DNA of 48,422 bases from Bacteriovoracaceae bacterium. Lineage in GTDB: Bacteria > Bdellovibrionota > Bacteriovoracia > Bacteriovoracales > Bacteriovoracaceae. The position numbers and the translations under genes are program-made. Numbering within the stretch: the first letter of the stretch is position 1; the number at the start of each line of letters is the position of its first letter. The stretch covers positions 1 through 48,422 of the forward strand of contig JADHTQ010000034.1 of NCBI GenBank assembly GCA_016784965.1, written 5' to 3'. This document shows positions 1 through 48,422 of this stretch, piece after piece. The notes below the pieces were generated by a model. That model searched no databases. It had not been told where the DNA came from and worked only from the letters and a program-made list of their open reading frames with translations.

Positions 1-46
1 TATGCCTATACTTTTTAATGAAATCTTCTGTCGAAATCGGTGTCAA
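1..46 (-). CDS. Start of an unidentified gene, cut by the window edge
   Basis: On the minus strand a TTG codon at 46-44 opens a frame that runs without a stop to the window edge (15 codons, beginning MTPISTEDFIKKYRH). AAGGAG lies 6 bases upstream of the TTG, a near-ideal ribosome binding site, and the frame follows the helix-turn-helix gene that ends at 80 on the same strand. Too little is visible to name a product. The evidence is the ribosome binding site and the open frame only. Confidence 0.35.
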   Translation of the reverse strand, partial: MTPISTEDFIKKYRH

Positions 47-50
47 TCTT

Positions 51-74
51 TACTCCTTGATTAATTCAGGAGTA
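51..74. repeat. Perfect 7-bp inverted repeat between two genes
   Basis: TACTCCT and AGGAGTA form a perfect 7-bp stem around a 10-base loop. No T-tract follows on either strand, so it is a poor intrinsic terminator. One arm, read on the minus strand, is the ribosome binding site of the edge gene, so pairing could hide that site. That role is inference. Confidence 0.3.
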
Positions 75-79
75 TTAAA

Positions 80-400
80 CTACACAATTACAATTTGGCC
101 AATACGCGGCCCGCATCTCTTGCCCGAATTGGTATAATAGCTACTTCGTTTAAATTTGCTGTAAGGCTTAACTTTTAGGAGCTTCTTAGAGTCAATGTAT
201 GATTGCTGGTATATAAAGGGCGAAAAGTGAAAGCGAGCAGCAAACGTCAACCAAAGGATAGTTCCAGGAATGGGGATGGTGCCGGCCTCGATTTTAGAGA
301 TGGTGCTTTGGGTGGAATCTAGCGTGTCGGCCAGTTCATCTTGAGATAGACCAGCATTTTTTCTTATTGCTCGAAACATTTTAGCAAAATTTTCGGCCAT
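80..400 (-). CDS. XRE-family helix-turn-helix DNA-binding protein
   Basis: This 106-residue protein has a Cro/C1-type helix-turn-helix at roughly residues 8-45: LSQDELADTL gives the first helices and STISKIEAG the recognition helix and following turn. The tail is basic and carries no second recognisable domain. An ATG at 430 and an upstream codon at 457 are in frame, but the ATG at 400 has GGAG 6 bases upstream and starts just before the domain, so it is preferred. The protein is probably a small transcriptional regulator. The target is unknown and no operator is obvious. A second small helix-turn-helix gene lies upstream on the same strand. Confidence 0.75.
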   Translation of the reverse strand: MAENFAKMFRAIRKNAGLSQDELADTLDSTQSTISKIEAGTIPIPGTILWLTFAARFHFSPFIYQQSYIDSKKLLKVKPYSKFKRSSYYTNSGKRCGPRIGQIVIV

Positions 401-538
401 TGCCTTCTCCAGTTTGTAAGCGGCGTCCATTCTAATCACAACGATTGTAAATGGCAATAGTGATGGTGTCAGGGCGGCCCAAGAAGTGCAAAGAAAGTCG
501 ATACTGACTATCTTTGCACTTGCAGAGAGATTTCTGCA

Positions 539-760
539 TTAGTTCAACTTAGTACAAATAGTACTAGGTTTGACCTTGAGCTGTTGACACAAGTATACCA
601 AGTTTAAAAGGGGTAGGTCGAGCTTACCCTCTTTTAGCAAGGTGTACCTGCTAGGTGGCATATCCATTATCACAGCGGTCTGTGCATCTGTGAGGTTGTG
701 CTTTTTAGAAAGCTGAATAATGTTATCCCAAATTGCATTTAAGGTGTTTTGTTGTTCCAT
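539..760 (-). CDS. Small helix-turn-helix protein
   Basis: The 73-residue protein is almost entirely one XRE-like helix-turn-helix: an N-terminal helix (WDNIIQLSKKHNL), then TDAQTAVIMDMPPSRYTLLK as helices 2 and 3, and a C-terminal leucine-rich helix. It lacks the usual Q of the xLSQ motif, so the assignment rests on helix pattern and spacing. No strong ribosome binding site precedes the ATG at 760. It is followed at 82 bases by the other small regulator. No toxin-like partner is visible, so I do not call a toxin-antitoxin pair. Confidence 0.55.
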   Translation of the reverse strand: MEQQNTLNAIWDNIIQLSKKHNLTDAQTAVIMDMPPSRYTLLKEGKLDLPLLNLVYLCQQLKVKPSTICTKLN

Positions 761-895
761 AAGTTCTAATGGTAAATCAGAGTAATCCGTAATGCAAGAA
801 ACATTCCCAGGCGACTTAAAAAAGCAGTCAAAGGCCTTCTGTGTAGTCCTGCGTTGGGTGCCACGGGCACTGTAAAATAATTCGTATGATAATCA

Positions 896-2116
896 TTATG
901 GATATAGATCAGGCCCAATATGCACATTGGCTGAACTCTCAATAAAGTCTTGGTACGCCTTGATTTTTGCTGCAAGTTGTGAGTTTTCACCAAAAAGTTT
1001 GTTCGCATGCTCTTTTGCTTTGGCAGCGATTACTACAGTGTTGGCGCGGCCAAGTTTGGCCCTTAGTTTTGTTTTTCGTTTTAATTTTTGATCTTCTTTG
1101 ACTATTTTTCTAAAGATGGAAAGCATGTGGCCTAGCTGTACTTGAGAGTTTACCTCCAGCATATCGACCACAGAGGAGATGGAGTCCATGCTTTTTAGGT
1201 AGGAGATGAAAAAAAATAAAAAATCTATCTGTTCATCAACGCCACCATCTTCTCTTCGGGCCTTCACTAAAAGTTTGGTCAGATAGTCATAATCGGCAGT
1301 CATTTTTTTAGGTTTAGGGGCAGGGTAGGCCTTTGCAAGTTGGTCGACAAAAATCGAAATGGCATCATTGGCCAATGCACGTTTGATGCTTAAGTGCATC
1401 TGGATCTCTCCCCGGGCCTTTTTGACATCTTTTAAATGGCTTTTTTGTAAAGATGAACTGGAGTAATCTTTTTTGATGGTTGCAGCTGGATTTTTTTTAT
1501 TTTTTACAATTTTTAGACCCAGGTTGCGTAGCGCATCATAAGAGTGGTTGAGGGCCACCTTACTTGGTAAAAAAGTTCCAGACTTATTGCTGACTAAACT
1601 TACTTTATCTTGTTCCACAACTATTTCTCCGGCACCGATTACTTCAAATTTATTTATTTCTATGTTTTGGGCCTGTGCAAATTCATGCAAGGATGCATGA
1701 AGGCTTCTATGGGATACAAAAAAGGCCTCATCGCCACTTAGATCAACGTCTTTGTTTGGAACTCGTGGTGCTATGGTCAGGTATACTTTGGTGCCACTTG
1801 CCGCTTGCACTCGAGATACAAGATACACGTGGGTGCCAATTCTTTGGTGGAGTGCTTTTAAAATTTTTTTGTTGGAGTGGTGTACTGGTGTAACATCTCC
1901 CCATGAGTCTATCTCTCGTTTTTCTCTTTTTTCGATGTGAATTTCCAACGCTGGTAGGGTAGATGCTTGGTGCTCAAGTTTGGCCACTGTTAGTTGTGCT
2001 TTGAGAGACTTTATTTTTTCTAGTGATTGCAAACATCCGTCAGGTGCTTGTGACCAAGCAGCAGAGATAATCCAGGCAGTAGCAATACTAAGTTTTAGCA
2101 ACCAAATTATATTCAT
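896..2116 (-). CDS. Secreted protein of unknown function with an SGTF-PS motif
   Basis: I do not recognise this 406-residue protein as a named family. The ATG at 2116 begins a clear signal peptide (NIIWLLKLSIATAWIISAAW, cleavage after SQA), which is why it is preferred over the longer frame to 2182. A central segment reads as short beta strands followed by the motif NKSGTFLPS near residue 200, similar to NxSGHYxPS segments seen in some secreted and polymorphic-toxin-like proteins; that resemblance is from memory. The C-terminal half is helical and very basic, with a KLKRKTKLRAKLGR stretch. It is about 100 bases downstream of the xanthine-dehydrogenase-like gene on the same strand but shows no functional link to it. 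Confidence 0.6.
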   Translation of the reverse strand: MNIIWLLKLSIATAWIISAAWSQAPDGCLQSLEKIKSLKAQLTVAKLEHQASTLPALEIHIEKREKREIDSWGDVTPVHHSNKKILKALHQRIGTHVYLVSRVQAASGTKVYLTIAPRVPNKDVDLSGDEAFFVSHRSLHASLHEFAQAQNIEINKFEVIGAGEIVVEQDKVSLVSNKSGTFLPSKVALNHSYDALRNLGLKIVKNKKNPAATIKKDYSSSSLQKSHLKDVKKARGEIQMHLSIKRALANDAISIFVDQLAKAYPAPKPKKMTADYDYLTKLLVKARREDGGVDEQIDFLFFFISYLKSMDSISSVVDMLEVNSQVQLGHMLSIFRKIVKEDQKLKRKTKLRAKLGRANTVVIAAKAKEHANKLFGENSQLAAKIKAYQDFIESSANVHIGPDLYP

Positions 2117-2216
2117 AACTGATCCATTTAGTATAGTAAGATATACAAACTCTAGCGCACAAAATATAAGTAACGATTGCAAAATGATGAATAGAACAAA
2201 ATAGTTGAAAAATTTT

Positions 2217-2675
2217 TTATTTGTAAGGTTTTTTTAACTTACAAATTGCCTCAATTATAGGTGTGTAGCCAGTACACCGGCAAAGATTGCCGGCTAGGGC
2301 ATGTTTTATTTGCTCAATATTTGGGTCTGGAATTTCTTTTAATAATTCAGTGGCAGCAACTACCATTCCCGGAGCACAGAATCCACATTGAAAAGTATTG
2401 CTATCGATAAACGCATGTTGGAGGGGGGTTAAATCGTTTTGCATCAATCCTTCTAAGGTGGTAAGCTGCTGTCCTTCAACCTCTGCACATAGGACTAAAC
2501 AACTTTTAACACTTTTGTTGTCTATCAAAATTGTGCAGGTCCCGCAGTCTCCTCGCTCACATCCACACTTGGGGCTTTTGACCCCCAGCTTGTCTCTTAG
2601 CACGTGTAGGAGCACTTCATTGGGTTTTACCTCAACACTTCTTTTTTCACCATTTAATACAAATGATACTTTCAT
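2217..2675 (-). CDS. Xanthine-dehydrogenase-type [2Fe-2S] subunit
   Basis: This is the small iron-sulfur subunit of a molybdenum hydroxylase (XdhC/CoxS type, 152 residues, normal length), which passes electrons from the molybdenum site to FAD. All eight ligands are present: Cys39, 44, 47 and 59 of the plant-type ferredoxin cluster and Cys97, 100, 132 and 134 of the second cluster (CGFC, CRCTGY). The ATG at 2675 has AGGAG upstream. It is the last gene of the seven-gene operon, 12 bases after the FAD subunit. No molybdopterin-binding large subunit is in the window, so substrate cannot be read and the pair may act with a partner encoded elsewhere. Confidence 0.93.
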   Translation of the reverse strand: MKVSFVLNGEKRSVEVKPNEVLLHVLRDKLGVKSPKCGCERGDCGTCTILIDNKSVKSCLVLCAEVEGQQLTTLEGLMQNDLTPLQHAFIDSNTFQCGFCAPGMVVAATELLKEIPDPNIEQIKHALAGNLCRCTGYTPIIEAICKLKKPYK

Positions 2676-2687
2676 CTTTTATTACTC

Positions 2688-3575
2688 CTACAAAAAATTT
2701 GTGCCATAACTTGGACCAATGCCTTTAAGCCTGGCAATAGAAGCCAAAAGTGCTCTTTTAAACATTACCTGGCACATGTGGGTGCGATACTCTTTGGTGG
2801 CCCTTATGTCGGTTATGGGAGAGATAACTGTGGGAATTTTTTTCATCACCTCTTCTATGAGTTTGTCATCTACTAGCTTGCCATCTAACATCTTTTCTAA
2901 ATTTAAAGGCCTAATTGGGGTGGGCCCCACTGAACCAAAAGATACTCTAAATTTATTTTTAGAGGTGGCCAGGACTGTGACTGTCGCTTGTGCTAGGTCT
3001 TCTCCTCTGTATCTTCCAAGTTTAATATAGCAGCCGGCATGTTTTGTGGCCGGTGCTTTTATTTCAATGGAAGTTACAATCTCATCTTTTTTAAGGGTGG
3101 TTTTTCTGGGGCCTTTAAACCATTTGGCAATGGGAATAGTTCTTCTTGCTTTTGATCCCACTATTTTTAACTTGGTATCATACACCATCAAAAAGCCACT
3201 GCTGTCCATGCAGGGAACTGCTGAGCAGATGTTACCAACCACGGTCGCTCGGTTTCTAATTGCTTTGGAGGCCACCGTTAGTGCTGCTTCATAGATTATG
3301 GGGAAATATTTTTTTATAGCTTTGGATGCTATTAAATCAGAAAAAGTAACTAGTGCCCCGATGGTGAGAGCGTTTTTGGTAACAGTTAGCTTTTTTAATT
3401 CTTTGATACCCTTTAAATCAATTAAGTTGCTTGGGGCCAGTGCATCTTCTTTGAGATTGCCAATTAGGTCGGTGCCGCCTGCTAGCAGCTGACTTTTTTT
3501 ATGCTTGGCCAGAAGTTTTTTTGCCTCGTTTAGGGTTTTGGGTTTTAGATAATCAAACTCGCAAGTTATAGTCAT
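2688..3575 (-). CDS. Xanthine-dehydrogenase-type FAD-binding subunit
   Basis: This is the medium, FAD-binding subunit of a molybdenum hydroxylase (XdhB/CoxM type, 295 residues, usual length). The FAD-binding loop LAGGTDL is at residues 31-37, the second typical segment VGNICSAVP lies near residue 110, and the C-terminal CO-dehydrogenase-flavoprotein domain follows. GAGGA precedes the ATG at 3575. It lies 28 bases after the cyclase-family gene and 12 bases before the [2Fe-2S] subunit. The usual order includes an adjacent large subunit, which is missing here. Function is assigned by family; the substrate is unknown. Confidence 0.92.
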   Translation of the reverse strand: MTITCEFDYLKPKTLNEAKKLLAKHKKSQLLAGGTDLIGNLKEDALAPSNLIDLKGIKELKKLTVTKNALTIGALVTFSDLIASKAIKKYFPIIYEAALTVASKAIRNRATVVGNICSAVPCMDSSGFLMVYDTKLKIVGSKARRTIPIAKWFKGPRKTTLKKDEIVTSIEIKAPATKHAGCYIKLGRYRGEDLAQATVTVLATSKNKFRVSFGSVGPTPIRPLNLEKMLDGKLVDDKLIEEVMKKIPTVISPITDIRATKEYRTHMCQVMFKRALLASIARLKGIGPSYGTNFL

Positions 3576-3603
3576 ACTTATCCTCGCTATTAATTGCTAT
3601 TAA

Positions 3604-4419
3604 TTAATTAGAAAAAGCAACAATTCTACACATGGAGGATTCTAGCTCAATTCCTTTTAAAGGGAAACAGCCAATCCAAGCTCTTTTATTGCTCAACTTA
3701 CCAATATCTCCACCTAAGTTTTCAGCGTGAACAATTCTTTGGGGGAATAATTTTAGATGCATCACTTGGTAGTACTCATCTTGAGGAAAATATTCATCCC
3801 AAGATTTTGCACCATACTTATCAATCAATAACTGCTCTGCCTCTTTAAATTTTGCTGGATGCCACTGTCTAATGATAGTGTTCATGGGGTGATCGGCACT
3901 GCCGCAATCAACTCCAATCCATTTTAACTTCATCTTGATGGCCCATTTGTGAAAATCTTTGCCCGGTCCAGGGTGTTTGACAAAATAGCGAATTTCATCT
4001 GATTTGTTTTGATCCCATCCGTATCTATTGTAGCCAGTATTAATAATTAGAATGTCACCTTTTTTGACCTCCACTCGGTCAGTTATCATCTTGGGAGTGT
4101 AGAGATCATAGTCTCCGACATCATCAGAAATATCCACGACGACTCCTTCTCCGACCCATTCGTTTAAAGGGACTTTGCCAATGGGCCTGCCCGAGGGATG
4201 AAAGTGGATTTCACCATCCATGTGGGTGCCCACGTGGTTACTGGTGGTTAAAATCTGGCCTGAGGCCCCCTGTCCCATGTGAGCTCCGGCTATTCTTTTA
4301 AAATACTGGATACCAAGGGGCATATAACTGGGCCATGGTGGTGTATGAATACTCAAATCTTGAGTCAGGTCATACATTTTAAGTTCACTCATAAATTTAA
4401 AAAAATCTTGTTCAGTCAT
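3604..4419 (-). CDS. Cyclase-family metal-dependent hydrolase
   Basis: The 271-residue protein belongs to the putative cyclase family, which includes kynurenine formamidase and isatin hydrolase and usually opens cyclic or formyl amides with a bound metal. The hallmark is visible as His62-Val-Gly-Thr-His66-Met-Asp68, with a further HFHP at residues 72-75. An AAGGAG site lies 6 bases upstream of the ATG at 4419. In the operon it sits between the YlbE-like subunit and the XDH FAD subunit, which suggests that it opens a ring to give a carbamoyl or amide compound handled by the neighbouring enzymes. That substrate is inference. Confidence 0.85.
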   Translation of the reverse strand: MTEQDFFKFMSELKMYDLTQDLSIHTPPWPSYMPLGIQYFKRIAGAHMGQGASGQILTTSNHVGTHMDGEIHFHPSGRPIGKVPLNEWVGEGVVVDISDDVGDYDLYTPKMITDRVEVKKGDILIINTGYNRYGWDQNKSDEIRYFVKHPGPGKDFHKWAIKMKLKWIGVDCGSADHPMNTIIRQWHPAKFKEAEQLLIDKYGAKSWDEYFPQDEYYQVMHLKLFPQRIVHAENLGGDIGKLSNKRAWIGCFPLKGIELESSMCRIVAFSN

Positions 4420-4443
4420 AGCTAACTCCTTGGTCTATCTATC

Positions 4444-5838
4444 TTATAACTTGTCTGCAAATCCTGTATATGCTTTTTTAAAGGGGTCCATGGGGGCACT
4501 TAAAACCCCGGCGCCAACTTGCCCGATCCCCGGTTTTTTATGGGCCACTCCGGTATCAATAAAGGGGAGCACATTTTTTTCCACTACTTTGATGACATCA
4601 ATGCCAGTTGGGGTGCCCCTAAAATTTAAATATGGTATCTGATACATGTTATTTTCTGCGATTGAAATTTCATACATGGCGAGTGTGTAGTTTATGGCGT
4701 CACTGGTGGTACCTCCCACAAATTGGACAATGGCAGGTGATGCGGCGATGGCGAAACCTCCTAGTCCGTTAGTTTCAGTAATAGAGCTATCTCCGATATC
4801 TGGATTGGCGTCTTCTTTAGAGTACCCTGGAAAAAACAAAGCATCGGGCACTGGTGCCTCTGCTGTAAACCACTCATCACCTGTTGCTGAGAGTTGGATG
4901 CCAAACTCGGTGCCATTTCTGGACATAACTGTGACTAAGCTACTATTTTTTACACCTCTGGCAGCATCCAGTGAGGCCTTGCAGGCAGGCATGGAGAGAT
5001 TTAAAAAGAAGTGGTCGTTGCCATTTATAAAACTTAACACTTCAGCTACCACTGAGGAGTTATCTGTAGTTTGCACAATTGCTGGGGCCAGTTGGCGATA
5101 CAAAAGGGAAGTGCCAGCGCGATTTCTGTTGTGAACTTCATCGCCCATATGCAATGCCTGGGCAATGATATTTTTTAAATCAATTTTTTTAAGCTTGGCA
5201 ATTGCTCGCTTTAGGGCAGGGTAGAGATCACTTTCCATCCACTTAAGTTTTTTTATTACATCCGCTCCATAGGCCCCGTAGCGCAAGACCTTGCCAAGCC
5301 CCTCATTCATGGTGCAGTAGGCGCGATTTTTATATTCTTCATTTTCGATAATAAAAACTGGCATGGAAGCAGAAACAATGCCGGCCATGGGACCAACTGT
5401 GCTGTGGTGGTGGCAGGGAGCAAACTTTATTTTACCCGAAGCTGCAAGAGCAATTGCAGTTTGTTCATCACTTGCCATCCCTTCATAGATAAGTGCTGCC
5501 ATAACGCCGCCTCTCATCGGGCCACACATTTTCTCCCAGGTGATGGGTGGGCCTGAGTGCAAAATTAAATTATCTTGCATGCCAGGAATGACATTTTTGG
5601 CGATGTCCATGCCTACAAGGCTTGGTTTGCTGTTTAACACTCGCTCTAGGGCCTGTTGATTGGCCTTGTTGATCTCACCTTTATAGTTATCAATTTTATC
5701 TTTAAGGGTGTGATCTATTTCTACAGGCGGCTTCCAATCAACCTGCACCGAGCTCACACCTGCTTTAGTTAAAGTTTCATGAAATGACTTAAGACCGATG
5801 TTGACTACATTAAGTGGTGAATCAAACAAATTGTTCAT
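4444..5838 (-). CDS. DUF1116 protein, YlbE/AllG-like carbamoyltransferase subunit
   Basis: The 464-residue protein matches the YlbE/YahG family (DUF1116) by length, by its position after an FdrA homologue and by conserved-looking glycine-rich segments such as CGPMRGGVMAALIYEG and GGTTSDAINYTLAMYEI. In Escherichia coli the FdrA, YlbE and YlbF proteins together have been reported as an oxamate carbamoyltransferase (AllF, AllG, AllH), which phosphorolyses a carbamoyl compound to carbamoyl phosphate. Its ATG shares one base with the stop of the FdrA-like gene (TAATG), so translation is coupled. The actual substrate is not readable from sequence. Confidence 0.85.
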   Translation of the reverse strand: MNNLFDSPLNVVNIGLKSFHETLTKAGVSSVQVDWKPPVEIDHTLKDKIDNYKGEINKANQQALERVLNSKPSLVGMDIAKNVIPGMQDNLILHSGPPITWEKMCGPMRGGVMAALIYEGMASDEQTAIALAASGKIKFAPCHHHSTVGPMAGIVSASMPVFIIENEEYKNRAYCTMNEGLGKVLRYGAYGADVIKKLKWMESDLYPALKRAIAKLKKIDLKNIIAQALHMGDEVHNRNRAGTSLLYRQLAPAIVQTTDNSSVVAEVLSFINGNDHFFLNLSMPACKASLDAARGVKNSSLVTVMSRNGTEFGIQLSATGDEWFTAEAPVPDALFFPGYSKEDANPDIGDSSITETNGLGGFAIAASPAIVQFVGGTTSDAINYTLAMYEISIAENNMYQIPYLNFRGTPTGIDVIKVVEKNVLPFIDTGVAHKKPGIGQVGAGVLSAPMDPFKKAYTGFADKL

Positions 5839-7412
5839 TATTTACCCCCTTTTAAAACTGAAAGTGCAAGTTTGAGAGCTTTTGCGTTTGAGGGGGCAAC
5901 CACTACTTGGAGCTTAGTAAGTGCAGTTACTACTTGAGCTTTAATTTGGGGATCATTGTCGGTTCCGGTTACGCTGCAGATGATGGGTAGCAGGCGACTT
6001 TGTTGTTTACAAAGGTCTTGTGCCTTTTCAATAGTGGGCACTAGTTCATCAAGGGGGCTCAAGTTGGCGCCATGGCCTAGCACCAGATCTAGTAGGATTA
6101 CCGCCACCGATGGGTCTTGTGCTTCTTGAATAATTCTTTGATTGCGCAGGGAAAAATCAATCATGGGATGGGGCCTACCGGCAGTAAACTCATCTTCGCC
6201 CAAATCGATGATGGTGTGTTTTTCACTGCGATGGACATCTTTTAATTTGTTTACTCCCTCTACCGGTGCGGCCGAATATAGATCGGGTAAATAACTAGAG
6301 GCAAGAAGTTGTGCTTCATAGCTATAAGTTCCTCCCGAAAAAAGCGCCCTTAAATATTTCTGCTGTGGTTTTAATTGCCTACTCAACTGAATTACAGTTT
6401 GTTGTAGGCCTTCAAATTCTGCTAATTTGTTTGCTTTAAAGTCACAAAGAGCTGCCTCACTAAATTTTCCACAATGCTCAAGGGCCAAATATGCCGCTTC
6501 TTCCAGTGTGTCTGCTGCAATCATGCCCAGAGATTCAACTTGCTCAGAGGAAGCACCAAGAAACAGGGCAACTACTTTTTTATCAATTGTTTTAACTAAT
6601 GCACCAATTTTATCCAGCACACTTGGGTGGGGTGGTTTGGAAACCAGTAGGATAACTTCTGTGTTTGGGTCGGACTTTAACATAGCTAGCGCCTGCAAAA
6701 ATGTAGTGCCTCCGACTTGCTCTTTGATATCTCTGCCACCGGTACCTACGGCTTGGGAGATTCCTCCGCCGTTGTTTGAAATCAAAGTAGTCACACTTTG
6801 AAGGCCGGTGCCAGAAGCTGCTACCACTCCAATGTTTCCTCGGTTTACAACGTTGGCAAAGGCCAGTGGCACCCCATTTATAATGGCCGTCCCACAATCA
6901 GGGCCCATAACCAGCAGACCTTTTTTTGCCCCAATTTTCTTTAGCTCGATCTCATCTTCTAAAGAGACGTTGTCAGAAAAAAGCATTACGTTTAGACCAT
7001 TTGCCAGTGCCTTTTTTGCCTCAGAGGTGGCATATTTGCCGGCAACAGAAATTAAGGCAAGGTTGGCCTGTGGCATTTGCTCGATGGCCCCCTCTAAGCT
7101 TTTTGGTAAAAAATCCACTGAGTCGTTGCTGCTTTTATCAAAAGCACAAAGGAGCTCATCAGCTTTATCCATCGCCTTTTTAATTATCTGTTGGTCACTT
7201 GCCTCGGCGACTATTATGAGATCTGCATCAGTTGTTTTTTCAAATTCATCTAGGTAGAGACCCGCATTTTTTAAAATGGACTTATTCTCTGTTGTTGCCA
7301 TGACTACCGCGGAGTTTAGGGATTCGTGCAGACGATTAATCTTTTGGGCCATAATCATTAGTGCTACTGAATCGTAATATTTACCAGTTTTTATTATTGC
7401 TTTAATTGCCAC
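5838..7412 (-). CDS. fdrA: FdrA/AllF-like acyl-CoA synthetase-fold subunit
   Basis: The 524-residue protein resembles FdrA, which is built like the succinyl-CoA synthetase alpha subunit. A CoA-ligase-type core is seen near residue 170 (MGPDCGTAI), followed by NRGNIGVVAASGTG and AVGTGGRDI, typical of this fold. The start is GTG at 7412, chosen because AAGGAG lies 6 bases upstream; it overlaps the end of the DUF2877 gene by 19 bases. By family knowledge it is the core subunit of a three-part carbamoyltransferase with its two neighbours. No carbamate kinase, which would turn carbamoyl phosphate into ATP, is in the window. Confidence 0.9.
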   Translation of the reverse strand: MAIKAIIKTGKYYDSVALMIMAQKINRLHESLNSAVVMATTENKSILKNAGLYLDEFEKTTDADLIIVAEASDQQIIKKAMDKADELLCAFDKSSNDSVDFLPKSLEGAIEQMPQANLALISVAGKYATSEAKKALANGLNVMLFSDNVSLEDEIELKKIGAKKGLLVMGPDCGTAIINGVPLAFANVVNRGNIGVVAASGTGLQSVTTLISNNGGGISQAVGTGGRDIKEQVGGTTFLQALAMLKSDPNTEVILLVSKPPHPSVLDKIGALVKTIDKKVVALFLGASSEQVESLGMIAADTLEEAAYLALEHCGKFSEAALCDFKANKLAEFEGLQQTVIQLSRQLKPQQKYLRALFSGGTYSYEAQLLASSYLPDLYSAAPVEGVNKLKDVHRSEKHTIIDLGEDEFTAGRPHPMIDFSLRNQRIIQEAQDPSVAVILLDLVLGHGANLSPLDELVPTIEKAQDLCKQQSRLLPIICSVTGTDNDPQIKAQVVTALTKLQVVVAPSNAKALKLALSVLKGGK

Positions 7413-8290
7413 TGATGTCTCCTTTGTATGCTCAAGATCAGACCCACAAGTAGATCTACCCCGGACGTGCTGCCAAGATTTGTCACTTCATTTACACATT
7501 GATTAAGCTTTTTTGTGGTGGGGTTAATGTCTGTTAGCACTTGTATCAACTGCTTGATCATGCCTGTATACTTTTTTTGTACTGTCCAAAAAAACATATT
7601 GTTGGAAATTAAATTATCCGATTTGGCCATATCTGCAATGACATTTATCTCTGGCAGTTTGGCACTATCCATAATTGGAGTAAGCAATATAATGGCAATG
7701 ATGCTTCCAAGTAAAAAATCATCACCACTGGGGGTAAGACCTGGGCCACAGCCTCTAAGTCCTTGTGCTCCTTGAATCCAATGGGGAGAAAAAAACTTGT
7801 CGATATCTTTTGTCACTTTAATTTTAAACTCGCGCTCAAAGGGGTTGGTGCTAGCTGCTTGTTTGGTTTTATTATCAAGTAAAAAGCTAAGACCTGCATC
7901 TTGAGAGTAAGCACACACTTGCTTTTTTACACTTTGAATGTTGTGCTCAAGCTGCTCTAAGGTGTAATTTTTGGGCAGCTCAAATGTGGAGACGTAAGTT
8001 TTACAGTCGTCACAGTCGGCCTTTGCAAATGAGATTTGTGTCCTGGAGGTTTTGGCGATAAACTGGTGATCAGTGATGATCAAAGAGGTAACACTGGTAA
8101 GGTCGCTTGCAAAATAGTCAAAGACCAGGTGGTTTGGTGCATCTGTTATAGGTGTTTTAACCAGTGAAACTATATCTTTTTTACCTCCAAGGCCTGTAAA
8201 GTTAATTACATTTTTAAAAGTGGAGTGCAATTTATAGCTACCAGTTTCAAGGGAGTCGCCATAAGACAATAATCTCAAGATTTGCTCCAA
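7394..8290 (-). CDS. DUF2877 protein, YlbF/AllH-like carbamoyltransferase subunit
   Basis: The 298-residue protein matches the DUF2877 family, including E. coli YlbF (AllH) and YahE. The motif GLTPSGDDFLLGSI near residue 185 is the family signature. The start is TTG at 8290, only 2 bases after the stop of the isochorismatase gene; AGGA sits close upstream, and the reading frame has no better ATG nearby. The end overlaps the FdrA-like gene. It is the third subunit of the presumed carbamoyltransferase and always travels with the other two in known clusters, as it does here. Confidence 0.85.
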   Translation of the reverse strand: MEQILRLLSYGDSLETGSYKLHSTFKNVINFTGLGGKKDIVSLVKTPITDAPNHLVFDYFASDLTSVTSLIITDHQFIAKTSRTQISFAKADCDDCKTYVSTFELPKNYTLEQLEHNIQSVKKQVCAYSQDAGLSFLLDNKTKQAASTNPFEREFKIKVTKDIDKFFSPHWIQGAQGLRGCGPGLTPSGDDFLLGSIIAIILLTPIMDSAKLPEINVIADMAKSDNLISNNMFFWTVQKKYTGMIKQLIQVLTDINPTTKKLNQCVNEVTNLGSTSGVDLLVGLILSIQRRHQWQLKQ

Positions 8291-8292
8291 TC

Positions 8293-8859
8293 CTATTGCA
8301 TCTTCTTAAGTTGCTTGACCATATGCTTGAACTCGGGGGTGTCGGCGCGCTTTAGAAGATGAAACAGTAGGGTTTCGGTATTTAAAATATGAGCACCGGC
8401 CTGCCTCATCAGCTCAAGCCCATTTTCCCATTTAAGTTTTGTAGTAGACAGTACGGCATCTTTTAAAACGATTACGATATATCCTTGATCTAGTAAATCT
8501 AAGGTAGTTTGCAAAACACAAATTTGGGTTTCAAGCCCTGTCACCACCACTATGGGCCTGGAGTTATTTTTTAAGTTTTGCTGAAATTGCTCATCCCCAC
8601 AACAACTAAAAGTGATCTTATCAGTAAAAACCGGGGCATCTCCCCACGCTTTTAACACTTCTGAGTCAGTATCCCCTAGACCTTTTTTGTAGTGTTCAGT
8701 GCCAATCATTGGCACTTCCAATTTTTTAAACATTTCAATCAGCAGTAGGATGTTTTTGTGAGCATCTTTTACAATAGATTTTTTTAGAATTTTAAAAAAG
8801 CTTTGTTGATAATCAATCAACAAAAAAAGTACATTTTCCGGTGTCAGTTTTTTCCACAT
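8293..8859 (-). CDS. Isochorismatase-family cysteine hydrolase
   Basis: The 188-residue protein has the family catalytic triad Asp16 (LLIDYQQ), Lys81 (TDKITF) and Cys114 (ETQICV), and the TEHYKKGLG segment found in YcaC-like members. Enzymes of this family hydrolyse C-N amide bonds such as N-carbamoyl compounds, ureidoacrylate or nicotinamide. The ATG at 8859 with AAGGAG upstream is preferred over an in-frame codon at 8895. It is the first gene of the seven-gene operon. A role removing ammonia from an amide intermediate such as an oxamate-like product is plausible but not shown. Confidence 0.9.
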   Translation of the reverse strand: MWKKLTPENVLFLLIDYQQSFFKILKKSIVKDAHKNILLLIEMFKKLEVPMIGTEHYKKGLGDTDSEVLKAWGDAPVFTDKITFSCCGDEQFQQNLKNNSRPIVVVTGLETQICVLQTTLDLLDQGYIVIVLKDAVLSTTKLKWENGLELMRQAGAHILNTETLLFHLLKRADTPEFKHMVKQLKKMQ

Positions 8860-8949
8860 ATCTTTCTCCTTCAAGTAAAGGGTACTCCTATCCATTTAGG
8901 TAAAAGAGATATCCTCCCAAATATAGGCGAAAATTGGAAGTGAATTCTT

Positions 8950-8986
8950 GGGGGGGCACCGCAGCACAGGTGGCAGCTATCCCCCC
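8950..8986. other. GC-rich hairpin with seven-G and six-C arms downstream of the first HNH gene
   Basis: A run of seven G at 8950-8956 faces six C at 8981-8986, with CACC and GGTG as an inner stem. It overlaps the end of the HNH gene. No T-tract follows, so it is not a canonical intrinsic terminator, but it could slow polymerase or protect the HNH transcript end before the operon start at 8859. Confidence 0.4.
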
Positions 8987-9888
8987 GGCGCAATAAACGA
9001 ATATTGAGGGCCAGCACTCGTTTGTTCTAAATAATAATTTACGCTCTTTGGCAATGTAACACTGTCTCCCTGCAACATTTTTTGTACACCCAGCACTTTA
9101 ACAGCTGCTCTAGCATTGCACCCAAAACACAATTTTCTGATATTTTCTTTAGAGCTATCACCACCTTTGGAGATAGGCCTTAAATGATCGTACTGCAAAT
9201 TTGTTCTGCTTTGACATCGCTTCCCAGAAATTGGAGAAATACCTTCGCATCTATTTTGGGCCCTTTTATCTACATGCTCTTTGACAACTCTCGTGATATA
9301 TCTTTGATTCTTAGAGTGTTTAGTTGATCTGCGCTTATCTTTGGCCTTTTTGTTTTGTTCAATATGTCGGTCTATCAAAGACTCGATAATCTCCAGCTCA
9401 GTGCAGCCTTCAAAGTCATCACTTATGTTTTCAAGCTTTCTTAATAGATGCTCAGGGAGTGTAATGTTCAACGATCGAGGCAGAGGATTATCGGCCAAAA
9501 AATTTAAAATATCTTTTGCCTGTCTACTAGATTTACCACAAACTTTTTTTACAACATCGTCTTTGTTTTGTTGTTTATTATTTTTAAAAAATGAATAGAG
9601 AGAGGCAGCCGTTGTCAGGCTCAGACTGCCATCTTGAATTTTTTCTTTGATGATGGGAGAGGCCTTAAAGGCCCGGACAACCTTCACGCGAACTGCTGCT
9701 TCACAGTCTGAATACTTAAGAATTCTCGTACAAAATTTATATAGAGATGGCACACCGTGATCAATAAAAACTTTTCGTCGATCGATCTCCTCGAGGTAAC
9801 TTAAAACTTCTGAAGCGATAAGTTTTTCCTCTTTAACTTTTTTTACTACCTGTACAATAAGCTCTTTATCACTAAGTGTATTAATCAT
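8977..9888 (-). CDS. HNH endonuclease-type protein, copy 1
   Basis: The 303-residue protein has an N-terminal helical region that resembles the DUF222-type segment of actinobacterial 13E12 repeat proteins (KFCTRILKYS, then SPIIKEKIQDGSLSLTTAAS), a basic linker, and a C-terminal HNH domain. In the HNH part, CEGISPISGKRC and LCFGC give four zinc-type cysteines and YDHLRPIS-GG-EN gives the catalytic His and Asn. The ATG at 9888 follows GGAGG and is preferred over the longer frame. A paralogue of identical length is at 41318-42229, about two-thirds identical by eye. No methyltransferase or other restriction partner is near. DNA cleavage is inferred from the motif; the biological role is unknown. 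Confidence 0.85.
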   Translation of the reverse strand: MINTLSDKELIVQVVKKVKEEKLIASEVLSYLEEIDRRKVFIDHGVPSLYKFCTRILKYSDCEAAVRVKVVRAFKASPIIKEKIQDGSLSLTTAASLYSFFKNNKQQNKDDVVKKVCGKSSRQAKDILNFLADNPLPRSLNITLPEHLLRKLENISDDFEGCTELEIIESLIDRHIEQNKKAKDKRRSTKHSKNQRYITRVVKEHVDKRAQNRCEGISPISGKRCQSRTNLQYDHLRPISKGGDSSKENIRKLCFGCNARAAVKVLGVQKMLQGDSVTLPKSVNYYLEQTSAGPQYSFIAPGG

Positions 9889-10198
9889 TTTTTCCTCCAA
9901 AGTTTCATAAAAAAAAACTAACACAATTGTGATCAATTGACTAATGTAAGAAAATGCCAAAAGACCCTTCAGAAGCCGGGCAAGGCTTATGAAACAGCTC
10001 TTGTTAGTAGCACAATAGCCTCTATTTGGGCCACTACTTTAAAGAAGTGAAAAAGTTGTTATTTTTTTCATTTTGGAAGCTTCTAAGACGTTAAAAGACC
10101 TCAGTATTTTTGTAAAAAAAAACTGTCATCAGCAAATTTGTGCTATCTACACTAAAATGCTCATTGCCATTTTGCATAATAAGTACTAAACAGTGCGG
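9889..10198. other. Divergent intergenic region between HNH copy 1 and the YiiX-like gene
   Basis: These 310 bases hold the leader of the HNH gene with CAATTG twice (9924-9929 and 9934-9939), the shared 20-base element at 9939-9958, a short hairpin AAGCC/GGCTT at 9973-9988, and an A/T-rich hairpin at about 10047-10071. No further open frame with a ribosome binding site is seen, and no convincing promoter for the plus-strand gene. Confidence 0.4.
9939..9958 (-). promoter_or_regulatory. 20-base element shared by both HNH gene copies, site 1
   Basis: Read on the minus strand this is GGCA followed by TTTTCTTACATTAGTC, lying 50 bases upstream of the HNH start at 9888. The same 20 bases with one change occur 53 bases upstream of the other HNH gene (42283-42302), while flanking DNA differs. 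It contains CTTACA, a possible -35 box. It is probably a promoter or operator shared by the family. Confidence 0.6.
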
Positions 10199-10831
10199 AT
10201 GAAACGGACAATAATCTATTATATTTTTGTAATTTTACTACTGATACCTATGGCGGTGCGGGCACTAGAGCTTAGACCTGGTGATATAATCTTAAAATCG
10301 CTGCCGTGTTATTCCTGTTCCATTATTGAGAGTGAGTCGGAGAGTTCATTTTCTCATTCGGGGCTTCTGATTAAAAATGAGCAAGATGAATTGGTAGTAG
10401 CTGAAGCTCTCGGAAAGGTCAGGACACAGACTATCGAAGATTTTTTAGATCAGTCGGCCCAAAATAAACAGATCGTTGTTGTGAGGTCAATTGAACTTGC
10501 GCAAATCTACCAAAGAAGTAAGCAGCAGTTTAAAAAAATTAGCGATACTTTGACCAACTTGTTTTACACACACTACAATCAACTTCCATTTGACTCACGC
10601 TACCTGTGGGATAATTTCTCTGAGAGCGGCCAGGAGCTTTTGTACTGCTCGGAGATGATCACTAAACTATTAAACAGGGTATTGACCAAAAAAATCAGGC
10701 CAACTCCGATGAGTTTTGATAGAAATTGGCAATATTGGTATGAATACTTTGATGGAGATGTCCCTCAAGGTAAATTGGGCAACTCCCCTTCGGATTTTGT
10801 TAATCCTGAGCTCTTTTTTCGACTGAATTAA
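10199..10831 (+). CDS. YiiX/YebB-like permuted papain-fold amidase, exported
   Basis: The 210-residue protein starts with a signal peptide (IIYYIFVILLLIPMAVRA) and continues with LRPGDIIL, the usual opening of YiiX-like proteins of the NlpC/P60 superfamily. The circularly permuted catalytic pair is His near residue 52 (FSHSGLL) and Cys near residue 148 (LYCSEM). Known relatives hydrolyse amide or ester bonds, often in cell wall or lipoprotein substrates, and the signal peptide puts this one in the periplasm. A GTG at 10193 is also possible as start; neither codon has a good ribosome binding site. It is monocistronic and converges with the broken lipoprotein gene. Confidence 0.85.
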   Translation: MKRTIIYYIFVILLLIPMAVRALELRPGDIILKSLPCYSCSIIESESESSFSHSGLLIKNEQDELVVAEALGKVRTQTIEDFLDQSAQNKQIVVVRSIELAQIYQRSKQQFKKISDTLTNLFYTHYNQLPFDSRYLWDNFSESGQELLYCSEMITKLLNRVLTKKIRPTPMSFDRNWQYWYEYFDGDVPQGKLGNSPSDFVNPELFFRLN

Positions 10832-10849
10832 ATATATTTAGTATTATAT

Positions 10850-11091
10850 TTAGTATCGACGAATTGGCATTTCTAAAGACTTTCGATGGTCATAATGAAG
10901 CATACTTTCACTGGCAACTTTATTGCAATCACAAATAGTGCATCCATCGATATTTATGTAGCATTTGTAGATATCGTCAGTGTCACATACAGGCTGATAT
11001 GGACATTTTGCCCACGATGATGATGCTTGATACTGTTGATGTGAGCATCCTACCAGCAATACCAATAGGAGGCATTTTTAAACGCAGTCAT
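10850..11091 (-). pseudogene. Small Cys-rich lipoprotein with a frameshift in its signal peptide
   Basis: The frame 10850-11065 encodes SCL-type features: LLVGC followed by a mature part with seven further cysteines (for example CPYQPVC and CTICDC). The lipobox is intact but nothing supplies the start of the signal peptide in this frame, which runs into TAA just upstream and would need a TTG start. An ATG at 11091, with GGAG upstream, opens a frame that ends after 13 codons. If the A5 run (minus strand, 11079-11075) were A6, the two frames would join to MTAFKKCLLLVLLVGCS, a textbook lipoprotein start. It is thus a fresh pseudogene, a homopolymer sequencing error or a site of slippage. Confidence 0.6.
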
Positions 11092-11197
11092 CTTAAACTA
11101 TCTCCAATAAAGTTGACCAAACAACTCGTGTAGTAAAATACGACCTTTTTGTATCAGAATCATATGAAAAAAGATAAGATACCTTAATATTATATAG

Positions 11198-11203
11198 TAT
11201 AAT
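11198..11203 (+). promoter_or_regulatory. Candidate -10 box for the SPFH operon
   Basis: TATAAT lies 40 bases upstream of the SPFH gene start in very AT-rich DNA. No good -35 hexamer stands at 16-18 bases upstream, so the assignment is weak. Confidence 0.3.
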
Positions 11204-11242
11204 TTTTTTTTAAAATTAAAAATATATAAAAAAGGATTTGAT

Positions 11243-12349
11243 ATGGGCCTATTTGACAAAATGAAGGGTGAGTTAATAGATATAATTGAGTGGACCGATA
11301 AGGAACCAGAGCTGTTGGTACATCGCTTTATTCGCTACCAAAACGAGATAAAGATGGGGGCCAAGCTCATTGTAAGGCCTGGGCAGCGGGCGCTATTTGT
11401 GCGCGAGGGTAAATTGGCCGATCTTTTTGGGCCTGGAACTCACACTTTGCAGACCAAAAACTTGCCCATTATGTCAACCCTGTCTGGTTGGAAACATGGA
11501 TTTAATTCACCCTTTAAGGCGGAGGTGTACTTTGTCGATACCACCGAGCAGTTGGATAGAAAGTGGGGAACTCCAAATCCGGTTATGTTGCGCGATCTGG
11601 ACTTTGGAATAGTAAGGCTTCGCTGTCGAGGAAATTACTCTTACAAAATAAGTGATAAGGCCAAGCTTTTATCGAGATTTGTGGGGGCCGGTGAAAAGTT
11701 TTATGCCGACGCCATTGAGGGGCAGATTAAAACGAAAGTAGTGTCATCATTTTCAGATGCCATCGGAGAGCTTAAAATTCCGGCCTTAGAGCTTGCCGCT
11801 CAATACGATGAAATTAGCAGTTGTGTGAAAGATAAGCTGGTTGTCCACTTTACACGCCTAGGCCTTGATCTACTCTCTTTTACTCTAGAAAATATTAGTC
11901 TACCTGAAGCCGTAGAAAAGGCCATGGACGAGCGAGCTTCCATGGGAGCTGTGGGAAATATGAATCAATACTCACAATTTCAACAGGCCAAGGCCTTGCG
12001 AGACGCCGCCTCTAACCAGGGCGGGGCAGGTTCTATGATGGGTATGATGGTAGGAGGACAGCTTGGTGGTGCGGTTTCTGGGGGACATGCCAGTAATGCT
12101 GCTCCAAAAGTAGTTGTAAAATGTCCAAAGTGTAATGCTCAATCACCTGAAGGCTCAAAGTTTTGTGCTAGTTGTGGCGGGCAGCTTGCCTCTGATCTTG
12201 TAAATTGTATAAAATGTAAAAGCTCAATTCCAAAAAATACAAAGTTTTGTCCCGAGTGTGGATCACCTCAGGAAGTAAAATGTAGTGGATGCAACATTGT
12301 TCTAGAAGCTGGGGCCAAGTTTTGTCCAGAATGTGGGGCCAAACAATAA
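11243..12349 (+). CDS. SPFH/band-7 protein with three C-terminal zinc ribbons
   Basis: The 368-residue protein has an SPFH (band 7, 'virion core protein' type) domain at about residues 25-235 (IVRPGQRALFVREGKL, FGPGTHTL), a Gly/Met-rich linker (GGAGSMMGMMVGG) and three zinc ribbons from residue 293: CPKC/CASC, CIKC/CPEC and CSGC/CPEC. SPFH proteins form membrane-associated oligomers that organise membrane patches. The architecture resembles Bacillus YdjI, which is encoded beside a PspA homologue, but no PspA is here. AAAGGA precedes the ATG. It heads a three-gene unit with the Tim44/TerB protein 32 bases downstream, which also has zinc ribbons, so the two products probably interact. Confidence 0.88.
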   Translation: MGLFDKMKGELIDIIEWTDKEPELLVHRFIRYQNEIKMGAKLIVRPGQRALFVREGKLADLFGPGTHTLQTKNLPIMSTLSGWKHGFNSPFKAEVYFVDTTEQLDRKWGTPNPVMLRDLDFGIVRLRCRGNYSYKISDKAKLLSRFVGAGEKFYADAIEGQIKTKVVSSFSDAIGELKIPALELAAQYDEISSCVKDKLVVHFTRLGLDLLSFTLENISLPEAVEKAMDERASMGAVGNMNQYSQFQQAKALRDAASNQGGAGSMMGMMVGGQLGGAVSGGHASNAAPKVVVKCPKCNAQSPEGSKFCASCGGQLASDLVNCIKCKSSIPKNTKFCPECGSPQEVKCSGCNIVLEAGAKFCPECGAKQ

Positions 12350-12381
12350 TGCCTAATAAATTTTAATCACTAGAGTAATTT

Positions 12382-14367
12382 ATGAAAAAATATCAAAAGA
12401 CTTTAATTAAGTATCTCCCCTTAATTAGTTTTGTCTCATTTATCTGCTACATCGTTTGTATCGAAGTACTTTTTGCTCGCACTGGAGGCGGAGGCGGCTT
12501 TAGTGGTGGGGGAGGTCGCAGTGGTGGAGGCTTTGGTGGTGGTAGCGGTGGGGGCGGCGGCGGCGCTGAGATCATCTATTTAGCAATGCATCTGATACGA
12601 GGACTTATTTATTTGTGTCTCCACAGACCTCTAATAGGTATTCCTCTAACTATATTTGTAATTTATGTTGCCAACAAGATGATGAAGCTATCTGCTTCTG
12701 GGTATCAGTCCAAGATGATTTCTCGGTACGGCAAAATGCAAACGAAGCTAGAGCAAGTGGCGCAATTTACCAAAATTAAAAAAAGAGATCCAGCATTTGA
12801 TGAGCTTGCATTTGTTCGAAATATCATCAAAGGATTTGTAAAAATTCAAAATGCTTGGGGCAAAGAAAACCTAAAAGCTGTACGAACTTTGATGTCAGAT
12901 GGGGCCTATGAAAGGCTATCTACCAATTTACAAATGAATCGAGCAAGCCTCAGTGTTAATAAAATGGAGAACTTAAAAGTAATTGATGCTCAAATTGCTG
13001 CAGTTAAATGTGGCAAACATTTTGATACCATCCATGTTGCCATCACAGCTTCAGCTAACGATTATCATATAAACCCCAAAACCAACAAGAAAAACTATCA
13101 ATTTGATGAACCTATATTTACAGAGTTTTGGTCTTATATAAGGCGCCCTGGAGCTAAAACTCTAAATAAAAAAGGGCCAGTTGATGGCTTTTGTCCCAAT
13201 TGTGGAAATCCGCTTGCGCTTTCTGATAAGGTTCAGTGTGATTCATGTAAAGCAGTAATTACTAGTGGGGAATATGATTGGGTGTTATCGGAGATTACTC
13301 AAGATAGTGTCTTTGGTGGTGAGCGCGACAGACAGATTACAGGTCTTGGGCAGTTGATGGAAAAAGATGAAGAATTTAATGTCCAACATATGGAAGATCG
13401 CGCCACCGTTGCCTTTTGGCGCTACCATGCGGCCCAATTTTTTGCCGATAAAAAATACATTGTTAAATTGGCCACTTCTAGCTTTGTCAAAAAAGTTGCC
13501 TTTGAATTTCAAAGTGACAACAAAGGCAGAAGAACTTTTTATAAGGATGTGGCAGTCGGTGCAGTCGACGTTTTAGGTTTCGAGCTTGTCCAAGGAAATG
13601 ATGGATTTGATAAATGTAGCGTAATTGTTACTTGGTCAGGACATCTTGAAACCAAACCCTTAAACCAGGAGTTGATTCCAGATTTTGATAAATCAAGTTT
13701 GAAAAAGTCACTACTTATATTTATTAGGCACACCGGCCAGTCATCCTCACTAAAAAAATCCCTGTCTGCCAATCATTGTTTTGGTTGTGGTGCTCCTGAG
13801 ATGATTTCAGATAGTCCAAGTTGTGAATACTGTGGGCGTGCACTTAACGATGGACATGGCGACTGGGTGCTGTCAGATGTACAACCATATTCGCTAAGTA
13901 GGGGGACCCGGGTTACAAGGTCAACTGCAGCGCCTACTGCTGCTGCTGCTTCATCTTCTGCACTTGCCCCTGATGATTTAGTCACTGCTTTGATCTGTCT
14001 TGCCATGGCAGATGGTAATATTGATGAAAAGGAAAAAAATATTATTCGTGATGTGGCCAAAAAGAGCAATATAAGTAGGCAAAAGTTAAAACAATTAGTA
14101 GCTAGGGCCCGCAGTGAAGAAGATTTTACTTTGCAAGTAGCGCAAGGGGCTGCCCTGCATGAGTTAATGGGGCAACTGGTTGATGTTTGTTTGGCAGACG
14201 GTCGTGTTTGCTCTTCTGAGCGTAGATTGTTAAAGAAGATGGTAAAGCAACACAATATAACTGACATTGACATTAACCAAATGATAAAACAAAAAAAGCG
14301 CAATTTGTTTAAAGAGAAAAAGGCACAGTACAAACAGACCAAACGGGAACTTAAGAGTTTAAAATAA
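12382..14367 (+). CDS. Membrane protein with two Tim44-like/zinc-ribbon units and TerB domain
   Basis: The 661-residue protein has an N-terminal membrane segment (LISFVSFICYIVCIEVLFA), a Gly-rich stretch (residues about 33-60), a second hydrophobic segment, then two similar units. Each unit has a Tim44-like alpha/beta domain, a zinc ribbon (CPNCG-CDSC near 270-285; CFGCG-CEYC near 466-482) and the sequence DWVLS followed by E or D. A TerB-like helical domain occupies about 530-630 (LICLAMADGNIDEKE, VCLADGRVCSSE). Relatives are uncharacterised membrane proteins; TerB occurs in envelope and metal stress systems. Its gene lies in the same direction between the SPFH gene and a small tail-anchored protein gene. 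Function is unknown. Confidence 0.85.
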   Translation: MKKYQKTLIKYLPLISFVSFICYIVCIEVLFARTGGGGGFSGGGGRSGGGFGGGSGGGGGGAEIIYLAMHLIRGLIYLCLHRPLIGIPLTIFVIYVANKMMKLSASGYQSKMISRYGKMQTKLEQVAQFTKIKKRDPAFDELAFVRNIIKGFVKIQNAWGKENLKAVRTLMSDGAYERLSTNLQMNRASLSVNKMENLKVIDAQIAAVKCGKHFDTIHVAITASANDYHINPKTNKKNYQFDEPIFTEFWSYIRRPGAKTLNKKGPVDGFCPNCGNPLALSDKVQCDSCKAVITSGEYDWVLSEITQDSVFGGERDRQITGLGQLMEKDEEFNVQHMEDRATVAFWRYHAAQFFADKKYIVKLATSSFVKKVAFEFQSDNKGRRTFYKDVAVGAVDVLGFELVQGNDGFDKCSVIVTWSGHLETKPLNQELIPDFDKSSLKKSLLIFIRHTGQSSSLKKSLSANHCFGCGAPEMISDSPSCEYCGRALNDGHGDWVLSDVQPYSLSRGTRVTRSTAAPTAAAASSSALAPDDLVTALICLAMADGNIDEKEKNIIRDVAKKSNISRQKLKQLVARARSEEDFTLQVAQGAALHELMGQLVDVCLADGRVCSSERRLLKKMVKQHNITDIDINQMIKQKKRNLFKEKKAQYKQTKRELKSLK

Positions 14368-14384
14368 ATATTTAGGAGTTTTGG

Positions 14385-14657
14385 ATGAGTGATTTAAATG
14401 ATGATGTAAAAGACAAGGTGGCCAAAGAGGTTTTTGAAGAAGAAAAGAAGATGAAAGAAGAAGTTGTTAAGGAGGAGTTTAATAAAAGCCTAAGTGAGAT
14501 GAGTGGTGTCCCAAAAGACAAAGTTGATGAAATCGCAACTGAGACTGAAATAAATGAAGTTACTACCAGGGCCTTTAAAAAGGGTGTGCTAATTGTAGGA
14601 ACTTTTGTTTTAGTGTTAGTAGTTTTATTTGCAATTATAATGAAAGTACTATTTTAA
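14385..14657 (+). CDS. Small charged protein with a C-terminal membrane anchor
   Basis: The 90-residue protein is a highly charged helix-forming region (EEEKKMKEEVVKEEF) followed by one membrane helix at residues 68-88 (GVLIVGTFVLVLVVLFAIIM). AGGAG is placed 6 bases before the ATG and the gap to the Tim44/TerB gene is 17 bases, so it is the third gene of that unit. It would sit in the membrane with its acidic domain in the cytoplasm, and could be an accessory partner of the larger proteins. I do not recognise a family. Confidence 0.75.
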   Translation: MSDLNDDVKDKVAKEVFEEEKKMKEEVVKEEFNKSLSEMSGVPKDKVDEIATETEINEVTTRAFKKGVLIVGTFVLVLVVLFAIIMKVLF

Positions 14658-14693
14658 AGATGCCAAACAATTTATTTTAAGTCGAGATGAGTG

Positions 14694-15587
14694 ATGAGAA
14701 ATGTTATCAACTTTAACCATTTAGAATGCTTTTTTTCATTGGCAAAAACCTTAAGTTTTTCTAAGACTGCCAAACAGTTGATGATTGCTCAACCTGCGGT
14801 TTCCAAGCAGATTAAAGCACTGGAAGCACAGTTTGGTATGCAGCTATTTTTGCGCACCAAACATATGGTCCAACTCACGGCCACAGGAAAGCAGCTGTAT
14901 GATAAAATCTATCCCCTTTATCACGAAATTAACAGCAGAGTCGAAGATATAACCTCAAGTGTAGGTAAAATTAAAGGAAAAATAACTTTTGGATGCTTGG
15001 AAGAAGTGGGGGAAAAAGTATTTATTCATGCCTTAAATGAATTCAAAAAACAAAATGAGCTAATTCAATTTGAGGTAAAGTTTTTAAAGGCCTTTGAGAT
15101 AGTTGAAGGGATAAAAAATGGGACCCTTAATTTGGGAATTGTTCCGGATAAGATTTTACAAGAAGAAATAAGAATTTACGAAATTCTAAAAGAAGAGATT
15201 ATTTTAACTACTAATGCCAAAAATGCCGCCAACAAAATTACTAAGGTTACTGACTTGCCCTTTGTGCTATATCGTGAAAATGATCCTCTAACCATGTTTT
15301 ACCTAAAAAAAGTCTACCCCAAAAGTAAACTTAACAAACTGAATGTCGAATTTAGTGTCAACTCCCACAAGGCAATGCTGGAGGTGCTTAAAACTCATGA
15401 TGTCTATGCCATCTTACCAACTCTTAGCATCCAAAATGAGCTTAAAAATAAAGAGCTAATAAATGTAGGAGTAAAAAACCTGGAGACTAAGCTTTATCTG
15501 ATTCATCTAGAGCAGGAGTATCTAGACAAAAAGGTTGAAGTTTTGCGCGACTTTATAAAAAGTTATGTCAAAGAACATTTTGCATGA
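14694..15587 (+). CDS. LysR-family transcriptional regulator
   Basis: The 297-residue protein has the N-terminal winged helix-turn-helix of LysR proteins (LECFFSLAKTLSFSKTAKQL, AQPAVSKQIKALE, GMQLFLRT) and a periplasmic-binding-protein-like effector domain from residue about 90 (GKITFGCLEE). A GTG at 14691 is an alternative start. The stop overlaps the ATG of the transporter gene by 4 bases (ATGA), so the regulator and transporter are co-transcribed, which differs from the usual divergent arrangement. It may control its own operon in response to the transported solute; the effector is unknown. Confidence 0.92.
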   Translation: MRNVINFNHLECFFSLAKTLSFSKTAKQLMIAQPAVSKQIKALEAQFGMQLFLRTKHMVQLTATGKQLYDKIYPLYHEINSRVEDITSSVGKIKGKITFGCLEEVGEKVFIHALNEFKKQNELIQFEVKFLKAFEIVEGIKNGTLNLGIVPDKILQEEIRIYEILKEEIILTTNAKNAANKITKVTDLPFVLYRENDPLTMFYLKKVYPKSKLNKLNVEFSVNSHKAMLEVLKTHDVYAILPTLSIQNELKNKELINVGVKNLETKLYLIHLEQEYLDKKVEVLRDFIKSYVKEHFA

Positions 15588-16477
15588 AACAGAGTCTCTA
15601 CGGTACAGTTTTGTGCATAATTGTCACCACCATTTTTTCTTTTCACTACATAGCTGCCAAACATATTTTGGCCTCCTCCGTCTCACCATTTGCCCTTTCG
15701 GCTTGGAGAGGATTGGTAGGCGGTGGTTTGATACTGTTTTACTTTAGAAAGAAGTTTACAAGTAAAGACATATTTAAAGGCAATGTCGTATCAATATGTC
15801 TAATGGCGTTTTTAGGATTTTTTATCAACCAAATATTTTTTATGAAAGGCCTAAAACTGACCACCCCCCTAAATACGGCGATCATCTCCAACACCATTCC
15901 CATCGTCACTCTACTTTTTGCAGGTCTGCTTGGCATTGAAAAAGTCACCACCAAAAAGGTTGTGGGAATTGGTGCAACCTTTTTACTTGTAAGCTACCTG
16001 ATTATAAGCGGCAACGGTAATGAAACAGTTTATTTTTTTAATCTTGGAAATTTGTTAATTCTCTTAAATGTGATGGCCTTTTGCCTGGCATTTGTACTGG
16101 GTAAGAAGGTTCTAAAAAACAACTTCCCCTTTGAGCTTCTTACCGGATTGATGTTATTTGGCGGAGGATTTCTAATGGTCTTTATCGCCAATAAACACAT
16201 GGTTGATATATACAATTTTGCCAGTGGCAGTTTAAATAATACCTTGCTTGTTCTGTTTGAAATCATTATTTCAACTTCCATCGTCTATCTACTAAACTTA
16301 AAAGCACTCCAACTGATGAATGCCACCAAAGTCGCCTTTTTCATCTACCTCCAACCAATCATCACAGGTATCAGCGACTTCTTTATAAGAGGCAGTATCC
16401 CACAAACGGAGTTGTTTTTTATCTTTCCAGGTATTTTAGTGATAGGTTTTTTGGTGGTATCCCAAAAATCTGAATAA
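15584..16477 (+). CDS. EamA/DMT-family inner-membrane transporter
   Basis: The 297-residue protein is hydrophobic throughout, with about ten membrane helices arranged as two EamA repeats. The first repeat starts at residue about 8 (SAKHIL-type helix, then PFALSAWRGLVGGGLILFYF) and the second near 150. Proteins of this drug/metabolite family export or import amino acids, nucleosides or other small metabolites. The gene overlaps the LysR gene by ATGA and ends 13 bases before the convergent DUF362 gene. The substrate cannot be inferred. Confidence 0.9.
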   Translation: MKQSLYGTVLCIIVTTIFSFHYIAAKHILASSVSPFALSAWRGLVGGGLILFYFRKKFTSKDIFKGNVVSICLMAFLGFFINQIFFMKGLKLTTPLNTAIISNTIPIVTLLFAGLLGIEKVTTKKVVGIGATFLLVSYLIISGNGNETVYFFNLGNLLILLNVMAFCLAFVLGKKVLKNNFPFELLTGLMLFGGGFLMVFIANKHMVDIYNFASGSLNNTLLVLFEIIISTSIVYLLNLKALQLMNATKVAFFIYLQPIITGISDFFIRGSIPQTELFFIFPGILVIGFLVVSQKSE

Positions 16478-16490
16478 ATTTTTTACAGAT

Positions 16491-17657
16491 CTACTTACCC
16501 TTTAGGGAATCAAAAAACAGCCCTAAGAATTTGCGCAAAAGAGGCGTTTCAATAGTAATAGATTGGTGTGGGCAAAGTTCCTGGCAACAATAACAGCGAA
16601 TGCATGTATTGTAGGTATATTGCGGAGGAATCTTTTGGTTGTTATTTTTCCAGTCGATGCTTTTTGGCGCCGTTGGACACATCTGGACACAGAGTCCGCA
16701 CTTGGTGCAGGTATCGTTTATGATTACCGGTTTGGGCACTAGGTGGTTGTTGAAAAATTTTAAAAAGGGCCCTGGTTTGTAATGATTTACGGGAGTTCGT
16801 TTGATATTGAAGTCTTGATTTTTTAGATCGGCCAAACTGTCGCCTAAAAGCTCTATTTCATCTTCTTTGTAAGTGCCGGCGCCAAACTCTGCGCCAAACT
16901 TGGTAGTTGGAACAAATTCCGGATCGATATCAATCAGCCGACAAACGGTGGCATCTAAGGCGATGGGGTCATCTGAAAACAACAAAATGTTCATCTGTTT
17001 TGGATTGCCACCTCTTGGGCCATTGCCTTCCATCGCTTGGATTCCGTCCATCACGTACAAGCGGGGTTTTAAATACATATTTAAGTCGAGTAACATTTTG
17101 GCAAAATCAGTGGCATCTGGCAGTTTAACGTGAAATTCGGCCTTAAGTAGTCCCGGAACACATCCAAATTGATTTTTCACACAACCTGTAAGGCGCTCAA
17201 GTCCATGGGTTTTAAGCTTGGGCAAACTAATGATTCCATCACTAGCGTGCACTCCAGAAGCTATAGTAAATTTTTTATTTTGTTTTCCCTGCTCGAAGTA
17301 GACATTAGTTTCACTTTGAAAATCAGCAAGTTCAATATCAAGTTTGTCTGCCACCTCTGCTAGACCTGTTTTTTTAGCTGCAGCCTGCGTGCTACCAATG
17401 GCCGGAGAGTCGCCATACACAATGCGACATTTAGAGTGCTTTTTTATAGTTTGAGCAACTGCATGAAAAACCACAGGGTGAGTTGTGACACATTTGTCGG
17501 GATGTTCTCCGACTAATAAATTGGGTTTAAGCAAAATTGTTTCATTGTCAAATACAAAGCGGTCAACTCCTCCCAGTAATTCGATCCCTTCTTCCACAGT
17601 TTGTTGGACTAATTCGAGGTCATAGGAAGTACATTTTTTAATAACAACTTTTGACAT
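16491..17657 (-). CDS. DUF362 protein with two [4Fe-4S] ferredoxin motifs
   Basis: The 388-residue protein combines an N-terminal DUF362 domain (about residues 30-280, including LLKPNLLVGEHPDK and DGIISLPKLKTHGLE) with a C-terminal 2[4Fe-4S] ferredoxin module. The ligands are in CTKCGLCVQMCP and CIRCYCCQELCP, with an extra Cys in the second. Members are presumed redox proteins; a general function has not been established. The gene is single, convergent with the transporter gene and next to a tRNA. No strong ribosome binding site is seen before the ATG at 17657. Confidence 0.88.
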   Translation of the reverse strand: MSKVVIKKCTSYDLELVQQTVEEGIELLGGVDRFVFDNETILLKPNLLVGEHPDKCVTTHPVVFHAVAQTIKKHSKCRIVYGDSPAIGSTQAAAKKTGLAEVADKLDIELADFQSETNVYFEQGKQNKKFTIASGVHASDGIISLPKLKTHGLERLTGCVKNQFGCVPGLLKAEFHVKLPDATDFAKMLLDLNMYLKPRLYVMDGIQAMEGNGPRGGNPKQMNILLFSDDPIALDATVCRLIDIDPEFVPTTKFGAEFGAGTYKEDEIELLGDSLADLKNQDFNIKRTPVNHYKPGPFLKFFNNHLVPKPVIINDTCTKCGLCVQMCPTAPKSIDWKNNNQKIPPQYTYNTCIRCYCCQELCPHQSITIETPLLRKFLGLFFDSLKGK

Positions 17658-17678
17658 ATAGATTATTTAATAAATTAT

Positions 17679-17755
17679 TGGTGGTCTGGGGGAGAGTTGA
17701 ACTCCCGACCTGCGGGATATGAATCCGCCGCTCTAACCAACTGAGCTACCAGACC
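17679..17755 (-). tRNA. tRNA with anticodon CAT (Met or lysidine-type Ile2)
   Basis: The 77-base gene folds as a cloverleaf: 7-bp acceptor stem GGTCTGG/CCAGACC, D arm AGCTCAGTTGGTTAGAGC, anticodon loop TTCATAT, T arm with GTTCAA-type loop, discriminator A and encoded CCA. The anticodon CAT (complement at 17719-17721) allows elongator Met or, after lysidine modification, Ile2; the D arm rules out initiator-like oddities but does not settle the choice. The last anticodon-stem pair is an A-C mismatch (positions 31-39). It lies 88 bases from tilS, in the opposite orientation. Confidence 0.9.
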
Positions 17756-17843
17756 AAAAATGTATAGTAATGTGCGGTTAATAATGATGAATGCTATTCA
17801 ATCTACGCTTAACTGTCAATGTTTTTAGTGGTATAAGCATTTA

Positions 17844-19193
17844 ATGCACAGTGGTTATTTCAATTCATTTATTAAGCACATCGCCTCCTTTATGAGCAAG
17901 GCCAATTTATACCCAACCTCGGGCAAAGCTTTCGTAGCAGTTTCAGGAGGCCTTGATTCCATGGCACTGCTCTTTGTCCTCGCAAAAGTCACGCAGGGCA
18001 GCCCGAAAAGGTTCCAGGAACCTTTTGAGGTGATTCATATAAATCATGGGACGCGGGATGGGAATGAGGCGGAGGCGCAACTTGTGCAGCGGTTTGCCAA
18101 GAAGTTGGGTGTGCGTTGCCATGTGGTGCGGGTGGATTTGTCTGGGGGAAAAGATGGCGAGGTGGGGAATTTTGAGAAGCGGGCCCGTGATATGCGTTAT
18201 GAAGTGTTTAAGGGGTTTTTGAGGCCTGGGGATATGCTTTATACTGCTCATCATTTGGATGATTCGCTGGAGTGGTCGTGGCTTGCGCAGATGAAGTCTA
18301 GTTCGATTTCTTCCTCATTGGGTATTCCGGTTATCAAAGGGCAAATTGCTAGGCCTTTTATGTGTGTTAGTCGGGCGCAAATTGAAAATTTGGTAAGAGT
18401 ATGTAAAATCCCTCACTGCTTTGATCCTACAAACTTGGATGAATCATTTGAGCGCAATTATATTAGAAATGTCGTTGTTCCCAAGTTGAAGCAAAGGTTT
18501 CCGGGTTACCTCAAGCATTATGTATATCGCAGCAATGATCTGGCCCACCGCTTAAATCTTTCTAGGTTCAAGCAGGTTGCTCGAGATCAAAAACAACCAC
18601 TTTTAATTTATCGCGACGCTATGGGTGGGGTAGTAGTGTACAACCAGCAATTTAGTAATAACTTTGATTGCTATGAAGAGGAAATTGTTGAGGCAATTAA
18701 AATGGTCTCTACAAACACTCGCGGGGTTTTGCGCCTGCAGGTAAGTAAAATGTGTGCAGCAGTTAAAAAGGGAAAGTTGGGGCCTCTTAGTTTTTCAGGT
18801 GGTGTGCTGGGTTTTATGACTTATGGGATGCTTTATTTTGTTAGTCAGGAGGTGCTAAGCCGATATCAAAAACTTGATCAGCAATTGTGTGAGCTGATTG
18901 AGGAAGGTGCGTATATTCCAAAGATGCGGTTGGCTGGCCATGGGGAGCTTAAGACTATGCTAGAAGTTGCCCATCAACGGCCAGGAGAGTTTAGGTATCC
19001 CTTTATATGTTTTTCTAACGATGAGAATTTACAAAATATATTGCCCTCAGTCAAAAGGGCGCATCCACTACTTCCTGGCGCAACGCGGTATGCAATAAGT
19101 AATAAGATCTGGTTTAATTATGCCCCACGAGTTATTAATTGCCTACAAAGTCGAAAATTTGCGTTATTTAAGTATAATATGAGTATAATGTGA
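17844..19193 (+). CDS. tilS: tRNA(Ile)-lysidine synthase
   Basis: TilS converts the anticodon C34 of CAU tRNA-Ile2 to lysidine so that it reads AUA. The PP-loop SGGLDSMA begins at about residue 34, followed by HINHGTRDGNEAEAQL and a HHLDDSLEWSWLAQM region in place of the usual HHxDDxxET. The 449-residue length includes a C-terminal extension typical of long TilS forms. The neighbouring ftsH gene downstream is a very common tilS-ftsH pairing, which supports the call. The stretch from 18000 to 18300 is richer in G than its surroundings. No clear ribosome binding site precedes the ATG at 17844; the start is chosen because the PP-loop needs the N-terminal residues. Confidence 0.9.
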   Translation: MHSGYFNSFIKHIASFMSKANLYPTSGKAFVAVSGGLDSMALLFVLAKVTQGSPKRFQEPFEVIHINHGTRDGNEAEAQLVQRFAKKLGVRCHVVRVDLSGGKDGEVGNFEKRARDMRYEVFKGFLRPGDMLYTAHHLDDSLEWSWLAQMKSSSISSSLGIPVIKGQIARPFMCVSRAQIENLVRVCKIPHCFDPTNLDESFERNYIRNVVVPKLKQRFPGYLKHYVYRSNDLAHRLNLSRFKQVARDQKQPLLIYRDAMGGVVVYNQQFSNNFDCYEEEIVEAIKMVSTNTRGVLRLQVSKMCAAVKKGKLGPLSFSGGVLGFMTYGMLYFVSQEVLSRYQKLDQQLCELIEEGAYIPKMRLAGHGELKTMLEVAHQRPGEFRYPFICFSNDENLQNILPSVKRAHPLLPGATRYAISNKIWFNYAPRVINCLQSRKFALFKYNMSIM

Positions 19194-19201
19194 TAAAACT
19201 A

Positions 19202-19229
19202 TAGACAGGGACTCACTATAGAGTATACA
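19202..19229 (+). promoter_or_regulatory. Candidate sigma-70 promoter of ftsH
   Basis: TAGACA (19202-19207) and TATACA (19224-19229) are spaced by 16 bases and lie 42 bases before the ftsH ATG. Five of six and four of six bases match consensus. It would allow ftsH expression separate from tilS. Confidence 0.4.
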
Positions 19230-19270
19230 TTTTGTAACATTCAAACGAATAGTTAATTTTAAGGATAATA

Positions 19271-21244
19271 ATGAAACCTCAACAGAAAACTTTAACCATG
19301 TGGATTGTCGGCATCTTAATGTTTGCCCTAATTGCTAAAATTTTTAGTGAAAAAAGAGAAATTTATAAAAAAATTCAATATTCTGAATTCGTTGCTGCAG
19401 TGGAACAAGCCGGAGTCCAAGAAGTTACCTTCAAGGGTAAAAATACTATTATTGGTGAGTTTCGACCAGGATACGGTGGTGCGGGAACTGAAAGCAAACC
19501 AGTACGCTTTAGGTTGATTGGTGATACTGGTGAAACGACGTTTAAATTTCTTAGAGATCATAAAATAACTCCCAATTACGAGGAGGAAGAAAAACCTGAA
19601 TTTTTTACCACGCTTCTGATTAATTGGGGGCCGATGATATTGCTCATTGTCATTTTTTACTTCTTTTTGCGCCAAATCCAGGCGGGGGGAGGTAAGGCCA
19701 TGAGCTTCGGCAAATCCAAGGCGCGCATGCTCAGCCCAAATGATAAAAAGGTGACGTTTAAAGATGTTGCAGGGATTGAGGAGGCCAAGGAAGAGCTAGT
19801 TGAAATTGTCGACTTTTTAAAAGATCCCAAAAAATATACGGCCCTGGGTGGTAAAATCCCCAAGGGTGTAATGCTGGTAGGTCCCCCGGGTACCGGTAAA
19901 ACCTTACTGGCCCGCGCTGTGGCCGGTGAAGCCGACGTGCCATTTTTTTCCATTTCGGGTTCTGATTTTGTGGAGATGTTTGTTGGAGTTGGTGCCAGCC
20001 GAGTGCGAGACCTGTTTGATCAAGGTAAAAAGCATGCACCTTGCTTAATCTTCATCGATGAAATTGATGCTGTTGGTAGGCATCGAGGCTCTGGTATGGG
20101 CGGTGGACACGATGAGAGAGAGCAGACCCTAAACCAGTTGCTTGTGGAAATGGATGGCTTTGAGACCAATGAGGGGGTCATTTTAATTGCGGCAACTAAC
20201 CGGATGGATGTCTTGGATCCTGCACTACTTCGTCCGGGAAGATTTGATAGAAGAGTAACCGTGAGTGTTCCAGATGTTAGAGGTCGCCTTGGCATTTTAA
20301 AAGTTCATTCACTTAAAACTCCCCTAACTGAAAAGATAGACTTAGAAGTTATTGCCAAAGGTACTCCAGGATTTACTGGAGCTGACCTTGCAAACTTGGT
20401 CAATGAGGCGGCCCTACAAGCTGCCAAATTAAATAAGAAGAAGCTTGAGATGAGTGACTTTGAGATGGCCAAAGATAAAGTGTTAATGGGACCTGAAAGA
20501 AAGTCTATGGTAATTTCTGATGCAGAAAAAAGAAATACTGCCTTTCACGAAGCAGGTCACACCATAGTGGGACTAAACCTTCCTGAAACTGATCCCATTC
20601 ATAAAGTGACAATTATCCCCCGTGGGAATGCGCTGGGGATTACTCAAACTCTGCCCGATGAGGAGCGCTTGAGCTTGAGCTCTTTGAAGGCCAATAACTA
20701 TGTTGCCTTTTTAATGGGTGGCAGATCGGCCGAAGAGTTAACCTTTGATGAAATCACCAATGGGGCTTCAAACGATATTGAGCGCGCTACAAAGCTTGCT
20801 CATAGTATGGTTTGTAGTTGGGGTATGTCCAAAAAGCTTGGGCCTGTCCATTTTACCAAGTCAGGGATTACGCCTTTTTATTCAGGTAGTGAGCACGTGG
20901 ACTATTCGGAAAAAACAGCTCAGATTATCGATGAAGAAGTTCATAAAATTGTTGAAGGAAATCATAAGCTTTCAGTAGAAATTTTAAGAAAACACCAAAA
21001 GGAACTCAACGCTTTGGCCGAAGCTTTAATTATTTGGGAAACACTAGATAATCAACAAGTGACAGATATAATGGATGGCAAAGATATCGGTCTACCTATT
21101 ATTGATTTAAAACCACCTACAGCAGACGTTGAAGTACCCGATGAGACCATAGTTGAAGAAGTAGATGGTGAAGATGATCAGAGCAAAAAATCCATTTCCA
21201 GCATACCGGGTAAAGATCCAAAAGACGATCCCTCTATGGCCTAA
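19271..21244 (+). CDS. ftsH: ATP-dependent zinc metalloprotease FtsH
   Basis: FtsH is the membrane-bound AAA+ protease that degrades unneeded membrane and regulatory proteins. The 657-residue protein shows two membrane helices (residues 9-25 and about 115-135) flanking the periplasmic domain, the AAA module with Walker A GPPGTGKT near 204, Walker [10 protein letters not shown], the second region of homology, and the zinc site HEAGH near 426. The C-terminus is an acidic tail. AAGGATAATA precedes the ATG. It follows tilS and is followed 9 bases later by folP, a frequent arrangement in bacteria. All key residues are intact. Confidence 0.98.
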
Positions 21245-21253
21245 TTTTTAAAC

Positions 21254-22147
21254 ATGTATAGTTTTGACAATATTAAGATGATGGGAGTTATTAACATAAC
21301 TCCCGACTCATTTTCTGATGGTGGAATTTTTAATACTAAAGCGGCCCTAAAAAAACAAATCGATACATTTAACGACTGGACGGCCTCGATAATTGATATC
21401 GGCGCAGAATCTACAGCTCCCTTTAACGATCCAATAACTAAAGAAGAAGAGATTGAGCGCTTTAAAGAGATTTTTATTCCCGTGTTAAATGAGTACGGAA
21501 AAGACCTTACAAACACCACCATTTCAATTGATACCTATAGAGCTGCAACTTTTCATTATATATACAAACAGATCAAAAAAATTAATCCGGCCATCAAATT
21601 GATCTGGAATGATGTCTCAGGGGTTATAGATGAGCAGTTAAAAGATATGCTACTTGGCAGCTGCCCTGATGTTCAATACGTTTTTTGTCACAATTTGTGC
21701 CCATCCTCAGAGCTCGCCTCTAGTCATATGGATAATCCTATGGATTGTGATCCTAAATCAGTAGTGGCAGCTTTAAAAGATTATTTTCAGAAGGCCCAAA
21801 AACAATTTGATGATTGGAAGATTGCCCATCGAATAATATTTGATCCCTGTTTTGGATTTTCAAAAACAGTTCCACAAAATTTACAACTTATAAAGGATCT
21901 TCCTAGTTTGCTATTTAGTTTCGATCGCAAGATACCATGGTTGCTGGGTATTTCGCGCAAATCTTTTTTAAAAAAATCAATAATTAAAGCAAGCCCAGAT
22001 AGTTCTATCCAGGTACAAACTGAATATTTACACACTCATATTCTTGCGGCGTGGACATTGAAGGCAAATGGGTATAATCTAATATATAGAGTACATGATC
22101 CGGCAGTTTTTTATAATGCTTTAAAGGGAGCCATACTTTGTCCCTAA
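21254..22147 (+). CDS. folP: Dihydropteroate synthase
   Basis: FolP joins para-aminobenzoate to dihydropterin pyrophosphate in folate synthesis. The 297-residue protein has the opening MMGVINITPDSFSDGG, the DIGAEST loop, DPCFGFSKT, GISRKSF and the C-terminal RVHD, all in family order. The loop 2 motif, normally ESTRP, reads ESTAP here, with the Arg replaced by Ala and FND following. The other pterin-phosphate contacts appear kept. It directly follows ftsH and overlaps the next gene. It is slightly long, with an insert around residues 95-125. Confidence 0.93.
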   Translation: MYSFDNIKMMGVINITPDSFSDGGIFNTKAALKKQIDTFNDWTASIIDIGAESTAPFNDPITKEEEIERFKEIFIPVLNEYGKDLTNTTISIDTYRAATFHYIYKQIKKINPAIKLIWNDVSGVIDEQLKDMLLGSCPDVQYVFCHNLCPSSELASSHMDNPMDCDPKSVVAALKDYFQKAQKQFDDWKIAHRIIFDPCFGFSKTVPQNLQLIKDLPSLLFSFDRKIPWLLGISRKSFLKKSIIKASPDSSIQVQTEYLHTHILAAWTLKANGYNLIYRVHDPAVFYNALKGAILCP

Positions 22148-22608
22148 GACTTAGACAAATAATTATCTACTCCAAAGAGGCCAAGGCATTATCATCCTTT
22201 TTAATTCATCTACTGGAGATGGAAGTTGGAGCAATCAAAAAACCTAATATACTTCTAACTCATCAAGAATTTAATATTTTAATAGTGCAAACGGGTGAAG
22301 ATCACAGCCCCTCCACTAACGATGATATGGCGATTGATTTTTCATTATCTAGTGAGCAAGAATTAAAAGATTTATTTCAAAAGGTTCAGTTTATAAAATA
22401 TCGGATGCAAAATGGAAAGATGGATGAAGTAATGGTACAGGCCACTTTGGTAAAACAAAATGATGAGTTCTACTTTGAGGTTGTAGATCCAGAACTTAGA
22501 AAGTGGCGATTTTCCTATGCGCCACAAGTGCTAACCCATGAAATGGCAAATGTACCATCAGAGCTAGAAAAAAAATCTACTCTTTTATCACCTCCATATC
22601 TCCAGTGA
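22138..22608 (+). CDS. VOC-fold (glyoxalase-like) protein of unknown function
   Basis: The 156-residue protein resembles the vicinal-oxygen-chelate fold: a beta-alpha-beta-beta-beta start (LRQIIIYSKEAKALSSFLIH, NILIVQ), a second strand-helix run (DFSLSSEQELKDLFQKV) and a final FYFEVVDPELRKWRFSY. The usual metal-binding His/Glu pattern is not obvious, so catalysis is doubtful. The start is TTG at 22138, supported by AAAGGGAG 7 bases upstream; it lies inside the last codons of folP, so translation is coupled. Position between folP and metF hints at a role in folate metabolism, but this is weak. Confidence 0.65.
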   Translation: MSLRLRQIIIYSKEAKALSSFLIHLLEMEVGAIKKPNILLTHQEFNILIVQTGEDHSPSTNDDMAIDFSLSSEQELKDLFQKVQFIKYRMQNGKMDEVMVQATLVKQNDEFYFEVVDPELRKWRFSYAPQVLTHEMANVPSELEKKSTLLSPPYLQ

Positions 22609-22659
22609 GCTTAAATCTATTTTAAAAATAAATAAATAATATGGAATAGGGATTAGAAC

Positions 22660-23547
22660 ATGCAACATATCAGTGAAATCTTAAAACAAAATCAGACCAC
22701 AATGAGTTTTGAATTTTTTCCTCCCAAAAATGACTTGGGAATGCAGGACTTGTTAAAAACGATTAAAGGGCTCATTCCTTTAAAACCGGCCTATGTCAGT
22801 ATTACTTATGGCGCAGGAGGATCAACTCAAAAGTATACTCACGATTTGTTAGTAAAGCTTAAAGAAGAGACAGAGTTAGTGCTTGTTGCCCACCTAACAT
22901 GTGTCTCACATACCAAAGATGAAATTTATGATATCTTAACTAAGTATGACCGGGTTGGGATTGATAATATTATGGCCCTAAGAGGAGATCCACAAACTCC
23001 AGGGGCTCCATATAAACCGATTCCTGGCGGATTTGAATATGCCTATGAGTTAGTGGAGTTTATTAAAAAGAAGTTTCCCCATATGGGAATCGGAGTGGCC
23101 GGATTTTGTGAGGGTCATCCTGAAACCCCCAATCGTCTAAAAGAGATGGAGTATTTAAAAAACAAAGTTGATGCAGGGGCAGATTATATTTGTACCCAAA
23201 TGTTTTTTGACAATAGAGATTTCTTTGATTTTAGTGAGCGAGCAAGTTTAGTAGGTATTAAAGTTCCAATCATTGCAGGTATTATGCCCATTACTTCCAG
23301 CACTAGCATGAAAAGAATGGGAGAGTTAGCACTCGGGGCACGCTTTCCTGCTAAATTACTAAGGGCCATTGCCCGGGCCGACTCGGAAGATTTAGTTAAA
23401 AATGTCGGAGAACATTGGGCCACCCAACAGGTGAGTGATCTACTTGACAATCAAGCTGATGGTATTCACTTTTATACATTGAATAAGTCCAAAAGCACTC
23501 AAAATATTTATAAATCCATAGGAATCAAAGACTCAAGTTCCCTATAA
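22660..23547 (+). CDS. metF: 5,10-methylenetetrahydrofolate reductase
   Basis: MetF reduces methylene-tetrahydrofolate to methyl-tetrahydrofolate with FAD, supplying methyl groups to methionine synthesis. The 295-residue protein has the family start MSFEFFPPKN (catalytic Glu), VSITYGAGGST, MALRGDP and the GVAGFCEGHPE segment, with the C-terminal domain GIMPITSSTSMKRM. The ATG follows AGGGATTAG. It lies 51 bases after the VOC gene in the same direction as folP and ends 18 bases before the convergent lipoprotein gene. Length and motifs are complete. Confidence 0.97.
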   Translation: MQHISEILKQNQTTMSFEFFPPKNDLGMQDLLKTIKGLIPLKPAYVSITYGAGGSTQKYTHDLLVKLKEETELVLVAHLTCVSHTKDEIYDILTKYDRVGIDNIMALRGDPQTPGAPYKPIPGGFEYAYELVEFIKKKFPHMGIGVAGFCEGHPETPNRLKEMEYLKNKVDAGADYICTQMFFDNRDFFDFSERASLVGIKVPIIAGIMPITSSTSMKRMGELALGARFPAKLLRAIARADSEDLVKNVGEHWATQQVSDLLDNQADGIHFYTLNKSKSTQNIYKSIGIKDSSSL

Positions 23548-23565
23548 ATTATTATATTAACTTCT

Positions 23566-26500
23566 TTATGGGGTTGGGCCTGGGCCCAGGTATCCTGGAT
23601 TAAAACCTACTCCTCGATCTTCTCTAGTCGCTTCAATGCTTTCATACTCTGTGTTAGTAAAAACTGCTCGAAGAGAATCATCTGCTTGATAATATAAGAC
23701 ACTGATGTTTTTTAAGTTACTATTGCCAGCAACATTCGTTCCGGCTTTGAAATCTTGATAAATTGGTGTCATATGAAAGATATCTCTTTGGACTTGTTTG
23801 TCCGAGGGATTTACATTAAAGCCCACCTCTTTTTGGGTAACAAGTGCACCTCCAATATAAGTTTCTGGGTTTTGTAAGTTGAGTAGGTATAAATTGTTAC
23901 TGTTTGAGATAACACTAATAACTACATTATTGGCGTCTGGGGCGCTACTTACTTGAACTTTTTTAGTAATGTTTGTAGTTTGGACGAGTGTATTTGCATC
24001 TCCGTTTAAGTTGTTATCGTTGACTGGATCTGCGTTACCCGTGTCTCGAGTTATAGCAGAGCCAGTAACATTTTTAAAGCTGGCCAGTGCAATACTGTTT
24101 CTTAAGCCGTTAATTCCTGCGGTATAAACTGTAGAGGAGACCCCATTAAAACTGATGGTGGCATCAGTAATATCTGTTGCATTAAAAATGGTGTTATGTT
24201 CGTAGTTATCAGCTGTATTATCAAAGTCGTATGTATAAACATTCCAGTTAGTTGGTGTTTGTTTTCTATACATTACATGAACACTATTGGTGTTTAAATC
24301 ATATGCATTGCTAATCTCTGTTGCATTGATATTTGATAGAACATTGGTGGAACTTGCATTTCTGTCACAGTTAGGAGCACATCCATTTGGATCTTCTAGT
24401 GTAGACCATAACAGATCAATAATATTACCGTCATCTCTGAAAATGGGAACATACCAGCGATTATCATTCTTATTGATAAAAATGCTTCCAGTTTTTTGTG
24501 CCCCAGAGGTAGAAGTAAATTGGAGATCGTTGGGAGCATAGCTATTTGTCACCAGAACTCGACTAATATTGGTCAGGCTTTGATCATCATAAAGTTGGTA
24601 TGAAATATATAAATTGTTGCCATCAACGGCAACTGATAAATCAGTTGGTGGTCTGGTGGCCGCACCTGAGTTGTCAGTTAGAGCAAAGGTTTCTGTGTTG
24701 GAATTAGCGTCTATGACTAATGAATAGTCATCACCACTAAGTCGTGTTTGAACTAGGGTGAGTGTAACAGCTCCACTTCTTGCAAAAACGGTATTTAGGG
24801 TGGGGCTTGATAAATCATTTACATCAAAAAGTCCCACCACTTCTGTGATGTCGGTATTGTTGGATATCAACTTGTCTGAATCAACAATGGTTACAAAAAA
24901 GTTTGGATCAGACCCCCAAGGGCCTGCTTGGCCGATCTGATTGGGGTCTTTTCTATCTGGTGTAGCACAGTTTGCAATATTGTCACCATTGTCGCCCATA
25001 CAGGCACGAAAACAGACATTTTGATTGTCAAGACCTGGCGGAGGTGTCCAGGTGAGAGTAGATTGATTGGAGTTGTCTATATTGCTCCAAGAGCCATTAC
25101 AGGCACGAGATATTTGCCACTGGTAGTTTATTATATTTTCAGTTGCTTGAGTTGAGCTGTCAGTGGAAGCTAATGAGTCGAGCAAAAGAGGCACACCCGT
25201 TACTATGCGATAGGGTGTTGTGGTTGTAGTTTCCGGTTGTCCACTACCTCCCCAAACTGGTACTGCATTATAATTTCGGATTGTGATATTAGGAAAAACT
25301 ACCGACATATCTAGGCTAAGTGCTGAGGTATGAGGAATATCTTTGCTTGTAAGTCTTAGGGATGTATTGCTGTTGTCACTAGTAACTAGCGTTTCGGGGA
25401 TAGTGTATTTAACAGTTATGATGTCGTTAACAGTGTTGTTTAATCGACGAATGAGATCAACATTCATATCTGAGATGGCATTTGGGTTGTTGCCACGAAA
25501 AATTTGGGTGTTAGTTGTCCACCCCACGATGTCCACATAATTGCTACCACCGGTGGGATCTTGTTTGAGTATAACCTGGTAATCATCCAGTTCTCTATCG
25601 GCAACCGCCAGGTGGACATTCATAATATCGCCCTCCAAAAAGGAGCTGGAGGTGACGGTGTCGTTTCCATCCTGGGAGAGATATGTGTCTGAGTTTGGAT
25701 CTACAGTAGCACCACCGCTCGTAAAGATGTTAAGCAGAGTGTGCTGGTTATTTACTTCAGTGACATTGAGGTTCCAATAAACTGGGTTGGAGGCCAAAAA
25801 TATACCATCATCGAGTCTTTCATAAGCTGTGGCAGTTAATTTTTTGTTCACCAGTGGAGCAATCGCCATGGTGTTGGGATTAGAGCTTTCTGGATCTAAG
25901 TTGTTATTGGTGTTAAAAGCTGTGAATGTGCAAGTGGCCCTTGGCGGATCACTCACCTCGATGTCACAATCGGGGCTATCTCTATTAGTGCCAAAAATTT
26001 TATTGGTACCATCTAAAATGACACTCTCAAGAGCAAACTTAACTGTAGTGTTTCTGATGCCGTCAATGTCGTTCAAATTAACGGTAAAGCTCAGGGTATT
26101 GTTGTCTTGCTCATGCATAAGTTGTTCAATTTCTGTCGGTGCATTGATGGTCAAAGCTGGTCTGGAGTTTTGGGGTCGAACTTGAATATCCCATTCAACA
26201 GTGTCACCAATTTGCTCGGCTCCGTAGAACACTTTTGCACTTATTGTGTGTAGTTGTGGCTCGTAGGGGTTTGTTAGCCTAAAGTTAAAGTTGGGATCAT
26301 TATCATGAAAATTGTACTCAAGCTTACTTAAATTGCTGTTAAAATCAGCGCTATACATGGGAGTATCGTTGCCATCGAGGTAGAAAGCAATTGATTTATC
26401 TCGATGGGTTTCACTATTAATCTTTAACCTGGGGATGGATTCATTCAAGCGAGCATCAGCGTCTCTTGCCCAGTTGAATGGAGTTTGTTGGTCAATGGCG

Positions 26501-26967
26501 TAGATCATTTCATTTGAAGGGGGCAAAAAGTCAGCATTAATAGAGGGGGGTATTATCGTTATGTGCCAGATGCGTGCTGTATAGACATCTGATATCGATT
26601 CGCGATTAACAAGTTGGACCTCTAGTTTATGGGGTCCAACCGTTAAATCTGATGGAGTAATGTAGAAATAATCTCGTCCATCGGGAAAAAGTGTAGGAGC
26701 ACCATCGAGAATCCATACCGTTTGGTAGCCCACGGTGTCGGGATCTTTGATGATAATGTTAAAGCGCTGTTGGTCATCGCTGGTTGCCCAAGTTGTGTTG
26801 TTTACTGGGTTAATATATTTTATTATCGGTAAGGCCTGGACGGTTTCAGTAGATGTTTGACGTGATTCAGTAGAGGGGTTGTTTGCACCTTGATCGGTGG
26901 GAGCTTGGATGCAACTTGTCAGAAGCACAAGTAAAGCGGTGTTAATCATAAGTATAAGCTTTTGCAT
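23566..26967 (-). CDS. Giant secreted lipoprotein with Ig-like segments
   Basis: The 1133-residue protein starts with a lipoprotein signal peptide (LILMINTALLVLLTSC, lipid Cys at residue 19). Beta-rich segments that repeat the pattern of Ig-like or cadherin-like modules follow, for example PTEIEQLMHEQDNNTLSFTV and LEGDIMNVHLAVADRELDD. A short Cys-rich stretch, with CFRACMGDNGDNIANC, is in the middle. The second half contains strand-rich repeats such as STVYTAGINGLRNSI that could form a propeller-type fold. Asn and Asp are very common. GGTGGATAA precedes the ATG. It is probably an outer-surface protein with a binding role. I do not recognise a named family. Confidence 0.75.
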   Translation of the reverse strand: MQKLILMINTALLVLLTSCIQAPTDQGANNPSTESRQTSTETVQALPIIKYINPVNNTTWATSDDQQRFNIIIKDPDTVGYQTVWILDGAPTLFPDGRDYFYITPSDLTVGPHKLEVQLVNRESISDVYTARIWHITIIPPSINADFLPPSNEMIYAIDQQTPFNWARDADARLNESIPRLKINSETHRDKSIAFYLDGNDTPMYSADFNSNLSKLEYNFHDNDPNFNFRLTNPYEPQLHTISAKVFYGAEQIGDTVEWDIQVRPQNSRPALTINAPTEIEQLMHEQDNNTLSFTVNLNDIDGIRNTTVKFALESVILDGTNKIFGTNRDSPDCDIEVSDPPRATCTFTAFNTNNNLDPESSNPNTMAIAPLVNKKLTATAYERLDDGIFLASNPVYWNLNVTEVNNQHTLLNIFTSGGATVDPNSDTYLSQDGNDTVTSSSFLEGDIMNVHLAVADRELDDYQVILKQDPTGGSNYVDIVGWTTNTQIFRGNNPNAISDMNVDLIRRLNNTVNDIITVKYTIPETLVTSDNSNTSLRLTSKDIPHTSALSLDMSVVFPNITIRNYNAVPVWGGSGQPETTTTTPYRIVTGVPLLLDSLASTDSSTQATENIINYQWQISRACNGSWSNIDNSNQSTLTWTPPPGLDNQNVCFRACMGDNGDNIANCATPDRKDPNQIGQAGPWGSDPNFFVTIVDSDKLISNNTDITEVVGLFDVNDLSSPTLNTVFARSGAVTLTLVQTRLSGDDYSLVIDANSNTETFALTDNSGAATRPPTDLSVAVDGNNLYISYQLYDDQSLTNISRVLVTNSYAPNDLQFTSTSGAQKTGSIFINKNDNRWYVPIFRDDGNIIDLLWSTLEDPNGCAPNCDRNASSTNVLSNINATEISNAYDLNTNSVHVMYRKQTPTNWNVYTYDFDNTADNYEHNTIFNATDITDATISFNGVSSTVYTAGINGLRNSIALASFKNVTGSAITRDTGNADPVNDNNLNGDANTLVQTTNITKKVQVSSAPDANNVVISVISNSNNLYLLNLQNPETYIGGALVTQKEVGFNVNPSDKQVQRDIFHMTPIYQDFKAGTNVAGNSNLKNISVLYYQADDSLRAVFTNTEYESIEATREDRGVGFNPGYLGPGPTP

Positions 26968-27131
26968 TTATCCACCAATATTTGTAAAAACAACAACTCC
27001 CTGTAACCCGTCTCGGTCGATGCCTTGTAATACTTAATTATATCATTGGCATGGGGGACCAATTTTTAAGCAACGGTGTCAACGTATTTTCAATGTATTG
27101 CACAGATATGCTTGCCTGAGTAATAAAATAA

Positions 27132-27179
27132 ATGGCCAAAATTCTTGGCAAGCTTTATATTGGGCCATAATTTTTTTTT
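27132..27179 (+). terminator. Intrinsic terminator or attenuator ahead of the FAD oxidoreductase gene
   Basis: ATGGCC (27132-27137) pairs with GGCCAT (27063-style arm at 27163-27168) around a 25-base loop and is followed by AA and nine T. It lies only 28 bases before the ATG at 27207. The nearest upstream plus-strand gene is metF, more than 3.5 kb away across a minus-strand gene, so it may end a leader transcript rather than a coding one. Confidence 0.55.
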
Positions 27180-27206
27180 GAGATCATGAATATTGGAGTT
27201 AGTAGC

Positions 27207-28637
27207 ATGCTTTTTAAAAAAAGTGACAAAATTACAGGCAGTTACGATGTGATCATTGTGGGTAGCGGATGGGCAGGACTCACTGCGGCCAATAAGCTTG
27301 CAAGAAATGGCAGAAAAGTTCTTCTTCTTGAGGCGCACAACAAGCTGGGAGGACTGGCCACCTGGTTTAGAAGAAATAATGGGGAGTATATTTTTGATAT
27401 TTCCCTGCACGGGTTTCCTGGTGGCATGAAAAAAACTTGTCGCAAATATTGGAGTAAAGAAATTGCAGACTCGATAGTTCCGCTTGAGCAAGTTCGTTTT
27501 GCAAACCCTCAGTTTGAAATTTCCACTGACTTTACTAAACAAGACTATGCAAGAATTTTGGAAGTTGAATTTAAAATTGAAAAAGCTAAGGTCGATGCCT
27601 TTTTTGAAGAGTTGGACCAAATGAATTTTTATGATGCCCCTAAAATGACTAACGGGGAGCTATTTAACAAGTATTTTCCAGATAGAAATGATGTGGTCCG
27701 CTTTCTTTTAGAGCCAATTACTTATGCCAACGGCTCAACCTTGGAAGATGAGGCGATTACCTATGGTATCGTGTTTTCAAATTTTATGAGCAAGGGCGTT
27801 TATACCTTTTGTGGTGGGACAGACGTTTTAATAGATAAATTGCAGCAAGAGTTGATTGAAAATGGTGTGGACATTAAAAGGCACTCTTTAGTCGATGAAA
27901 TTATTGTAAAAGACAACCAAGTACAAGGGGTCAAAATACAAAATCAGGAAGTTTTCAGCAAGGCAGTTTTATCTAATGCTAATTTGCTGTCGACGATCAA
28001 TCACTTGGTGGGAAAAGATAACTTTTCAAAAACGTATTTAGAGAAGGCCCAAAAAGTTCGGCTCAACACCAGCAGTTGTCAAGTGTACATAGGTATTAAA
28101 GCAGGGGAGACAATTCCCAACCTTGGAGACTTACTATTTTATTCTGAGTCAGAGCAATTTAGTACCGAGCAACTACTATCAAAAGAGGTTAGTAGTCAGA
28201 CATTTTCTTTTTACTACCCCAAAATGAGACCCGATAGAGATAATTATTATGCCATCGTTTCATCATCTAACGCTCGCTATGAAGACTGGGTAGGTCTAAG
28301 TGAGGATGAGTATAAAAAGCGCAAAGACCACCTCATTTCAAAGGCATTAACTGTCCTGGAAAAATATATCCCCAATATCCGCGATAAAGTTGGCATGATC
28401 GAGGCAGCAACTCCTTTGACTGTAGAGAGGTACACGCATCACCTCAAGGGATCATCATTTGGTACAAAGTTTGAGGGACTCGATGTAAGTATCAACATGA
28501 ACAAAGAGATTCAAGGGCTCTTTCACAGTGGCTCTGTGGGTATCATTATGTCTGGCTGGCTGGGAGCCGCCAATTATGGCGTGATCAAATCACATGAAGT
28601 TGAAAGTTATTTAGTCAAAGAGCTATCTACTGATTAA
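27207..28637 (+). CDS. FAD-dependent phytoene-desaturase-like oxidoreductase
   Basis: The 476-residue protein belongs to the NAD(P)/FAD-dependent oxidoreductases related to carotenoid desaturases and retinol saturase. The dinucleotide-binding motif VIIVGSGWAGLTAANKL is at residues 16-32, followed by LLLEAHNKLGGLA, and a C-terminal FAD segment (FHSGSVGIIMSGWLGAANYG). The ATG at 27207 with GGAG 8 bases upstream is preferred over one at 27186. No carotenoid-synthesis partner gene (crtB, crtE) is adjacent, so a carotenoid role is not supported by context. The stop overlaps the end of the next gene, on the other strand, by 11 bases. Confidence 0.85.
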   Translation: MLFKKSDKITGSYDVIIVGSGWAGLTAANKLARNGRKVLLLEAHNKLGGLATWFRRNNGEYIFDISLHGFPGGMKKTCRKYWSKEIADSIVPLEQVRFANPQFEISTDFTKQDYARILEVEFKIEKAKVDAFFEELDQMNFYDAPKMTNGELFNKYFPDRNDVVRFLLEPITYANGSTLEDEAITYGIVFSNFMSKGVYTFCGGTDVLIDKLQQELIENGVDIKRHSLVDEIIVKDNQVQGVKIQNQEVFSKAVLSNANLLSTINHLVGKDNFSKTYLEKAQKVRLNTSSCQVYIGIKAGETIPNLGDLLFYSESEQFSTEQLLSKEVSSQTFSFYYPKMRPDRDNYYAIVSSSNARYEDWVGLSEDEYKKRKDHLISKALTVLEKYIPNIRDKVGMIEAATPLTVERYTHHLKGSSFGTKFEGLDVSINMNKEIQGLFHSGSVGIIMSGWLGAANYGVIKSHEVESYLVKELSTD

Positions 28638-29646
28638 CTGCCCAGGCGCGAGACCCATAATAGAGTTGATCAATAATCGGACGAGATATAACGTATAGTG
28701 CGACCGCTTTCATCAGGGCCTTTTTGGGGTTTTGTTGTCCCAAGCAAAGTATGTCATAGATTTTTAGGTTAAGTGGAAGTGTAAGGGGCATAGAGAGTAT
28801 TCCATAAGCGCTATGAAAAGCATAGCGGTCCATGCCGACATCGCCCAGCTGTATCCACCCCGATTGCTCTTCATACATTTCTCTGGCAACCGCCAAAAAT
28901 AGGATATCTTGAATCGTTTTATCTTTTAAATCCTCTTTGGACAAGTTTGCCCAATCGATAGAATTGATGGTCTTTGATTGGTCGATAGGTTGCTTGACCG
29001 AACTTGTTGATCCCATAAGACTGCTGGCAAGTTCAATAAAGCGCTCCTTGGATTTTTGATAAAAGTTTTTGTCTTCAAGATTTTTTATCAATTTTTTTAT
29101 TTTGTCAGCGTACTTGGGGTCGGCCATCAGTTGATTTAGACGCTTTTTGATTTTGTTATCTGGAGTTGCAAACAAATATGCATAGCCGGCGGTTTCAAAG
29201 GGACCCATAAACCTAGTAGCGATATATTTTTTAAACCCTTTTACCAAGGGGTGATCTTTTGGATTTGAGATGATTTTGGATACCACTTTGGCAAATATTA
29301 ATCCGACTGCAACTTCATACGCATAGCGGTAAAAGAGGGTGGCATCTTTTGGTTTATCCCAGTTATTGTAGGTGTAAAAAATGGTGGAGCTAGTAAAGCC
29401 AATGCCCAGTTGAAATTTAGTGAAATTTTTGGCCGCCAATTTTCTTTCAGGAGTCCACTCTGTGGACTTGCAGCTTGCGATTAACTTTTGTCTAGCTATC
29501 CTTTGTGCCTTAGCTTGGGATAACTCCTCCTTACTTTTTCTAAAAATATTTAAGTGTCTGAGACATGATTTGGAAGAACGAGTGGCATAGGTCATATTTA
29601 TAAAAAATAGAGAAACCACGAGCATAAGTGCTGTGTATTTGTTCAT
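28627..29646 (-). CDS. Secreted or membrane-associated protein of unknown function
   Basis: The 339-residue protein starts with a signal peptide (YTALMLVVSLFFINMTYA, probable cleavage near residue 21). The rest is mainly helical, with hydrophobic stretches at about 105-120 (YEVAVGLIFAKVVSKI) and 280-330 that could be membrane segments, and a Lys-rich middle. GGAG precedes the ATG at 29646. It is convergent with the oxidoreductase gene and overlaps it by 11 bases. I do not recognise a family. Confidence 0.6.
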   Translation of the reverse strand: MNKYTALMLVVSLFFINMTYATRSSKSCLRHLNIFRKSKEELSQAKAQRIARQKLIASCKSTEWTPERKLAAKNFTKFQLGIGFTSSTIFYTYNNWDKPKDATLFYRYAYEVAVGLIFAKVVSKIISNPKDHPLVKGFKKYIATRFMGPFETAGYAYLFATPDNKIKKRLNQLMADPKYADKIKKLIKNLEDKNFYQKSKERFIELASSLMGSTSSVKQPIDQSKTINSIDWANLSKEDLKDKTIQDILFLAVAREMYEEQSGWIQLGDVGMDRYAFHSAYGILSMPLTLPLNLKIYDILCLGQQNPKKALMKAVALYVISRPIIDQLYYGSRAWAVNQ

Positions 29647-29767
29647 TCAAGCTCCATGTACAATTTGACCTATTTATTTTAAATTGGTTATCAACAAGCT
29701 CACCTGATTGTCTATGTAGATGAAGCTACCTGTAAAAATTACACCATGAATGTAGACATCCTTCTGT

Positions 29768-29773
29768 TATAAT
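29768..29773 (+). promoter_or_regulatory. Candidate -10 box upstream of folD
   Basis: TATAAT stands 84 bases before the folD ATG. No convincing -35 box lies at 16-18 bases upstream. Confidence 0.3.
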
Positions 29774-29789
29774 ATTAAAATGCGAACGC

Positions 29790-29817
29790 GAGTTACGAGT
29801 TACAAGTTACCAGTTAA
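29790..29817 (+). repeat. Four tandem 7-base repeats in the folD leader
   Basis: The units are GAGTTAC, GAGTTAC, AAGTTAC and CAGTTAA, head to tail, between a TATAAT box and the folD start. They would lie in the transcript leader and could vary in number by slippage. No function is evident. Confidence 0.6.
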
Positions 29818-29856
29818 GCTATTAATTGTGTGTCAAAGCGAAAAAAGGGCCAAAAG

Positions 29857-30744
29857 ATGGAAGAATTATCAGGTACAAAGATCAGCAAAGAGATCTTACA
29901 AGAGTTAAAACAAGAAGTTGAGTCTCTTGCAACACAAAATATTCATCCTTGCCTGGCAGTGATTCTAGTTGGGGATGACCCCGCCTCCGCAATTTATGTT
30001 AAAAATAAAAAGAAAAAATGTGATCAACTGGGAATTAAATCAGTTGAAACTGTTTTGCCTCAAGATACTACTCAAGAAGAACTTCTTAAAGTCATTGATA
30101 AATACAATGAAGACCCGACAGTCCATGGCATACTGTGTCAGGTGCCGTTGCCTCCCCAATGTGATGAGGAACAAGTCATTAGGCGCATTAAAGGGCAAAA
30201 AGATGTTGATTGTTTTAATCCCTGTAATGTGGGGCTACTGGCCGCAGGCACCCCCCGCTACATGCCGTGCACCCCTTATGGCATTTTGCAAATCTTAAAG
30301 CGCAGCGGTCATGATACCAAGGGTAAGTGTTGTGTGGTACTTGGGCGCAGCAACATTGTTGGAAGACCGCTTTCGATCATGATGTCTCTAAAGGGCTGGG
30401 ATGCTACAGTTACCCTTTGCCACTCAAAGACTTCTAACTTGGAAAAAGTATGTATGCGCGCCGATATATTGGTGGCAGCAATTGGAATTCCTCATTTTGT
30501 CAAAAAAGAGCATGTAAAACAAGGTGCTATTGTTATCGATGTCGGTATCAATCGCATTGATGATCCCACTTCTAAAAAGGGCTTCAAGTTAGTTGGTGAT
30601 GTAGACTATGAAAACATTAGTGACGTAGCACATGCGGCAACTCCCGTTCCTGGAGGAGTTGGGCCCATGACCATTACTATGCTTATGTACAACACTATAA
30701 ATGCCGCCAGATTACAGTCAAACCTTCCTAAATTTGAAATTTAA
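29857..30744 (+). CDS. folD: Methylene-THF dehydrogenase/methenyl-THF cyclohydrolase
   Basis: FolD interconverts methylene-, methenyl- and formyl-tetrahydrofolate. The 295-residue protein has the catalytic-Lys segment ASAIYVKNKKKKC, GILCQVPLP, the nucleotide-binding motif GRSNIVGRPLS and the C-terminal PVPGGVGPMT. The ATG at 29857 with AAGGG upstream is chosen over a GTG at 29830, because it aligns with the normal start of the family. It is apparently monocistronic, and shares its neighbourhood with folP and metF. Confidence 0.97.
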   Translation: MEELSGTKISKEILQELKQEVESLATQNIHPCLAVILVGDDPASAIYVKNKKKKCDQLGIKSVETVLPQDTTQEELLKVIDKYNEDPTVHGILCQVPLPPQCDEEQVIRRIKGQKDVDCFNPCNVGLLAAGTPRYMPCTPYGILQILKRSGHDTKGKCCVVLGRSNIVGRPLSIMMSLKGWDATVTLCHSKTSNLEKVCMRADILVAAIGIPHFVKKEHVKQGAIVIDVGINRIDDPTSKKGFKLVGDVDYENISDVAHAATPVPGGVGPMTITMLMYNTINAARLQSNLPKFEI

Positions 30745-30798
30745 TTTATACTAGTATTAACTTTTTTTTAAGATTTTAAATAAAACCTAGGATGTTTT

Positions 30799-32370
30799 GT
30801 GGAAATCAACAAACCGAACCTATCATCGGTTCTGATGATATTTTGTTTTGGCGTTTTAACCTATATCAATGTACTAAATAACTCCTTTGTTTGGGATGAT
30901 GAACAACAGGTTTTAAACAATACACAGATTAGATCTTTAAAAAATATTCCAAATTTTTTTAAAGGCTCAACCTTTTTTGGAGGAGGTGCTAAAACTCAAA
31001 CGGGCACTTACTACCGGCCGCTGATGACCACCAGTTATGCCTTGTTATTTAGTGCTTTTGGAGCAAGTGCATTTTACTATCATCTGTTTCAAGTTTTTCT
31101 TTGCATAATAAATGCCATTTTGGTCTATCTGTTTTTTTTATATTTTTTTAAAGAAATTACATCTTTATTGATCTCAACTATATTTTTAATCCATCCATTA
31201 AACTCCGAGGTCGTCCAATATGTGGCAAATTTTCAAGACGTGCTTTTTTTCTTTTTTGGAATGGTGGCGATACTCATATATTTGAGCAGCTTTAAAAATT
31301 TTCATATAAGACACATTATTTTTACTTCCATATTTTTGTTTTTTTCTTTGTTGTCTAAAGAGTCGGGGATCTTATTTGTGGCAGTGATCATTTACCACAA
31401 CCTAATTTTCAGGGATACCAAACAAAAAATGTTTGCAAGCGCTCTTGGTATTTTTATTGTTTTTGCCATTTACTTCTATTTAAGATTAATAGTGGCAGAT
31501 CTAAGTCATTCATCAGGCTTGCTTGCTACCATTAGTCGTGCCCCAATAGGCACTAGGCTGATGAGTTTGCCAAAGGTGTGGTATTTTTATTTACAAAATT
31601 TTGCGCTCCCATGGCCACTTTCAATCTCTGCCCACTGGGTAGTTACAAGCTTCAATGTCTTTGATTTTTTTGTTCCTCTTTTGTGTTTACTAGTGTTAAT
31701 TGTTCTTTTTATTCTTAGTCTTAAGACCACTAAAAGTAAAAGCACTCTATTTTTTATTCTGTGGTTTATAACTGGAATGGGTCTTCACTCCCAGCTTGTG
31801 CCTCTTGATATGACAGTAGCAGATCGCTGGTTTTATTTTCCAGCAGTTGGTCTTATTGGATTTATTGCGACCATTTGGGAATATAAGCGCATAAGACTCG
31901 GGAGAGTAAAATATATTTTTATGTGTACACTTTTGATGACATTGTCTATCAGGACGATCATTCGAAACATTAATTGGAAGGATGGTTTGACTTTATACTC
32001 ACGCGACATTAAGTATTCTCCAAATTCATTTGATCTACAAAATAACTTAGGCACTGAACTGTTTAGAAAGGACAAACTTAACTTGGCCTGTCAACATTTT
32101 CAGGAGTCTGTTAAGCTTGCTCCATACTGGTGGACGAACTGGAACAATCTAGGTGTGTGTTATCAGCGGCAAAATAAGCTGAAGGTGGCCCAAATGATGT
32201 ACGAGAGGGCCATAGTAAACGGTCATTATTATCTTGCATATGAAAATAAGGTAAGTATTTTAATAAAACAAAAAAAATTTAATGAGGCATTATCCTTTTT
32301 AAAACTTACCGCTTTGAAATATTTCCCGTATAATAAAAACTTACAGGATATGTATAAAAAGCTTCAATAA
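30799..32370 (+). CDS. TMTC-like polytopic membrane protein with C-terminal TPRs
   Basis: The 523-residue protein has about ten membrane helices and an extracytoplasmic motif VWDDEQQVLNN near residue 25, with GTYYRPLMTTSYAL afterwards, as in TMTC and related GT-C glycosyltransferases, where the Asp pair is catalytic. A soluble C-terminus from about residue 410 holds two or three tetratricopeptide repeats (FDLQNNLGTELFRKDKLNLA and WTNWNNLGVCYQRQNKLKVA). A GTG start at 30799 is supported by AGGA 6 bases upstream. It probably transfers sugar from a lipid carrier to secreted proteins, but the donor and acceptor are unknown. The following gene is 24 bases away. Confidence 0.75.
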   Translation: MEINKPNLSSVLMIFCFGVLTYINVLNNSFVWDDEQQVLNNTQIRSLKNIPNFFKGSTFFGGGAKTQTGTYYRPLMTTSYALLFSAFGASAFYYHLFQVFLCIINAILVYLFFLYFFKEITSLLISTIFLIHPLNSEVVQYVANFQDVLFFFFGMVAILIYLSSFKNFHIRHIIFTSIFLFFSLLSKESGILFVAVIIYHNLIFRDTKQKMFASALGIFIVFAIYFYLRLIVADLSHSSGLLATISRAPIGTRLMSLPKVWYFYLQNFALPWPLSISAHWVVTSFNVFDFFVPLLCLLVLIVLFILSLKTTKSKSTLFFILWFITGMGLHSQLVPLDMTVADRWFYFPAVGLIGFIATIWEYKRIRLGRVKYIFMCTLLMTLSIRTIIRNINWKDGLTLYSRDIKYSPNSFDLQNNLGTELFRKDKLNLACQHFQESVKLAPYWWTNWNNLGVCYQRQNKLKVAQMMYERAIVNGHYYLAYENKVSILIKQKKFNEALSFLKLTALKYFPYNKNLQDMYKKLQ

Positions 32371-32394
32371 AGTTGAAGGCAAGAGTGAAAGGCC

Positions 32395-34140
32395 ATGAAA
32401 AAGTTGATTACAATATTGATCCTTACCCTAGTAGTAACCTTGAATCCAAGTGGACAGGCAAAAAGCAAAAAAGCTAAAAAGGGCAAAAGTAGTAAAAGTA
32501 GCAAACCTGGATACAATTTAATAGTTATTGATTCGTCATTTGCACCCATAAAATATAAAAAACTAACTTCAAAAAGAAAGTACTGCTATGTCTTAAAAGC
32601 TGAAGTTGATGGTAAAAAAAACACGCCTCTGGCAGTTGATAAATGTTACGATCATCAAGAGTGGAACGAGGTTAAAAAAGAAGATGTTACCCACTTAAGA
32701 GGGCTTTTGGATACTTGGGGCAAAGTAGAGTCAGCGAACTCAAAAAAATGGCAAATTATTCAAACAAAATATGCTCAAAGTGCTCAAGCTGTAGAGAGTA
32801 GTTATAAATTAGCAACACATGGATCTCTCATGCAGGTGATTGCTTATCGGGCCTCTAATCAGACGGCAAAAATCTTACCTGTAAGAGTTAAAACCCTAAC
32901 TCATGAAGCAATGAAAAATGCATATATCCATCAGCTGACCAAACTGCTGCGCACTTTTACTTCTATAAAAGTGATTCTTCTACCATTTAGGTTGACTCGA
33001 AATTGGATGAGGAGTGTATATACGGGGCAAAAGGCACGGTTTATTCAACAAGAATTTGATCTTATAAAAAAATCGTGGATGGATTTTTTTGCAGTTTTTA
33101 GTGATCGCATCTTTATTGTATCTGCCGGGGATGAAAACCAAAATTTTGATGAACCACAGTTTCAAGGTGAGGATTTGTGGGGCTCACTATACCAAGTACC
33201 AAACCTGCTCATTGTGGGATCAATGACAAGCGATGGGAAAAAACATCCCGTTTCCAATTATGGTCAAGCGGTGAAGCTCTTTGCACTTAGAGAACAAATC
33301 AGTGTTAACGCTCCACTACCTCTAAAAAACATCACAGGCCACCCAACTAAAGTAGAGGCAGCAGCATATGTGAATTCGACGGTGGCAGGCCTTTTGGTAA
33401 AAATGCTTAAAGCAACAAAGGGCGGGGATACCAAGCAATCACTTTCTAAGTTAATTGCATTTTTGCAAGCGGATCGAAGCACAAGAGTCATCCAAAGTTA
33501 TATCAAAAGTTGTATGCAAGTGGAAAAGAGTACCAAACCTTTGGAGTGCTTGAGTTATATTTTAACAATACTCAAAAATAAGATCCTTTGGGGTGATGTT
33601 AATGCAAATTTTGTAGAGGGCAAAAAAAACTGGAAGTATGGTCCCTTTCCAGTTGAATTTGATGTCAAAATGGAACCGATGGCCCAACTAAAATTGTCTC
33701 TATTTAAAAATGAGTATGTACCAACCCTTAAAATCAATAAAATTGTTGATCCATTAGAATTTTTACTGGTTCTATCTCATGAGATTCATAAATATGCGCG
33801 TATTCATAAGGCCCATAGTTTCTTCCACGATAGCTCTTTGCTTAAAAACTGTATCTCTGCGTATAAGTTAGAAGTATTGCGTAATGAGGTTTTGGCAATT
33901 TACAACGACCTAAGATTTTGGATAGCAGCTCCAGAGTGGTTTAAAGAACATTTAAATAACAGGCCTGCAAGGCTTGTAGTAGAGCTTGGTGATACCACAA
34001 AAAGTGAAGTGACTTACAAACAGTATTTTAAAACATTGGCCAAGATGATCAAAAAAGACAAGTTTGCCATTGTAAAACACTTAGTAAATATAGAGGGACA
34101 TCCAGCTTGTGCCATAGGCTTACTTGCAACAAGACAATAA
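32395..34140 (+). CDS. Secreted subtilisin-like protein lacking the catalytic Ser
   Basis: The 581-residue protein has a signal peptide (MKKLITILILTLVVTLNPSG), a Lys/Ser-rich linker, and a diverged S8 peptidase-like domain. Asp46 (LIVIDSS) and His near 142 (ATHGSL, then AKILPVRV) fit the catalytic Asp and His. The oxyanion Asn motif AGN reads SAGDEN near 246. The segment NLLIVGS, SNYGQAVKLFA and STVAGLL follows the order of the family, but the GTSxAxP box is gone; anchoring on VAG puts Ala where the nucleophile Ser should be. The protein is likely inactive as a protease and may bind or regulate. The rest, about residue 350-580, is not recognised. Confidence 0.65.
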   Translation: MKKLITILILTLVVTLNPSGQAKSKKAKKGKSSKSSKPGYNLIVIDSSFAPIKYKKLTSKRKYCYVLKAEVDGKKNTPLAVDKCYDHQEWNEVKKEDVTHLRGLLDTWGKVESANSKKWQIIQTKYAQSAQAVESSYKLATHGSLMQVIAYRASNQTAKILPVRVKTLTHEAMKNAYIHQLTKLLRTFTSIKVILLPFRLTRNWMRSVYTGQKARFIQQEFDLIKKSWMDFFAVFSDRIFIVSAGDENQNFDEPQFQGEDLWGSLYQVPNLLIVGSMTSDGKKHPVSNYGQAVKLFALREQISVNAPLPLKNITGHPTKVEAAAYVNSTVAGLLVKMLKATKGGDTKQSLSKLIAFLQADRSTRVIQSYIKSCMQVEKSTKPLECLSYILTILKNKILWGDVNANFVEGKKNWKYGPFPVEFDVKMEPMAQLKLSLFKNEYVPTLKINKIVDPLEFLLVLSHEIHKYARIHKAHSFFHDSSLLKNCISAYKLEVLRNEVLAIYNDLRFWIAAPEWFKEHLNNRPARLVVELGDTTKSEVTYKQYFKTLAKMIKKDKFAIVKHLVNIEGHPACAIGLLATRQ

Positions 34141-34285
34141 TTCCTATAAAACACCCATATTTCAATAGCTTACTCTCGTGACACAATATAGTTCTCAAGT
34201 ATTTAGCAAAAATTGACGATTAAGTAGACCAGAGTAATGCGTTTGTCCAATTGCCAAGCATTACTTTTTAAAGGGGTTATCGTTA

Positions 34286-35470
34286 ATGGTTAAAAAGCTC
34301 TCAGCAGTCCTATTTTTGTTAGTAGTAGGCTTTGTAGTGCTGCGTTTTTTTAACTCAGAGGTAATTCACCTAGATGGCCAACTGTCCAGGCTCCGTCGCA
34401 ATCAAGATAGGAAGGCCTTAAACGATCAACTGTTTGTTGCTGATTCTTCTGAGACCAGAGAATTGTTAGACGGAATTGATGTAATTGTTAAAAGTATTGA
34501 CAAAAATGAGAAAAAGCAAAAAAAGGCAGTCGCAGAAGATGACCATAATTATGAAAAAATCTTTTTATCAAATCCTGATAAAACTAGAAGACTACTCGAC
34601 GATTTGGCAGAGGTTCCGGCCTTTACTTCCAAAGAAATGGTAAAGATGAGAAGAAGGCTCAAGGAGTTGGTTTCAATTTTTGAGGACTCATTTTTCAGCA
34701 AAGACGTTACTCTTGGGCAAATTACTTCCATGCAAAAGCAAATTAGTGCTCTAAAAAATAAAATGGGCCTTAGGCTGCTCAATCTAGAAAAGTGGGATGT
34801 GGAGATCACTTTTTATTTTTTAATAGAGGAAAATTATACACTCAGAGAAATTAACAATATTACCCAAAATGATTTAAATGTTGGCAAAGAAGATTGGAAG
34901 ATGATTTCGGAGCAAATTTACTCAAAACAGTACAAGGAAGAAATTGATAAGTTTCGAGAATCAAATGAACAAGAAGTAGAGAATTTTAAAAAATCCATCA
35001 AGAAGCTGCAAGAGATTACAAAGTCCGGAGGTGGAAGGATACCAACTAGTTTGGATGATGATCAAGCACAATTTGAAGATGAACAGATGCCAATTGACCA
35101 AGGTGAGGAGCCTTACAAACCACAGCAACAGTATGGTGATCGGGACCAACAACGAATGGATGACCGAGAAGATGAACGAGAAGATGAGCGAGAAGATGAG
35201 CGAGAAGATGGATATGATCAACAACGGGAGCAGATGAACAAAGATCGCTATGGTGATGATGACAGTGAACAACAAGGTCAGTGGTCTTATGAAAAGCAAA
35301 ATAGAAATAAAAATCCTGATTATGATGGAGAGTCTTTTGATGAAAATGTAGACAGTAGAGCAGAAGATGAAAGTCAGCAGGAGTCATCAGAAGAAAACTT
35401 CTCTGATGAGGAAGGTAGAGAAGAACTTGAACCTGAAGAGGTAGTTGAACCTCAAGAGGATGATTACTAA
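34286..35470 (+). CDS. Membrane-anchored protein with acidic low-complexity tail
   Basis: The 394-residue protein has an N-terminal membrane or signal segment (LSAVLFLLVVGFVVLRFF), a helical and probably coiled-coil middle (residues about 90-250, KMRRRLKELVSIFED and SMQKQISALKNKMG), and a C-terminal region dominated by Asp, Glu, Gln and Arg. The tail contains the tandem R-E-D-E repeat. AAAGGGG precedes the ATG. It is an exported or periplasm-facing protein of unknown function. Its stop is 81 bases before the HAMP-like gene. Confidence 0.65.
   Translation: MVKKLSAVLFLLVVGFVVLRFFNSEVIHLDGQLSRLRRNQDRKALNDQLFVADSSETRELLDGIDVIVKSIDKNEKKQKKAVAEDDHNYEKIFLSNPDKTRRLLDDLAEVPAFTSKEMVKMRRRLKELVSIFEDSFFSKDVTLGQITSMQKQISALKNKMGLRLLNLEKWDVEITFYFLIEENYTLREINNITQNDLNVGKEDWKMISEQIYSKQYKEEIDKFRESNEQEVENFKKSIKKLQEITKSGGGRIPTSLDDDQAQFEDEQMPIDQGEEPYKPQQQYGDRDQQRMDDREDEREDEREDEREDGYDQQREQMNKDRYGDDDSEQQGQWSYEKQNRNKNPDYDGESFDENVDSRAEDESQQESSEENFSDEEGREELEPEEVVEPQEDDY
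35165..35212 (+). repeat. Four in-frame 12-base repeats inside a coding region
   Basis: The unit CGAGAAGATGAG is repeated four times with minor changes and encodes Arg-Glu-Asp-Glu three times, then Arg-Glu-Asp-Gly. The repeats can change number without disrupting the frame. They lie in the acidic tail of the 34286-35470 gene. Confidence 0.9.
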
Positions 35471-35551
35471 TAAATTAATACCAAAAACAAATATCATAAT
35501 ATACAATATTGATAACGAGTCATAAATCAACTTGGTTGTTTAGGAGTTTGC

Positions 35552-36070
35552 ATGGATAGAATATTCAACAAAGTGTTTGGTAGAATTTATTTAGTAAATC
35601 CCAAGTTTCAATACAGACTAATGGGACAAGCCGTTTTAATCGGGGGCTTAAGTATTTTAGTGGTCTTTTTGGCCAATATGTATTTTTTTAATTACTATTT
35701 TGATAAGGGACTTGCTTTAAATTTACCTACAACCCATGCCTATTTTAGACTTCTAAAAGAACAGCAAAACCATATGAACCTTGTCTTTTTATGTGTTGCT
35801 TCAATGTTTGTTTTAATATTTACTTTTTGGGGACTGTTTTTTTCACATCGAGTTGCAGGGCCTCTATTTCGTTTGGAGAAGTACTTTAAAAGTGGCAGTA
35901 AGCATGAAGATGGGATGATGATGGAGGTTAGCTTTAGAAAAACAGACTTTTTCAAGACTTTGGCCATATCTATTAATGAATATTTTGATAAGCAGGGTAA
36001 GTTGATCAAAGAAATTAAAAGAGCTGACCCCCCCAGCACAAAACCCAGGTATTGGTTTTTTAAATCTTAA
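35552..36070 (+). CDS. Two-helix membrane protein with HAMP-like segment
   Basis: The 172-residue protein has two membrane helices at about residues 25-47 and 75-95, a short extracytoplasmic loop between, and a following SHRVAGPLFRLEKYF segment like the start of HAMP domains. It ends shortly after, with no kinase or methyl-accepting domain. It thus looks like a signal input module without an output, perhaps acting through a partner. AGGAG precedes the ATG. The convergent response regulator gene overlaps the last 4 bases. Confidence 0.65.
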   Translation: MDRIFNKVFGRIYLVNPKFQYRLMGQAVLIGGLSILVVFLANMYFFNYYFDKGLALNLPTTHAYFRLLKEQQNHMNLVFLCVASMFVLIFTFWGLFFSHRVAGPLFRLEKYFKSGSKHEDGMMMEVSFRKTDFFKTLAISINEYFDKQGKLIKEIKRADPPSTKPRYWFFKS

Positions 36071-36444
36071 AGAGTTGGTCTAAACTCGGTTGCAACTTGA
36101 GCGACAAGATCTAACATTTCACTATTATCAAACGGTTTGGCCACACATATTGGCCCACCGGCCTTGTGTACATTATCTGTTAACTCACTGTCTATGTGCC
36201 CTGTCATAATGATTACAGAGCTCTCTGGATAATTTACTTTTATCCATTTAAGAAGTTGTAAACCATCTTCTCCTGGCATTTTCATGTCAGAAATTACTAT
36301 ATGTGGAGTGTCATCGTTTATAATGTCCTTTGCATCACCGGCATTTGAAGCATCTTTAATGAGATAATCTTTACTTGATAGAATTAAAGAAAGTAATTTT
36401 CTAATACCTGGTTCGTCGTCTACAATTAGTATCTTGATCTTCAT
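36067..36444 (-). CDS. Single-domain response regulator
   Basis: The 125-residue protein is one receiver domain: acidic pair in VDDEPG (residues 8-9), phospho-acceptor Asp in VISDMKMPGEDG near residue 52, Thr in IIMTGH, and Lys in VAKPF. There is no output domain, so it may work in a phosphorelay or by protein contact, as CheY does. The ATG at 36444 follows AAGGGGCATAAGG. A histidine kinase is not adjacent. The convergent HAMP-like gene is its only neighbour with a signalling look. Confidence 0.93.
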   Translation of the reverse strand: MKIKILIVDDEPGIRKLLSLILSSKDYLIKDASNAGDAKDIINDDTPHIVISDMKMPGEDGLQLLKWIKVNYPESSVIIMTGHIDSELTDNVHKAGGPICVAKPFDNSEMLDLVAQVATEFRPTL

Positions 36445-36535
36445 CCTTATGCCCCTTCCAGGCAAATTGTTGATCTACTCCCTTTTTTTACCATCGTTAA
36501 CATGATAGAATCTCGGGGACTAATATATTGATACG

Positions 36536-36569
36536 TCACAAATATTAAATAAATTATACATATTTGTGA
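36536..36569. promoter_or_regulatory. Perfect 10-bp inverted repeat between the regulator gene and sufE
   Basis: TCACAAATAT (36536-36545) and ATATTTGTGA (36560-36569) are exact inverted copies separated by 14 bases, 31 bases before the sufE ATG and 92 bases before the regulator start. The symmetry suggests a dimeric-protein operator. It could also form a leader hairpin. The protein that would bind is unknown. Confidence 0.55.
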
Positions 36570-36599
36570 AGTTGTCTTAATAATTGAGGTTATGAAGCG

Positions 36600-37061
36600 A
36601 TGTTAATTGAAGAGAAAATAGATAAGTTAATAGCAGAATTTGATGGTATGGATGACTGGGAGCTTAGGTATAAGCATGTTATCAACATAGGTAAAAACCT
36701 TCAGAAGATGCCCATAGAGTTTAAAGTAGACCACAATAAGGTCAAAGGATGCCAATCCCAGGCATGGTTGCATGCAAAAATGGAAGGTGATCGAATAAAA
36801 TTTTTTGGCGATAGTGATGCTTTAATCGTCAAGGGAATAATGGGTATGATTTTACAGGTCTACTCTGGCAGCACTCTTAATGAAGTGTTAAGAACTAAGC
36901 CTACTTTTTTAGATAAAATTGGCATTAGAGAGCACTTATCTATGAGTCGTGCTAATGGTTTATCATTGATGTTAAAGCAGATCTCTCTTTATGCTTTGGC
37001 CTTTCAAACAAAATTGAATATGTTAAAGATTGTCAAAGATAATGAATCACAGATTAGCTAA
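36600..37061 (+). CDS. sufE: SufE-family sulfur acceptor for Fe-S cluster assembly
   Basis: SufE accepts persulfide from the cysteine desulfurase SufS and stimulates it. The 153-residue protein has the family pattern with active Cys51 in KVKGCQSQAW and the preceding IEFKVDHNKV. Length and layout are normal. The gene stands alone; no sufS or other suf genes are in the window. A perfect inverted repeat lies upstream. The stop overlaps the convergent protease gene by 4 bases. Confidence 0.93.
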   Translation: MLIEEKIDKLIAEFDGMDDWELRYKHVINIGKNLQKMPIEFKVDHNKVKGCQSQAWLHAKMEGDRIKFFGDSDALIVKGIMGMILQVYSGSTLNEVLRTKPTFLDKIGIREHLSMSRANGLSLMLKQISLYALAFQTKLNMLKIVKDNESQIS

Positions 37062-38026
37062 AGCTCAGGGATAGTGGTGATGCGAAGGACCATCTCTTTG
37101 GCAAGTTCTATTGAGTCACCTTGGTGCAGAATCTTTTGACACCAATCGCCGGTATTTGGGTCTTGAATCCCTTTAAAATCAACTCCACCGCGAATTAGAA
37201 TGCCTTCAACAAGACCTGTTTGTTTATTGAATACTGGGGAGCCAGAGTTTCCAACAAAGGTATCTAAATTGGCGTAGAAGTAGTACTTACGTTTTTGCAT
37301 GTAAGAGGTGGGGTTTGTTACTTCATCATGCTGGTAAAAAGGAGAGACAAAACCATTGTCGGCTATTTTTAAAGGAAGGCCATATGGGTGGCCGATAACC
37401 ACTAGCTCTGTTCCATCTGCTACTGACCCTTGTGTTCTAAGCTCTAATGGTTTGCGATCAGTTACCGGTCTATCTAAGGTGGCAATTGCATAATCAAAAA
37501 TTACTGTGTTGGTGTCAACGTTTACGCTGACAACGTCAGTGCATCTGTAAATATTTTCTCTTTTGATAGACGTGGTGGTGTCGATGTAATCAAATACCCA
37601 TCTTCTTTGTAAGCATTGCTCTTTGTTTACAATACAGTGAGCGGCAGTAAGAATTTTATTGGGGGCCACTAAAGTGCCACTGCAGCCAGGCAGCAGGTAT
37701 TGATCCATAAAACGAGTATCTTCAGCACAAGCTGGAAGATAATCATAGGCAGAAACCAGGTCAAAATCAATTAGGTTGGGGTTATCTTCATTGGGGTATA
37801 GGTCATAGAAGTTAACCAGTCCCGCAACCGACTTGGCCTTGAGCTTATAGTCGATAATGCTGATTTCAGGGACAGGGTCTGGATATAGCCTTACATCAAT
37901 CCGGTCGTCTCTTCCGTATATGGAAAAAACATCAGGAGCAGATGCCGGGATAATGGCATTAGCTGAAGCTATAAGTAGGGTTGTAGTTAAAAAAACAAAA
38001 AAGTGAATGCTAGTTGTTAAATTCAT
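37058..38026 (-). CDS. Secreted trypsin/V8-type serine protease
   Basis: The 322-residue protein has a signal peptide (FFVFLTTTLLIASANA, cleavage near residue 24) and the trypsin-like triad in order: His near 128 (ILTAAHCI), Asp near 177 (IFDYAIATL) and Ser near 261 (VGNSGSPVF). The V8/glutamyl-endopeptidase-like GNSGSP box suggests a family S1B-type enzyme. It also has an N-terminal stretch of about 100 residues that could be a propeptide. All three catalytic residues are intact, so activity outside the cytoplasm is likely. No strong ribosome binding site is seen. Confidence 0.88.
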   Translation of the reverse strand: MNLTTSIHFFVFLTTTLLIASANAIIPASAPDVFSIYGRDDRIDVRLYPDPVPEISIIDYKLKAKSVAGLVNFYDLYPNEDNPNLIDFDLVSAYDYLPACAEDTRFMDQYLLPGCSGTLVAPNKILTAAHCIVNKEQCLQRRWVFDYIDTTTSIKRENIYRCTDVVSVNVDTNTVIFDYAIATLDRPVTDRKPLELRTQGSVADGTELVVIGHPYGLPLKIADNGFVSPFYQHDEVTNPTSYMQKRKYYFYANLDTFVGNSGSPVFNKQTGLVEGILIRGGVDFKGIQDPNTGDWCQKILHQGDSIELAKEMVLRITTIPEL

Positions 38027-38074
38027 AGCATGGTCTTCTTACGTAGAGCATGAATTGTCAATAAGAAATTTTTA

Positions 38075-39637
38075 TTAGGCGCAGTGGCGGTATTTGATGC
38101 CAGAAAAAAGAGGAACGACCTGTTCTTGAGTGTCAACAGGCTTGAAATCCAAGACATCTCCAATACTTATACTGGCGACCTCCCTTGTTGTGGTGGCCGC
38201 TTTAATAGGTTGATCGCTGGTAAAACTTTTGACTATATCTGGGTGATCTCTAGTAACTTTGGCATATCTTATAAACTCTACGACGGTTTTTCCAAGTTCG
38301 CTTGGTTCAATTAATTTTTGCATCACATCGCTGGCCAAGAGATCTTCAAAATCTTCTTTTTCTAGTGCTGAGTGTTGCTCCCATTGCTCATAAAGCCTTT
38401 TGGAGCCAGATAGCAGCTGCTTGATTATGGTTTTGTGCATAATCCCCATTTGGCAACCAAGTACGGTATAAGTTTTTTCACCGCCAAAAATTTGAGGAAA
38501 AGAAAGCACAGATGCACCTCCAAAGCACCTACCGTAGACAATACCAACTTTAGGCAGTGGATATTGGATTATATCGGCAGTAAGTTGATTGAGTTTTGAG
38601 ACGATCCCCAAATCATTTTGCTCAGCTCGTGGATCTGCGCCGGGTGTATCAACAATGGAGATGACTGGCAGACCTAGCTTTTTAAAAAGCCTAAGGGAGT
38701 TTTGATATTTATTGATAGTATCCATATCGATCATATTGGCCTTACCTGGAGGGTTGATAAAAAGGCCATAGGTGGTAATTGGTGAGTTTATAATGTAGGC
38801 ATGAACCGAGCAGCTTACTTCTTTAAAAATTTCTCTGGCCCGTTCAATATCACCTGTAATGGTTGATACTAGTTGCTTGAGTTTATAATCTTGCTCAAAC
38901 TGCATTTTTGTGAGCGTAACGATTTTGTCATTTTCATCAGTTTTGATTACTTCATTTTGTAAATTGCCATGTTTGTTATGTTTGATTCCAATTAGGTAGC
39001 GGGCCTTAGCGTAAATTTCATCTTTACTGTAACAGATCTCATTGACCATATTATTTTTTTCAAACTGGCGTTGGCACGATGATATATCTTCAAAGTTAAC
39101 GGCCTTACCAAAAAATAACTTCATAACTTCAGGACCGGTTAAGTTGAGCAAAGTATTTTTTGCCAGGGAGATACGATAATCTCCAAGTTCAAAAAAGAGT
39201 GCACCAAGACCTAGACAACGGCCAAGTGAGCAAGTGATAAGTAGGTTTGATTCTATGAAGCTTAGTAAGTTTGGAAAGATATTAAAGGCCTCTTTAAATA
39301 CAGCTCTGCCTTCCATAACCCTGGCCCCCAGAGTATTTAAACAGAAGATTAAAGGAGTATTAGAAGCAGTTAACTCTTGTAAAAAACTACAAATTAATTT
39401 TGAGTTAACCTTTCCAAAGCTTCCCCCGTTTATGCGAAAGTCATTATATAAAATGGCCACATCCCTGCCATGGATCTTACCCTTAATGGAAAAAACGCCA
39501 TCAAAATCTTTTCTTTCAATTTTACTTCTTGGAACATCGGGGAGATATACTTGAAAATTTTCATCATCGAAAAATGGTTTAAGTGGAGATAGAAATTTGA
39601 GCTGATCAAAGTTTGAGCTACTAAAAGCATATTGCAT
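38075..39637 (-). CDS. Divergent biotin-type acyl-CoA carboxyltransferase
   Basis: The 520-residue protein is laid out as both halves of a PccB-type carboxyltransferase that moves carboxyl from carboxybiotin to acyl-CoA. The N half has DGVFSIKGKIHGRDVAI, FRINGGSFG, LNTLGARVMEG and CSLGRCLGLGALF in place of the usual GG-rich oxyanion loop; the C half has SIVDTPGADPRAEQNDLG and GRCFGGASVLSFP. The ATG at 39637 is preferred over a TTG at 39652. No biotin carboxylase or biotin carrier gene is in the window, so its partner must be elsewhere. Divergence from family motifs is marked in the N half. Confidence 0.8.
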   Translation of the reverse strand: MQYAFSSSNFDQLKFLSPLKPFFDDENFQVYLPDVPRSKIERKDFDGVFSIKGKIHGRDVAILYNDFRINGGSFGKVNSKLICSFLQELTASNTPLIFCLNTLGARVMEGRAVFKEAFNIFPNLLSFIESNLLITCSLGRCLGLGALFFELGDYRISLAKNTLLNLTGPEVMKLFFGKAVNFEDISSCQRQFEKNNMVNEICYSKDEIYAKARYLIGIKHNKHGNLQNEVIKTDENDKIVTLTKMQFEQDYKLKQLVSTITGDIERAREIFKEVSCSVHAYIINSPITTYGLFINPPGKANMIDMDTINKYQNSLRLFKKLGLPVISIVDTPGADPRAEQNDLGIVSKLNQLTADIIQYPLPKVGIVYGRCFGGASVLSFPQIFGGEKTYTVLGCQMGIMHKTIIKQLLSGSKRLYEQWEQHSALEKEDFEDLLASDVMQKLIEPSELGKTVVEFIRYAKVTRDHPDIVKSFTSDQPIKAATTTREVASISIGDVLDFKPVDTQEQVVPLFSGIKYRHCA

Positions 39638-39900
39638 AATTGTAACTACCAACGTCTTCGATAGAGTTTTTTACTACCGACTACTATACATTGGGATTTT
39701 GAGCGAAGCTTACATGCCAGAGGAGAAAACGTTCAGAAGGCAAAATCTCAAAAAGTATAAAACCAGAACACTAGGATATTATAACGCACAATGTCGCCAC
39801 AAACAAGCACTTAAGAACAAATTTGTATAATTTCAGATATTTAACTAGTATTCTAAATGTATTTTTAGTATGATTGTCTATAAATATTAAGGAGTTAGGA

Positions 39901-41295
39901 GTGAAGATCTTATTAGTAGCACCTGCTAGGGATTGGCTGGAAGCTGCTGTAGCAGTTTTTAAAACTGAACTGCAGTTTGAAGTCAGTATTGCAGACAATG
40001 GCATAGAAGCACAAAAGTTAATCTCTCAATTTCAATTTAAACTTATTTTTTTAAATTTAGATGTTCAAAGACACTCTGGAATCGAGGTTTTAAACTTTAT
40101 TAAGATCAAGTATCACAATGTTCCAATAATTTTTAGCACTTCACAGAAGGATTTAATTACAAAAGATCTATTAACCAAATTTAAAAACTACTATATCTTG
40201 CCCCCTGATGGATCACTTGATGATCTTTTAAAGTTGGCGGTGACCATGACTATGCCAAATGTTGTAGTGCAATCCAAAGAAAAAAAACCCAAAAAAAACA
40301 CTGAGGTAGAGGGGGTAATGGAACTTGATAAAAATTTTACTAAAATTAAAATTGATGAATTTTTCTCGGGCAAAGAGGTACTGTTTGATGTTTTAATTCG
40401 CCTTACTGAGGGGAAGTATTTAAAAATTCTCCATGCAGGGGATTCATTTTGTAGTGAGCGACTTAATACTTACAAGGTTGATAAAAAAGTTGAATATCTC
40501 TATATTAAAACCGAAGATCGCGAACTTTATATTAGGTACTACAATACGTTACTGAAAAATTCTTCTGAGAACAAACAAATTGATCCTACTATTAAAATTA
40601 AACTAGCACAAAACGTTTGTGATAAGTATGTCGAAGAGGTCAATATAAAGGGGCTAAAGCCACACCTCGTTGAGCAAGGTAAACAAATTGCGCAAAACAT
40701 TTATAAGCTGATAAAAAAAGATAAAGCTGTCGCCAAATCGCTACTGACTTTAAAAGAACTAAGACCACAAGTTCATTCTCATTCATTTTTAGTCACTCTT
40801 TTTTCTTGCTTAGTTGCCAGACAGTTTAAGTGGAACTCCTCTTCCACCATAGATACAATTGGTACTGCTTGTTTTTTTCACGATATTGGTATGACCAAAC
40901 TTCCCCCAGATCTGTCCACCATTTACTCTAGCAATATGGAAGGTAGTCAAATTAAGCAGTATCATCGACATGTACAGTTAAGTGTAAGTCTTCTGCCCCC
41001 AAACAGCATGTTTGGAGGAACTGTCGATCAAATTATTTCTCAACATCATGAAGCTTTTGACGGTTCCGGATTTCCCCGGGGAGTTTCTGGAAAATATATA
41101 AACGTCTTATCAAGCATTGTCTCATTTGTTGAAGGATTTGTAGAATATATGTCTGAAAAAAGCTTAGATCCCATGCAGACCACCAATGAACTGTTTAAGG
41201 AAGTAGATTTTTTAAAAAAACACAACCCTGTAGTCATGCGAAATTTTTTAAAAACTTTAATAGACGCCAAAGATATCAGTAACACTTTACAATAA
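39901..41295 (+). CDS. HD-GYP phosphodiesterase with degenerate receiver domain
   Basis: The 464-residue protein starts at GTG 39901, with AAGGAG 6 bases upstream. Residues 1-115 form a receiver-like domain whose beta 1 lacks the acidic pair (ILLVAPARDWL) but keeps Asp in LIFLNLD. A C-terminal HD-GYP domain, the type that degrades cyclic di-GMP, has HSHS, FHDIGMTKLP near 327 and HHEAFDGSGFP near 382; the final motif is GFP, not GYP. The metal ligands appear kept. It is likely a cyclic-dinucleotide phosphodiesterase with a non-standard input. Confidence 0.85.
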   Translation: MKILLVAPARDWLEAAVAVFKTELQFEVSIADNGIEAQKLISQFQFKLIFLNLDVQRHSGIEVLNFIKIKYHNVPIIFSTSQKDLITKDLLTKFKNYYILPPDGSLDDLLKLAVTMTMPNVVVQSKEKKPKKNTEVEGVMELDKNFTKIKIDEFFSGKEVLFDVLIRLTEGKYLKILHAGDSFCSERLNTYKVDKKVEYLYIKTEDRELYIRYYNTLLKNSSENKQIDPTIKIKLAQNVCDKYVEEVNIKGLKPHLVEQGKQIAQNIYKLIKKDKAVAKSLLTLKELRPQVHSHSFLVTLFSCLVARQFKWNSSSTIDTIGTACFFHDIGMTKLPPDLSTIYSSNMEGSQIKQYHRHVQLSVSLLPPNSMFGGTVDQIISQHHEAFDGSGFPRGVSGKYINVLSSIVSFVEGFVEYMSEKSLDPMQTTNELFKEVDFLKKHNPVVMRNFLKTLIDAKDISNTLQ

Positions 41296-41317
41296 TAATT
41301 TACGCTCAAACTACCAT

Positions 41318-42229
41318 TTACTTATCTGGCGGAATAAAACTATACTGAAGACCTGTATCTGTTTGCTCCAAGTAATACTCAACGCCAGGTGACAGGGCAG
41401 CACTGCCTCTTTGCACCATTTTCTCTGTCCCGAAGGCCTTGACAGCTGCCCTCTGGTTACAACCAAAACAAAGCTTTCTGATATTTTCTGTCGAGCTATC
41501 TCCTCCTAACGAAATTGGGCGTAGATGATCATATTGAAGATTAACTCGACTGGTACAACGCTTCCCAGTTATGGGAGAGAATCCTTCACACCTATTTTGT
41601 GCCCTTGTATCTACTGACTCTTTGACCTCTCTGGTAATATATCTCTGGCTTTTTGATTGTTTAGTAGATGTGCGTTTTGCTTTGGCAAGTTCAGTTTGTT
41701 CAATATATTTATCGAGCAAACATTCGATCACTTCAAGCTCACTGCAATCATCAAAATCCCGCCCAACCTTTTCAAGCTTCTTTAATAAATGTTCTGGAAG
41801 GGTAATATTTAACATTCTTGGTGGTGGATTTTTAGATAGTGAATGTAAAATGTTTTTTACCTCTTTGCTCGATCTGCCGCATACATGTTCAACTAACTTG
41901 CTTTTGTTTTGAATTCTATTGTTTTTAAAAAATGCATACAGTGAAGCAGCAGTTGTTAAACTTAAACTTCCATCTTTAATTTTTTCCTTAATAATGGGCG
42001 CCGCTTTGATAGCACGTATGGTTTTTACCCGTATCGCAGCTTCAGCATCAGAGTATTTCAAAATTCGTGTACAAAACTTAAACAACGAAGGTGCGCCATA
42101 ATCGACAAACAATTTCCTTTTATCAATTTCTTCTAAATAATTTAAGACTTCTATGATAATTTGTTTTTCCTCTTTAACTTTTATTTTAATACCGGCAACT
42201 AATTGTTTGTCACTCAATTTACAGATCAT
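41318..42229 (-). CDS. HNH endonuclease-type protein, copy 2
   Basis: This 303-residue protein matches the copy at 8977-9888 across its whole length: the helical DUF222-like region, the basic linker and the zinc-type HNH domain (CEGFSPITGKRC, YDHLRPIS-GG-EN, LCFGC). Both have the same length without gaps. The ATG at 42229 follows GGGGAG, and an in-frame longer start at 42268 is not used. It lies 22 bases after the convergent HD-GYP gene end. Both copies are monocistronic and share an upstream 20-base element. The role is unknown; no partner gene is found. Confidence 0.85.
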   Translation of the reverse strand: MICKLSDKQLVAGIKIKVKEEKQIIIEVLNYLEEIDKRKLFVDYGAPSLFKFCTRILKYSDAEAAIRVKTIRAIKAAPIIKEKIKDGSLSLTTAASLYAFFKNNRIQNKSKLVEHVCGRSSKEVKNILHSLSKNPPPRMLNITLPEHLLKKLEKVGRDFDDCSELEVIECLLDKYIEQTELAKAKRTSTKQSKSQRYITREVKESVDTRAQNRCEGFSPITGKRCTSRVNLQYDHLRPISLGGDSSTENIRKLCFGCNQRAAVKAFGTEKMVQRGSAALSPGVEYYLEQTDTGLQYSFIPPDK

Positions 42230-42282
42230 TTCACTCCCCTTGTTTAAAATATTTTTAGAAACTATCATAACAATTGCATAAA

Positions 42283-42302
42283 GACTAATGTAAGAAAACG
42301 CC
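42283..42302 (-). promoter_or_regulatory. 20-base element shared by both HNH gene copies, site 2
   Basis: Minus-strand GGCG then TTTTCTTACATTAGTC lies 53 bases before the HNH start at 42229, matching 9939-9958 except for one base. TATGAT occurs 19 bases after CTTACA and could be the -10 box. Confidence 0.6.
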
Positions 42303-42394
42303 GACAGCTTTTAATAGTGGGGGTATGGGCAAATAAATAACTCGCCTAAGATACTTTTTGGCGTGTTTAAAACGTTTGCTTTAAAAAGATAAAA

Positions 42395-42461
42395 AAGATG
42401 TTACATTTTTTATTATCCAAGGCCTGGGGGGCCAAAAACTAGGCCCTAATTTTTTTTTTTT
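42395..42461 (+). ncRNA. Possible small RNA ended by an intrinsic terminator
   Basis: If the TTGGCG/TTAAAA pair at 42358-42386 is a promoter, a transcript of about 67 bases would begin near 42395 and end in the T-run at 42461. It encodes no convincing protein. This is inferred from the orphan terminator; the start is uncertain. Confidence 0.3.
42428..42461 (+). terminator. Canonical intrinsic terminator with 12 T
   Basis: GGGGCC (42428-42433) pairs with GGCCCT (42442-42447, one G-T pair) around an 8-base loop, followed by AAT and a run of 12 T. No annotated plus-strand gene ends nearby; the closest is the HD-GYP gene, 1.1 kb upstream. Confidence 0.75.
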
Positions 42462-42524
42462 AAAAAACCTTACTTCAAGCAATGTCGCACTCTCCCGTTA
42501 TAGTAACGACGCAAGGGTTAAACA

Positions 42525-42683
42525 ATGAAAAGGACAAAACGTCTGGGGAATAGATGGCGTTCATATTTTGTAGGATTTGAAATTTATATTGTTTGGTATA
42601 GAGTTTTTGATTTTGCAGAAGCACACTTATTCTGTGACAATTTTTTCAATTTTGTTTACAAAGCGCTTGTCGCGTTTGCTTAA
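42525..42683 (+). CDS. Possible 52-residue basic/hydrophobic small protein
   Basis: An ATG with AAGGG 8 bases upstream opens a 52-codon frame: a basic start (MKRTKRLGNRWRS) and an aromatic, hydrophobic body rich in Phe, Tyr and Val that could be a membrane helix. TATAGT at 42499-42504 could be its -10 box. The last 57 bases overlap the minus-strand lipoprotein gene, which lowers the likelihood. I recognise no family. Confidence 0.22.
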   Translation: MKRTKRLGNRWRSYFVGFEIYIVWYRVFDFAEAHLFCDNFFNFVYKALVAFA

Positions 42684-42923
42684 ATTGGCGGGTTTGCGAT
42701 TTTTTTTGAGCTTTAGCTGAATTTCTTCTCTGGTTATTACCGATTTTTGGATTATTTGTAGTGTTTTATCATAGGAGCTTTTTTGCAGCTGTTGCGTTTG
42801 TTGCACCTTCTGTATTTGTTTTGTTATTTTTACTTGGTTATCAATTTTTAACTCGACATCGGAAGTAGTGGAGCATGCTACAATTAAGAAAGTAAGCAAC
42901 AAATTTACTACAATGAATTTCAT
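42627..42923 (-). CDS. Small lipoprotein, helical and basic
   Basis: The 98-residue protein has a lipoprotein signal peptide (FIVVNLLLTFLIVAC, lipid Cys at residue 18). The mature part is one long Lys/Gln-rich helix (KITKQIQKVQQTQQLQKSS) likely to form a coiled coil, with a basic C-terminus. The ATG at 42923 has AAGGAG 8 bases upstream and is preferred over a GTG at 42932. It would be anchored in a membrane facing the periplasm. No family is recognised; the composition resembles small peptidoglycan- or envelope-linked lipoproteins. Confidence 0.7.
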   Translation of the reverse strand: MKFIVVNLLLTFLIVACSTTSDVELKIDNQVKITKQIQKVQQTQQLQKSSYDKTLQIIQKSVITREEIQLKLKKNRKPANLSKRDKRFVNKIEKIVTE

Positions 42924-43026
42924 CAGTAACACTCCTTTTAAAGTATCAAAATGAATTGATTTTTAACTGGTTGTCAATACCTGATCGGAAAGCTTTGTCA
43001 AAAACTGAAGTAATTTTTATTGATTA

Positions 43027-43710
43027 CTATTGTAGGTTATAAAAATTAGAAATACGTTTGTTAGATTGTCTTTGCGTTGGTGTTAAAGGGGCATGAAGAT
43101 CCACTTGAATCACACTAGCGCCGCTTTGTTTGGCGGCCTGAAGGCCTGTTACTGAGTCTTCAAAAATTAATACTTGATCACAGCTAACTTGGAGTTGTGT
43201 CATAGCACTTAGATATGGATCAGGATGTGGTTTAGAGTTAGTAGTGTCGGTTCTTGAAATTGTAATATCAAAAAAGGGCAGCAATCCACTTTTTTTCAGC
43301 AAGGTATCGATAACATCTCTTTCACTAGCACTTACTAGTCCTAATTTTATTTTGTGGCCCTTAAGAAGAGAAAGTAGTGAGTGGATTCCAGGTGCATGCA
43401 GTTTTGCTACTTCCAGCTCTGGCAATTCATTCAGGGCCCATATAAATTGTTGGTTTTTTAAGTTGATAAAGTCGGCCATAGTTGTGGCCTTTAGTTTATC
43501 TTTTAGGTCTTGATAGACTTCCAGGTCACTTTTTCCTGCATAGGTTTGATCTAAGTCAGAAGCACTGTAGTCAGGTAGACCCAAACTTGACAGTGTTGCC
43601 TGCAAAGCTTTTGCATGCAGAGGTTCTGTATTTAAAATCGTGCCGTCCATGTCAAAGAGGACTGCTTGTTTTTGATTAAAGCAACTTGCAAGTATTGCGG
43701 CCGTGGTCAT
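43027..43710 (-). CDS. HAD-family phosphatase, beta-phosphoglucomutase-like
   Basis: The 227-residue protein is a HAD hydrolase of the beta-phosphoglucomutase/phosphoglycolate phosphatase branch. The nucleophile motif DMDGTIL has Asp20 and Asp22, motif II is VSASERD, motif III is in KPHPDPYL and motif IV is IFEDSVTG. The four-helix cap (about residues 35-100) is of the small C1 type. It acts on a small phosphorylated metabolite; the substrate is not readable. AGAGGA precedes the ATG. Confidence 0.92.
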   Translation of the reverse strand: MTTAAILASCFNQKQAVLFDMDGTILNTEPLHAKALQATLSSLGLPDYSASDLDQTYAGKSDLEVYQDLKDKLKATTMADFINLKNQQFIWALNELPELEVAKLHAPGIHSLLSLLKGHKIKLGLVSASERDVIDTLLKKSGLLPFFDITISRTDTTNSKPHPDPYLSAMTQLQVSCDQVLIFEDSVTGLQAAKQSGASVIQVDLHAPLTPTQRQSNKRISNFYNLQ

Positions 43711-43864
43711 TTTAATCCTCTTTTGGAACCTTAAAAAAGGTTTCGTGTTTTTTAAATTAAAACAGTTGATATCAATTTAAAATATACGGTATGAGGCAAT
43801 ACAACTATTTGCATCAAATTTCAACTTATTAATGACAATCGTGTAATTTTAACGTGTTATAAAG

Positions 43865-43894
43865 TTTACTTTACTTGCTTGATTATGCCATAAT
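43865..43894 (+). promoter_or_regulatory. Candidate sigma-70 promoter of the SDR gene
   Basis: TTTACT (43865-43870) and CATAAT (43889-43894) are spaced by 18 bases and lie 45 bases before the gene start. Four and five of six bases match consensus. Confidence 0.45.
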
Positions 43895-43938
43895 GGCCTA
43901 AAAAAGTTATGGGTTTTGTACAAGCTAGGGTTTATTTG

Positions 43939-44934
43939 ATGAATGTTTTAATTACCGGTGCGGGAGGTTTTTTAGGTCGCTATATTGCCAGGCAACTATT
44001 AGCACAAGGCCACAAAGTATTTAACTTTTCCAGGTCAAAGCATCCCATATTAGATGAGCTGGGTGTGATCAGCATTCAAGGTGACATCACAAAATACCAA
44101 GAAGTTGAGAGTGCATTTTCTGACATGGATGCCATTGTTCACACGGCGTCAAAAATTGGCATGGCCGGCAAGTGGGATGACTATTTTCAAACAAATGTTA
44201 CCGGCACAACTAATGTGATTGCTGCTTGTACTTTTCACAAAATAGCTAAGTTGATCTATACCAGCACCCCCAGCGTTGTGTTTGGAAAGGATGATCTAGA
44301 GGGAGTTGACGAAAGTAGGCCCTATCCAGAAGTTCATTTAAACCATTATGCAAAATCTAAAGCAATGGCCGAGCAATTGGTTTTAGATGCCAACAACTCT
44401 AATACTCTTTGTACCGTTGCACTTAGGCCGCACTTAATTTTTGGCCCCGATGACCCACACATCATCCCAAAAATCTTGGAGGCTTCACAGAAAAAGAAGT
44501 TAAAGATCGTAGGAGATGGCGAAAATTTAGTGGATGTAATATTTGTAGAAAATGCGGCCAAGGCCCACGTCAATGCCTTAAAAACTCTTGATACTGGAAC
44601 AAAAATATGCGGCAATGCCTATTTTTTAGGCCAAGAAAAGCCGGTTAATCTTTGGAACTTTATTAATGAAATTTTAAAGCTACACGGTTTTGCTCCAATT
44701 ACTAAGAAGGTTAATGCTAATCTTGCATACTCTATTGGGGCAATTTTTGAGTTTATATTTTTTCTATTTAGAATAACCTCTATCGATCCACCCATGACCA
44801 GGTTTACGTCTCTACAGTTTTCCAAGTCACACTACTTTGATCTGGGTGCCTCTATAGCAGATTTGGGAAGCTATCAAGATGTCTCTACACAAGAGGCGCT
44901 AGCAAGAAGTAAAAGTACCCACACCGCCAGGTAA
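43939..44934 (+). CDS. NAD-dependent epimerase / 3-beta-HSD-type SDR
   Basis: The 331-residue protein is an extended short-chain dehydrogenase. The NAD-binding motif GAGGFLGRY is at residues 7-15, the catalytic YAKSK is in the usual place near 145, and RPHLIFGPDD follows. A C-terminal hydrophobic segment (YSIGAIFEFIFFLFRI) resembles 3-beta-hydroxysteroid dehydrogenase-like members. The ATG at 43939 is preferred over 43909, since it starts at the typical MNVLITGAGG position. The substrate is unknown; a sugar nucleotide or sterol-type lipid is possible. It has no linked pathway genes. Confidence 0.88.
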   Translation: MNVLITGAGGFLGRYIARQLLAQGHKVFNFSRSKHPILDELGVISIQGDITKYQEVESAFSDMDAIVHTASKIGMAGKWDDYFQTNVTGTTNVIAACTFHKIAKLIYTSTPSVVFGKDDLEGVDESRPYPEVHLNHYAKSKAMAEQLVLDANNSNTLCTVALRPHLIFGPDDPHIIPKILEASQKKKLKIVGDGENLVDVIFVENAAKAHVNALKTLDTGTKICGNAYFLGQEKPVNLWNFINEILKLHGFAPITKKVNANLAYSIGAIFEFIFFLFRITSIDPPMTRFTSLQFSKSHYFDLGASIADLGSYQDVSTQEALARSKSTHTAR

Positions 44935-45042
44935 TACTACCGCCATAGCATTAATTACGTCAAAACTATAAATAACTCTTTAATAAGTTTAAAAAACAAC
45001 CGAATAGAGTGCCGATATAGTTTTATTATTGGAGGCCCTCTT

Positions 45043-47706
45043 GTGAAATCAAAAATATTTTGGATAGTAGTTATCGCTAATTTTGCAGCTTTTGTAGGCC
45101 TCACCATTTGGATGTCTATCGGTTGGAATACTGGGGAGTTTAGTTTTCCAAGTTTAGTCTCTAGCAAAACTGCGCCCTCACATAAGTCCAAAATGGCCAA
45201 GATCTCTAGCAAGCAAGTAGTTGAGCATAAGGCCAAAAAAATTGAGGTGAGACCCTTCAAACGTTCTATGCCCAAAAGAAAAATAACTCCAGAATATATT
45301 GGCAAAATTTCGCGGATTACTGATCAAGCAGAGCTTAAAAAAATTGCCAAACAAATTCAAGATGGGCCCAAGGCACAGGCATCAGACTTTAAATTTAATA
45401 ACAAAACTCAGTGGAATATCTATAGGTCCCCAAAAAACAATCAACAGTTTCATCTTTTAGGCCAAGAGCTAAAAATTCATTTGCAAAATGTGCTAGTAGA
45501 TGCGGCCTTAAAAAATGACATCAAGTTGATGGCGCAAGCTGCTTACACTTTTATTGCTGTTACTATGATTGATGTTTTTGATTACACTGGTAAAAAAGAT
45601 AAAGATGGCAACACCCTGCTCGCCCTAAGTCAAGAACGTAGCTATGTTAGGCAGCAAGGATCCAAAAAAGTAATTGTTAAGCGTATACCGGCTTCTGGTA
45701 TAAAGGCCCTAGGATACATTGCACCGGAAACTTTTGGTGAAGTGGAAAAAGGGGTAAAAAAGCATAAATTTAGTCAATCAGAAGAGCAGGCCTATCAACT
45801 ATCAAAACAAGAGCAAACAATTTACAACGAACAATTGCCGGCACATAAGGCTCGCCAGAAAGTTTACGTAGAAGGCGATCCCTTGGCAAAAAAAATGGAA
45901 GATATTTCAACTAGCTTTGTGGATAAGGTTGCCCACTACCTACCAGATTATGTACATGTCAATCCTGCGGACTTGCACCAAGATAACAAGGTTTTCATTA
46001 GTAAATTAAAAAAAGAGGCAAATGCCACCTATCGCGAAAAAGGCGATCCCACTAGGATTAGTGATGTTACAGACTTTGAGTATAAGTATCTTGCCGACAA
46101 GTTGATCTTTAAAAAATCTCTTCTGTTTGCTGCTGCCGGAGGGGCCTTCAGTAGTGCCGCCAACTTAATGGGAGCGATGGCCTCGATGCTTAAGTCTTAT
46201 CGCTTTTTAACAAATGTGGCCATCATCACAACGGCAGTTGGTATTGAGACCTACTTTACTGCTATGGGAAATTATGCTGGCATGAAGCAGCTCTATGTAT
46301 TGCATAGATACTACTCATTCATGAAGGGTAGAAAAGTTGCCGCTCAAATAACAGGAAACGATTTTGATGCAGTTGTTTCAGAGGGTATGTTTGATGGGAA
46401 AAAAATATACATAGAGAAAGAGTTTTTTGAGAGCGCTAGAAACGCTTTTCTTTCAGGAGCTTTCTTTGGCAAATTTATTCACTGGCTTGCTTCTAAACCA
46501 CATTTGGAAAAAGGATTGTTTTGGTTAGCAGAGCGATCCTTTTTTACTACAACTCGTATCTCTATTGTTAAAAAAGTTTATAATGTTTACCTTGCGCTAC
46601 TACTTGACTCCAATGTAGGAGATTTTTTAAGGGCGTACTTTCCCAGGGCGTTTAATAATTTAACTAACTCGTCTTTCGCCCTGCTTCGCTACATCCCCAA
46701 ACTGCCAGTGTTTCAAGCATTTTTATTTGTGGTGGATACTGCAATTACCAGTGCTGCAATATTTGTGGCCATTTATACAAGGCTTTATTTTGCCTCAATG
46801 GTAATAGGGGATGTTCATTTTTCTCCTGGAGCAAACATTCAAATCGCTATCACGGGTATGGGCAAGCAGGGTCCCAAAGATTTTATTGAAAAAACCAGAA
46901 CCTTTTTTTATCCTTTGTGCGCCCAAGCTGCGCACTTTAGTGAAAAAGATTTAAGGGAGAAAAATCGCGATGAGATAAGTGGCAGACAAGTTGCTTGTTT
47001 GGCCCTAATCAAGGCATTTGAAGGATTTTCTACCAACGAAGAGGTTGAGGTTAATTTTGCAAAAATCCACGCACGACTAACTTTACAAAAGCCTAAGTTA
47101 TTGTCAGTTGAAGCAGTTGATGAGCTGTTGAGTAAATCACAAAACTACCCCTCAGAATACAAAGTTGTCTGGCTGGCCGCTTTGCGCTCGATTTATCGGA
47201 TGAAGTATATTCCTGCCTACTACTGGGCGATAAAAAACCAAGTGCTACTGGGGCATAAATATTACTTTGATGATCCGTGGGATATCGCCAGCTTTAGTTG
47301 GAAACATATTGCAGATACTTTTTGGTTGCGTCCTAAAATTTTGGCGTCTTACTCTAACCTGAGTAGGCTGAGTTATATGACCGAGCGCTATGCTATGGAT
47401 CTTTATGCATTAGAGAACGGATCTAAGGGGCGCGATGATTCGAAGGTTCCCCTTAATCTTAGGACCTATAACGGACTAATTAGTTATGTAAAAATAAATC
47501 ATGACAAAACTGAAAAATTTATGAGTGCTTGGAAGGATGTTGAAAAAGTAATGGGCGGCAACAATGGTATTGTCGCTGGGGCCCAAAACATACTGGCAGA
47601 AGGCAAGTGGGTTATGCAAAGAATAAGCGATGGAACCCCAATTAACATGCTTGAACAGCTGGCAACAAAAGAGTTGGTCCAGCAAAAAATAAAAGCTCCA
47701 GAGTGA
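45043..47706 (+). CDS. Large membrane protein of unknown function
   Basis: The 887-residue protein starts at GTG 45043, with GGAGG 7 bases upstream. It has an N-terminal membrane segment (IVVIANFAAFVGLTIWMSI), a basic linker (residues about 45-90), a soluble domain to about 350, and several hydrophobic segments between 365 and 590 (LLFAAAGGAFSSAANLMGAM, FLTNVAIITTAVGIETYF, AFLFVVDTAITSAAIFVAIY). The C-terminal 280 residues are soluble and helical. I recognise no family. A comparable mix of a long soluble N-terminus and inner membrane core suggests a surface or secretion-related function, but this is not supported further. Confidence 0.65.
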   Translation: MKSKIFWIVVIANFAAFVGLTIWMSIGWNTGEFSFPSLVSSKTAPSHKSKMAKISSKQVVEHKAKKIEVRPFKRSMPKRKITPEYIGKISRITDQAELKKIAKQIQDGPKAQASDFKFNNKTQWNIYRSPKNNQQFHLLGQELKIHLQNVLVDAALKNDIKLMAQAAYTFIAVTMIDVFDYTGKKDKDGNTLLALSQERSYVRQQGSKKVIVKRIPASGIKALGYIAPETFGEVEKGVKKHKFSQSEEQAYQLSKQEQTIYNEQLPAHKARQKVYVEGDPLAKKMEDISTSFVDKVAHYLPDYVHVNPADLHQDNKVFISKLKKEANATYREKGDPTRISDVTDFEYKYLADKLIFKKSLLFAAAGGAFSSAANLMGAMASMLKSYRFLTNVAIITTAVGIETYFTAMGNYAGMKQLYVLHRYYSFMKGRKVAAQITGNDFDAVVSEGMFDGKKIYIEKEFFESARNAFLSGAFFGKFIHWLASKPHLEKGLFWLAERSFFTTTRISIVKKVYNVYLALLLDSNVGDFLRAYFPRAFNNLTNSSFALLRYIPKLPVFQAFLFVVDTAITSAAIFVAIYTRLYFASMVIGDVHFSPGANIQIAITGMGKQGPKDFIEKTRTFFYPLCAQAAHFSEKDLREKNRDEISGRQVACLALIKAFEGFSTNEEVEVNFAKIHARLTLQKPKLLSVEAVDELLSKSQNYPSEYKVVWLAALRSIYRMKYIPAYYWAIKNQVLLGHKYYFDDPWDIASFSWKHIADTFWLRPKILASYSNLSRLSYMTERYAMDLYALENGSKGRDDSKVPLNLRTYNGLISYVKINHDKTEKFMSAWKDVEKVMGGNNGIVAGAQNILAEGKWVMQRISDGTPINMLEQLATKELVQQKIKAPE

Positions 47707-47934
47707 CCATTTGACAGCATAAAAAAACGTCAAAAATAGTAGGCACTTTTGGTAAATAAAGCCGGTATTTTAATTGGAATATCGGCGCGAGCAACTGCTG
47801 CAGATAGAAGAATTGTCTTTAATTTGCAGTGGTTAGAGGTGAATTTTGAGGCAAATTAACGTATAGCACAAATAGTTAGGTATACCCATGGCATAGACCT
47901 ATAATTTAAAGTGGAGTATATCGGGGGTGAAGGA

Positions 47935-48306
47935 ATGAAAAAGTCAAATCTTTTCTTACTAATGCTTCTGGCATTGTCAATGTTTTTGGCGGGATGTATC
48001 CAAATGGATCCGACGGCCAAGAATCCGACAGGTGCAATGGTGGTCAGTAAGTACACAAATATTGTGGGATCTGGCCCTGTGGTGGCCGATGGTCTAACAA
48101 AAAGTACGATTGTCATCAGCTTAATTGACGACGATGAAAATCCAATCGTAGGTGTGCGCCCAAGCTTTAGTGCAACCGATACAGGTGGTGGAAACATCTA
48201 TGACCTGTGCTCTATCTCAGACTCCAGAGGATTATCTAAATGTACGCTCAGATCAACCAGAGCGGAGACCAAGGTCCTACAAATTACCCTGAATTTTTCA
48301 TCCTAA
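47935..48306 (+). CDS. Lipoprotein with one Big_1/invasin-like Ig domain
   Basis: The 123-residue protein has a lipoprotein signal peptide (LFLLMLLALSMFLAGC, lipid Cys at about residue 21) and a single Ig-like domain of the Big_1 type: VADGLTKSTIVISLIDDDEN, PIVGVRPSFSATD, a Cys pair and SDSRGLSKCTLRST. Such domains are common in large adhesins, but here only one is present, and the stop is clean. The ATG at 47935 follows GAAGGA. It may be a short surface protein or a reduced remnant of a longer one. Confidence 0.8.
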   Translation: MKKSNLFLLMLLALSMFLAGCIQMDPTAKNPTGAMVVSKYTNIVGSGPVVADGLTKSTIVISLIDDDENPIVGVRPSFSATDTGGGNIYDLCSISDSRGLSKCTLRSTRAETKVLQITLNFSS

Positions 48307-48422
48307 ACTTGATCTGATCTTCAAATACCTGTCCTGGTCATTGACATGGTCATTTTTACGATATTTTTCCTTAAGCAGTCTGCAAACAATAAATGTTGGC
48401 CTATTATACAAAGAAAAGTATG

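Follow-up and report, generated by a model that had tools for sequence, protein, structure and literature searches.

What compound does a Bacteriovoracaceae bacterium degrade using an operon that combines an FdrA-type carbamoyltransferase with two subunits of a xanthine dehydrogenase (XDH)-type enzyme? The operon lies in a 48,422-nucleotide stretch of DNA that was analyzed as a whole (here, the window). The original prediction described seven minus-strand genes with gaps of −19 to +28 bases and proposed that they degrade an N-heterocycle. The gene calls were confirmed: seven intact minus-strand ORFs occupy positions 2217 to 8859 at the predicted coordinates, the intergenic gaps are 2, −19, −1, 24, 28 and 12 bases in the order of transcription, and all seven proteins match the predicted families at Pfam scores above the cut-off (Table 1; for PRK06091, the cut-off is 433 bits). 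The ATG at 8859, assigned as the start of the isochorismatase-family gene, is preceded by an AAGGAG Shine-Dalgarno sequence; the longest ORF begins at 8895. The gene for the [2Fe-2S] (FeS) subunit is the final gene of the operon. We note that Pfam now refers to DUF2877 and DUF1116 as AllH and AllG.

Table 1. Genes of the operon and the orphan molybdenum (Mo) subunit gene
Feature	Location	Strand	Remarks
Isochorismatase-family cysteine hydrolase, 188 aa	8293..8859	-	PF00857 99.5 bits; D16/K81/C114 triad
AllH/DUF2877 carbamoyltransferase subunit, 298 aa	7394..8290	-	PF11392 70 bits
AllF/FdrA subunit, 524 aa, GTG start	5838..7412	-	PF00549 111 bits; NCBIfam PRK06091 487
AllG/DUF1116 subunit, 464 aa	4444..5838	-	PF06545 339 bits
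PF04199 cyclase-family metal hydrolase, 271 aa	3604..4419	-	PF04199 113 bits
FAD subunit, XDH-type molybdenum hydroxylase, 295 aa	2688..3575	-	PF00941 160, PF03450 65 bits
[2Fe-2S] subunit, XDH-type molybdenum hydroxylase, 152 aa	2217..2675	-	PF01799 101, PF00111 31 bits
Orphan Mo subunit gene	contig C103, L005:8904-11276	+	Same genome, outside window

The same gene order recurs across phyla, which argues that the grouping is not due to chance. Using tblastn to count linkage at the 28 loci with sufficient flanking sequence, which come from many phyla, we found that 24 carry the genes for AllH, FdrA, AllG, the cyclase and the FAD, FeS and Mo subunits, all on one strand. Moreover, when 97 related genomes are compared, AllG, a Mo subunit of the C103 type, the isochorismatase and the cyclase show an identical distribution, each being present in 8 of them (chance 7e-12 per pair, phylogeny ignored). 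These comparisons support that the gene set behaves as one functional unit that has been kept in many distantly related bacteria. We found no published description of this gene combination among open-licence PMC papers.

The window operon contains no Mo subunit gene for the XDH-type enzyme. Such a gene is present as an orphan on contig C103, and together with the FeS and FAD subunits of the window it gives the genome a complete three-subunit XDH-type set. In other phyla, Mo copies that are 64-79% identical to the C103 protein are encoded after the FeS gene. Thus, both the gene order and the Mo subunit, for which the original prediction proposed to search, were found. The possibility of a pseudo-operon without a Mo subunit was rejected, as the C103 protein is of the cluster type and its gene is co-inherited in eight of eight genomes. 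We also considered that the C103 gene could be an assembly contaminant; this is unlikely because the Mo gene is likewise unlinked from allG in the relatives G017, G019 and G025, and the best match of the protein (80%) is in the Bdellovibrionota relative G039. Altogether, four of the eight cluster-bearing relatives have the Mo gene and allG on separate contigs. In G039 (locus L038), the genes for the FAD, FeS and Mo subunits are adjacent.

The roles of the XDH active-site residues Glu802, Arg880 and Glu1261 have been described (PMC3624778; bovine numbering). The cluster enzyme has the three-subunit architecture of XDH (XdhABC/PucCDE), and in alignments its Mo subunits retain the equivalents of Arg880 and Glu1261; the catalytic Glu (bovine Glu1261) is part of GARGVGE in the C103 protein and of GE in all aligned members. 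By contrast, the position of Glu802, which is GGK-Glu in purine XDHs, is Ala in all 47 cluster Mo subunits (GGGFG[GS]K-Ala) and in the C103 protein. The genome has two purine XDH sets, both with GGKE, on contigs C49 (adenine deaminase-XDH-XdhC) and C39 (ssnA/ygeY/ygeW-like cluster), and the cluster Mo subunit is ~30% identical to these. Judged from sequence, these data support setting the cluster Mo-hydroxylase apart from the purine-type XDHs.

The AllF, AllG and AllH homologues are encoded together, as indicated by family matches and by comparison with E. coli K-12, to which they are 40% (FdrA), 44% (AllG) and 25% (AllH, over 120 aa) identical; the AllG gene is single copy in the genome. The reaction of E. 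coli AllFGH has been demonstrated with oxalurate/oxamate (PMC11326118). The homology is clear, and carbamoyl phosphate is the predicted product. As in E. coli, which has AllFGH and the carbamate kinase AllK, the three subunit families are neighbors and a carbamate kinase is encoded in the same genome, but here the kinase is unlinked to the operon, with copies on contigs C92 (a lone gene with no adjoining arginine deiminase genes) and C39. Two further differences are that the cluster AllG proteins form a clade separate from K-12 AllG (99/98 branch) and that a Mo-hydroxylase and a cyclase would feed the carbamoyltransferase in place of the allantoin enzymes. Co-occurrence of a carbamate kinase, also raised in the original prediction, holds in all 8 cluster-bearing relatives, compared with 6 of the 89 remaining relatives (p 2e-8). 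Of 31 genomes from other phyla that carry the cluster, 28 also encode a carbamate kinase.

Isatin hydrolases are openers of cyclic amides, and they are among the nearest solved folds to a structural model of the cyclase (Z 20). The model thus supports grouping the cyclase structurally with the lactam-opening isatin hydrolases. The window cyclase shares the fold (Z 20.4 to 4m8d and 18.4 to 4cob) and the metal ligands with isatin hydrolase and kynurenine formamidase (PF04199), and the ligand residues of its metal motif, HxGTHxD..H, are kept. It differs from them in that identity is ~20% and in two features of the isatin hydrolase metal motif HxG[T/A]HxDxPxH and GLQC/GLAS signature (PMC6117287): both His, the Asp and the last His are present with Glu or Gln in place of Pro, and the GLQC/GLAS signature is absent from the window sequence, for which reason isatin hydrolase was rejected as its function. 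Cyclases of the cluster are 69-82% identical across phyla, and no relatives were found in phage records. In GC-rich genomes, antisense shadow ORFs (family f8) overlie the cyclase genes.

The original prediction assigned removal of the last amide to the isochorismatase-type enzyme. Its PF00857 domain shows an Asp-Lys-Cys triad on inspection of the sequence, and among cluster members this enzyme was seen only in Bdellovibrionota and Myxococcota; elsewhere unrelated amidases take its place. Across loci, three unrelated amidase families adjoin the cluster, supporting that it is often accompanied by an amide hydrolase of one family or another; a nitrilase-type enzyme occurs at L016 and an amidase at L011. 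Plasmids of E. coli and Peptoclostridium also carry cysteine hydrolases next to AllHFG, but the window enzyme is only weakly related to them.

Reversible phosphorolysis requires an acylurea, and such a compound arises via barbiturate when a natural pyrimidine is hydroxylated at a C-H position. From gene content, co-inheritance and family-level assignments, which are established, we infer here the substrate and all reactions. With about even confidence, we suggest that the operon, the orphan Mo gene and carbamate kinase act together in the catabolism of a pyrimidine, for instance uracil or thymine. First, the FAD-FeS-Mo hydroxylase would oxidize the C6-H of uracil to give barbiturate. Second, the PF04199 enzyme would cut one imide bond of barbiturate. 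The product, ureidomalonate, would be an acylurea, namely the three-carbon homologue of oxalurate. Third, by homology to E. coli AllFGH, phosphorolysis of ureidomalonate would give carbamoyl phosphate and malonamate. Finally, carbamate kinase would convert carbamoyl phosphate to ATP, CO2 and NH3, while the isochorismatase-type amidase would convert malonamate to malonate and NH3. Thus, the original pathway logic is supported in part, with comparative evidence for the functional unit, the enzyme families, carbamate kinase and the amidase, and with substrate and activities proposed; and although that prediction could not name the pathway, oxidative uracil degradation via barbiturate appears to fit best. 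A few bacteria degrade pyrimidines oxidatively by a pathway that includes barbiturase and ureidomalonase and leads via barbiturate and ureidomalonate to malonate and urea (PMC3758960). The proposed route shares the intermediates up to ureidomalonate and the final malonate, but the ring opener would be a PF04199 protein rather than one of the AtzD/barbiturase fold (an AtzD query gave no match in 80 loci), and ureidomalonate would be phosphorolyzed with energy saved instead of hydrolyzed to urea.

The loss of Glu802, the isatin hydrolase-like cyclase, the UraA-type permeases and the varied amidases speak for this route. A UraA-type permease (TTY[SA]EN, TMS8 Glu) was found in 7 of 80 loci, mostly in Cloacimonadota, and this limited distribution speaks against uracil. 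The specificity rule for the NAT motif (PMC5972032) looks to its positions 2 and 4, which are Tyr and Glu, respectively, in L025, L027, L042, L044 and L055, where the TMS8 Glu is present as well; L032 ends before the motif and L012 is a short fragment only. The original prediction suggested looking for a purine transporter; a permease does occur, but no xanthine-type permease was recognized in the clusters. The sole NCS2 permease of the window genome resembles the AzgA/PbuG purine type, also counting against uracil. Further support may come from haloarchaeal relatives, in which a 48% identical cyclase is paired with an XDH-type enzyme, cytosine deaminase and CodB; against this, their Mo enzymes belong to another subfamily (28% identity) and most such clusters lack the cytosine genes. 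Also to be set against uracil are the lack of a family-III CoA-transferase in this genome, which bears on the fate of malonate, and a thiolase/OB-fold/f21 trio that accompanies ~10 loci.

The strongest alternative is that the Mo enzyme hydroxylates a different N-heterocycle or an aldehyde and AllFGH uses a different acylurea or biuret, with the signs of uracil confined to some lineages; we consider this unlikely. Loss of Glu802 also fits aldehyde oxidase-like enzymes, and end-product genes vary by phylum. Moreover, plasmid clusters of Leclercia (L091), Aminobacter (L090) and Klebsiella (L146) combine an AtzD-type ring-opening amidohydrolase with AllFGH and carbamate kinase. They resemble the operon in placing a cyclic-imide ring opener beside an AllFGH-type enzyme but have an unrelated opener (in L091, a cyanuric acid amidohydrolase, NF052395, 580 bits) and no Mo-hydroxylase; this association with cyanuric acid ring openers indicates that AllFGH-family substrates vary. 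However, the high identity of the Mo subunit and cyclase over all phyla suggests a single substrate, and the permeases found are all of one type. Still less probable is a five-membered ring. In that case, oxalurate would arise when the cyclase opens parabanate or a related imidazolidine, AllFGH would form carbamoyl phosphate and oxamate as it does in E. coli, and the amidase would release oxalate. Enzymes of the XDH-type family do not typically hydroxylate sp3 ring carbons, which argues against this route, as do the UraA-type permeases, the separate AllG clade and the lack of recognizable allantoin genes and oxalyl-CoA decarboxylase in the cluster neighborhoods examined. In its favor, the sole characterized AllFGH acts on oxalurate/oxamate, and Cloacimonadota and Bacteroidales have a CoA-transferase adjacent to the cluster whose highest score is with CoA:oxalate CoA-transferase (379/522 bits, below the cut-off), which fits oxalate rather than uracil-derived malonate as the end product. 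An ordinary purine/allantoin salvage operon with borrowed XDH subunits, although known purine pathways contain XDH-type subunits and AllFGH, is highly improbable and was rejected, given the purine-type XDHs at two other loci and a cluster Mo subunit without GGKE.

Returning to pyrimidine oxidation, we propose, at a confidence slightly short of even, an undescribed energy-conserving oxidative route for uracil/thymine in many largely anaerobic phyla. In it, a dedicated Mo enzyme would hydroxylate uracil, a PF04199 protein would hydrolyze barbiturate and an AllFGH-type carbamoyltransferase would act on ureidomalonate. If correct, genes would be assigned to a uracil-oxidizing molybdenum enzyme, and barbiturate would have a second, unrelated ring-opening enzyme. 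Pyrimidine carbamoyl groups would be converted to carbamoyl phosphate and ATP rather than lost as urea. The AllFGH family, identified in 2024, would reach beyond allantoin, and pyrimidine use would be predicted for candidate phyla with few isolates.

ORF and profile inspection of the window placed the seven operon genes at the positions and in the families of the original prediction, with DUF2877 and DUF1116 now named AllH and AllG in Pfam. All seven genes are intact with inter-gene gaps of 2, −19, −1, 24, 28, and 12 bases, and the first starts at an ATG at 8859, with AAGGAG a short way upstream. The operon stops after the FeS subunit, and the genome to which the window (contig C87) belongs (4.58 Mb, 126 contigs, 97% complete, 3.8% contaminated) contains only three genes for a molybdenum (Mo) subunit. 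Of these, the one on contig C39 lies in a cluster that resembles the yge-ssnA purine/uric-acid region of E. coli, here in a Bdellovibrionota-type genome. The gene downstream of the operon did not co-occur with the cluster in the relatives examined. The two HNH-endonuclease-like genes (69% identical over 302 residues) belong to a family repeated in this genome.

Features of the window, other contigs of its genome, and plasmid loci compared
Feature	Location	Strand	Description
Gene of unknown family	window 896-2182	same as operon	downstream of operon
HNH-endonuclease-like gene	window 8977-9960	−	
HNH-endonuclease-like gene	window 41318-42268	−	
Tim44/TerB-domain protein	window 12382-14367	+	near operon
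Its paralogue, 50% identical	L005:13064-14833	−	adjoins C103 Mo gene
C103 Mo gene	L005:8904-11276	+	orphan; neighbours unrelated
C49 Mo gene	C49		purine set: adenine deaminase, XDH Mo/FeS/FAD, XdhC, MocA-like protein
C39 Mo gene and its cluster	L006 (C39:58000-77000)		E. coli yge-ssnA-like set: YgeW-like carbamoyltransferase, carbamate kinase-like, M20 peptidase, fused XDH, amidohydrolase, two PLP enzymes
E. coli IncF plasmid pEC5931-1	L142, 2816-10994		cysteine hydrolase-DUF2877-fdrA-DUF1116-arcC-cytosine permease-LysR
Rhodococcus opacus pR1CP1	L145, 7234-13764		distant DUF1116 gene with SDR oxidoreductases and two glutamine-synthetase-like genes; no FdrA annotated nearby

The original prediction proposed looking in other genomes for the same gene order and for a co-occurring Mo subunit, carbamate kinase, or purine transporter. 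An AllG search of 84,980 genomes identified 80 loci (AllG 65-73% identical) in Cloacimonadota, Bacteroidales, Elusimicrobia, Verrucomicrobia, Eisenbacteria, Myxococcota, Bdellovibrionota, Acidobacteriota, and others. Many of these loci have the order AllH-FdrA-AllG-cyclase-FAD-FeS-Mo, and those of Elusimicrobia cyclase-FAD-FeS-Mo-nitrilase-AllH-FdrA-AllG; by tblastn count, 24 of the 28 loci with long flanks have all seven genes from AllH to Mo, always on a single strand. The Mo subunit in such loci is nearest to that of C103 (64-79%) and not to purine XDHs.

Among 97 related genomes, AllG, the C103-type Mo subunit, the isochorismatase, and the cyclase each occur in the identical eight, which represent eight different genera (the chance of two eight-genome sets coinciding is 7e-12, treating genomes as independent, which relatives are not). 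The cluster is complete in G011 and in the closest cluster-carrying relatives of the window, the Bdellovibrionota MAGs G041, G039, and G029. In G025, as in the window genome, only the Mo gene has another location; G017 has FAD-FeS-Mo apart from the rest, and G019 both FAD-FeS-Mo and the cyclase. Because the genes drift apart yet remain in the same genomes, they likely work together. Carbamate kinase, too, accompanies the cluster, being present in 8/8 cluster-bearing relatives versus 6/89 others (p 2e-8); of 31 cluster genomes to which the other loci led, 28 have it. One copy in the window genome stands by itself on contig C92, and no arginine deiminase genes were found beside it.

In bovine XDH, Glu802 and Arg880 bind purine, and Glu1261 is the base (PMC3624778). 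In our alignment, the Glu802 position is Ala in all 47 cluster Mo subunits, while sampled members retain the Arg880 and Glu1261 equivalents; the two purine XDHs of the window genome have Glu at the first position. The solved sequence nearest to the cluster Mo subunit is 4-hydroxybenzoyl-CoA reductase. Across 49 cyclase homologues, mean column identity is 72% and the metal ligands are conserved. The structures closest to the AlphaFold model of the cyclase (pLDDT 82) are isatin hydrolases (4m8d, Z 20.4, 3.2 Å, 212 residues); other members of PF04199 lie no more than one Z unit away. The isatin hydrolase signature GLQC/GLAS (PMC6117287) was not found in the window cyclase, and we therefore rejected that identity in favor of a relative of isatin hydrolase. 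The E. coli subunits, whose complex converts oxalurate to carbamoyl phosphate and oxamate (PMC11326118), share 40% (AllF), 44% (AllG), and 25% (AllH) identity with those of the window. A branch with support 99/98 sets the cluster AllGs apart from the AllGs of E. coli and of plasmids that were compared, with the caveat of long branches.

Three lines of evidence point to a pyrimidine substrate, and the chemistry is in agreement: AllFGH requires an acylurea, uracil and thymine are the natural pyrimidines from which C-H hydroxylation followed by ring opening yields such a compound, and oxalurate has ureidomalonate as its next homologue. First, the seven permeases that could be recognised near the cluster are all of one kind, with uracil permease as the best match (359 bits versus 223 for xanthine permease). 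Those long enough to show the motif have TTY[SA]EN and the TMS8 Glu; which nucleobase is accepted depends on Gln or Glu and on Phe or Tyr at these sites (PMC5972032), and UraA binds uracil through Glu241 and Glu290 (PMC5539350). Second, the final-amidase slot is filled by an isochorismatase in Bdellovibrionota and Myxococcota, in Cloacimonadota and Bacteroidales by an amidase-signature enzyme accompanied by a CoA-transferase, and in Elusimicrobia by an omega-amidase-like nitrilase; these enzymes are unrelated but would be expected to act alike on a dicarboxylate monoamide. Third, on haloarchaeal plasmids a cyclase (46-48% identical) is paired with permeases for nucleobases and an XDH-type enzyme, and in Halostagnicola also with cytosine deaminase and CodB; since the haloarchaeal Mo subunits are of a different subfamily, we take this pairing as supporting only. 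The alternative, a pathway through oxalurate and oxamate, would be suited by the CoA-transferase near the cluster in other phyla, which resembles oxalate CoA-transferases; this type was not found in the window genome, whose only NCS2 permease has a purine-type appearance.

Several other arrangements were observed. A trio of f21 (~250 aa, without Pfam or NCBIfam match), a thiolase, and an OB-fold protein flanks the cluster in about ten loci (L010, L013, L024, L048, L054, L077, L027, L032, and others), where the amidase/CoA-transferase pair is missing. Haloarchaeal plasmids (L132, L134, L137, L138, L139, and L140) carry a version of the cluster's front half, with XDH-type subunits, cyclase, XdhC, NCS2 permeases, a CocE/NonD hydrolase, and in some a CoA-transferase; no AllFGH is annotated in the parts of these plasmids that were read. 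Many E. coli plasmids have AllG matches similar to that of pEC5931-1, whose cluster possibly serves another ureide/pyrimidine use. On enterobacterial and Aminobacter plasmids (L091, L090, and L146), an AtzD-type ring-opening amidohydrolase adjoins FdrA/DUF1116 and carbamate kinase, with DUF2877 nearby in L091 and L090, which suggests AllFGH-type phosphorolysis of ring-opened cyanurate.

AllFGH is known from allantoin use (PMC11326118) and has been proposed for nitrifiers (PMC12625717); in the open-licence literature searched, we found no description of AllFGH combined with both a Mo-hydroxylase and an enzyme of the PF04199 family. Given the CoA-transferase resembling oxalate CoA-transferases, the purine-like permease, and the thiolase/OB-fold/f21 trio, we grade our confidence: the cluster is very likely one functional unit, it probably encodes a ring-opening and carbamoyl phosphate module, and the chances are even that this module is a uracil/barbiturate version. 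A few bacteria are known to oxidise pyrimidines to barbiturate and then to malonate and urea (PMC3758960). The proposed version would share the barbiturate step but would use another ring-opening enzyme and retain the carbamoyl group as carbamoyl phosphate instead of urea.

Follow-up and report, generated by a model that had tools for sequence, protein, structure and literature searches.

Mobile units in which an HNH gene lies beside a noncoding leader are known from the IscB/HEARO (OMEGA) elements and from the HNH-only IshB. Multi-copy HNH repeats, 13E12 among them, have been on record for decades, to our knowledge with no mechanism assigned. The host of the DNA considered here, a Bacteriovoracaceae bacterium, is a relative of predatory bacteria. 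An excerpt of PMC10589994, citing Gordon et al. 1999, names REP13E12 as a Mycobacterium repeat. Our literature search, with most subscription papers outside its coverage, returned no description of such an HNH family in Bdellovibrionota.

The window, by which we mean the whole 48,422-nucleotide stretch of DNA that was analysed, carries two reverse-strand HNH genes of 303 codons plus a stop codon each. They encode proteins A1 (8977-9888, stop included) and B1 (41318-42229, stop included), which the preliminary description of this DNA had presented as a pair of 303-residue proteins that align without gaps. BLASTP bears this out, with 69% identity over 301 amino acids and zero gaps. Both are HNH endonucleases by their matches to PF01844 (28.7 bits for A1 and 26.5 bits for B1, against a cut-off of 21.4), and the same model is matched by all 29 members of the family alignment at E <= 0.5. 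Values of dN/dS between 0.12 and 0.28 in 17 of 17 within-group pairs point to purifying selection, with 0.13-0.14 for A1 against A2-A4 and 0.125-0.184 for B1 against B2-B5. Each gene had also been called monocistronic, which is plausible for B1, whose downstream neighbour is convergent; the claim is less secure for A1, where a same-strand ORF (8293-8895) starts about 80 bp downstream. The window's only Rfam match at the gathering threshold is a tRNA gene at 17682-17755 on the reverse strand.

An AF2 model built from 29 family sequences (mean pLDDT 82, pTM 0.45) was analysed with VIA-align, and the DNA positions given here for the segments of A1, all on the reverse strand, are calculated from residue numbers. 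Residues 20-137 (9478-9831) form a predicted helix-turn-helix (HTH) segment that resembles ParB, Noc, Spo0J and KorB in the 13 top rows (Z 6.6-8.8), and residues 137-190 resemble ribbon-helix-helix (RHH) proteins, with the ParD1 and PrpA rows covering 51-54 amino acids at Z 5.6 (segment 140-190, 9319-9471); the tool rates the Z values of both likenesses as middling, and they may reflect merely a common arrangement. Residues 190-299 resemble the HNH enzymes McrA, Gme nickase and IscB (HNH rows, Z 5-6) and include the nuclease domain matched by PF01844 (residues 195-267, 9088-9306). Other routes gave less: for the ParB-like N-terminus Foldseek reached an E value of only about 2, HTH_ParB matched one member only (E 0.042), and Foldseek with the protein model returned nothing at E <= 0.001 in PDB or BFVD. 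As modelled, the HNH protein would resemble a ParB-like HTH joined to a ribbon-helix-helix and an HNH domain. A role in defence is not claimed, as the PADLOC matches are to the HNH domains of restriction enzymes only.

Searching the host assembly (4.59 Mb in 126 contigs) with the window protein gave 24 match rows. These include 11 full-length, close HNH copies (A1-A4, B1-B5 and C1-C2), together with contig-end pieces on contigs C27, C1 and C19, the last two of which form group D, and shortened pieces at C108:14404 and on contig C90. A distant subfamily of 33-38% identity (G000d) is found on contigs C8, C48, C31 and C15 and at C108:92234. The genome-wide count called for by the preliminary description is thus 11 full-length copies plus fragments, and it is a lower bound, several pieces stopping at contig ends. 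Among the genomes of relatives, 19 of 59 have HNH matches at E <= 1e-10, distributed patchily and often in multiple copies. When a first family alignment was used as the query, no close relatives were found in public genomes or viral contigs; a second family alignment retrieved 13 distant loci in public genomes and 8 in viral contigs. The public-genome relatives include Bacteriovoracaceae RS_8_16, Bdellovibrionales RIFOXYC1_FULL_37_79 and Oligoflexia nKLKbin12. Two 3'-terminal HNH pieces in the host are leaderless: L185 (G000:C90:99251-99354) holds the last 34 codons and L076 (C108:14404) about 124 codons, and one of them forms the end of a neighbouring reading frame. Their origin could be either a 5'-truncated insertion or a later deletion.

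The limits of the units were drawn from pairwise blastn. For A1, homology with A2, A3 and A4 runs from -242 relative to the ATG through the end of the stop codon, giving a unit of leader plus HNH ORF at 8977-10130 (reverse strand). For B1, homology with B3 starts at -336 relative to the ATG and ends at +10 past the stop codon, giving a unit at 41308-42565 (reverse strand). Between copies of one subgroup, conservation extends over the ORF and about 240-340 bp of leader, and homology ends 0-16 bp past the stop codon. The earlier remark that the bases around the shared upstream element differ is therefore true between A1 and B1, members of two different subgroups (A and B, respectively), and untrue within a subgroup. 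Outside the units the flanks of the copies are unrelated, and the insertion sites are intergenic and differ from copy to copy, with a long ORF interrupted by none of the 11. Homology of leader plus ORF between copies is also seen within the related genomes G017, G022, G019 and G055.

Duplication of larger segments whose flanks have since diverged, leaving ordinary old paralogues that keep a conserved promoter, would fit the purifying selection found in all within-group pairs. We consider this very improbable, given that the boundaries are sharp and that the flanks of C1 and C2 (dS 0.107) and of B1 and B3 (dS 0.204) are no more alike than background. From these sharp boundaries and unrelated flanks at low dS, we infer that leader and gene move together as one unit. 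The 11 full-length copies, each a discrete unit of leader and ORF, probably represent the multi-copy, selfish family that had been suggested.

Two hallmarks of classical insertion sequences, a target-site duplication and a transposase of their own, were not detected in these units. The preliminary description had proposed seeking such duplications beside the copies; across 11 copies, whose ends are uncertain, the longest shared flank word averaged 6.1 on the two sides of the same copy versus 6.5 between copies. The HNH gene is the only ORF in the unit, and it matched no transposase family. No intron or intein was seen at the HNH copies, and neither an empty site nor the empty allele that serves as a test for homing endonucleases was found using another lineage's copy, a same-genus genome being absent from the phylum set.

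Some neighbourhoods have features of their own. The gene at 39874-41295, downstream of B1, which by eye has a receiver-like start and is HD-GYP-like, has a 73% DNA-identical paralogue beside B4 (L070, G000:C23), where it sits on the opposite side of the HNH unit. Tandem arrays of GGAACA and AACCGCTCACTCA-like repeats lie just downstream of some units (L177 and L065, and after transposase ORFs in L176 and L178). As a general downstream feature the GGAACA simple repeats were rejected, since they occur in two places only.

A noncoding leader of near-constant length that adjoins an HNH gene might encode a structured RNA partner of the HNH protein, such as a guide, in the manner of IscB/HEARO, and the HNH domain here is weakly similar to that of IscB. 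Nevertheless, we regard this explanation as far-fetched. The two window proteins score 18.9 and 19.3 bits with the IscB model against a cut-off of 175, there is no Rfam match at the gathering threshold in the window leaders or at seven other loci, and folding energies are unremarkable (z-scores from -2.75 to +2.18, most above -1.5, for 22 leaders on both strands).

The leaders do share short sequences. A 20-base element, GGC-N-TTTTCTTACATTAGTC, had been reported 50 and 53 bases before the two start codons, and both the sequence and the distances are correct: exact matches lie at 9939-9958 upstream of A1 and at 42283-42302 upstream of B1, both on the reverse strand. Each contains a site that we call R, CTTACATT, at 9943-9950 and 42287-42294, respectively. 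These are the window's only 2 sites for the element at three or fewer mismatches, with 0.01 expected. The constant part of the element across copies is TTTCTTACATT, with a second block, TGNTA, at a fixed distance. The element is half of a promoter-like bipartite motif, TTCTTACATT-N19-TGNTA, with exact matches at 9919-9952 for A1 (TTCTTACATT-N19-TGTTA) and 42263-42296 for B1 (TTCTTACATT-N19-TGATA), both on the reverse strand. A sigma-70 consensus promoter was found in neither window leader.

Exact copies of the bipartite motif number 16 in the host genome, and all are at the leaders of HNH genes or of RAYT-type transposase genes: nine full-length HNH copies (A1-A4 and B1-B5), two contig-end HNH pieces (on contigs C1 and C19) and five RAYT leaders. 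In G022 there are six, all before HNH starts, one of them that of a shortened 60-aa ORF, and in G017 there are two, both at HNH starts, while copies L085 and L089 of that genome carry the variant CTGACATT. The phylum scan covered 368 genomes, of which three have element-bearing HNH units (the host, G022 and G017); the other 365 yielded nine matches in eight genomes, versus 11 for a reversed control. The motif is absent from copies C1 and C2, from L088 in G017, from L094 in G022 and from all G000d copies. A three-mismatch match to the element at C94:9970 has no HNH copy beside it, and the RAYT of that contig lies elsewhere. With the exact motif in nine of 11 full-length copies that are discrete leader-plus-ORF units, the suggestion that the element travels with the gene is supported. 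Its presence widely upstream of unrelated genes, which the preliminary description had named as the finding that would count against it, is borne out only narrowly: the other carriers are the five RAYT leaders, and apart from G022 and G017, with their element-bearing HNH units, the other genomes of the phylum are at background.

Other conserved upstream blocks occur in this protein family. In the G000d copies (L078-L081), a TTTGCNAAAG..TATAA block stands where the element would be. The HNH copies of G024 (L046 and L062) have ACTTCCGCCGGCGGAAGT, and a AAAAACATGGGGTTA-like block precedes loci L111-L122 of G057, a genome with 29 match rows.

Upstream of R lies a second site, L (GATGTAAG-like), which is a near inverted copy of R. 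In A1 it reads GATGACAG (10123-10130, reverse strand), with two mismatches to GATGTAAG and 180 bp from R, and it coincides with the left limit of the unit; alone this site is not significant, and its position is the same as in the other groups. In B1 it reads GAAGTAAG (42469-42476, reverse strand), with one mismatch, 182 bp from R and a shuffle p of 0.027. The L-R distance is 179-182 bp, with two mismatches in L in group A, one in B, zero or one in D and zero to two in the four G022 leaders of sufficient length. An ATGTAAG-type word stands at 180-181 bp in three of four G017 leaders; the best word of the fourth is elsewhere, with GGTAAG at the matching offset. A spacing of about 180 bp is thus maintained across three genera, and in the RAYT leaders L is 171-172 bp from R in five of five.

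Shuffle p values for single leaders range from 0/300 up to 0.74, and group A by itself would not reveal L. When leaders of host HNH copies, G022 and G017 were combined, the best shared 8-mer fell 169-182 bp upstream of R in 135 of 176 combinations, and a 60-combination subset had a mean mismatch of 2.72, versus 4.47 for the lowest among 40 shuffled sets. Copies C1 and C2 have lost L and have a degraded R, a joint loss that is expected of sites working together. Locus L091 has R without L. Outside these families, ATGTAAG-N158-187-CTTACAT occurs in 14 of 59 genomes, mostly once each and near the reversed control, and we do not claim a new family. A promoter pointing outward, as a mirror image at site L, could be made out by eye just in A2, B and D, and we do not claim it either.

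The five RAYT-type leaders with the motif are on host contigs C9, C48, C51, C94 and C110, and four of them precede a Y1 transposase of about 190 amino acids. The one protein scanned belongs to Y1_Tnp (PF01797; 38.5 bits, cut-off 23), and its best match is the RAYT equivalog model at 30.8 bits, below the cut-off of 80. Two RAYTs in G019 have different upstream sequence without the motif. Three host copies (L176, L177 and L178, on C48, C51 and C94) are preceded by an extra repeated gene that they have in common, with its terminator directly next to site L; the RAYT copy on C9 is without this gene, and its homology stops at site L. In the remaining leader (L180, G000:C110:1-150), the sequence after the start codon enters what by eye is group-II-intron-like sequence (GGTGAAAGTCC) before the contig end, with no Rfam match there.

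In a tree of 53 HNH proteins, which leaves out three pieces shorter than 200 aa and has several long branches that make deep placements unsure, the 17 element-bearing rows need at least three changes on well-supported branches. The host A/B/C clade is separate from a clade of G022, G017 and G000d (support 100/96 for the latter). Because the element-bearing HNH proteins are not one clade, the module does not follow a single gene lineage, and so it either passed between genes or originated more than once. The residues of the HTH helix in G022 and G017, where the element is present, are closer to those of G000d, where it is absent, than to those of host groups A and B. These residues do not track the element, which argues against the HNH protein as its binder.

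This last point would also suit a host-encoded sigma factor or regulator that drives or silences these genes, the sites being conserved along with the host factor, as would a motif common to unrelated genes in one cell and to distant HNH clades. Such a factor should have other targets, whereas above background the motif is found only at HNH and RAYT leaders in three of 368 genomes, and we consider a host factor unlikely. The idea of a shared regulator is itself favoured by the confinement of the element to HNH leaders and five leaders of the unrelated, mobile RAYT family. Since genomes that have no units are essentially free of the motif, this regulator would most likely be supplied by the units themselves.

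The same leader layout in RAYT and HNH units, a module not bound to a single protein lineage and the location of L near the unit's left end could alternatively indicate that L and R serve chiefly in recombination or transposition. In that case the leader would be the left end of non-autonomous elements moved in trans, for example by RAYT, with the ORFs as passengers. However, R is 50-60 bp before the ORF rather than at an end, and no right end is common across families. RAYT as a general mobiliser is further weakened by G017, which has no match to the host RAYT, and by G022, which has a distant one only (E 1.5e-6), given that both have element-bearing HNH units. We find this explanation doubtful, and prefer regulation through L and R.

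A feature at the other end of the proteins might bear on how the units spread. According to PMC6006769 and PMC4549789, proteins bind the beta sliding clamp through a motif QL[SD]LF or QLxLF, usually C-terminal, and clamp binding is reported for many transposases. A regular expression for motifs of this kind matched 16 of 54 family tails, with 0.46 expected. A1 and B1 both have QYSFI (8992-9006 and 41333-41347, reverse strand), Q[YC][ST]FI is near the C-terminus in all group A-C copies, and a QYELF-like motif is found in four of five G000d copies; one further match is a frameshifted HNH piece. Among HNH copies, such tails occur only in this genome, with none in G022 or G017. Four RAYT tails of the host read QLSFF (twice), QLSLL and QLVLF. 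The replication-strand bias expected from clamp recruitment was not seen, as six copies are leading and six lagging by GC3 skew, a count that leaves out A4, whose contig is only 8.7 kb.

Overall, we favour, at about even confidence, mobile, probably selfish single-gene units under the control of L and R by a dedicated regulator that is likely supplied by the units. Each unit comprises about 240-340 bp of leader followed by an ORF, with the stop codon as the right end. The bipartite motif would serve as a non-consensus promoter belonging to the unit, and the paired sites L and R would be bound by one dedicated regulator, which would control HNH and RAYT mobile genes jointly. With its predicted HTH-like and RHH-like segments, the HNH protein is the first candidate for this regulator, despite the helix residues noted above. 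More speculatively, the nuclease might nick or cut DNA near replication forks via the clamp-like tail, and new copies might arise by repair or replication-coupled copying. Counting against this scheme are the different spacing in RAYT leaders, the leader that has R without L, the lack of target duplications, empty sites and strand bias, the tails missing from G022 and G017 copies, and the middling Z values.

A broader proposal, which we advance only tentatively, is that inverted GATGTAAG-like and CTTACATT sites at near-fixed spacing constitute a portable control module, common to two distant HNH clades and RAYT, so that these genes form one element-run regulon. If true, mobile elements in one chromosome would, unusually, be cooperating or parasitising one another through one regulator of unrelated selfish genes. 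Now that the unit limits, the control sequence and a second gene family are defined, binding, expression and mobility are directly testable.

Among known systems, IscB/HEARO and IshB are similar in that an HNH gene adjoins a noncoding leader in a mobile unit, but the leaders here have no HEARO or other Rfam match and are not unusually structured. Free-standing HNH homing endonucleases are likewise stand-alone, spreading nuclease genes, although the present copies occupy many unrelated intergenic sites rather than one homologous target. RAYTs (PMC6006769) are alike in that those of this host share the leader layout and have a clamp-like motif at the C-terminus, but they belong to a protein family unrelated to HNH. 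The likeness to 13E12 DUF222-HNH repeats drawn in the preliminary description survives for multi-copy dispersal and otherwise stays an analogy: DUF222 (PF02720) exceeded its cut-off in none of 59 genomes, with the positive control C. glutamicum detected, and weak matches occur in two of 29 family members (best E 0.0011). In both systems the genes are scattered in several copies, encode a helical N-terminal part and a C-terminal HNH domain, and come with no transposase of their own, whereas the N-terminus here is, as modelled, ParB-like with an RHH-like segment. By this analogy, the HNH units appear to work most like REP13E12-type dispersed HNH repeats. We know of no L/R leader module in 13E12, and the new part is this shared module of near-fixed geometry.
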